A DNA stretch of 40,691 bases from Candidatus Rokubacteria bacterium GWA2_70_23 (GTDB taxonomy: Bacteria > Methylomirabilota > Methylomirabilia > Rokubacteriales > CSP1-6), in NCBI GenBank assembly GCA_001788395.1, contig MGBT01000002.1, positions 4,192 through 44,882 of the forward strand, given 5' to 3'. The notes beneath the pieces are model-generated. The model was given only the letters and a program-made list of their open reading frames with translations, had not been told where the DNA came from and searched no databases. The number at the start of each line of letters is the position of its first letter. Position 1 is the first letter of the stretch. The position numbers were made by a program, and so were the translations under genes. Shown here piece by piece: positions 1-40,691 of the stretch.

Positions 1-438
1 CGGACATGCCCCCGCCCAGGATTCCGAGCACGAGCCCCCGCCGCGACTCGAACCAGCGCGCCGCGATGGTCGCGGCCGTCGCCATGCCCATGCCGCCCGC
101 GCCCACCGCCATCAGGACGCCTGCCGTCACGTAGATATGCCAGAGGCTCGTCACGCGGGAGGACAGCATGGTGCCGATCCCGAGGACGGCGAGCGCCAGG
201 ATCATCACGCGACGGCCCCCGGACATGCCCCCGCCCAGGATTCCGAGCACGAGCCCCCGCCGCGACTCGAACCAGCGCGCCGCAATGGTCGCGGCCGTCG
301 CCATGCCCATGCCGCCCGCGCCCACCGCCATCAGGACGCCTGCCGTCACGTAGATATGCCAGAGGCTCGTCACGCGGGAGGACAGCATGGTGCCGATCCC
401 GAGGACGGCGAGCGCCAGGATCATCACGCGACGGGGCC
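1..438. repeat. Two tandem copies of a 219-bp unit (1-219 and 220-438), near-identical
   Basis: cggacatgcccccgcccaggattccgagc... restarts at 220; one clear mismatch (ccgcgatgg vs ccgcaatgg) apart from the copy ends; 219 = 73 codons, so the MFS frame is kept. Confidence 0.95.
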
Positions 439-664
439 CCCAGCGATCGGCCAGCCAGCCCACCATGGGACCGACGGCGCCGACGAGCAGAAGCGACAGG
501 GCGGCCGCGCCCGAGAGCGAGGCCCGGTCCCAGCCGAACTCCGCCTCCATGGGCTTGATGTACACGCCGAACACCGAGCGGAGGCCGGAGGCGGTGATCA
601 TGATGAGCACCACCGCGCCGAGCACGATCCAGCCGTAGTGCAGCTTCCCGCGAGACACGGTCAT
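1..664 (-). CDS. MFS transporter, N-terminal part (runs off window), with internal in-frame duplication
   Basis: Reverse-strand translation MTVSRGKLHYGWIVLGAVVLIMITASGLRSVFGVYIKPMEAEFGWDRASLSGAAALSLLLVGAVGPMVGWLADRWGPRRVMILALAVLGIG... is typical of MFS TM1-TM3 with the GxLADRxGxRR loop; open to the window edge. Confidence 0.85.
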   Translation of the reverse strand, partial: MTVSRGKLHYGWIVLGAVVLIMITASGLRSVFGVYIKPMEAEFGWDRASLSGAAALSLLLVGAVGPMVGWLADRWGPRRVMILALAVLGIGTMLSSRVTSLWHIYVTAGVLMAVGAGGMGMATAATIAARWFESRRGLVLGILGGGMSGGRRVMILALAVLGIGTMLSSRVTSLWHIYVTAGVLMAVGAGGMGMATAATIAARWFESRRGLVLGILGGGMS

Positions 665-781
665 GTCGGCTCCTTGGAGGCGGGCGATGGGCAGCGGGGA
701 CACGATCCCGTGCCCGTTACGATGCCACAGGTGGAGTGGGCGATTCAGCCAGGCCTGGCGGCTGGCAACGACGCGGCGGAA

Positions 782-836
782 GAGCCGGGCCTCTCCTCAC
801 CCACGATACCCCACGGGGTTCGGAGAGACCCGGCCC
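782..836 (-). terminator. Hairpin downstream of clpB with conserved loop motif (family copy 1)
   Basis: Imperfect 15-bp stem gagccgggcctctcc / ggagagacccggccc (13/15) enclosing tcacccacGATACCCCACggggttc; lies between clpB stop and MFS start. Confidence 0.6.
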
Positions 837-891
837 TTCCGCCTCGTCTGCGCGACTCGGTTTGCTCGGACTCGCGTCGTGTCCGCTGCGC

Positions 892-3486
892 TCAGGCGGG
901 GTCGGCGGGGACGTGCTTGCGGAAGACGATCTCGTCGCCGTCGGCGTCGGCCACGATCGTGTCGCCCTCGGCGAACTCGCCCTCGAGCAGGCTCATGGCC
1001 AGCGGGTCCTGGACCATCCGCTGGATCGCGCGCTTCAGCGGGCGGGCGCCGTAGGTCGGATCGAAGCCCTCCCGCGCCAGCAGGGCCTCAGCCGCGGGCG
1101 TCAGATCGAGGGCGATGCGCCGGTTGGCCAGGCGCTGGAGCAGGTGCCGCGCCTGGATGCCCACGATGGCCGCGATCTCCTCGCGCCCCAGCGGACGGAA
1201 GACGACCACCTCGTCGATGCGGTTCAGGAACTCGGGCCGGAGCGTTTGCCGCAGCAGATCGAGGATCAGCGGGCGGACGCGCTCGGGCCGCTCCTCCTCG
1301 CGGAAGATGTGGCTGCCGAGGTTGGAGGTCATGATGATCACCGTGTTGCGGAAGTCCACGGTGCGGCCGTGGCCGTCGGTGAGCCGGCCGTCGTCGAGCA
1401 CCTGCAGGAGCACGTTGAACACATCCGCGTGGGCCTTCTCGATCTCGTCGAAGAGGACCACGGAGTAGGGGCGGCGGCGCACGGCCTCGGTGAGCTGCCC
1501 GCCCTCGTCGTAGCCGACGTAGCCCGGGGGGGCGCCGATGAGCCGGGCCACCGCGTGCTTCTCCATGTACTCGGACATGTCGAGGCGGATGGTGGCGCGC
1601 TCGTCGTCGAAGAGGAACTCGGCGAGCGCCCGCGCCAGCTCGGTTTTTCCCACGCCCGTGGGTCCGAGGAAGAGGAAGGAGCCGATGGGCCGGTTCGGGT
1701 CCGACAGTCCCGCGCGCGCCCGGCGCACGGCGTTGGACACGGCGATGATCGCCTCGGCCTGCCCGACCACTCGCTGGCTCAGGCGCTGCTCCATCTTCAC
1801 GAGCTTCTGGACCTCGGCCTCCAGGAGCCGCGAGACGGGGATGCCGGTCCACTTGGCCACGGTCTCGGCCACGTCCTCCTCGTCCACCTCCTCCTTGAGC
1901 ATCTTGCCGCCCTTGCAGATCTCGGCGAGCCGCGCGTTCTCTCGCTCGAGGCGCCGGTCGAGCTCGGGCAGCGTGCCATAGCGGAGCTCCGCCGCCTTCT
2001 GGAGATCGCCGCGTCGCTGGGCATCCTCCATCTGGACCCGCGCGGCCTCGGCGTCCTCCTTGATCCGGCTGAGGGCCATGATCGCGGACTTCTCGGCCTC
2101 CCACTGCGCCTTGAGCCCGGCGGACTTCTCCTTGAGCTCGGCGAGCTCGGCGTCGAGCCGGTGGAGCCGCTCGCGCGACACCTCGTCGGACTCCCGCGCC
2201 ACCGACACCCGCTCGATCCCGAGCTGCATGATCCGGCGCTCGATCTCGTCGATCTCGCCGGGCACGGAGTCGATCTCGATGCGGAGCCGCGAGGCGGCCT
2301 CGTCGATCAGGTCGATGGCCTTGTCCGGCAGGAAGCGATCGGCGATGTAGCGGTGGGAGAGGACGGCCGCCGCCACCAGCGCCGAGTCCTTGATCTTCAC
2401 CTTGTGGTGGACCTCGTACTTCTCCTTGAGTCCGCGGAGGATCGCGATGGTGTCCTCCACCGAGGGCTCGCGGACCATCACGGGCTGGAAGCGGCGCTCC
2501 AGCGCCGGGTCCTTCTCGATGTGCTTGCGGTACTCGTCGAGGGTCGTGGCGCCGACACAGCGGAGCTCGCCGCGGGCCAGCGCCGGCTTGAGCATGTTGG
2601 CCGCATCCACGGCGCCTTCCGCGGCCCCCGCGCCGACCAGCGTGTGGAGCTCGTCGATGAAGCAGACGATCTGGCCCTCCGCCTCGGTGATCTCGCGGAG
2701 GACGGCCTTGAGGCGATCCTCGAACTCGCCGCGGTACTTCGCTCCGGCCACCATGCCGCCGATGTCGAGCCCCACCAGGCGCTTCCCCTTGAGCCCCTCG
2801 GGCACGTCCCCCGCCACGATGCGCTGGGCGAGTCCCTCCACGATGGCCGTCTTGCCCACGCCGGGCTCGCCGATGAGCACGGGGTTGTTCTTGGTCCGCC
2901 TGGAGAGCACCTGGACGACCCGCCGGATCTCCTCGTCGCGCCCGATCACGGGGTCGAGCTTGCCCTTGCGCGCCAGCTCCGTGAGGTCCTTGGAATAGCG
3001 CTGGAGCGCCTGGTACTTCTCCTCGGGATTCACGTCGGTCACGCGCTGGGTGCCGCGCACGTCCACCAGCGCCCGGTAGATTGCCTCCGGCGTCACGCCC
3101 TGGCCCGCGAGGATGCGCGCCGCCGCGCCCGCCTTCTCCTGGGCGATGCCGATGAGCAGGTGCTCGGCGGAGCAGTACTCGTCCTTGAGGCGCTGGGCCT
3201 CGTCCCAGGCGCTGTTCAGGACGGCTTCGAGCCGCGGGGAGATGTACTGGCGCCCGCCGCCACGCACCTTGGGGAGCTTGTCCAGCTCGGCCTGCACCTG
3301 GCGCCGGATGGCCTCGGCGTGGGCTCCGAGCTTGGCCAGGAGCGGGCCCACCACACCCTCCTGCTGCTGCATGAGGGTCAGCAGCAGATGCTCGGGCTCG
3401 AGCCCCTGATGGTTTCCCTGATCCGCGAGGGCCTGGGCGGCCTCGACCGCTTCGCGCGCTTTCACCGTCAGCTTGTCGAATCTCAT
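892..3486 (-). CDS. clpB: ATP-dependent chaperone ClpB (864 aa)
   Basis: [21 protein letters not shown]..., two AAA+ modules ([37 protein letters not shown]), middle coiled-coil, C-terminal D2 domain. Confidence 0.97.
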
Positions 3487-4520
3487 CTGGGCATCTCCGG
3501 GCGGAGCAGCTTGAGCTCCATCAACAATTCCTTCTCCCGCGGGCCGAGCCCCGTGGGGACGGTCACCTGCACCCGCACGTACTGGTCCCCGCCGCCGCCG
3601 CCCTTGAGATGGGGCATGCCGTAGCCCGGGAGGCGGAAGTTGCGCCCCCCCGACGTCTCGGGAGGGATCTTCATGGACACCTGGCCCTTGAGCGTGGGGA
3701 CCTGCACCTCGGCGCCGAGCGCGGCATCCACGAAGGGCACCGGCAGGTCCACGTAGAGGTCGTCGCCCTTCCGCTCGAAGCGCTCATGGGGTCGCACCGC
3801 CACGCGAAGGTACAGGTTTGCCCGCCTGCCGCCTGATCCGCGGGGGCCCTCGCCCGACACGCGGATGCGTGCGCCCGTGTCCACCCCCGCGGGGATCTTC
3901 ACCTCGAGGTGCCGGCGACCCTTGGCCCACCCACTCCCGCGGCACTGGCCGCAGGGCCGGCGGTTCACGTGCCCGGCCCCGCCGCAGGCGCCGCAGGGCT
4001 CGTCGAGCTCCAGCGAGATCGTCTTCCGCGCCCCGTGGAAGGCCTCCTCGAGGGAGAGGTCGATGGCGGCCTCGGCGTCTCCGCCCCGCTCGGCTTCGAG
4101 GTCGCCGCCGAGATCGCCCAGGTCGGTGAACTCGAGGTCGCGGAGCCCCCCGCGCCGGGTATCCCGCACCCGGCCGCCGCCGCGCCCCAGGTCGCCGAAG
4201 ATCGTCCGGAAGAAGTCGGAGACCCCCCGGGGGTCTCCGCCCCGCCGGAAGTGGACCTCGTCCCCCTCGGCAGGGGAGCCGGCGCCCGCGCCGGTCTCCG
4301 CGGAGCGATGCCAGTCGGGGCCGAGGGTGTCGTAGCGCTTGCGTTTCGCGGGATCGGAGAGGACTTCGTAGGCCTCGTTGATCTCCTGGAAGCGGGCCGC
4401 CGACCCCTTGGAGACGTCGGGGTGGTGCTTGCGGGCGAGCCGGCGATAGGCGGTCTTGATCGCCTTGTCGTCGGCGCTCCGGCCGACGCCCAGGATCTTG
4501 TAGTAGTCCTTGTAATCCAT
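3483..4520 (-). CDS. DnaJ/CbpA-type co-chaperone with J-domain and DnaJ C-terminal domain
   Basis: [39 protein letters not shown] (HPD motif); reduced CxxC region [26 protein letters not shown] overlap with clpB. Confidence 0.93.
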
Positions 4521-4597
4521 CGTGCGAGACTCCGAAACGGCGCCCTGGCCCGTGCGGCCCAGGCGGACGCCGCTTCGTGTCAATTCTAGCAGATGGA

Positions 4598-4850
4598 TGG
4601 GCGCCCCGGCAGGGGAGCGGCTACGTCCTGGCGCGGATGGAGCCCATGGACGAGGCATGGGCGCAGTCCCGTCCCTCGCGGTCGTGGAGCACGGCCTCGA
4701 GGAAGACGACGGGCCGCCCCCGCTCGATGACGCTGCCCTCGCCCAGCACGGGACCCGCCGTCACAGGCACGAGAAAGCTCACGGTGAGCGAGGAGGTGGA
4801 CAACCTCTGGCCGGGCTCGAACCGGGTGTGGGCGGCCAGCGCCATGCACA
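4598..4850 (-). pseudogene. Fragment of PaaI-type thioesterase gene (partial duplicate of 10357-10607)
   Basis: Side-by-side comparison with 10357-10607 gives roughly 85-90% identity by eye, from gggcgccc(c/a)ggc(a/g)ggggagcggctac to gccagcgccatgcaca. Confidence 0.9.
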
Positions 4851-5132
4851 CCTGCTTGGTGTCGAAGTCGGTGATGATGTCGCCCGCCGCGATCCCGGCC
4901 GTCTCGGCGGTGCTGTCGTGGACCACGTCGGAGATCAGCACCCCCTTGGCCTCGCGCAGGCCGAAGCTCTTCGCCAGCTCGGGCGTGAGGGCTGGATGGA
5001 CACGCCGAGCCAGCCCCGCGTCACCTTGCCCTTGGCCACCAGCTCCGTGTAGATGCGCCGGGCCATGTTCGCCGGGATGGCGAAGCCGATGCCGGCGTTG
5101 CCGCCGGAGCGGGAGAGGATGGCGCTGTTGAT
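4851..5132 (-). pseudogene. Fragment of htrA (PDZ1 region; partial duplicate of about 11260-11544) fused directly to the thioesterase fragment
   Basis: gtcgaagtcggtgatgatgtcgcccgccgcgatcccggcc...gagaggatggcgctgttgatgc matches intact htrA at roughly 94% by eye, with a 1-nt deletion near 4989; similarity stops at 5132. Confidence 0.9.
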
Positions 5133-5339
5133 GCGGGCGGAGCGCGGGCCCGGGAGGGTTGACGGAGGCCGTCCCTGGCTGAGCGGCGTGTCGGCCAAGC
5201 TGACTGGGCCCGCGGTTCCCGGGCGAGGCGGGCGCCTCGCCGCCGAGCCGGGGCATTCCCTGACGGGGCCGGCAGCCGGCGCGCCGGGAAGAGGGCCTTC
5301 ATCCCGCCTATGCACAACGCGGGAAGTACTACGAGCGCG

Positions 5340-6518
5340 TCAAATCGTACCCCGCTCGCGCATCGCTTGAATGTGGTGGCTATTCATCCCCAAGACCTCG
5401 CCGTAGATGGCCTCGTTGTGCTCGCCGAGGCGCGGGGGAAATGCCAGCTCCGCCCGGCCCTCGTCGCTCACCTCGGCCAGCGGCGGCAGAACGACCTCCG
5501 TGCCGCTTCGAGCGTCCTTCGCGCGAGTGAACGCCTTCTTCAGCAGCGGCTCCTCGAGCACATCGTTCAGCGAATTCAGCTTCGCCACGGGGACACCGAT
5601 GCGGTTCAGCGCCGCCAGCAACTCGATGGTTGTCAGCTGTCGCGTGCAGTCGGCGATGCGCGCGTTGAGGCGGCCCACGTCGGCGATGCGGCCCGCGTTG
5701 CGTTGATACTCCGGCTCGGCCAGGGACTCGAAGCCGGGCAGCCTGGTGACCGCTTCCCACTGCCGGTCGTTGCCGACCGTGACGTACACGTATCCATCGC
5801 GGGTCGGGTACACCGACACCGGCGCGAAGAACTGGTGCGTGTTACCCCGCCGCGTCACCTTCTCGCCGAGCGCCACGAGCATCAGCGGGCTTGCCATCCA
5901 CGTTGCCGCCGAGCGGAACATTGACACGTCAATGCGCGATCCCTCACCCGTGACTGCGCGCTTGTACAGCGCCTTCATCACCGCCCCGTACGCATGTTCC
6001 GCCGCGCCGAGATCCACCATCGGCAGCCCGAACACGAGCGGCGTCCCGTCGGGCTCACCCGTCAGCTCCATCCACCCCGCTCGCGCCTGCAGAACCGGAT
6101 CGTACGCGGCCTCGTCATGCTCGGGTCCAAAGCCCGACACGCCCACCCAGATGAGATCGGGGCGAATGGCCTTCAATGATTCGTACTCGATGCCGAGCTT
6201 GGCATAGCTGGAGACGCGGTTATTGGTGGCAAACATGTCGACAGGGAGTCGAGCAATCAGCTCATGCAAGAGCGCGCGGCCTTCCTCTTCCGCAAGATTC
6301 AGCGTGATCGCCTGCTTGCCGCAGTTGTTCGGCAGGAAATAGCTCGCCATCCCGTCTTCGCCGAGACATTTCCGCCCGACGTGACGGTTGGGGTCGCCGC
6401 GCCCGGGGGCCTCCACGCGAATCACGCGCGCCCCATCACGGGCGAGGCGCTGCGTGAGGAATGGCAGAGTCGTGGCCTGCTCGAGCGAGAGGACGGTGAG
6501 GTTGGAAAGAAGAGGCAT
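5340..6518 (-). CDS. CaiB/BaiF (type III) CoA-transferase, 392 aa
   Basis: MPLLSNLTVLSLEQATTLPFLTQRLARDGARVIRVEAPGRGDPNRHVGR...YDPVLQARAGWMELTG...GEGSRIDVSMFRSA... family hallmarks over the full length. Confidence 0.93.
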   Translation of the reverse strand: MPLLSNLTVLSLEQATTLPFLTQRLARDGARVIRVEAPGRGDPNRHVGRKCLGEDGMASYFLPNNCGKQAITLNLAEEEGRALLHELIARLPVDMFATNNRVSSYAKLGIEYESLKAIRPDLIWVGVSGFGPEHDEAAYDPVLQARAGWMELTGEPDGTPLVFGLPMVDLGAAEHAYGAVMKALYKRAVTGEGSRIDVSMFRSAATWMASPLMLVALGEKVTRRGNTHQFFAPVSVYPTRDGYVYVTVGNDRQWEAVTRLPGFESLAEPEYQRNAGRIADVGRLNARIADCTRQLTTIELLAALNRIGVPVAKLNSLNDVLEEPLLKKAFTRAKDARSGTEVVLPPLAEVSDEGRAELAFPPRLGEHNEAIYGEVLGMNSHHIQAMRERGTI

Positions 6519-6904
6519 GGCGCGGCTATTCGTTGCTCATCACCGGCCAGCGCAGTTCCTTGCCGTTCAGCACCGCCGGCACTTGCGGCGCATGGCAACA
6601 CGAAGCGCCGTCTCGGTCATGGCGGGCCCTTGGTGTCACGGCGTGGATGACGCGGGCGAGCATCGCGCGCCAATCCTGCCATAGCGCGTGGGAGAGGTCA
6701 AACCGCAGCCTCGACGCGAAGGGCAGGGGGCCGCGGGCCGTCCCTCGCACCCGGGAGGGCTTCGCCCGCCGCCGAGCCCTTTCGCGCGCGCGCCGGCCGG
6801 GTAGTGCCCTGATTTGATTTCGGTGGGGGGAAACCCGGCCGAGGCCAACCGCCCCGCCCCTTGCATCCTGAAGGCTGCGCTGTCTCCGCACTTCGCGTGC
6901 TACA

Positions 6905-6990
6905 CCTTCGTCACGGGGCAACGGAGCCTGCTGTCACGACCGCCAGGGCGGCGGGGGTCACCGGCCGAGTGTGGGACTTGCGGGAAGCGC
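6905..6990 (+). pseudogene. Possible C-terminal remnant of an IS transposase
   Basis: LHLRHGATEPAVTTARAAGVTGRVWDLREAL resembles transposase C-termini of the type ...HxTLxxTPAMAAGVTDRxWxLxEL. Confidence 0.35.
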
Positions 6991-6997
6991 TCGCGCG

Positions 6998-7160
6998 AAC
7001 ACCCTCTCCCAAGCCGACAACCTCGACGTGCTCCGCGGCCACGTCAAGGGCGAGGCGGTCGATCTCGCCTACCTCGACCCGCCATTACAGGAGCAATCAG
7101 GAGTACAAGGTCCTCTTCCGGGAGCATAGCGGGAGCAAGTCCGCATCGCGGATCTCGCCA
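6998..7160 (+). pseudogene. N-terminal fragment of an adenine-specific (N4/N6) DNA methyltransferase, frameshifted at the DPPF motif
   Basis: NTLSQADNLDVLRGHVKGEAVDLAYLDPP, then frame change, SNQEYKVLFREHSGSKSASRI; matches the canonical 'GDNLDVLR...VDLxYLDPPFNSNxxYxVLF' start of this family. Confidence 0.8.
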
Positions 7161-7262
7161 CCGGCGCATGAGCGGCGGCGCATGAGCGGCATGAAGCGCC
7201 CATCTCGGTCATGGCGGGTCAGTGGTGCCAGAGCCACTTTCCCCCACCGGCCGTGACAGAGG

Positions 7263-7347
7263 GGCCGCGACTCCAGCCCCAGCAGGCTCTTGCCGCGGGT
7301 GTTGGCCTTGAGGGCGACGGTATCGTCCGGCGTGTCGCCGATGATCG
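7263..7347 (-). pseudogene. Fragment of htrA PDZ1-PDZ2 linker, fused in frame to an unrelated N-terminus (ORF 7097-7432)
   Basis: [28 protein letters not shown] versus [28 protein letters not shown] in intact HtrA (10811-12283); ORF starts MLSPRDDLQELDELQEDDASKQ behind GGAGG. Confidence 0.85.
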
Positions 7348-7583
7348 TTTCGGTGTTCGGCTCGTCCTGCTTGGAGGCGTCATCTTCCTGAAGTTCGTCG
7401 AGTTCCTGCAGGTCATCACGGGGCGAGAGCATGTCTCGCTACCTCCGATTAGCAGGTTCACCTCGGTGGCGCCCCTCGGCGCCGCGGCGTCGACCAGCCC
7501 GCCACAGCCTCCAGGGTCGCGAGGACCTCGTCGAAGCGCTCGCGGAGGTCGCTCAGCACGTGATCGGCGTCGACGCGTCGAGG

Positions 7584-7820
7584 TTAGTGGATCGCAACCA
7601 GGGCCTTCTTGGCTTTCAAGGGCAGCTCGACGGGAACGAACCAACCTCGGGGGTACAGGTAATCTTCGCCCGATTCGTCAAGGACGCGGATGTCAGACAG
7701 CCTGTCGTTGCGCTTCGGCTTCACGACGCGATAAATCTTGCCGACGATAAGGTCGGCATCGTACTCGCCGTTGTGGATGCACACCGCGAACTCCCCCGAC
7801 CTGCCTCCTCGGCTCGTCAT
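7584..7820 (-). CDS. Small hypothetical protein (78 aa), cassette-like
   Basis: MTSRGGRSGEFAVCIHNGEYDADLIVGKIYRVVKPKRNDRLSDIRVLDESGEDYLYPRGWFVPVELPLKAKKALVAIH; protein-like composition, DESGEDYLYP..(W/Y)FVPVELP pattern. Confidence 0.7.
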   Translation of the reverse strand: MTSRGGRSGEFAVCIHNGEYDADLIVGKIYRVVKPKRNDRLSDIRVLDESGEDYLYPRGWFVPVELPLKAKKALVAIH

Positions 7821-7825
7821 GATCG

Positions 7826-8059
7826 CTAGTCCAAATTCCTCTTTCGCTTGACGTAGACTCGCCCGATCCCATGGGCTTCAAACCAGTGAAGCTCGGCCCG
7901 GTGGAGCGTTCCGTCGTCGAACCGGATCGTGGCCTCGCCCTTCATCTTACGCCATCGCCCAGCCCCAAACCTCTGGATCAGATGTGTCCGAATCCGGACC
8001 GACCGTCCGGCGCTGATAGCCTCCGCGTTCCTGATTCTGCCGACGATCGTGAAGTGCAT
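7826..8059 (-). CDS. Small hypothetical protein (77 aa), cassette-like
   Basis: MHFTIVGRIRNAEAISAGRSVRIRTHLIQRFGAGRWRKMKGEATIRFDDGTLHRAELHWFEAHGIGRVYVKRKRNLD; 5 nt upstream of the 78-aa ORF. Confidence 0.7.
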   Translation of the reverse strand: MHFTIVGRIRNAEAISAGRSVRIRTHLIQRFGAGRWRKMKGEATIRFDDGTLHRAELHWFEAHGIGRVYVKRKRNLD

Positions 8060-8170
8060 CGAGCTCTATTGCTTGAGCGCTTCGCGCGTCTCGTCAAGTG
8101 TCGACGAATTCAGATGGACGGGGCGAGCGCCACGCTGCGCCGCCGCCTTCGTACGCGTGGCCGGTCTTCG

Positions 8171-8250
8171 TTACTCCTGCATCTCCGCCTCCGGCCTCTC
8201 CAGCCAGAAGCGCATGCCCATCTCGCGATACATCGTCGTGGCGATGGCGG
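8171..8250 (-). pseudogene. Short C-terminal gene fragment, possibly of a TPR/adenylate cyclase-type protein
   Basis: ...AIATTMYREMGMRFWLERPEAEMQE* resembles the extreme C-terminus seen in cyclase/ATPase-TPR proteins; no upstream domain present. Confidence 0.35.
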
Positions 8251-8369
8251 GAGGCGGATTCAGCGCGGGACGTCGCCCCAGACGACGTAGCGCCGGCGCG
8301 CACGCCGCTCCCGCCCCTCCTCGACCATCCGCTGTTCCTGGGCCGCCACGAGATCGAGTAGGGGATCGC

Positions 8370-8394
8370 CGAAGTCGGTGATGATGTCGCCCGC
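8370..8394 (-). repeat. 25-bp htrA-derived fragment
   Basis: cgaagtcggtgatgatgtcgcccgc is identical to 4863-4887 (htrA pseudo-copy) and differs at two positions from intact htrA. Confidence 0.8.
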
Positions 8395-8708
8395 TTTGCT
8401 TCAAGCAACGCGAGACCTGGCTTGCCTGCGAAGTCGCATGCAACAACGAGATCCCAATTGGGCTTGTTGGCTCCCCGCGGATGAACCAGCCACCAGGCGG
8501 CAAGATCATTCCAGCAGTCGGTGCCGGGAAGGAACTGGGCGCCGCAGTCTTCCACGCAGGCCTCTGCGGGTTCGCTGTGACCCCTCGGCTGCCAGACCGG
8601 AGGGCGAGCAACGGCACAATCGCTCAGACCAACGAGCTCCGAGAACTCAGCCGGAAAGCCCCGGCGCGCCGTCCAGTCCAAAATATGCTTTCGGCTGCCC
8701 CGAGTCAT
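8395..8708 (-). pseudogene. Truncated cassette-like hypothetical protein
   Basis: MTRGSRKHILDWTARRGFPAEFSELVGLSDCAVARPPVWQPRGHSEPAEACVEDCGAQFLPGTDCWNDLAAWWLVHPRGANKPNWDLVVACDFAGKPGLALLEAK is protein-like up to the junction with the 25-bp htrA fragment, then meaningless. Confidence 0.65.
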
Positions 8709-8720
8709 CGGCTCCAATCC

Positions 8721-8778
8721 GGATAACGGTCGGCGTCAGCGGCGCCGCCTCGGCGACCGCTGCACGCTGTTGTTCGGC
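8721..8778 (-). other. attC-like integron recombination site
   Basis: Minus strand: GCCGAAC-AAC-AGCGTGCAGCGG-TCGCCGAGGCGGCG-CCGCTGACGC-CGACC-GTTATCC. L'' GCGT(G)CAGCGG pairs with L' CCGCTG-ACGC leaving one unpaired G in L''; AAC/GTT ends; about 58 bp; immediately 3' of the ORF ending at 8795. Confidence 0.75.
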
Positions 8779-8794
8779 GTCACGCTCGTCACTC

Positions 8795-9379
8795 TCACGG
8801 CTTTCGCCTGGCCAGGAACAGAACATCGGTGGCGATCTCGGGCGCGGAGTATAGCTCTACATCGTTGCCGCATACGGCCGCGAACCTGTCTCGGGCATCG
8901 TGCTTCCACGTCTTGCTGCGTGATTGGTGCTGATACACCGCGAGCCAGTCGCCCGATTGCAAGACCTCCCACACGGCTGCGATGTCCTCCGTCGTGACGT
9001 GCTTGCCTGAGGGCTTGGCTGGAGCGATACCCGTGTAAGGATCCAGCAGGACAATCTTGGAACTCGCCACGCTTCGCACGGACTCGACTACGGCCTGTCG
9101 ATATTGCCGGCGGCGCTGAGGAATGAAGTGCGCGTCAATTACGACGATTCGGCGGTGTAGCAGGTCTCCGAGGCTGCGTACAGCGGTCACCTCCCGAAAG
9201 AAGGACCAGACTGCGGGCGAGATCGGTACTTCGCCCTTGCCGTTTAGCAAAGCGCCACGCTTCCCGGGGCGCAGGTAGGCCACCTGAACAATCGCCGCCA
9301 GCGAGTGGCGCTCTGCAAGGTGGGCCAGCGTACCCCATTTGACCAAGTCACGCTGGTCTGCGTACCAAGTGTCCTTCAC
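8795..9379 (-). CDS. Hypothetical cassette-like protein (about 194 aa, GTG start)
   Basis: VKDTWYADQRDLVKWGTLAHLAERHSLAAIVQVAYLRPGKRG...KIVLLDPYTGIAPAKPSGKHVTTEDIAAVWEVLQSGDWLAVYQHQSRSKTWKHDARDRF...LFLARRKP; start behind aaagg. Confidence 0.75.
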   Translation of the reverse strand: MKDTWYADQRDLVKWGTLAHLAERHSLAAIVQVAYLRPGKRGALLNGKGEVPISPAVWSFFREVTAVRSLGDLLHRRIVVIDAHFIPQRRRQYRQAVVESVRSVASSKIVLLDPYTGIAPAKPSGKHVTTEDIAAVWEVLQSGDWLAVYQHQSRSKTWKHDARDRFAAVCGNDVELYSAPEIATDVLFLARRKP

Positions 9380-9608
9380 GCCTGCTGGCCTTTCTTGTAC
9401 GCCGAAGTCTATCTCTCTTGAACTGCGATATCTGGCTGGGTAGGTCTGTATAGCACGACGAACGAGCCCGGCCGAGCTCCGTCGACACTCGCGTTTACGC
9501 GACCTTGCAGGGTACGCCCTCGGTCCCTTGCCGTGATACACCGCGAAGCGCTGCAAGCAATCAGCTGGGCCTCCGCGGCCAGCCCGATGTGTTTCCCGGC
9601 CTCCGAGG

Positions 9609-10360
9609 TCATGACAGGAACATCCGGTCGGCAGGGCTGCGGACTCCGGCCGGGCCCCGGTTGAGCACGTGGGTGTAGATCATGGTGGTGCTCACGTCGC
9701 GGTGGCCAAGCAACTCCTGGACCGTGCGGATGTCGTGGCTCTCCTCCAGCGGGTGGGTGGCACACGAGTGACGGAAGGTATGGCACGCCGCCTGCTTGGC
9801 AATCCCGGTGCTGCGGACGGCATCCTTCACGGCCCGCTGGAGAACGGATTCGTGGAGGTGGTGACGGCGACGCTGGGCGGTGAGGCGGTCCACGTACATG
9901 CGCGTGGCGGGGAAGACCCATTGCCACCCCCAGTCCCGGCCGGCGTTCGGGTACTTGCGCGTCAGCGCGTTGGGCAGCTCGACCCAGCCGGCGCCGTGCC
10001 GGAGGTCAGCTTGGTGTTGCTCGCGAGCGCGCTCGAGGTGGGCGATCAGCGCGGCCGTGACCGCGGCCGGCAACATCGTCACCCGATCTTTGCCGCCCTT
10101 GCCGTCGCGGATGACGATCTGGTTCGTCGCGAAGTCGACGTCCTTCACGCGTAGGCGACAGCATTCCAGCAGGCGAAGTCCCGCGCCGTAGGGCAGCAGC
10201 GCCCTGAGCCGTGGCACGCCATCGAGCCGCTGGAGGACGGCACGGACCTCATCCCGCGTCAGCACGACGGGCAGATGCTGGGGCCGCTTGGCCCGGACGA
10301 CGTCGTCGAGCCCCGGAAGCTCGACGCCGAGCACCTCGCGATAGAGGAAGAGCAGGGCGC
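9609..10360 (-). pseudogene. intI: Integron-type tyrosine recombinase (IntI family), N-terminal domain missing, catalytic domain intact
   Basis: GALLFLYREVLGVELPGLDDVVRAKRPQHLPVVLTRDEVRAVLQRL...; catalytic R (GAGLRLLE), HxxR (HTFRHS), LLGHRDVSTTMIYTHVLNRG with Tyr; IntI-specific insert (HQADLRHGAGWVELPNALTRKYPNAGRDWGWQWVFPATRMYVDRLTAQRRRHHLHESVLQRAVKDAVR). Coding begins abruptly next to the thioesterase stop; first available start is GTG at 10334. Confidence 0.9.
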
Positions 10361-10376
10361 CCAGGCGGGGGAGCGG

Positions 10377-10811
10377 CTACCTCCGGGTACGGATGGACCC
10401 CACGGAGGAGGCATGGGCACACTCTCGCCCTTCGTGGTCGCGCAGCATCGCCTCGAGGAAGACGACCGACCGCCCCCGCTTGACGACGTGGCCCTCGCCG
10501 ACCACGGGGCCCGCCGTCACAGGGGCGAGAAAGCTCACGGTGAGCGAGGAGGTGGACAGCATCTGGCCGGGCTCGAACAGGGTGTGGGCGGCCAGCGCCA
10601 TGCACATGTCGACATACGCGCTGATGATGCCGCCCTGCACCCCGCCCCCAGGGTTCAGGAACTCGTCCTTGACGGCGAACTCGATGGAGACGCGACCTTC
10701 GTCCACGGCCAGCACCCGGGCGCCCAGGAGGCGGGCGATGGGCGGGTCGGGGCGGCCGTGGTGATCGGTGATGAGCGAGCGGAGCCGGGCGAGCTGCGCG
10801 CGCTCCCCCAT
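10377..10811 (-). CDS. PaaI-family (hotdog) thioesterase
   Basis: [98 protein letters not shown]...; TGATG overlap with htrA. Confidence 0.88.
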   Translation of the reverse strand: MGERAQLARLRSLITDHHGRPDPPIARLLGARVLAVDEGRVSIEFAVKDEFLNPGGGVQGGIISAYVDMCMALAAHTLFEPGQMLSTSSLTVSFLAPVTAGPVVGEGHVVKRGRSVVFLEAMLRDHEGRECAHASSVGSIRTRR

Positions 10812-12279
10812 CAGCCCCGGGCCACGGTGAACGCCACGTAGAGCGCCTGGGACCCGCGCTGGAGCAAGAGCGTCACCCGGTCGCCTTCCTTGAGGTCCCG
10901 GGTGGCGCGCTCGAAGTCCTGCATGGACCGCACCCGCTGCCGGTTGACCTCGCGGATCACGTCGCCGCGCTGGAGCCCGGCCTCGGCCGCCGCGCCGTCC
11001 TCCTCCACCCGGACCACGACGACGCCCTCGGTGCCTCTCAGGTTGAGCTGGCGGGCGACTTCCGGGGTGATGGGCCGCAACTCCAGCCCCAGCATGTTCT
11101 TGCCGCGGTTGTTGGACTTGAGGGCGACGGTGTCGTCCGGCGTGTCGCCGATCTTGATCTCCATGGTCTTGTGCGTCTTGTCGCGCCACACGGTTACCGG
11201 CACGCCCTTGCCCGGCGGGGTGAGCGCGACCACCTTCTGCAAATCCTGTGGGTTGTCCACCTTCTTGGTGTCGAAGTTGGTGATGATGTCACCCGCCGCG
11301 ATCCCGGCCTTCTCGGCGGGGCTGTCCTGGACCACGTCGGAGATGAGGACGCCCTTGGCCTCGCGCAGGCCGAAGCTCGTCGCCAGCTCGGGCGTGAGCG
11401 GCTGGATGGACACGCCGAGCCAGCCCCGCGTCACCTTGCCCTTGGCCACCAGCTCGGTGTAGATGCGCCTGGCCATGTTCGCCGGGATGGAGAAGCCGAT
11501 GCCGACGTTGCCCCCGGAGCGGGAGAGGATGGCGCTGTTGATGCCCACCACCTCGCCGCTCATGTTCACCAGCGGGCCGCCGGAATTGCCGGGGTTGATG
11601 GCGGCATCGGTCTGGAGGAAGTCGTCGAAGGGTCCCCCGCCGAGGGACCGTCCCTTGGCGCTGATGATCCCCGCGGTCACCGTCTGTTGCAGCCCGAAGG
11701 GCGAGCCGATGGCCAGCACCCAGTCGCCGACCTTGATCTTGTCGGAGTCGCCGAGGCTCGCGGCAGGGTACGGGCCGCCGCCCTGGAGGCGCAGGACCGC
11801 GAGGTCCGTGCGCCGGTCCACGCCGATGAGCTTGGCCTTGTGTTTCTTACCGTCGGCGGTGACGGCCTCGATGTCCGTCGCGCGCTCGACGACGTGGGCG
11901 TTCGTGAGCGCGATGCCCGACGGGTCGACGATGACGCCGGAGCCGAGGCTCCGCTGCTGCTGCTCGCGCTCGGGGACCTCGCCGAAGAAGCGGCGGAAGA
12001 ACTCCTCGCCGAAGAACTCCTCGATGGGCGTCCGCCCCAGCGCGCCGCGCGTCACGGTGTTGATGTTGATCACTGCGGGGGCCACCGTCTCGGCGACCTG
12101 GGCGAAGCTCCCGGACGGCACCGGCAGGGCGGCCGGGATCACGCGGGCCTGCATGCCCGCGGGCAGAACGCGGAACGGCTTCCCCACGTCGGCCGTTTCG
12201 GTCCCCCACGTTACGGCGCCGGCCCCGAGCGCCGCTGCCACGAGGAGGAGGACTACCAAAGTGCGGCGCTTGATCGAGA

Positions 12280-12283
<4 letters not shown>
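10811..12283 (-). CDS. HtrA/DegP-type periplasmic serine protease with two PDZ domains (490 aa)
   Basis: Catalytic triad contexts [29 protein letters not shown]; two PDZ domains; N-terminal signal/TM segment. Confidence 0.96.
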
Positions 12284-14190
<1,907 letters not shown>

Positions 14191-14199
14191 CCGTACGTC

Positions 14200-14228
14200 A
14201 TGCTAGCGAACCCCCCCAGGGCTGTCAA
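14200..14228 (-). promoter_or_regulatory. sigma70-like promoter for ftsH
   Basis: Minus strand TTGACA (14223-14228), 17-bp spacer, TAGCAT (14200-14205), immediately upstream of the ftsH start. Confidence 0.6.
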
Positions 14229-14412
14229 ACCCGCGCCCTTTTCGACGTCGCGGCGTCAGGCGCTATTCGCTGCTGCCGCCGCCGCCCGTCTCCGTGCCCC
14301 GCTACTATAGACGCGTCCCGTGAGCCCAGGATTCGACAGCGGTGGCTGCGTGGGGAAGGCCGCTACGAGGCGTCCGGGCGGGGGGCGGCGGTGGGCGGGG
14401 TGAAGCGACGGG

Positions 14413-15108
14413 TCAGCAGGGACGTCCGCTCGGGGGCTGGTAGTCCGGGAGCTTGAAGGTGGTCATGAAGGAGTCCTCCCAGACCTCTAGCGGGAGACGC
14501 CCTACCTCTTGCTGGCCGTCAAAGAGCGTGAACTTGGCGCGCGCGGCCAGCTCCGGCGGGGTGAGCTTCCTGGCCAGGAAGTCCAGCAGGCTGGCGCGGT
14601 CCACGAAGACGGCGAGCGTCTCGTTCACCGGCTGCACACCCGGCTTGCCGTTGGTGCCGGGCTTGGGCCAGGTCAGGATGACCCCGAAGCCCTCGAGGGT
14701 GGGCTCCGTCCGGAGGCCCGGCAGGGCCGCCAGCCGCCGCAGCATCTCGACCCCATAGCGGGAGAACATCGCCGACTGGCGGCGCTCCTGGCCCAGCGCG
14801 GCGAATTGCGCCTCTTCGTGCTGGTCGATCTCGAGCCACACCGACAGGTAGCGGTCATCCGCCGCGGCGAAGCGGGGCTTGTTGAAGCCCACACCGTGCT
14901 TCCGGATGTCCACCCACGGCACGCAGCGATAGATCTGCTCGGAGAACTGCCGGAGCTGGGCGTGATAGGCCGTGCCGAGGCTCCTGCCCTTCGGCGTCGA
15001 GTACTTCTCGAGCGACAGAACGGCCTCGTCGGGTGGGACCGCCGAGGCCGGGAACGGCGATGTGCCGAGCAGCACCGCCGCGATCGCCACTGCCGTCCAG
15101 CGCGTCAT
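14413..15108 (-). CDS. Secreted hypothetical protein
   Basis: MTRWTAVAIAAVLLGTSPFPASAVPPDEAVLSLEKYSTPKGRSLGTAYHAQLRQFSEQIYRC... signal peptide plus protein-like body. Confidence 0.75.
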   Translation of the reverse strand: MTRWTAVAIAAVLLGTSPFPASAVPPDEAVLSLEKYSTPKGRSLGTAYHAQLRQFSEQIYRCVPWVDIRKHGVGFNKPRFAAADDRYLSVWLEIDQHEEAQFAALGQERRQSAMFSRYGVEMLRRLAALPGLRTEPTLEGFGVILTWPKPGTNGKPGVQPVNETLAVFVDRASLLDFLARKLTPPELAARAKFTLFDGQQEVGRLPLEVWEDSFMTTFKLPDYQPPSGRPC

Positions 15109-15125
15109 CGGGTCGGTTCTGGCGA

Positions 15126-15389
15126 TCAGTTCTGGAAGATCTGGTCGGGGCTGACGGTGATGGCCTTGCCCCACCAGGTCTCCGCGCGCGCGGCATCGAT
15201 GTCCGAGCGGGCGACGCGCGGCGCCTGGCCCTCCCGGTTGCGCCACGAGAAGCCAATGTGCTTGTCCGAGGCGAAGTGGGTGGTGTGGGCCTTCCACTCG
15301 GCCCACTCCTCGGACGTGGCGCAGCCCCCAGCCAACAGCAGGACCACCAGAGCGAGGGTGGCTCTCCCAAACCGTGCGCGCATGTTCAT
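15126..15389 (-). CDS. Small putative lipoprotein
   Basis: MNMRARFGRATLALVVLLLAGGCATSEEWAEWKAHTTHFASDKHIGFSWRNREGQ... lipobox LAGGC. Confidence 0.75.
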   Translation of the reverse strand: MNMRARFGRATLALVVLLLAGGCATSEEWAEWKAHTTHFASDKHIGFSWRNREGQAPRVARSDIDAARAETWWGKAITVSPDQIFQN

Positions 15390-15614
15390 GCCTCCTGTGT
15401 GGTAAGCGTGCGGTGTCAGATCCCTCGCTATGATAAGAGAGCGCCCCTGTGCCGTCAACCGGCATCGATGGCCCCCTGCGCGCGCCTCGGCCGCTTTTGC
15501 GCTTGCGAGGTCACAGCGGCTGGGGCATCCTCGATGCAGGAGGACAGCCGATGCCCGCCGCCTCGCCCCGAACCTCACTCCTGGTGGACACTGGGACATG
15601 TTAGGGGAGGAACC

Positions 15615-16517
15615 GTGAGCGACCCGCTGACCATCCTGGAGGAGCCCGAGGGTCTGCGCCGGCCGATCCTCATCATGGCGTTCGCCGGCTGGAACGATGC
15701 GGCCGAGTCGGCGACGGGCGCCGCGCGCTACCTGGGCCAGATCTGGCCGGCCCGTTCCTTCGCGAGCATCGATCCCGAGGAGTTCTACCACTTCGGGCTC
15801 TCCCGCCCCTACGTCCGCTTCAAGACCGGCTCGCGCAGCGAGCGCGAGATCGTCTGGCCCTCGACGGAGTTCTCGCTCTCCCAGCCGGAGGCCCTCGACC
15901 GGGACCTGATCGTCGGCGTCGCCGTCGAGCCCCACCTCAAGTGGCGCACCTACTGCGGCGCCGTCCTGGACCTGGCGCAGCGCGCCCGGGCCTCCCTCGT
16001 CCTCACGCTGGGAGCGCTCCTGGCCGAGGTGCCCCACACGCGCCCCGTCAAGCTCGTGGGCGGGGCGCACGATCCGGAGCTGTCGGCCCGGCTCGGGATC
16101 CGCCCAACCCGGTACGAGGGGCCAACGGGCATCGTGGGGGTGCTCAACACCCTCTGCCGCGAGCGGGGCGTGCCGACGGCGAGCCTCTGGGCCAACGTGC
16201 CCCACTACATCTCCGGGATCGAGAACCCGAAGGCCTCCATGGCGCTGGTCCGCCGCGTCCTGTCGCTCCTGAACGCCGAGGCCGATCTCTCGGACCTCGA
16301 GGAGGCGGCGCGCCAGTTCGACCAGAACCTCGAGGAGATCGTCTCGCAGAACGGGAAGATCGCGGAGTACGTCACGAAGCTCGAGCGGAAGAGCCTCGAC
16401 GAGGACGAGCCGGGGCCTGCGCGGCCGGGCGAGTTCCGCGACGAGCTTCCGTCCTCGGGCGATCTCGCGGCCGAGATCGAGCAGTTCTTCCGCCAGCAGC
16501 GCCCCGAGACCTCGTAG
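15615..16517 (+). CDS. PAC2-family protein
   Basis: VSDPLTILEEPEGLRRPILIMAFAGWNDAAESATGAARYLGQ...VLTLGALLAEVPHTRPVKLVGGAHD...; GTG start behind ggggagg. Confidence 0.88.
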   Translation: MSDPLTILEEPEGLRRPILIMAFAGWNDAAESATGAARYLGQIWPARSFASIDPEEFYHFGLSRPYVRFKTGSRSEREIVWPSTEFSLSQPEALDRDLIVGVAVEPHLKWRTYCGAVLDLAQRARASLVLTLGALLAEVPHTRPVKLVGGAHDPELSARLGIRPTRYEGPTGIVGVLNTLCRERGVPTASLWANVPHYISGIENPKASMALVRRVLSLLNAEADLSDLEEAARQFDQNLEEIVSQNGKIAEYVTKLERKSLDEDEPGPARPGEFRDELPSSGDLAAEIEQFFRQQRPETS

Positions 16518-16650
16518 CGCGGATTGCGCAACCCGGGACACGCGCGCTGCGCACGGGACGAGGGAGGTCCCCTGCGCTCGGCCCCGCGGGGGCTCTCCCC
16601 TGCGCCCCCCGCCCGGTCGCCTGATCGTCCCCTGGGACTCTCGCCGACAT

Positions 16651-16717
16651 CGCCGCCCCGGCATGCCCTCCGAACCCCGTGGGGTTCCGTGGGTGAGGAG
16701 GGCATGCCGGGGCGGCG
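16651..16717. repeat. Perfect 21-bp inverted repeat with conserved loop (hairpin family copy 2)
   Basis: cgccgccccggcatgccctcc (16651-16671) and ggagggcatgccggggcggcg (16697-16717); loop gaaccccgtggggttccgtgggtga. Confidence 0.95.
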
Positions 16718-16790
16718 ACGACTGGTGACGGTGGCTCCGGGTCCGGTGGCGAAGCTTCGCGCAAGAGGACGGCGCGATTACAATCGGCCC

Positions 16791-17660
16791 ATGGGCGCTG
16801 GCGCCGCGGCTCTCCTCCTGCTGGGTGTTCTGCTGCTCGGCGGCTCCCCGGCCTCGGCGGCACTCGAGGCCCGCGTGGTTCCGCCCGCGCCGCGTCAGGG
16901 CGCCGTGGCCGTGGTCTTCCTGGCGGGCGCGCAGGGCGCGCGCCAGGTCGAGGGAAGCCTGGGCGGGCGCTCGCTGGCCTTTTTTCAGTACGGCGAGGGG
17001 TACGCCGCCATCGCCGGCATCGATCTGGAGGCCCGGCCGGGCAAGACACCGTGGCGCGTTGGCGTCGTGGATTCGGGGGGAGAGGGGCGGCAGCTCCGTG
17101 GCAGCGTGACGATCAAGACGCGCAAGTTTCCCGTCCAGCGGCTCACCCTCCCCACGCACATGGTCGACCTCGACCCCGAAACCACGCGCCGCGCCGAGTC
17201 GGAGTCGGCCCGGCTGAAGACCCTGTACGAGACGGCGACACCGGAGCGGCTGTGGCGAGGGAGCTTCACGCGGCCCGTCGGCGGGGAAGGCAAGGGCGAG
17301 GGGTTCGGCTCGCGGCGCATCATCAACGGCCAGCCGCGACTGCCGCACTCGGGACTCGACTTCTCGGCGGAGCGCGGCGTTCCCGTCGTCGCGGCCAATC
17401 GCGGCCGCGTCGCCCTGGTGGCCGACTTCTTCTTTCCGGGCCGCCTCGTGGCGCTGGACCACGGCCTCGGGCTCTACACGCTGTACATGCACCTGGACCG
17501 CGTGGACGTGTCGGAAGGGACGCTGGTGGAGCGCGGCGAGCCCATCGGTGCGGTCGGGGCGTCCGGGCGCGCCACCGGGCCGCACCTGCACTTCGCCGCG
17601 CAGGTGCGGCAGGCCCGCGTGGACCCCGCCGCCCTCTTCGCTGTGCCCCTCCGCGACTGA
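16791..17660 (+). CDS. M23-family (LysM-less) peptidase, exported
   Basis: MGAGAAALLLLGVLLLGGSPASA signal; QPRLPHSGLDFSAERGVPVVAANRGRVALVADFFFPGRLVALDHGLGLYTLYMHLDRVDV...GPHLHFA. Confidence 0.92.
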   Translation: MGAGAAALLLLGVLLLGGSPASAALEARVVPPAPRQGAVAVVFLAGAQGARQVEGSLGGRSLAFFQYGEGYAAIAGIDLEARPGKTPWRVGVVDSGGEGRQLRGSVTIKTRKFPVQRLTLPTHMVDLDPETTRRAESESARLKTLYETATPERLWRGSFTRPVGGEGKGEGFGSRRIINGQPRLPHSGLDFSAERGVPVVAANRGRVALVADFFFPGRLVALDHGLGLYTLYMHLDRVDVSEGTLVERGEPIGAVGASGRATGPHLHFAAQVRQARVDPAALFAVPLRD

Positions 17661-17663
17661 GCG

Positions 17664-18560
17664 TCAGGGCAGCCGCAGGCTCCCGCTGAGGACCGTCACG
17701 GCGTGGCCGCCCACCCGCACGCGGGCGGGCTTGCGGCTTGCCACCAGCACGTCGACGAAGAGCCGCCCCGGCCGTCCGAGCATGTCCCCCTGCTCCGCGA
17801 TGAACTCCGCGTGGTCTCGGATCACTGGAACCTGGCGGGCCTCGAGCAGCCAGACGCCCATGGCGGAGTGGACGGAGCCCGTGACGAAGTCCTCCGGAAT
17901 GCCGTAGTGGGGCGCGAAGAAGCGGCAGTGCGTCGTGGAGTCCGGGTCCAGCGTCTGCTTCGACACCACGCAGATGCCACGGAGCTTGTTCCGCTGGCCG
18001 AACGTGGCGACGCGCTCCATGTCGGGCTGGAGCCGGCGGAGCGCCTCGAGCCCCCGGACGGGCACGAGGAGATCGGCGTCGGGAGTGACCGCCGGCGGGG
18101 CCCACCGGCTCAGCTCCAGCTCGGTCAGGCCGAGCGTCTCGAGGAGCGCGGGCATCTGTCCCTCGAAGGGCACGCAACTCGGCAGCGGCGGGATGACCCA
18201 GATGATCGTTCCGCCGACCTTGCGCTCCACCTGGGCCTCGAGGAGGCCCCCCAGGGTGTCGAAGACGACGCGGTCGCCAGGGAGCCGGCCGGCCTCGATC
18301 ATCGCGTGGACGGCGGCGAGCGTCGTGTGGCCCGAGTAGCCCACCTCGCGCGTGGGTGTGAACCACCGGAGGCGCAGGTCCGCGCCCTCGATCCTGGTAC
18401 GCGAGACGAAGGCGGTGCCCGACAGCTTCATCTCGGCGGCGATCCGCTGCATCTGTGCCTCGGAGAGCGCCTCGGCGTCGAGCACGACGGCGGCCGGGTT
18501 CCCGGCGAAGGGAAGGCTGGTGAACGCGTTGATCTGGACGATCGGAATCCAGATGCTCAT
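17664..18560 (-). CDS. PhzF-family isomerase/epimerase
   Basis: QINAFTSLPFAGNPAAVVLDAEALSEAQMQRIAAEMKLSGTAFV...; RWFTPTREVGYSGHTTLA. Confidence 0.92.
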   Translation of the reverse strand: MSIWIPIVQINAFTSLPFAGNPAAVVLDAEALSEAQMQRIAAEMKLSGTAFVSRTRIEGADLRLRWFTPTREVGYSGHTTLAAVHAMIEAGRLPGDRVVFDTLGGLLEAQVERKVGGTIIWVIPPLPSCVPFEGQMPALLETLGLTELELSRWAPPAVTPDADLLVPVRGLEALRRLQPDMERVATFGQRNKLRGICVVSKQTLDPDSTTHCRFFAPHYGIPEDFVTGSVHSAMGVWLLEARQVPVIRDHAEFIAEQGDMLGRPGRLFVDVLVASRKPARVRVGGHAVTVLSGSLRLP

Positions 18561-19672
18561 GGTCGGTCGCTCACGGGCCTCTCGAGCCTGATCCGCTCGC
18601 GGAGCCGCCGCGCCTGGCGGCCCAGCGCGCGAGTGGACCAGACGGTGGTGAGCGACTGCACCATCATGCCGTAGACGCGGACGCGCGGCACCTTGAGCCT
18701 GAGCGCCGGATCGAGCCAGTTCGGCTCCCGCGCGAGGAGGTCGAGCGTGCGCAGCCCGATGAGGAGCGGCCAGGCGCAGGCCAGCCGCATCCGCGCCTCG
18801 GCCCCGGGGATGGCGAACGTGTACTGCCAGCCGGCCTCGTAGTGATCCAGCGCGACATTGAGCAGCTCCACCAGCAGGGGCCGGAGCGCGCGCCCGGAGG
18901 CCGGGTCCAGGAGATCGCGCGGCTCGACGCCGAGGAGGGCCAGGTCATGGCTCGGCAGGTAGCAGCGACCCTGGCGCAGGTCGCGGGGCAGATCGCGGAG
19001 GACGTTGGTGAGTTGAAGGCCCTTGCCGAAGCGGACGCCCAGCGCCTTCATCTTCGCGAGGTCCCAGCCCTTGAGGCGCGGGCGGTGAGCCACATGCACC
19101 TCGGTCCAGAACTCGCCGACGCAGCCGGCCACGAGGTAGGTGTAACGGTCGAGATCCTGGCGCGTCGCGAGCGCCGCGAGCCCCCCCTCGTCCTCGCCGG
19201 GGAAGATCTCGAGGTCCTGGGTCATGCCCTCGATGATGGTGGCGAGCACCGCGCGCACGCGCTCGCGGTCCGCCGGCGGCAGCGCGCGGTGGGCGGCCAG
19301 GCAGTCGGGGAGGCGCTCGAGCAGCGTCCGCTCGGCCCCGAGGGCCTGGGCCTCCCGCGTGGCAGCCGCGATCTCCTCGAGGCGGCCCGGCACGTGGCCC
19401 TCCAGCTCGGCCCGCAGCGCCAGCAGGTGGGCGATCCGGGCGCGACGGGCGATGAGGCGCGAGTCGGCGATGGTGTCGGCGGCGCGGGCCAGGAGATAGG
19501 CGAGCCCGATGGTGGGGCGCACGGCAGCCGGCAGCACCGCCAGCGACAGGAAGAAGGAGCGGCTGACGCGCTTGAGCAGCGCGGAGGCGAGGTCCCCTCC
19601 GCCCACGGGCGCTAGTGCGCCTCCAACGAGTTTCGCCCGCTCCACGCGCGCCCCCGCACGGTGCCGGGCCAA
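18557..19672 (-). CDS. Squalene/phytoene synthase family protein
   Basis: RVSRSFFLSLAVLPAAVRPTIGLAYLLARAADTIADS...YTYLVAGCVGEFWTEV...GKGLQLTNVLRDLPRDLRQGRCYLP. Confidence 0.93.
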   Translation of the reverse strand: MARHRAGARVERAKLVGGALAPVGGGDLASALLKRVSRSFFLSLAVLPAAVRPTIGLAYLLARAADTIADSRLIARRARIAHLLALRAELEGHVPGRLEEIAAATREAQALGAERTLLERLPDCLAAHRALPPADRERVRAVLATIIEGMTQDLEIFPGEDEGGLAALATRQDLDRYTYLVAGCVGEFWTEVHVAHRPRLKGWDLAKMKALGVRFGKGLQLTNVLRDLPRDLRQGRCYLPSHDLALLGVEPRDLLDPASGRALRPLLVELLNVALDHYEAGWQYTFAIPGAEARMRLACAWPLLIGLRTLDLLAREPNWLDPALRLKVPRVRVYGMMVQSLTTVWSTRALGRQARRLRERIRLERPVSDRP

Positions 19673-19783
19673 GGAACGAGCCAGACAAGGCCCGAGGGAG
19701 GCGCGGGCGCGAGGCGTACTCGCTGTACCTTGAGCGCCCGCGCCGACCGAGAACGAAGTATGGCGAAGTTCATTGGACCGGCA

Positions 19784-20077
19784 CTAGTCCAGCTCCATGG
19801 GATTGATCGGCCGCTCGTCCGGAGAGTCCTTGGCCTTCTTGAGCCCCTCCTGGAATTTCCGATCCAGCACCTTGCCCTTGCTCTGCTCGGCCTTCATCTG
19901 CTCCTTGAAGTGCTCCTCCCGGCGGGAGGCCTCGCCCTTGAGCGCGGAGAGGGCCCCGCCCAGGTCGAGCCCCGACCGCGGGCGCGGGGGCGCCTCGTGG
20001 GCGATGACGGCCTCGAGCGCCGGGTCGATCGTGAGCCGGCCGTTGCAGCACGGACAGGTCACCGTGAAAGTCGCCAT
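19784..20077 (-). CDS. Small zinc-ribbon hypothetical protein (97 aa)
   Basis: MATFTVTCPCCNGRLTIDPALEAVIAHEAPPRPRSGLDLGGALSALKGEASRREEHF... Confidence 0.75.
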   Translation of the reverse strand: MATFTVTCPCCNGRLTIDPALEAVIAHEAPPRPRSGLDLGGALSALKGEASRREEHFKEQMKAEQSKGKVLDRKFQEGLKKAKDSPDERPINPMELD

Positions 20078-20167
20078 GGCAAGACCCTACCAGACGAAGG
20101 CTCCCCCCGCCAGCGCGGCGGCCGGCACTTTATCTTCGGACCTCTGAGACAGAAAACGAGCAGCCTG

Positions 20168-20875
20168 CTACAGCGCGAGGTACTGGTGGCGGATGGACTC
20201 GTCCTCGCGGAACTCGCGGGCCGAGCCCTCGTAGCGGATGAGCCCCTTCTCGAGCACGTAGACCCGGTCCGCCAGGTCCAGCGAGAACTCCACGTTCTGC
20301 TCGGCCAGCAGGATGGTGAGCCCCTCCCGCTTGAGCCGCCCGATCTGCTCCGTCATGTGCTCCACGACCAGGGGCGCGAGCCCCTCGGACGGCTCGTCCA
20401 GCAGCAGGAGCTCGGGGTTGCCCATCAACGTGCGCGCGATGGTGAGCATCTGCTGCTCGCCGCCCGACAGGAAGCCGCCCTGCCGGTCGCGCAGCTCGCG
20501 GAGCTTCGGGAAGAGGTCGTAGACCCGCTCGACGGTCCACCCACCGCTCCGCTGGCGGCGGCTCGCCACGTCCAGGTTCTCCCACACCGTGAGGTCGGCG
20601 AAGATGCGGCGGTCCTCCGGCACGAAGCCGATGCCCAGGCTCACCACCTTGAAGGGCTCCCGGCCCGTGATGTCCTGCCCCTTCCACGCGATCCGCCCCC
20701 GGCGGGGCGGGGTGAGCCCCATGATGCTCCGCATGGTGGTGGTCTTGCCGACGCCGTTGCGGCCCAGGAGGCACACGCACTCGCCGGCAGCGACGCCGAG
20801 GGAGACGCCGAAGAGCACCTGGGAGAGGCCGTAGGCGGTGTAGAGGTCCTCGACGACCAGCACGCGATCCGGCAT
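20168..20875 (-). CDS. livF: Branched-chain amino-acid type ABC transporter ATP-binding protein LivF (operon 1)
   Basis: LLGRNGVGKTTTMRSIMGL; LSGGEQQMLTIARTLMGNPELLLLDEPSEGLAP. Confidence 0.94.
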   Translation of the reverse strand: MPDRVLVVEDLYTAYGLSQVLFGVSLGVAAGECVCLLGRNGVGKTTTMRSIMGLTPPRRGRIAWKGQDITGREPFKVVSLGIGFVPEDRRIFADLTVWENLDVASRRQRSGGWTVERVYDLFPKLRELRDRQGGFLSGGEQQMLTIARTLMGNPELLLLDEPSEGLAPLVVEHMTEQIGRLKREGLTILLAEQNVEFSLDLADRVYVLEKGLIRYEGSAREFREDESIRHQYLAL

Positions 20876-20880
20876 TATCC

Positions 20881-21016
20881 TGGTCGCCTGAACGTCGGGG
20901 ACAGTGGGTGGCGGTTGGGCCTCTTCGCCCTCATCGGGCTCATCGGTCTGGTCGCCTGAACGTCGGGGACAGTGGGTGGCGGTTGGGCCTCTTCGCCCTC
21001 ATCGGGCTCATCGGTC
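20881..21016. repeat. Perfect tandem duplication of a 68-bp unit between livF and livG
   Basis: tggtcgcctgaacgtcggggacagtgggtggcggttgggcctcttcgccctcatcgggctcatcggtc at 20881-20948 and 20949-21016. Confidence 0.97.
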
Positions 21017-21751
21017 GTGCTTCTCCCCCAGGTAGACGCGACGGACGTCCGGGTGCCGGCGCACCTCGGCGGGCTCGCCGTCGGCGATCACGCGGCCCTG
21101 GTGGAGCACCGTGATGCGCTGGGCGATGGAGAAGACGACCTCCATGTCATGCTCCGTGAAGAGGAGCGTGAGGCTGCGCTCGCGGGCCAGGCGCTCGATG
21201 AGCTGGATCGTCTCGCGCGTCTCCGCCCCCGACATGCCGGCCGTGGGCTCGTCGAGCAGCAAAATCTCCGGCTCCAGCGCCAGCGCGATGCCGAGCTCGA
21301 GCTGCTTCTGGTTGCCGTGCGACAGGAACCCCGAGACCTCCCCCGCCTTGGCCAGGAGCCCCACCGAGTCCAGCAGCGCCTCGGTTTCCTCAAGGTAGAG
21401 GCGCTCCACCGGCGCGAACAGGTTCCATCCGCGGCCCCGGTGACAGAGGAAGGCCGCCTGGACGTTCTGGAACACGGTGAGCTTCGGGAAGATGTTGGTG
21501 CGCTGGAACGATCGCCCCATCCCCAGGCGGCAGAGATCGTGGGGCGGGATGCCCGTGACCTCGCGCCCCTTGAACATCACCTGCCCGCTGTCCGGTTTCA
21601 GATGTCCGGTGATCAGGTTGAAGAGCGTCGTCTTGCCGGCGCCGTTGGGCCCGATGATGGCGCTGATGGAGCCCTGCGGCACCGTCAGGCTCACGCCCGC
21701 CACGGCCATGAAGCCGTCGAAGGAGCGCCTCAGATCCCGGACCTCAAGCAC
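21008..21751 (-). CDS. livG: ABC transporter ATP-binding protein LivG (operon 1)
   Basis: MLEVRDLRRSFDGFMAVAGVSLTVPQGSISAIIGPNGAGKTTLFNLITGHLKPDSG.... Confidence 0.94.
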   Translation of the reverse strand: MLEVRDLRRSFDGFMAVAGVSLTVPQGSISAIIGPNGAGKTTLFNLITGHLKPDSGQVMFKGREVTGIPPHDLCRLGMGRSFQRTNIFPKLTVFQNVQAAFLCHRGRGWNLFAPVERLYLEETEALLDSVGLLAKAGEVSGFLSHGNQKQLELGIALALEPEILLLDEPTAGMSGAETRETIQLIERLARERSLTLLFTEHDMEVVFSIAQRITVLHQGRVIADGEPAEVRRHPDVRRVYLGEKHDR

Positions 21752-22727
21752 GGCCCAGCCTCCGGCCGATCCAGCGCGCGAAGCCCTGCGCGGTCCCCGC
21801 GATGCCGCCGGGGAAGGCGAAGAGCAGCACGACCAGGATGGTGCCGAGGATCAGCGGCCAGTACTCCGTGTAGGAGACGATCTGCTGGTTCAGCAGGATC
21901 AGCGCCACCGCGCCCACGCCGGGCCCGAAGAAGGTCCCCATCCCGCCGAGGAGCGTCATGATCAGCACCTCGGCGGACTTGGTCCAGTAGGCGAAGTCGG
22001 GGAAGACGCCGCGGTTGAAGATGCCGAAGAGCCCCCCCGCCAGCCCGGCGAAGGTGCCGGCCAGGACGAAGGCCGCCAGCTCGTAGCGGCGCACGTTGAC
22101 GCCAATGAACTCGGCACGCTCGGGATTCTCCCGGATCGTCGTGAGCATGCGCCCGAAGGGCGAGCCGACGATGCGGCGGAGAATCCAGAAACAGGCGGCC
22201 ACCAGGACCACGGTCACGAAGTAGAAGTATTCCGATGTCCGGTAGCCGCCCAGGAAGGGCAGGATGCCGCTGACGCGCTCCACCCAGTCGAAGTCGGGGT
22301 AGGGGATCTCGGGCATGCCCTGCTCGCCGCCGGTGACCTCGTTCCACTTGAAGCAGATGGCCCACACGATCTGGGCGAAGGCCAGCGTCAGCATGGCGAA
22401 GTAGATCCGCGTCAGGCGCACGCAGAAGAAACCGAAGACGAGGGCGAACGTCGCGGTCACGAGTCCGGCGGCCGGGAAGGCGAGGAGGAAGGCGAGGCCC
22501 GCCTTCTTCATGAGGATCCCGGTGGTGTAGGCCCCGATACCGAAGTAGGCCGCATGCCCGAAGGAGACGAGCCCCGTGTAGCCGACGAGCAGATTGAGGC
22601 TCGTGGCGAAGAGCGCCCAGATGACGATGTCGTTGGCCACGAACGTGTAGAAGCGCGAGCCGAGGGCCGGCACGAAGAGCGCCGCCGCGAAGACCAGGAG
22701 CGGCCAGGGGACTCGGCGGAGCATCAC
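21744..22727 (-). CDS. livM: ABC transporter permease LivM (operon 1)
   Basis: NLLVGYTGLVSFGHAAYFGIGAYTTGI...; multi-TM. Confidence 0.93.
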   Translation of the reverse strand: MMLRRVPWPLLVFAAALFVPALGSRFYTFVANDIVIWALFATSLNLLVGYTGLVSFGHAAYFGIGAYTTGILMKKAGLAFLLAFPAAGLVTATFALVFGFFCVRLTRIYFAMLTLAFAQIVWAICFKWNEVTGGEQGMPEIPYPDFDWVERVSGILPFLGGYRTSEYFYFVTVVLVAACFWILRRIVGSPFGRMLTTIRENPERAEFIGVNVRRYELAAFVLAGTFAGLAGGLFGIFNRGVFPDFAYWTKSAEVLIMTLLGGMGTFFGPGVGAVALILLNQQIVSYTEYWPLILGTILVVLLFAFPGGIAGTAQGFARWIGRRLGRA

Positions 22728-23608
22728 TTGAGGGGTTTCCCGAGGAGGCCCCAGGGGCGGATGATGAGCACGGCGGCCATCAGGGCGAACACGGAGAAGA
22801 TGGAGAAGCGTGGGACGAAGAGAATGCCGAAGGAGAGCACCTGGCCGTAGATGAGGGCCCCGAGGAACGTGCCCCAGAAAGAGCCCAGCCCCCCGATCAC
22901 GACCACGATGAAGGCCTCGACGATCATCTCCGTGTCCATGCCGGGGACGATGCTCTTGACCGGGGTGACCAGCGCTCCGCCCAGGCCGCCCAGGAAGGAT
23001 CCGAGCATGAACACGCCGAGGTAGAGGCGATCGACGTTAACGCCCAGCGCCCCGAGCGTCTCCCGGTCGAGCGCCGCGGCCCGGATGAAGCGCCCCGCGC
23101 GTGTCCGACGCAGGACGAACCAGAACCCGAGCGCGATGGCCGGGCTCAGCAGCAGGATGAAGAGGTTGTAATACGGCACCGTGGTGCCGAAGAGCGAGAA
23201 GGAGCCGGTGAGCCCAGGCGGCCGGCTGACCGACTTCTGCTGGGTGCCCCAGAAGATCTTGGCCACGTCGCTCAGGATGAGCACCAGGGCATAGGTGAAC
23301 AGGAGCTGGTAGAGCTCCTCCTTGCCGTAGAGGTAGCGGAAGAGCAGGCGCTCCACGAGACCCCCCAGGATCGCGACGCCGAGGGCCGCGCCCAGCGTCG
23401 CCCACCAGAACCGACCGTGCCCGGTGCCGAGCCACTGGACGAGCTGGTAGGCGCCGTAGGCCCCGAGCATGTAGAAGGACCCGTGGGCGAAGTTCAGCAC
23501 GCGGAGCACGCCGAAGATGAGCGAGAGCCCCGAGGCGATGAGAAAGAGGTACATGGCGGCCGTGAGGCCGCTCAACGACTGGGCGAAGATGAACGACGGA
23601 TCGGGCAT
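22724..23608 (-). CDS. livH: ABC transporter permease LivH (operon 1)
   Basis: MYLFLIASGLSLIFGVLRVLNFAHGSFYMLGAYGAYQLV.... Confidence 0.93.
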   Translation of the reverse strand: MPDPSFIFAQSLSGLTAAMYLFLIASGLSLIFGVLRVLNFAHGSFYMLGAYGAYQLVQWLGTGHGRFWWATLGAALGVAILGGLVERLLFRYLYGKEELYQLLFTYALVLILSDVAKIFWGTQQKSVSRPPGLTGSFSLFGTTVPYYNLFILLLSPAIALGFWFVLRRTRAGRFIRAAALDRETLGALGVNVDRLYLGVFMLGSFLGGLGGALVTPVKSIVPGMDTEMIVEAFIVVVIGGLGSFWGTFLGALIYGQVLSFGILFVPRFSIFSVFALMAAVLIIRPWGLLGKPLK

Positions 23609-23629
23609 GGGGGCTATGTCGGACGCACA

Positions 23630-23714
23630 GCCAGCCGGGGCCGGGGGGCGGGGGCGCTCCCGGCGAGTGGGGTATCGAGCAAGGGAGCGCCCCCGCCCCC
23701 CGGCCCCGGCTGGC
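23630..23714 (-). terminator. Perfect 32-bp GC-rich hairpin between livK and livH (family copy 3)
   Basis: gccagccggggccggggggcgggggcgctccc (23630-23661) / gggagcgcccccgccccccggccccggctggc (23683-23714); loop, on minus strand, ttgctcGATACCCCACtcgcc. Confidence 0.9.
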
Positions 23715-23723
23715 GGAGGGTCG

Positions 23724-24911
23724 CTAGTCCATGAACTTGGTCGGGTCCACGTACTCCACCGGCTTCAGGATCGGGAAGGGATACTTCGGGTCCTTCACCG
23801 TCTTGCCGTAGAGCTGGCCGCGGTCGGCCTGATGGTCCTTCTCCCGGATCGTCTGCTTGCCGGCTGGCGTGTCGATCGTCAGCCCGAGCAGCGCCCTGGA
23901 CACCTTGTCGGACTCGGTGCTCCCGGCCTTCTTGATGGCCTCGGCGAGGAACTGCATGCCCGTGTAGCCCTGGATGGCCCAGGAGGACGGGTACTCGTCC
24001 TTCGTGAACTTGGCCAGCCTCGCCGTGTAGTCCCTGTGCGCGGGCGTCTCGGCCCAGTAGAAGGCGTCGTACGTGTTGGCCCAGATGCCCACGGGGTAGT
24101 CGGCGCCCATGGCCTTGGTGGACTCCGGCGAGCCCGCCTCCGCCACGGCCATCATGTTGTACTTGATGGCGTCGAAGTAGCCGAGGGGCTTGGCCTGCTT
24201 CACGAAGGTCACGAAGTGGCCGCCCCAGAGCGAGGAGAAGACGGCCTCGGGCTTCTTCGCCATCTGCGCGTTGATGAAGGGCGTGTAGTCCGCCTCGCCG
24301 AGCTTGGGCCACTGCTGATCCACGATCTGCACGCTGGGCTTGATCTTCTTCAGGTGCTCGACGAAGGACCTGGTGACGTCCTGTCCGTAGGCGTAGTCCG
24401 GGCTGATGGTCCCGATCCGCGTCACCGGCCACTTGGCCACGATCTCGGCCGCGCTCCGCCCTTCCATGGTGGTGTTGGCCGCGGTGCGGAACACGTAGGG
24501 ATGGAGCTTGTCCTTGGCCGTGAGCTGGTCGGTCTTGGGGATGGGGGCGATGAAGACGACCTTGTTCTCCTTGGCGACCACGGAGACGGCCGGCCCCTCG
24601 GCCGAGGTGAGCGTCCCCACCAGGAAGTCCACGTTCTCCTTGAGGATGAGCTCGCGCGAGACGCGCACGGCCTCATCGGCACTGCCCTTGGTGTCCCGGG
24701 GCACCAGCTCGATCTTGCGGCCCAGGACGCCGCCCTTGGCGTTGAGCTCCTCCACGTACATCTCGGCGCCCTTGAGCGCAGGCGCGCCGAACAAGGCCCC
24801 GGGGCCTGACAGGATCATCGGGAAGCCGACCTTGATCGGTTTCTGGGCCTCGGCGGCCAGCGGCAGCGCCAAGAGCCCGGCCAGCAGCATTGTCACCATG
24901 CGCATCGTCAT
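23724..24911 (-). CDS. ABC transporter substrate-binding protein LivK-like (operon 1)
   Basis: Signal peptide; KPIKVGFPMILSGPGALFGAPALKGAEMYVEELNAKGGVLGRKIELVPRDTKGSADEAVR. Confidence 0.93.
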   Translation of the reverse strand: MTMRMVTMLLAGLLALPLAAEAQKPIKVGFPMILSGPGALFGAPALKGAEMYVEELNAKGGVLGRKIELVPRDTKGSADEAVRVSRELILKENVDFLVGTLTSAEGPAVSVVAKENKVVFIAPIPKTDQLTAKDKLHPYVFRTAANTTMEGRSAAEIVAKWPVTRIGTISPDYAYGQDVTRSFVEHLKKIKPSVQIVDQQWPKLGEADYTPFINAQMAKKPEAVFSSLWGGHFVTFVKQAKPLGYFDAIKYNMMAVAEAGSPESTKAMGADYPVGIWANTYDAFYWAETPAHRDYTARLAKFTKDEYPSSWAIQGYTGMQFLAEAIKKAGSTESDKVSRALLGLTIDTPAGKQTIREKDHQADRGQLYGKTVKDPKYPFPILKPVEYVDPTKFMD

Positions 24912-24973
24912 TGGTAAACCCCCTTTGGCTGCGTGAAGTACCGCCCTCAGCGAAGTGCCCCTTCCGCTCGGCG

Positions 24974-25861
24974 TCAGAAGACCGGGAGGCCGGGGACCCG
25001 GACGCGGACCCGGTACACGGAGGTGGAGGCCGTGATGTAGAGGCTCCGGCAGTCCGCGTCACCCCAGGCCATGTTGGCGGTGTGCTCGGGCACGTGGATG
25101 ACCCCGAGGCACCGCGCCTCCGGGGTGAAGACGTGGATGCCGCCCGGCCCGCAGCAATACACGTTGCCCGCCGAGTCGAGCTTCATCCCGTCCGGGGCGC
25201 CCGGGCCCTCGCCGGTGGTTTCCGCCCACACGCGCCCTCCCCCGAGCGTGCCGTCAGCCTTCACGTCGAAGACGCGGATGTGCTGTCGGGCCGTGTCGTT
25301 GATGAAGAGGCGCCGGCCGTCCAGCGAGAAGCAGAGCCCGTTGGGCCGGTCGAAGTCGTCAAGCAGCAGGGTCGGGCTCCTGGGATCGGCGCCCACGCGG
25401 TACACGCCCTGGAAGGGCAGCTCCTGGTCCCGCTTGACGCCGTAGTACTCGGCCCGGCCGTAAGGCGGATCGCTGAAGTAGATGCCGCCGTCGGCCGCGC
25501 AGACGATGTCGTTGGGGCTGTTGAGCTGCTTGCCCTGGTAATGCGTCGCCAGCGGCGTGATCTGCCCGTCGGCCTCGGTCCGGCTCACCTGGCTCGAGGC
25601 GTGCTCGCAGGCCAAGAGGCGTCCCCGGCGATCCCACGTGAGGCCGTTGGACATGTTGCAGGGCTTGCGGAACGTCGTGACGCCGCCCTTCGCCGACCAG
25701 CGGCGCAGATGGTCACCCGGCATGTCGCTCCAGAGGAGGGAGTGATCCCGGGGATGCCAGAGCGGGCCCTCGGTGAAGAGGCACCCCGTCGCGATCCGCT
25801 CGAAGGCGACGTCCGGGCCCACGACCGAGGCGAACCGGGGGTCGCGGATCTCGACGCTCAC
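24974..25861 (-). CDS. SMP-30/gluconolactonase-family protein
   Basis: CLFTEGPLWHPRDHSLLWSDMPGDHLRRWS...GLTWDRRGRLLACEH...LNSPNDIVCAADGGIYFSDPPYG...RPNGLCFSLDGRRLFINDT. GTG start. Confidence 0.93.
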   Translation of the reverse strand: MSVEIRDPRFASVVGPDVAFERIATGCLFTEGPLWHPRDHSLLWSDMPGDHLRRWSAKGGVTTFRKPCNMSNGLTWDRRGRLLACEHASSQVSRTEADGQITPLATHYQGKQLNSPNDIVCAADGGIYFSDPPYGRAEYYGVKRDQELPFQGVYRVGADPRSPTLLLDDFDRPNGLCFSLDGRRLFINDTARQHIRVFDVKADGTLGGGRVWAETTGEGPGAPDGMKLDSAGNVYCCGPGGIHVFTPEARCLGVIHVPEHTANMAWGDADCRSLYITASTSVYRVRVRVPGLPVF

Positions 25862-26049
25862 GTCTTCATCCGCTCCCCGGGCTTCCCGGCCACGTACCAG
25901 TCGGGAGGATCGATCTCCTCGATCACCACCCAGATGGCCTCGCGGGGCACCTTGGTCACGTCGGAAATGGCCTCCGTGACCCGTCTCGCGATCTCGTCCT
26001 TCCGCTCCTTGCCGTGGCCTGCGTAGATCCGGATATTCACGAACGGCAT
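25858..26049 (-). CDS. 4-oxalocrotonate tautomerase-like protein
   Basis: MPFVNIRIYAGHGKERKDEIARRVTEAISDVTKVPREAIWVVIEEIDPPDWYVAGKPGERMKT; Pro after initiator Met. Confidence 0.9.
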   Translation of the reverse strand: MPFVNIRIYAGHGKERKDEIARRVTEAISDVTKVPREAIWVVIEEIDPPDWYVAGKPGERMKT

Positions 26050-26219
26050 CGCGTCCCCCCTGGTGCCAATGCACCCGTGCGGTTGTCGGGGCCGAAAACG
26101 CCGCGAGACTAGCACGCGGGCGACCCCGTCGCAAGGCCCCGGGGGTCGTCCGAGGACAGCGCGACGCGTCAGGAGTGAGAGTGCGTCCGGCCGGGTGCCG
26201 CTCCTGCTATGCTGGGCTC

Positions 26220-27194
26220 GTGGCCGATCTCGTCAACCAGTTTTCCTGGTCCCGCACCCGGGACAATGTCTTCCAGGAGTGCCGGCGCCGCTACTACTTC
26301 CACTACTACGGCGCCTGGGGCGGGTGGGGCCAGGCCGCAGATCCGGCGACGCGCACCCTCTACGTCCTCAAGCAGCTCGGCACGCGCCAGATGTGGGCCG
26401 GCCGGCTCGTCCACGAGGCCGTCGAGCGGGTGCTCCTCGCGATGCGCGACGGGTATGCGCTCTCGGAGGCCTCGCTGATCGAGGACACCGTGCGCCAGAT
26501 GCGCGAGGAGTGGAAGGGCTCGCGCGACGGCGTGTACCGGCAGACCCCGAAGCGCACGGGGCTCTTCGAGCACGAGTACGCGGTGCCGATCAAGGACAGC
26601 GAGTGGCAGACCCTCCGCGACCACGTGGTCCGCTGCCTCCGTAACTTCCACCGGCTGCCGTTGCTCGCCGACATCAAGCGCATCCCCACCGACCGCTGGA
26701 TCCTCATCGAGGATATCGGCTCCTTCGCCTTCGAGGGCACCCTGGTCTACGCCGCGCCTGACTTCGGCTACTGGAGCGAGGCGGGCCGGCTCCAGCTCGT
26801 GGACTGGAAGACGGGCGGCAGCGGCAACAACGTGGCGCTCCAGCTCGGCGGGTATGCGCTGTACGCCCTCGAGGTCCTCGCCGCGGCGCCTGACCGGGTG
26901 GACCTCCTGGAGGTCAACCTGCGCGAGGGACGGCTCACCGCCCATCCCTGCGACGAGTCGATCCTCGAGCGCGTGCGGGAGCACATCCGGCTGTCGGTGC
27001 GGGCCATGAGGGCGTACCTCGAGGATGCCGATCGGAACCTGGCCGAGGAGGAGAACTTCGAGAAGACCGAGGACCTGCGTCTCTGCCGCTGGTGCAACTT
27101 CCGGGCGGTTTGCCGTCCGGAGCTGCCGCCCTTCGCTGCGGCCGCGGCCCCCGCGGAGGAGGACGCGCCGGCCGAGAGGAGCGAGCCGGCATGA
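26220..27194 (+). CDS. RecB/AddB-like PD-(D/E)XK nuclease with probable Fe-S cysteines
   Basis: FSWSRTRDNVFQECRRRYYFHYYGAW...LQLVDWKTGG...LCRWCNFRAVC. Confidence 0.85.
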   Translation: MADLVNQFSWSRTRDNVFQECRRRYYFHYYGAWGGWGQAADPATRTLYVLKQLGTRQMWAGRLVHEAVERVLLAMRDGYALSEASLIEDTVRQMREEWKGSRDGVYRQTPKRTGLFEHEYAVPIKDSEWQTLRDHVVRCLRNFHRLPLLADIKRIPTDRWILIEDIGSFAFEGTLVYAAPDFGYWSEAGRLQLVDWKTGGSGNNVALQLGGYALYALEVLAAAPDRVDLLEVNLREGRLTAHPCDESILERVREHIRLSVRAMRAYLEDADRNLAEEENFEKTEDLRLCRWCNFRAVCRPELPPFAAAAAPAEEDAPAERSEPA

Positions 27195-27210
27195 AGGCGC
27201 TGCTGGCGGA

Positions 27211-28542
27211 TCAGCGGGCGGGCGGTCTGGCGATCACCGTCCGCAGCGTCTGAAGGTAGCGCCGGGCCACGCGCTGGACGTCCTCGGCCGTGACCTGGCG
27301 CACCTGCGCCACGTGGCGGTCGAGGAACTCGTAGCCGACACCGGCAGCCTCGAACGAGGCCAGGTACCAGGCCTGCCGTGCGTTCGTCCGCCGGTCCATG
27401 GCGAGGTTGCCGAGCAGGTACGCCTTGGCGACCCTCAGATCCTCGGCCGACACCGGCTCCTGCTGGATCCGCGTGAGCTCGTGCCGGAGGGCAGCCTCGG
27501 ACTTCTCCAGGTTCTCGGGTGCCGTGCCGATCTGCGCGAGGATGTGGCCCCGATCGATCCGCGTGGGGTACTGCACGGCCGTGGTGTAGGCGAGGCCCTG
27601 CTTGTCCCGGAGCTCGGAGAAGAAACGTCCCGCCATGCCGCCGCCCAGCACGGCGCTCAGCACCTTCACGGCCGGGTAGTCGGGATCGGTGAGCGCCGGT
27701 GCCGGGCCTCCCGCCAGGATCTGTGCCTGCGCGCCCGGCACCTCGATCACGTCGCGGGCGCTTGACGGCGGGGGGAGCGGCGCCGGGGCCAGGGGCGGCG
27801 CGGGGCCGGCCGGTACGGCGCCGAAGAGCCGCCCAGCCTGGGCGCCCACCTCCGCCGCCTTCACTCGCCCGCTCACGGCCAGCACCATCTGCCCCGGCAC
27901 GTAGTGGCGGCGGTACTGGGCCAGGAGGGCCTCGCGGTCGAGCCGCTCGACGCTCTCCTTGAGCCCCAGCGGGTTCCAGGCGTAGCCGTTCTCGCCGAAC
28001 AGGTGGGCGCCGAGCGTGTCGAGGGCGACATCGTACGGTTTGTCGCCGCGGTTCCGGATCTGGCGCACGAGGAAGTCGCGCACGGCCTGGACGGTGCCCT
28101 CGGGGAGGGAGGGGCGGAGCGCCACGTCGGCCACCAGCTCGAGCATCTCCACCCAGTGGCGGGAGAGCGCCGTGGCCGCGATCTCGGAGAAGTCCACGTC
28201 GCCGTAGGCGTCGATGCTGCCTCCCATGCGGTCGGCGGCCTCCACGATCTGGCTGCCGTTGAGCCTCGCCGTGGCCCGCACCACCATGAGCTGGAGGAGA
28301 TTGGAGATCCCGGCGTTCGCCCGGGTCTCCCAGCGGGTGCCCATGCGCACCCCGAGAGAGATGGCGACCACGGGGGCCGTCGGGTTCTCGCGCACGAGCA
28401 CGGTCATCCCGTTCGCGAGCCGGATGCGTGACACCGCCGGCGACGGGACCTGCGCCCAGGCCTGGACCGCCCCCAGCAGCGCCAAGAGCATGACGAGGCC
28501 GACGGCGATACGGCGGCGCGCGCGGGGACGCCGCGGCGTCAT
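27211..28542 (-). CDS. M16-family peptidase-like protein, HxxEH motif absent
   Basis: VSRIRLANGMTVLVRENPTAPVVAISLGVRMGTRWETRANAGISNLLQLMVVRATARLNGSQIVEAADRMGGSIDAYGDVDF. Confidence 0.9.
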   Translation of the reverse strand: MTPRRPRARRRIAVGLVMLLALLGAVQAWAQVPSPAVSRIRLANGMTVLVRENPTAPVVAISLGVRMGTRWETRANAGISNLLQLMVVRATARLNGSQIVEAADRMGGSIDAYGDVDFSEIAATALSRHWVEMLELVADVALRPSLPEGTVQAVRDFLVRQIRNRGDKPYDVALDTLGAHLFGENGYAWNPLGLKESVERLDREALLAQYRRHYVPGQMVLAVSGRVKAAEVGAQAGRLFGAVPAGPAPPLAPAPLPPPSSARDVIEVPGAQAQILAGGPAPALTDPDYPAVKVLSAVLGGGMAGRFFSELRDKQGLAYTTAVQYPTRIDRGHILAQIGTAPENLEKSEAALRHELTRIQQEPVSAEDLRVAKAYLLGNLAMDRRTNARQAWYLASFEAAGVGYEFLDRHVAQVRQVTAEDVQRVARRYLQTLRTVIARPPAR

Positions 28543-29906
28543 CACTGCCCCGCCTTTTTCGGCACGAACGCGAGCCGCGCGTAATCGGTGCGAGAGAGGA
28601 CGCGGCGGGCCGCGTCCCGGATCTGCTCCCGCGTGACCTGCCGGAGCCGCTCCACGTAGCGGAGCTCCTCCTCGAGGGCCCAGGTGGTCTCGGCGATGCC
28701 GTAGGCATTGGCGAGCCCCTCGGAGGTCTCGATGGTGAAGGCGTGCTCGGACTCGGCCTTGGTCACCGCCAGCTGGCGCTCCTCCTCGGTGGGCCCGCTC
28801 TCCTGCATCCTGGCGATCTCTTCCAGGACAATCTGCTCGACCCGCTCGAGGTCCTTCGCCTCCAGCTCCGCCCTGAGGCTCAGGATGCCGCCGCCCATGA
28901 GCGCGGCGTAGCTCATGGTGATGCTCGACACGAGGCGCTCCTCGTCGCGGAGCCGCTGGGCCAGCCGCGAGCTCTCCGCCCCGGCCATGATCGAGGCCAG
29001 GAGATCTACCGCGAAGCCATCGGTGTCGTCCGCGCGCGGCGCGAGCCACCCCAGCGCCAGGTGAGCCTGCTGCTCGGCCCGCTCGACCTCGCGCCGCAAC
29101 CCGCCCGCGAGCGGTCGGGGCGCGGGGACGGGCGCGGGGCGGTAACCCGACGCGGGCACCCGGCCGAAGATCTTCGCCACGGACGCGCGCACGGCGCGTG
29201 GATCCACGGGCCCCACCACCACGACGGACATGTTCTCGGGGGTGTAGTACCGCCGGTTATACGCCTTCAGTCGCTCGCGGGTGGCGGCCGTCATGGTCTC
29301 GCGCGTGCCGAGGACGGGGCGGCCGTAGGGATGGCCGTCGAACACGAGCCCGTAGAGCTGGCGGACGATCGCGGTGCGTGGATTGTCGGCCTCGATCCGG
29401 GCCTCCTCGAAGATGACCTCGCGCTCGCGCGGGATCTCCTCGGCGTCGAAGGTGGAGCGGAACGCCATGTCGGCGAGGAGATCGATGGCCGTGTCCATGG
29501 CCTCGGACGGGACGACGATGTAGAAGGTCGTGTAATCGAAGGAGGTCACGGCGTTGGAGCGGCCGCCGACCCCTTCGACCGCGCGGTCGATGTGGCCAGG
29601 CCCCCACTTGTCCGTGCCCTTGAAGAGCATGTGCTCCTGGAAGTGGGAGAAGCCCAGCTCGTCGAGCTTCTCGTAGCGCACGCCCACGCCCACCCACAGG
29701 TACACGGCCACGATGTCCGCGGCGCGGTGGTCCTGGATGATGAGACGGAGCCCGTTGGGGAGCACCTCACGCGTCGGAGACGGGAGGTCGTCCTCGCTGC
29801 CGGCGGAACGGGGCATCACCCTCACGGCAGGCGCCGCCACGCTGCAGCCGGCGACGAGCGCAGCGAGCCAGACCGCCGCGAGGGCCGCGCGCCAGGACCG
29901 GGTCAT
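28542..29906 (-). CDS. M16-family zinc peptidase (lipoprotein-like N-terminus)
   Basis: LAALVAGCSVAAP; LGFSHFQEHMLFKGTDKWGPGHIDRAVEGVGGRSNAVTSFDYTTFYIVV (HFQEH zinc motif); TGATG overlap with the next gene. Confidence 0.93.
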   Translation of the reverse strand: MTRSWRAALAAVWLAALVAGCSVAAPAVRVMPRSAGSEDDLPSPTREVLPNGLRLIIQDHRAADIVAVYLWVGVGVRYEKLDELGFSHFQEHMLFKGTDKWGPGHIDRAVEGVGGRSNAVTSFDYTTFYIVVPSEAMDTAIDLLADMAFRSTFDAEEIPREREVIFEEARIEADNPRTAIVRQLYGLVFDGHPYGRPVLGTRETMTAATRERLKAYNRRYYTPENMSVVVVGPVDPRAVRASVAKIFGRVPASGYRPAPVPAPRPLAGGLRREVERAEQQAHLALGWLAPRADDTDGFAVDLLASIMAGAESSRLAQRLRDEERLVSSITMSYAALMGGGILSLRAELEAKDLERVEQIVLEEIARMQESGPTEEERQLAVTKAESEHAFTIETSEGLANAYGIAETTWALEEELRYVERLRQVTREQIRDAARRVLSRTDYARLAFVPKKAGQ

Positions 29907-29941
29907 GGGACGAAGTATACAGGGGTTCACAGGGAGCGCGA

Positions 29942-30970
29942 TCAGACCGGGATGGCGGCGCCCGAAACGCCGCCGGCCTCGTCGGAGGCGAGGTACCCGA
30001 CGACGCCGGCGACGGTGTCCGTCGAGACCCAGCCGGAGCGATCCGCCCCGGGCATGGCGGCCCGGTTGGCGGGAGTGTCCATGGTGCCCGGCAACACGGC
30101 GTTGACCGTGATACCGCGCCCCTTCACCTCCTGGGCGAGCGCCTGGGTCAGCGTGATGACGCCGGCCTTGGCCACCGTGTAGGCGATGAAGCCTCCTGCG
30201 GGCGGAACGACCGCGCGCGAGGCGATGTTGACGATCCGCCCGTGGCCCGCCGCGAGCATGGTCGGGAGCACCGCGCGGCAGCCCACCACCACCGAGATGA
30301 GGTTGAGCCGCAGCATGCGCTCCCACTCGGCGAGGGGGGTTGAGGCGAGGTCGCCCCCGGCGAAGCCTCCCACCGCATTGACCAGGACGTCCACCCGGTG
30401 GTGACGCTCGAGGACGCCGGCGACGAAGGCTGCGACCGCCGCCTCGTCGCTAGCGTCGGCCGGGGCCACGTGCAGGCGGGCGCGCTCCGCGTCCCCGAGG
30501 CGGCCGCGCAGCGCCTCGAGCCCGTCGCTCCCGCGGTGCGGGACGCAGACGGTGGCTCCAGCCGCGAGGAGCCGCCTGCAGATCGACTGTCCGAGCGCCC
30601 CCGCGCCCCCCGTCACCACCGCCACGCGGCCGGCGAAGGACACGAACCCCGGTGCGCCGACATCCCCGTGCGCCGCGGGCTCGGCGGCGAGGGCGTCTAG
30701 CCGGGCCGCGAGCGCGAAGTCGGTTGCCGTGATCCCCCCGGCCTCGTGGGTGAACAGGTCCACCGTCACCCGGTTGTAGGCGTTGGACCAGTCGGGGTGA
30801 TGACCCAGGGCCTCGGCCTCGCGGGCCGCCGCCGTCATGAAGGCGAAGGCGTCGACGAAGTCACGGAACGTGAAGACACGGTGGAGCCCTCGGTCGAGGG
30901 CGGTCCACCCGGGGAGCGTCGCGAGCCGCCCGACGATCTCGCTCTGGCTGAGCCGCTCGGGTCGAACCAC
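29942..30970 (-). CDS. Fusion: pterin-4a-carbinolamine dehydratase (N) + short-chain dehydrogenase/reductase (C)
   Basis: N: LSQSEIVGRLATLPGWTALDRGLHRVFTFRDFVDAFAFMTAAAREAEALGHHPDWSNAYNRVTVDLFTHEAGGITATDFALAARLDAL; C: GRVAVVTGGAGALGQSICRRLLAAGA...NAVGGF...NIASRAV...YTVAKAG; one uninterrupted frame. Confidence 0.92.
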   Translation of the reverse strand: MVRPERLSQSEIVGRLATLPGWTALDRGLHRVFTFRDFVDAFAFMTAAAREAEALGHHPDWSNAYNRVTVDLFTHEAGGITATDFALAARLDALAAEPAAHGDVGAPGFVSFAGRVAVVTGGAGALGQSICRRLLAAGATVCVPHRGSDGLEALRGRLGDAERARLHVAPADASDEAAVAAFVAGVLERHHRVDVLVNAVGGFAGGDLASTPLAEWERMLRLNLISVVVGCRAVLPTMLAAGHGRIVNIASRAVVPPAGGFIAYTVAKAGVITLTQALAQEVKGRGITVNAVLPGTMDTPANRAAMPGADRSGWVSTDTVAGVVGYLASDEAGGVSGAAIPV

Positions 30971-30981
30971 GGCGGGGGTCC

Positions 30982-31904
30982 TCAGGATGGGGCAGGCGCG
31001 GCCATCAGGCCTGCCCGCTGGATGTCTTCGTAGCGGACGTGGCTCACGTCGAACGACTCCAGGTTCTCGCTGAGCTTCTTGAAGGTCTGGTCGAAGCTCG
31101 GCAGCGTCTTGCGCTGGCGGGTGAGGGGCGTGGTGCGCGCGAGCACGAAGTTCTTCACGTAGGGGTGGCTGATGCCGCGCTTCTTGAGCCGGGCCACGAC
31201 CCTGGCGAGGGCCTCGTCCGCCTCCGCGACGCGCGCGGCGCGCTCCTCCCGCTCCGCGAGCGTCTTCGGGAACGTCCCCTTGAGGAACTTGTCCACGCGG
31301 CGGAGGATCGGGGCGAAGGCGCCGCCGGAGAAACGCTTGTTCCCCTCGTAGAGGAGCCCCAGCGTGACGAAGTGGGCGGCCTCGAAATGGAAGGCGTAGT
31401 CCTCCTCGCCGCTCGCGGGCTCCGCGGACACGAGCCCCCGGTACATCCCCGGATCACCTCCAGCGACTTCTCCTTGAGGTTGTGCGCCTTCTCCGTGTTG
31501 AGCGAGAGGATCTGGAAGGCCACCTCCGCCTCGGGCACGAGGATGGCGGGAATCATTTTCGCCTTGAGCTTCTCCAGCGCTGCCCGGCGGTGGTTGCCGT
31601 TGGGCGTCCAGTACACGCCGGGGCTCGGGGACATGGCGACGATGGGGTCCACGAAACGGTCGATCTTCCTGACGACCTCCTGGAGCCGCTTGACGTGGGT
31701 GGGGGAGAGGTCGCGCTGATAGGGGGTGGGCTCGACCTTTGCCATGGGGAGCAGGCAGAAGATCTGCCAGTGCTCGCCCACCGGGTCGCGATAGAGGGCC
31801 AGCGCCCGGCCGCCGTCCTTCTCCACCTGCTCGGCGAGCGCCTGCGCCTGCTTCGCGGGTTCCTGCTCGGGATGCACCACCCACCGCGGCATGACGGGCC
31901 TCAT
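30982..31904 (-). pseudogene. ParB/sulfiredoxin-like nuclease-fold protein, split by a frameshift near 31450
   Basis: Frame 1 MRPVMPRWVVHPEQEPAKQAQALAEQ...GVYWTPNGNHRRAALEKLKAKMIPAILVPEAEVAFQILSLNTEKAHNLKEKSLEVIR; frame 2 MYRGLVSAEPASGEEDYAFHFEAAHFVTLGLLYEGNKRFSGGAFAP.... Confidence 0.85.
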
Positions 31905-31953
31905 TATGCCTCAGGCGCCGGCCGCCAGCAGCCGGAGATGGACCGCCCGCGTG

Positions 31954-32949
31954 CTACGCCGGCGCGGCCCGCCTCCGGGCCATGCGGCGCGCGATGGCGG
32001 CGCGGAGGCTGCCGTAGATGCCCGCGGGCAGGAAGATGATGCAGAGGATCAGCACCAGCCCGTAGATCGTCTCGGCCATGCCAATGAACTTGAGCCCGAA
32101 GAGCACGCGGAGGTACTCGGACAGCGCGATGGTGAGCGCGCTGCCGACGGTCGGGCCCAGCAGGGAGTACATGCCGCCGAGGACGACGGCGAACACGATC
32201 CGGAGCGACACCCCGATGCCGGAGAGCGTGTCGGGGTTCACGTAGGTGAAGTACTGGGCGTAGAGGACGCCGCCCACGGCGGTCAGCGCCGCCGAGAGCA
32301 CGGTGATGGCGAGCTTGAAGCGCGTGACGTGGATGCCCACCGACGCGGCCGCCGTCTCGTCCTCCCCGATGGCTTCCAGCGCCGAGCGCGCCATGCTCCG
32401 GTCCACGCGGCGCCACACCCAGAGCCCGCCGAGCCACACGACCACGGAGGCGTAGTAGAAGACGCGCTTGTCCGCGAACTGGATGGCGGCGAGGCTCGCC
32501 TCGCCTGCTGACGCCTTGAGCGTGACGCCCAGCGAGCCGCCCGTCCAGTCGCGCTCGGCGATGACGAGGAGCCGGACCACCTCGCCCACCGCGAGCGTCA
32601 CGAGGGCGAAGTAGTGGCCCACCACGCGGAAGCGGAAGCACGGATAGCCGAGCACCAGCCCAATCACCACGGCGCCCGCCACGGCCACGAGCACCCCCAG
32701 CCACGGCGTGAGGCCCCAGAAGTTCCAGAGGAGCGTGGTGGTGTAGGCGCCGGCGCCCAGGAAGGCGCCGTGGCCGAGGGAGATCAGCCCGAAGCGCCCC
32801 ATGAGAGACCACGCCCCACCGATGAACGACCAGATGAAGATCTGCACCAGGACGTGGAGCGCGTACTGGCGCATGCCGCCCATGGGCAGGAAGGGGGCGG
32901 CGGCGATGATGGCGAGGACGGCGGCGGCGGTGAGTCGCGCCACGGTCAC
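31954..32949 (-). CDS. livM: ABC transporter permease LivM (operon 2)
   Basis: MGRFGLISLGHGAFLGAGAYTTTLLWNFWG...; GTG start overlapping the livH stop. Confidence 0.92.
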   Translation of the reverse strand: MTVARLTAAAVLAIIAAAPFLPMGGMRQYALHVLVQIFIWSFIGGAWSLMGRFGLISLGHGAFLGAGAYTTTLLWNFWGLTPWLGVLVAVAGAVVIGLVLGYPCFRFRVVGHYFALVTLAVGEVVRLLVIAERDWTGGSLGVTLKASAGEASLAAIQFADKRVFYYASVVVWLGGLWVWRRVDRSMARSALEAIGEDETAAASVGIHVTRFKLAITVLSAALTAVGGVLYAQYFTYVNPDTLSGIGVSLRIVFAVVLGGMYSLLGPTVGSALTIALSEYLRVLFGLKFIGMAETIYGLVLILCIIFLPAGIYGSLRAAIARRMARRRAAPA

Positions 32950-33812
32950 TCCCGCTTCGCGAGGATGCCGCCCGGGCGCGCGAACATCATCACGATGAAC
33001 AGCACGAAGGCGATCACGTAGCCCATCTCGGTGGACATCATGACGCCGCCCACCGAGATGATCTCGCTCATGATGACCGCCGCCACGACGGCGCCCACCA
33101 TGTTCCCGAGACCGCCGAGGACGCAGATCATGAAGGTCAGCGGACCGAACGCCGCGCCGAAGTACGGGTGCACCGAGTACTGGATGATGAGCAGCGCCCC
33201 CGCCAGCCCGGCCATGGCCCCCCCCACGGCGGAGGTGACGACGTAGACCCGCTGCGGGTTGGCGCCCATGAGCCGCATGGCGTCCCGGTCCTGGGAGACG
33301 GCCCGGATGGCGGTGCCGATGAAGGTGTGCCTGAGGAAGAGGTACAGGCCGATCATCGCCAGGATCGCCACGACGAAGGCGATCAGCCGAGCGAAGGAGA
33401 GGAACATCCCGGCCACCTCGATGATGGGCAGATTCAGACGCACCGTCCGGTGGTCGGTGGTCCAGAGAAAGGTGGCGAAGGACTGGAGGAAGAAGAGGAG
33501 CCCCCCGGTGGCCAGGAACTGGTTGATGGCGGCGCTGTTCAGGAGCGGGGAGATGATCAGCAGGTGCACGGCGACACCCAGGACGGCCCCGAATGCCACC
33601 GAGGCGAGCCCGCCGAGCCAGATCGGCCAGCCGTAGCCCGTCACCAGGAAGTAGACCAGGTACATGCACAGCATGACGAGCTCCACGTAGGCGATCCAGA
33701 CGATGTCGAGGACACCGAAAATCAGGTTGAGGCCCAGCGCCAGGAGCGCCATCACCCCGCCCAGCAGGATGCCGTTGAGCGCCGCCTCCGCGATGAAGAT
33801 CGGATCGATCAT
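32946..33812 (-). CDS. livH: ABC transporter permease LivH (operon 2)
   Basis: MIDPIFIAEAALNGILLGGVMALLALGLNLIFGVLDIVWIAYVELVMLCMY.... Confidence 0.92.
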   Translation of the reverse strand: MIDPIFIAEAALNGILLGGVMALLALGLNLIFGVLDIVWIAYVELVMLCMYLVYFLVTGYGWPIWLGGLASVAFGAVLGVAVHLLIISPLLNSAAINQFLATGGLLFFLQSFATFLWTTDHRTVRLNLPIIEVAGMFLSFARLIAFVVAILAMIGLYLFLRHTFIGTAIRAVSQDRDAMRLMGANPQRVYVVTSAVGGAMAGLAGALLIIQYSVHPYFGAAFGPLTFMICVLGGLGNMVGAVVAAVIMSEIISVGGVMMSTEMGYVIAFVLFIVMMFARPGGILAKRE

Positions 33813-33817
33813 CGGGG

Positions 33818-34546
33818 TTAGAGGCCCACGTACGCTTTCCTGACGAAGTCCTGCTCGGAGAGCTCGTCGGCGCGGCCCTCCATCTTGATGCGCCCCACCT
33901 CGAGGAGGTAGGCCCGGTCCACGAGCTTGAGGATCTGGCGCACGTTCTGCTCGACCACCAGGATCGTGTACCCCTCCTCCCGCACGCGCCGGATCAGATC
34001 GAACAGCCGCAGGACCATCACGGGCGCCAGCCCCATCGAGGGCTCGTCGAGCAGGATGATCTTGGGGCGCGACATGAGCGCCCGCCCGATGGCGAGCATC
34101 TGCTGCTCGCCGCCCGACAGGCTGCCCGCCCGCTGCTTCTGCCGCTCCGCGAGGGCGGGGAAGAGCGTGTAGACGCGCTCCAGGCTGTCGCGGTAGCCGC
34201 GGCGGGCGCTCCGCAGGAAGGCGCCCATCTTCAGGTTGTCGGCCACCGTCAGCATCGGGAAGATCCGGCGCCCCTCGGGGACATGAGCGATGCCGTGGGC
34301 CACGATCTCGTGGGCGGGCAGGCGGGCGAGCGACTGCCCCTCGAAGGTGAGGTCGCCCTCGCGCGGCGAGACGAGCCCCGAGATGACGCGCATGAGCGTG
34401 GTCTTGCCGGCGCCGTTGGGCCCGACCACCGCCACGGCCTCGCCGGCCGACACGCGCAGGCTCACCCCCCACAGCGCCGTGAACTGGCCGTAGCCCGCGG
34501 TGACGCCGCGCAGCTCCAGCATGCCGGTCGGTGGGGCCGCCGTCAC
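33818..34546 (-). CDS. livF: ABC transporter ATP-binding protein LivF (operon 2)
   Basis: VVGPNGAGKTTLMRVISGLVSPREGDLTFEG...LSGGEQQMLAIGRALMSRPKIILLDEPSMGLAP. Confidence 0.93.
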   Translation of the reverse strand: MTAAPPTGMLELRGVTAGYGQFTALWGVSLRVSAGEAVAVVGPNGAGKTTLMRVISGLVSPREGDLTFEGQSLARLPAHEIVAHGIAHVPEGRRIFPMLTVADNLKMGAFLRSARRGYRDSLERVYTLFPALAERQKQRAGSLSGGEQQMLAIGRALMSRPKIILLDEPSMGLAPVMVLRLFDLIRRVREEGYTILVVEQNVRQILKLVDRAYLLEVGRIKMEGRADELSEQDFVRKAYVGL

Positions 34547-35274
34547 GCCAGCACGATCTTCTCGCCGAGGTAGGCCTCGATGACCTTCGGATCCTCGGCC
34601 ACGTCGACCGGCCGGCCCTCGGCGAGCTTTTCGCCGTGGTCGAGCACCACGACCCGGTCCACCACGCGCATGAGGGTCGCCATGATGTGCTCCACCCACA
34701 CGATGGTGATCTTGATCTCCTGGCGGATCCGCTTGAGCATCTCCGCGGCGCTCGCCATCTCGCCCGGATCGAGGCCGCCGAGGATCTCGTCGGCGAGGAG
34801 CAGCGTCGGCCGCGTGGCGAGCGCTCGGGCCAGCTCGAGCTTCTTGAGCCCCGCGGCGCCCAGGAGCGCCGTGGACGCGGAGTCGTCGGCGGGCAGGCCC
34901 ACCAGCGCCAGCATCTCGCGGGCGTGACGCCGCGCCTCGCCCTCCGTGCTGGGCTCGTTGCTCCCGTAGTGGGCGGCGACGGCCACGTTCTCCAGGATCG
35001 AGAGCTTGCGGAAGGGGCGCGGGATCTGGAAGGTCCGGGCGATCCCTCGGTGGCAGATCTTGTCGGGGGTCAGCGCGGAGATCTCCTCGCCCCGGAACAC
35101 GATGGAGCCGGCGGTGGGAGGGAAGGCCCCGGAGATGCAGTTGAACATGGTGGTCTTGCCGGAGCCGTTGGGGCCGATGAGGCCGAGGATCTCTCCCCCC
35201 GCCACCTCGAAAGAAACCTGGTTCAGGGCGGTGAAGCCGCCGAACCGCTTCGTGAGTCCGGAGACGGTCAGCAT
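34543..35274 (-). CDS. livG: ABC transporter ATP-binding protein LivG (operon 2)
   Basis: MLTVSGLTKRFGGFTALNQVSFEVAGGEILGLIGPNGSGKTTMFNCISGAFPPTAGSIVF.... Confidence 0.93.
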   Translation of the reverse strand: MLTVSGLTKRFGGFTALNQVSFEVAGGEILGLIGPNGSGKTTMFNCISGAFPPTAGSIVFRGEEISALTPDKICHRGIARTFQIPRPFRKLSILENVAVAAHYGSNEPSTEGEARRHAREMLALVGLPADDSASTALLGAAGLKKLELARALATRPTLLLADEILGGLDPGEMASAAEMLKRIRQEIKITIVWVEHIMATLMRVVDRVVVLDHGEKLAEGRPVDVAEDPKVIEAYLGEKIVLA

Positions 35275-35329
35275 GCGGGACGCATGGGCGCCAGGGGGCA
35301 GGGCCCCCCGGCGCGCACCGGACGTCAGA

Positions 35330-36655
35330 TCAGCGGGCTGCCCACGGCGAGGAGGCCGGAAGCGGGAGAATCGGTGGCGCGGTGGCCACGCTCTTGGGGT
35401 AGACGATCTCGAACTTGCCCCCGACGACCTGGAAGACCGCCACGAAGGCGCGTTCGTTCTGGCCGCGCATGGGCTGGCCCTCACCGTAGAACTTCACGCC
35501 GTAGCCCATCATCGTGCCGCCCTCGGGGATGTCGGTTTCCCGGGCGGCCTTGGCGAGCGCGTCCGGGCCGAAGCCGCCATGCTTCTGGATGGCGCGCGGC
35601 AGCACGTCGTTCAGCAGGATCCACAGGTTGCTGAAGCCCATGGAGACATGCGGGGCGATCGCGGCCACCGCCATGTTGGGCTCGAACTCCGCCTTGTAGC
35701 GCTTGACCATCTCGGCCGTCAGAGCGCCCACGCCGGGCTTGAGGGTCTTCGGGTCCAGGAGCTGCGCCGCCACCGGGTCGACCGTGTGGAAGGCCTCGAT
35801 CTCGTTGCCAAAGGCCTCCTTCAGCTTGTCGAGCTGGCTGTGGCCGGCGCCGTGGCCCACGTACGCTTTGACGCGCAGGCCCTGCTCCTTGGCCTGGCGC
35901 AGGAAGAGGGCGATGTCGGGGTTGTAGCCAGTGTGAAAGAGCACGTCGGCTCGGGCCGCTCGGAGCTTGGTCACCAGCGAGGACAGGTCGGGGGCGCTCA
36001 CCGAGTAGCCTTCCTTCAGCACCACCTGCATTCCGAGCTTCTTGGCCTCCGCGTCGTTGGAGGCGGCCACCCCGGCGCCGTAGGGGCCGTCCTCGTAGAT
36101 GATGGCGACGCGCAGGTCCTTGGGCGCCTTCTTGAGCTTCTCCTGCGAGTAGGCCGCGATGTACTGGACCGAGACGGCCCCGAAGAGCCCGCTGTTCGGC
36201 TGGGGGCGGAAGACGTACTGGAGGTTTCGGTCCTTGAAGACAGCGTCCGAGATGGCAATCGTGATCCAGAAGAACTTCTTTTGCTTCTCCATCTTCTCCG
36301 CCAGCGGCACCGCGTGGGCGCTGGAGTAGACGCCCGCCAGGATGTCCACCTTCTCCACGTTCAGCAACCGTTCGGCTTCGTTGATGGCCACCTCGGCCTT
36401 GGACTGGCTATCGCCGTCCACGCGGACGATCTTGTACTTGCCCATCACGCCGCCGCGCTCGTTCACGTAGTCGATGATCATCTTGGTCCCGCGCCAGCCG
36501 TTGAGCGATCCGGCCGCGGAGAAGGGACCGGTCTGGTCGAACAGGATGCCGATCTTGATGGTCTGGGGCTGGGCCCGGGCCGGCTGCTGGGGCCCCGAGA
36601 GCAGGACCAGGGCTCCGACGAGCATGAGGGCGAAGGCGATCCGGAGAGCTCTCAT
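35330..36655 (-). CDS. ABC transporter substrate-binding protein LivK-like (operon 2)
   Basis: Signal peptide; IKIGILFDQTGPFSAAGSLNGWRGTKMIIDYVNERGGVMGKYKIVRVDGDSQSKAEVAINEAERLL. Confidence 0.93.
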   Translation of the reverse strand: MRALRIAFALMLVGALVLLSGPQQPARAQPQTIKIGILFDQTGPFSAAGSLNGWRGTKMIIDYVNERGGVMGKYKIVRVDGDSQSKAEVAINEAERLLNVEKVDILAGVYSSAHAVPLAEKMEKQKKFFWITIAISDAVFKDRNLQYVFRPQPNSGLFGAVSVQYIAAYSQEKLKKAPKDLRVAIIYEDGPYGAGVAASNDAEAKKLGMQVVLKEGYSVSAPDLSSLVTKLRAARADVLFHTGYNPDIALFLRQAKEQGLRVKAYVGHGAGHSQLDKLKEAFGNEIEAFHTVDPVAAQLLDPKTLKPGVGALTAEMVKRYKAEFEPNMAVAAIAPHVSMGFSNLWILLNDVLPRAIQKHGGFGPDALAKAARETDIPEGGTMMGYGVKFYGEGQPMRGQNERAFVAVFQVVGGKFEIVYPKSVATAPPILPLPASSPWAAR

Positions 36656-36791
36656 GTGTCAACCTCCCTCGGGCAGCGCGTGCCCGCGCACGGAAGACCA
36701 CGTCGGCGGAAAAGTGTCCAACCTTAGCATGGGGTCCCGGGGGGGTCAACGGGGCCCGGCGCCCTACAGATCTTGGGCTGCCGGAAACGCA

Positions 36792-36829
36792 CGAAAGGCC
36801 GGGCCCCTGAATCGGGACCCGGCCTTTCG
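36792..36829 (-). terminator. Hairpin terminator downstream of cspA
   Basis: Perfect 12-bp stem cgaaaggccggg / cccggcctttcg about 20 nt after the cspA stop. Confidence 0.75.
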
Positions 36830-36848
36830 CGTGACGTTGGGGGCGCTG

Positions 36849-37049
36849 CTAGGCCTTGCGAACGTTGGCGGCCTGGAGCCCCTTCGGGCCCTTGGTCACC
36901 TCGAACTCGACCTTATCGCCCTCGGCCAGGCTCTTGAAGCCCTGGGCCTGAATGGCGTTGAAATGCACGAACACGTCCTCGCCACCCTCCTGGGAAATGA
37001 AGCCATACCCCTTCGCATCGTTGAACCACTTGACTGTACCCTGTGCCAT
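36849..37049 (-). CDS. Cold-shock protein, CspA family
   Basis: [66 protein letters not shown]. Confidence 0.97.
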
Positions 37050-37112
37050 AGACCGTTACCTCTTTCTGTCGAGGCCTTCGCCTCGGTGAAACCCCGCCAC
37101 CATGGCGAGGGC

Positions 37113-37171
37113 GTCCTCCGACAATGGAGGACAAACAAAAACGCCGCTGGACTTGAGGTCCTCGCGGCGTT
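37113..37171 (-). promoter_or_regulatory. Structured cspA leader: intrinsic terminator-like hairpin (37140-37171) plus a second hairpin (37113-37132)
   Basis: mRNA sense AACGCCGC-GA-GGAC-CTCAA-GTCC-A-GCGGCGTT followed by TTTGTTTG; then GTCCTCC-attgtc-GGAGGAC. Confidence 0.7.
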
Positions 37172-37239
37172 GATCTCGACCTTCGCGACGTTTTGTCCGC
37201 TACCAATCGGCTGACCGGGTGAACCTGCAACCACGGCTC

Positions 37240-37268
37240 ACAGTACAGGCGGTTCTCCCTGCTGTCAA
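37240..37268 (-). promoter_or_regulatory. sigma70-like promoter upstream of cspA
   Basis: Minus strand TTGACA (37263-37268), 17-bp spacer, TACTGT (37240-37245); predicts a leader of about 180 nt. Confidence 0.6.
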
Positions 37269-37321
37269 GAAACATTTCCGAGGGATTGTCCGACCGGGAA
37301 CAGCCCCCTACACTGTTGCGG

Positions 37322-38188
37322 ATGTCCGTCTCCGCCCTTGCCCTGGTCCTGTCTGCCGCGCTCTTCCACGCCGCCTGGAACGCGCTCACGAAGCGGGGCC
37401 GCGATCCGCTCGCCTTTCTCTGGTCGGCCAACACCCTCGGCGGGGTCCTCCTCCTGCCCTGGGCCGCGCGCGAGCTCGCGTTGACAGGGGTCCCGGCGGC
37501 GGCCTGGCCCTTCGTGTCGGCGACCATCGCGCTGCACGCCATCTACTTCTATTTCCTCGGACGGGCGTACCGGTCGGGCGACTACTCGCTCGTCTACCCC
37601 ATCGCCCGCGGTGTGAGCGTCGGGCTCGTGCCGATCCTGGCCTTCTTCCTTCTCGGCGAGCGCCTCTCCCCGCTCGGGAGCGTCGGGGTGGCCCTCGTTG
37701 TCCTCGGGCTGGTGGCCCTTCAGCTCGCCGGCCGTGGCGCCGGGTCCTCGGAGGGCGCGCGGTGGCCTCTCCGCACGGGGACCGGGTGGGCGCTGCTCAC
37801 CGGGCTCACCATTGCCAGCTACTCGCTCGTGGACAAGGCCGGGGTCGCCCGCCTGCATCCGGTCCCGTATCTCGCCTTCATCGGCTTCGGCCAGACGCTG
37901 CTCCTGCTGCCGCCGCTGCTCCGCCGGCCGGGCGTGCTCCGGCGCGAATGGGCCGCGAACTGGCAGACCCTGCTGGTCGCCTCGGTGCTGACCCTCGGCG
38001 GGTATCTGCTGGTCCTCTTCGCCTTCCGGCTGTCGAAGGCCGGCTACGTCGTGGCCGCCCGCGAGGTGTCCATCGTGTTCTCGGCCATCATCGGCAGCGT
38101 GTGGCTCGGGGAAGGACGGCTGGGCCCGCGCTTGCTCGGGGCGGGGGTGATGCTGGCGGGCGTCACCTGCGTGGCCTTCGCCCGCTAG
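37322..38188 (+). CDS. EamA/DMT-superfamily transporter
   Basis: MSVSALALVLSAALFHAAWNALTKRGRDPLAFLWSANTLGG...GDYSLVYPIARGVSVGLVPILAFFLLGERLS.... Confidence 0.9.
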   Translation: MSVSALALVLSAALFHAAWNALTKRGRDPLAFLWSANTLGGVLLLPWAARELALTGVPAAAWPFVSATIALHAIYFYFLGRAYRSGDYSLVYPIARGVSVGLVPILAFFLLGERLSPLGSVGVALVVLGLVALQLAGRGAGSSEGARWPLRTGTGWALLTGLTIASYSLVDKAGVARLHPVPYLAFIGFGQTLLLLPPLLRRPGVLRREWAANWQTLLVASVLTLGGYLLVLFAFRLSKAGYVVAAREVSIVFSAIIGSVWLGEGRLGPRLLGAGVMLAGVTCVAFAR

Positions 38189-38796
38189 AGGCGGCGGGCG
38201 AGCACGAGCCACTCGAGACCGCGCCGTCGCTCGGCCGACTCGGCCGGGGGCCCGGCCTCGACGATTCCAAACCACGGCGACAGCACAACCTCGATCTGCG
38301 CCTCCGACACCGGGAAGGGCGGGCCGTCGGTCCCCTCGCGCAGCGGATAGAAGCAGCCGAGCAGTCGCCCGCCCGGTTTCAGGATGGCGTGGACGAGGCG
38401 GACGTACTCCTCGCGGCGGGCGGGATCGATGGCGCAGAAGCACGTGTACTCCCACACCCCGTCGAAGGAGCCGCGGTGGTCGCCTTCCAGCGTGAAGATA
38501 TCCCGCTGCTCGAAGCTGACGGTGAGACCCTCTGCCTGCGCCAGGGCGCGGGCCTCGGCGATCGCGACCTCGGCAAAGTCGAAGCCCGAGACCCGGTAGC
38601 CCTGGCGCGCCAGCAGGCGGGCATCGTGACCCCGTCCACAACCGGGAATGGCGACGCGCGCCGGCTCTCCGGAATCCGGCGCGGGGAAGACGCCGCCGGC
38701 GGAGAGCCAGGCGGCGAGGGGTGGGGCGGGATGACCCAGCTCCCAGCCGTCGCTCCGGGAGGCGTAGAGCCCCTCCCAGAACGCAGACGTGCTCAC
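38185..38796 (-). CDS. Thiopurine S-methyltransferase-like class I SAM methyltransferase
   Basis: STSAFWEGLYASRSDGWELGHPAPPLAAWL...RVAIPGCGRGHDARLLARQGYRVSGFDFAEVAIAEA...FDGVWEYTCFCAIDPARREEYV. Confidence 0.88.
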   Translation of the reverse strand: MSTSAFWEGLYASRSDGWELGHPAPPLAAWLSAGGVFPAPDSGEPARVAIPGCGRGHDARLLARQGYRVSGFDFAEVAIAEARALAQAEGLTVSFEQRDIFTLEGDHRGSFDGVWEYTCFCAIDPARREEYVRLVHAILKPGGRLLGCFYPLREGTDGPPFPVSEAQIEVVLSPWFGIVEAGPPAESAERRRGLEWLVLARRL

Positions 38797-39446
38797 GGGC
38801 GGGCGATCGAGTCCCATTCGAGCCCCTCGAAGTCGCCAATGACCACTTCCGCCCCGGCCGCGCGCAGCTCCTCCTCGCCGTATGCCGTCGTCACCCCGAT
38901 GGCCCGCATGCCCGCCCGGCGCGCGGCCTGGATTCCCACCACGGAGTCCTCGAAGACGACGCAGGCGCCGGGCGCGGCGCCGAGCCGCCGCGCGGCCAGC
39001 ACGTACACCTCGGGATCGGGCTTGCCGAGCCTGACGTCCTCGGAAGTGACGACCACCTCGAAGTGCCGCCTGAGGCCGACGCCCTCGAGCATCCGCTCCA
39101 CGTCCATCCTTGAGGCCGAGGTGCCCACGGCTCGCGGGATGCCCCGGCGCGCCAGGTGCTCGATGAAGGCCGGCGCGCCCTGGACGGCGCGGAGGCCCCC
39201 GCGCGCCAGCTCGACGTAGAGATCGCGCTTTCACCGCGCCAGGCGCCGCGCCTCACCGTCCGGCAGCGTCTTTCCGAGGAGCAGCGGCACGGCCTCCTCG
39301 CCGGGCCGGCCGATCGTGAGCCGCCAGAAATCGGGCCGCGCCGGATCGAGACCCACTTCCACGAGCAGCGCCTGCCAGGCGGCCCGGTGCCAGACGCCGC
39401 TGTCGATCAGGACGCCGTCCATGTCGAAGATGCACGCCTCGCTCAC
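38793..39446 (-). pseudogene. HAD-superfamily hydrolase (beta-phosphoglucomutase-like), interrupted by an in-frame UGA near 39231
   Basis: MSEACIFDMDGVLIDSGVWHRAAWQALLVEVG...DGEARRLAR-*-KRDLYVELARGGLRAVQGAPAFIEHLARRGIPRAVGTSASRMDVERML...RLGKPDPEVYVLAARRLG; frame is conserved across the stop. Confidence 0.88.
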
Positions 39447-39465
39447 ACCGACCCGCCCGTGTCCA

Positions 39466-40095
39466 CTACCGCAGCCGGTACAAGGGCGCCAGCAGGTGGA
39501 AGGTCTCGCGCGCCGCTCGGGCGTAGTCCGCGGGCTTCCAGCGGGCGGCCTCCTGCGCCGTGACGGCGCGGCCCAGGACGATCTGGCCGTCCCGCGTGCG
39601 CAGGAGCTCTTCGCCCAGGCGAGTCACGGCCTCTGCCGGGAGATCGCTCAGGATGGCCGCGGGCGCCTCGTCGTGCTCGTTCTTGAACCACGCGAGGCCC
39701 TTGGCGCGCCGCAGGACGGGCACCACCTTGGGCGCGTCCCGCTTCCACGCCGCGACCCACCGCTTCTTGTCGGCGTGCTCGGGGCCCGCCTCGAAGAGGA
39801 AGCGCACCGCCCCGCGCGACACGGCGACCTTGAAATGGCAGTGCTGCTTGTACCCGCGCTTGTCGGCGGCGAAGGCCACCCAGGTGTCGTCCGGTGGGTT
39901 CACGGTGCGACGGGCGTGCTTGGCCACGTGCGCGAACGCTGGAGCCGCGCCGACCCGCGTCACGTCGGTCAGGAGCTCGCGCCCCGCCTGCTCGAGCTTG
40001 GGGCGAATGCGCCGCTTGATGGCCTCCATGCGGGGGGCGAAGCCGTCGATCTCGAACACCTTGAAGTCCGCTGCGGTGAAGCCGGGGAACGCCAT
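39466..40095 (-). CDS. DUF1054-family protein
   Basis: MAFPGFTAADFKVFEIDGFAPRMEAIKRRIRPKLEQAGRELLTDVTRV...HVAKHARRTVNPPDDTWVAFAADKRGYKQHCHFKVAV. Confidence 0.85.
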   Translation of the reverse strand: MAFPGFTAADFKVFEIDGFAPRMEAIKRRIRPKLEQAGRELLTDVTRVGAAPAFAHVAKHARRTVNPPDDTWVAFAADKRGYKQHCHFKVAVSRGAVRFLFEAGPEHADKKRWVAAWKRDAPKVVPVLRRAKGLAWFKNEHDEAPAAILSDLPAEAVTRLGEELLRTRDGQIVLGRAVTAQEAARWKPADYARAARETFHLLAPLYRLR

Positions 40096-40120
40096 CGCGG
40101 ATCTCCTCGCTACGTCGGGC

Positions 40121-40516
40121 TCACTGGGCCGGGTCGAGATGGATGGCCAGCGCCCGGGCCGGGCCCGGACCGAGGTTCCTCACGTTGTGCTCGTTGCGCG
40201 CGGGGCGCCAGACCGCCTGCCCCTGCTTGAGGGTGTTCGGCCCCTCTCGCGTGGCCTCGGACAGCTCTCCCTCCATGACATAGAGGATGGTCGGCCCGGG
40301 GTGGCGGTGCCAGCCGCCCTCGGCGCCGGGATCCCAGTGGTCGTCGTTGACCCGGAGGGACACCGTGCGCGGGATCTCGCTCGTGGTCCGCGTCAGGAGC
40401 ACATCCGCCCACATCCGTGGCGTGGACGCGGAGAGCGCGCTCCCGGCAACGAGCCCTACGACGGCGCCCGCCGCGAAGACCGCAAGCGTCCAGAGAACGC
40501 GCCGGTCGCGCCTCAT
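40121..40516 (-). CDS. Cupin-domain protein with N-terminal membrane anchor/signal
   Basis: TLAVFAAGAVVGLVAGSALSA; DDHWDPGAEGGWHRHPGPTILYVMEGELSEATREGPNTLKQGQAVWRPARNEHNVRNLGP. Confidence 0.85.
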   Translation of the reverse strand: MRRDRRVLWTLAVFAAGAVVGLVAGSALSASTPRMWADVLLTRTTSEIPRTVSLRVNDDHWDPGAEGGWHRHPGPTILYVMEGELSEATREGPNTLKQGQAVWRPARNEHNVRNLGPGPARALAIHLDPAQ

Positions 40517-40691
40517 GGGTACGTCGTCTCCGCGTCGAGCGGGAAGATGGGGCGGCGGACGCGCTTGAAGTCGAAGCGCTCGAGATTCGACGAGGACAGC
40601 CCCGGGGCGTCCACCTCGATGATCTCCCGGGCGATGGGCTCGAAGGCCGCCCGGTAGTGGATGGTGGACTTGACCACGAGGATGTTGTGGT
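40513..40691 (-). CDS. C-terminus of M81 (MlrC-like) metallopeptidase family protein, runs off window
   Basis: HNILVVKSTIHYRAAFEPIAREIIEVDAPGLSSSNLERFDFKRVRRPIFPLDAETTYP*; ATGA overlap with the cupin gene. Confidence 0.75.
   Translation of the reverse strand, partial: HNILVVKSTIHYRAAFEPIAREIIEVDAPGLSSSNLERFDFKRVRRPIFPLDAETTYP

Follow-up and report, generated by a model that had tools for sequence, protein, structure and literature searches.

In canonical integrons, the integrase gene intI is transcribed divergently from the cassettes. A second arrangement is given by the reversed integrons of Treponema, where intI and the cassettes lie on the same strand and intI is transcribed toward attI (PMC3607928). 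Clusters of attC sites that lack an integrase are designated CALIN, and IntegronFinder version 2 calls them by default from at least two attC sites (PMC9024848). A published set of taxon-specific attC models omits Rokubacteria and Methylomirabilota (PMC8352920), and our literature search found no paper describing integrons in either group.

In this study, we analyzed a stretch of 40,691 nucleotides from a Rokubacteria genome (hereafter the window). Based on sequence comparison, we give a probability of roughly 95% to the reading that positions 8721-8778 are a genuine attC, part of the first cassette in a sedentary chromosomal integron situated between degP-thioesterase and dnaJ-clpB.

Anatomy and recognition of the attC site

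The first-pass annotation had proposed an attC-like site here, and its sequence, coordinates and minus-strand placement are as it quoted them. The site is composed of the following elements.

8721-8778, minus: attC site, recognized by R1 and R2 covariance matches and by its bottom-strand hairpin fold
8778-8772, minus: R'' box, GCCGAAC
8771-8769, minus: spacer after R''
8768-8764, minus: outer part of L'', AGCGT
8763, minus: extrahelical G
8762-8757, minus: stem segment CAGCGG
8756, minus: second extrahelical base, T
8755-8752, minus: inner stem CGCC, followed by the loop GAGGC and by GGCG at 8746-8743
8742-8737, minus: stem segment CCGCTG
8736-8732, minus: L', ACGCC
8731-8728, minus: spacer GACC
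8727-8721, minus: R' box, GTTATCC

A pattern search places L'' (GCGT-G-CAGCGG) at 8757-8767 and L' (CCGCTG-ACGC) at 8733-8742. Their pairing around an unpaired G8763 stands as annotated, but the claim of a single extrahelical base does not: T8756 is unpaired as well, separated from G8763 by six base pairs of the stem, and the CGCC/GGCG stem continues the hairpin inside it. At the outer end, position 8768 of L'' is unpaired with 8732. The inverted ends (R'' ending in AAC, R' starting with GTT) are present as described, and so is the placement of R'', whose first base lies 17 nt past 8795, where the stop codon of the 8795-9379 ORF ends. The R''-L'' arm lies behind the preceding ORF and carries the extrahelical bases, in agreement with the orientation that had been assigned. 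Among the host-family attC set GCCGAAC is the commonest R'' box, and the R' box GTTATCC recurs in a second host-family site (L058 380-451).

The way in which the site would work is inferred from established integron biology. The plus strand of the window, being the bottom strand of attC, would fold on itself when single-stranded, with the R boxes and L boxes making up the two arms that the integrase binds. Strand and orientation would be set by the extrahelical bases, both of them on the R''-L'' arm, in line with the report that strand choice is directed by the first extrahelical base (PMC2727003). IntI would then cut one strand at G|TT, with the crossover predicted between G8727 and T8726, and join it to attI or another attC. 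Folded as single-stranded DNA, a check that had been suggested, the bottom strand is predicted to adopt the expected hairpin with a free energy of -19.5 kcal/mol (z -2.9). The extrahelical bases fall in model columns 16 and 23, as they do in the sites of the host family; across the alignment of 44 such sites, column 16 holds G in 16 and C in 15, while A occupies column 23 in 27 sites and T does so in 3. Read on the recombining bottom strand, the two bases are A-N6-C. The T-N6-G type is the one most easily excised; IntI1 works best on sites of the T-N6-G or T-N6-C type, and A-N6-C sites are also excised by IntI2*179E and SonIntIA (PMC3053210).

Two covariance models support the identification. 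R1 was built from alignment A1, comprising 44 attC sites of the host family with 8721-8778 excluded; these sites were picked by a geometry scan of host-family integron loci, and one of them comes from the window's own genome. For R2 we took 18 attC-like sites from outside the host family, some first found with R1, and used alignment A3 with trimmed arms and terminal loops cut (in alignment A2, of attC sites from other phyla, MAFFT had misaligned the 3' arm). R1 matches the site over its full length with 44.8 bits (E 6e-9 for 99 kb searched), the runner-up in the window scoring 12.7 bits. R2 likewise matches it over its full length (41.4 bits, E 3e-8), and this is its sole match in the window at E<=10. 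The lack of any model match, together with the lack of homologous sites elsewhere in the genome, had been named as evidence that would overturn the annotation; yet R1 finds about 50 further matches above 30 bits on 24 contigs of the whole genome bin. A genuine attC can thus be recognized by a reader of raw sequence.

A geometry scan of the 40.7 kb also ranks 8721-8778 first, albeit narrowly (12.7 vs 12.6). A strict whole-site pattern finds it as the only occurrence in the genome, because the attC sequences of the host family vary and a covariance model is needed to detect them. By BLAST against plasmids, the site gave partial matches only (E 0.008 or worse). It is the only full attC remaining in the window according to the R1 search. 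A second candidate at 5312-5421, featuring perfect R boxes, was dropped as it received no support from the models.

Integrase remnant, attI and cassette boundaries

The elements surrounding the site are listed in the direction of transcription.

9609-10376, minus: intI remnant, an integron integrase without model positions 1-67 (TIGR02249)
9407-9611, minus: attI region, reaching from the intI stop to cassette 1
8727-9406, minus: cassette 1, 680 bp, starting with TTCGGC at 9406 and ending with the attC G at 8727
8795-9379, minus: cassette-1 gene, 194 aa, GTG start
8395-8726, minus: cassette 2, truncated, starting with TTATCC at 8726, ATG at 8708, cut at 8394
8370-8394, minus: 25-nt degP fragment ending the cassette-2 homology, an exact repeat of 4863-4887
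7963-7992, minus: probable remnant, from alignment, of the L'-R' half of a further attC preceding cassette 3
7518-7968, minus: cassette-3 segment, holding two small ORFs that end at 7826 and 7584

The intI remnant lies 0.9 kb upstream of attC on the same strand. TIGR02249 matches it over positions 68-315 of 315 with 354.7 bits (cut-off 265), and it resembles IntI4 of V. cholerae (2a3v, E 2e-64), aligning with it also across the part that holds the IntI-specific insertion. The gene is incomplete at its 5' end, where it is immediately preceded by an in-frame stop and abuts the stop codon of the thioesterase gene at 10377. The remnant and the 3' flank of the thioesterase gene join at a short common stretch, which reads CTGGGCGCCC in the window and CTGAGCGCCT in intact intI.

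An attI stretch behind intI is kept in many members of the host family and ends at the first cassette. In the window its core, GTTCAAGAGAGATAGAC, occupies 9423-9407, and the junction with cassette 1 falls at 9407|9406. The crossover base is C9407, whereas relatives carry G. Over window positions 9659-9400 the region is 96% identical to contig C43 of G054, a genome of the same genus. This identity runs through attI to the junction, where the window has ...GAC|TTCGGC and G054 has ...GAG|TTCGGC; beyond the junction the two sequences are unrelated. On the other side of cassette 1, 96% identity to contig C5 of G055 begins at 8724, two bases inside cassette 2, and extends along the full-length gene of that genome over 8724-8394. 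Because it is at the G|TT crossovers that the cassettes of the species come to differ, we can delimit cassette 1 as 9406-8727, 680 bp. The comparison of three species hence yields exact cassette boundaries without experiment, and shows that cassettes were exchanged between species at the predicted crossovers.

The protein of cassette 1 has no match in NCBIfam, Pfam, PADLOC or PHROGs, and its gene was found neither in the 56 other host-family genomes nor in plasmids. GGATAAC, the R'' box expected for the own attC of cassette 2, is absent downstream in the window, its sole match being the 8721-8778 attC on the opposite strand; this absence is consistent with a loss of the 3' end of cassette 2. 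The putative half-site at 7963-7992 aligns with L'-R' of a G054 attC (L199 6556-6613) and is too decayed for the attC covariance models. The cassette-3 segment shares 95% identity with the final cassette segment in G054:C43.

The imperfect R boxes of the attC had been read as befitting a decaying or divergent site, but they do not testify to decay. Within host-family arrays, R'' and R' of one attC match on average at 5.0 of 7 positions. No decay is needed to explain this, because R' after its first G (six bases) comes from the next cassette. In the circular form of cassette 1 the R boxes GTTCGGC and GCCGAAC are complementary at 7/7 positions, and the restored attC is predicted to fold on its bottom strand with -26.5 kcal/mol (z -5.2), compared to -19.5 in the array. 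Of 69 family cassettes, 37 show such a perfect match between the preceding R' and their own R'', compared with 6.6% of shuffled pairs. The marks of decay are the truncated intI, the G-to-C change at the attI junction and the truncated cassette 2, and not the R boxes.

The locus in related genomes and alternative readings

The integron locus is common to three species of one genus, since the window, G054 and G055 share it. G055 has degP and thioesterase followed by attC sites and their cassettes, with no intI, and then dnaJ. The G054 contig ends inside intI; after the 3' part of that gene come attI, four attC sites and dnaJ. In G024, from another genus, the gap between thioesterase and dnaJ measures 105 bp and has no attC. 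From a reading of the translation, the G055:C5 cassettes (L185 6600-8270) appear to include a SnoaL-like gene along with two pairs that resemble toxin-antitoxin systems (DUF433-like and HicBA-like). In the window, diverged degP/thioesterase fragments are present at 4599-5134, 7259-7342 and 8370-8394, in addition to the intact copies at 10377-12283. These fragments broke up the distal integron and cut cassette 2. A CoA-transferase family III gene (5340-6518, minus strand) lies between the integron remnant and degP fragments, with no model-supported attC beside it.

Integrons look common in this bacterial group. An intI match at E<=1e-60 is present in 27 of 57 host-family genomes, and in all 24 family loci having both elements (among L021 and L055-L085) intI and attC lie on the same strand, with attC downstream and intI transcribed toward attI. 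The same-direction layout also occurs in some loci of Acidobacteria, Deltaproteobacteria, Planctomycetota and Krumholzibacteriota. Besides the remnant, the window's genome encodes an integron integrase on contig C4 (423.7 bits, positions 1-296) and another on C3, cut by the contig end; further intI genes or fragments are found on C176 and C165. A wider proposal, according to which the Rokubacteria lineage would hold a large uncharted cassette pool with several same-direction integrons per genome, arrays with a broken local integrase (this one included) being shuffled in trans by integrases from other parts of the genome, we regard as speculative and rather unlikely.

A chance origin of the hairpin, or its being some other inverted repeat of GC-rich DNA, for instance a terminator or a repetitive palindrome, would fit the GC-rich genome, a top strand that folds nearly as well as the bottom strand, and the absence of any Rfam family match in the window at the gathering threshold. 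Single L boxes are indeed at chance level with up to one mismatch allowed (4 matches vs 4.3 expected for L'', 12 vs 13 for L'), but the complete attC architecture exceeds chance. Together with the full-length matches to two attC models, the intI and attI in place and the cassette exchange that relatives show at the crossover, this makes a mere repeat extremely improbable. Hardly more credit, though somewhat more, goes to misassembly or misbinning as the cause of the integron segment's place beside degP and dnaJ. Fragments of degP and thioesterase, duplicated and diverged, surround the segment, and in a metagenome bin with a rearranged degP nearby the local order could partly be a product of assembly. 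In addition, array contig C77 (L187) of this bin matches C106 (L073) of G054, a bin of the same genus, with 99.86% identity across 6.5 kb, which reflects either cross-binning or recent transfer, so that some arrays of the window's genome may be cross-binned. Against this, attC sites at this locus are also found in two further bins of the genus, where the sequence has diverged, and the repeats are not collapsed because their copies differ by 3-13%.

A genuine attC at 8721-8778 thus remains our preferred reading, and the closest contest concerns a narrower form of it, in which the site is true but fully fossil and moved by no integrase of the cell. We give this form a little less than an even chance. 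The 5'-truncated intI, the mutated attI crossover base, the truncated cassette 2 and the single full attC of the window all speak for it, whereas every diagnostic feature of the attC is intact and the C4 and C3 integrases of the same genome could act in trans. We infer that the site would still be recombinable, and that its present-day recombination would need an integrase encoded elsewhere.

Comparison with known integrons

The partly decayed integron described here is a known kind of element, sedentary and chromosomal with a reversed intI of the Treponema type, in a group for which we found no published description. Its site shares with the attC (59-base element) the order R''-L''-L'-R', the AAC/GTT cores, central spacers of 3-4 nt, the extrahelical bases placed six apart on the R''-L'' arm, a short terminal loop and the position behind the cassette gene. 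It differs in reading A-N6-C, where IntI1 prefers T-N6-G (PMC3053210). CALIN are similar in that the G055 locus has attC sites without intI, but in the window part of intI persists, alongside just one full attC. As in the sedentary chromosomal integrons of Vibrio and Xanthomonas, a fixed chromosomal place in related species is combined with cassette turnover near attI, although the window holds a short remnant with one full attC. The reversed integrons of Treponema come from a different host lineage, and the likeness to them rests on layout, with no shared origin claimed: both in the window, where intI and cassettes are on the minus strand and intI points toward attI, and in 24/24 family loci, intI and attC are arranged as in those integrons.
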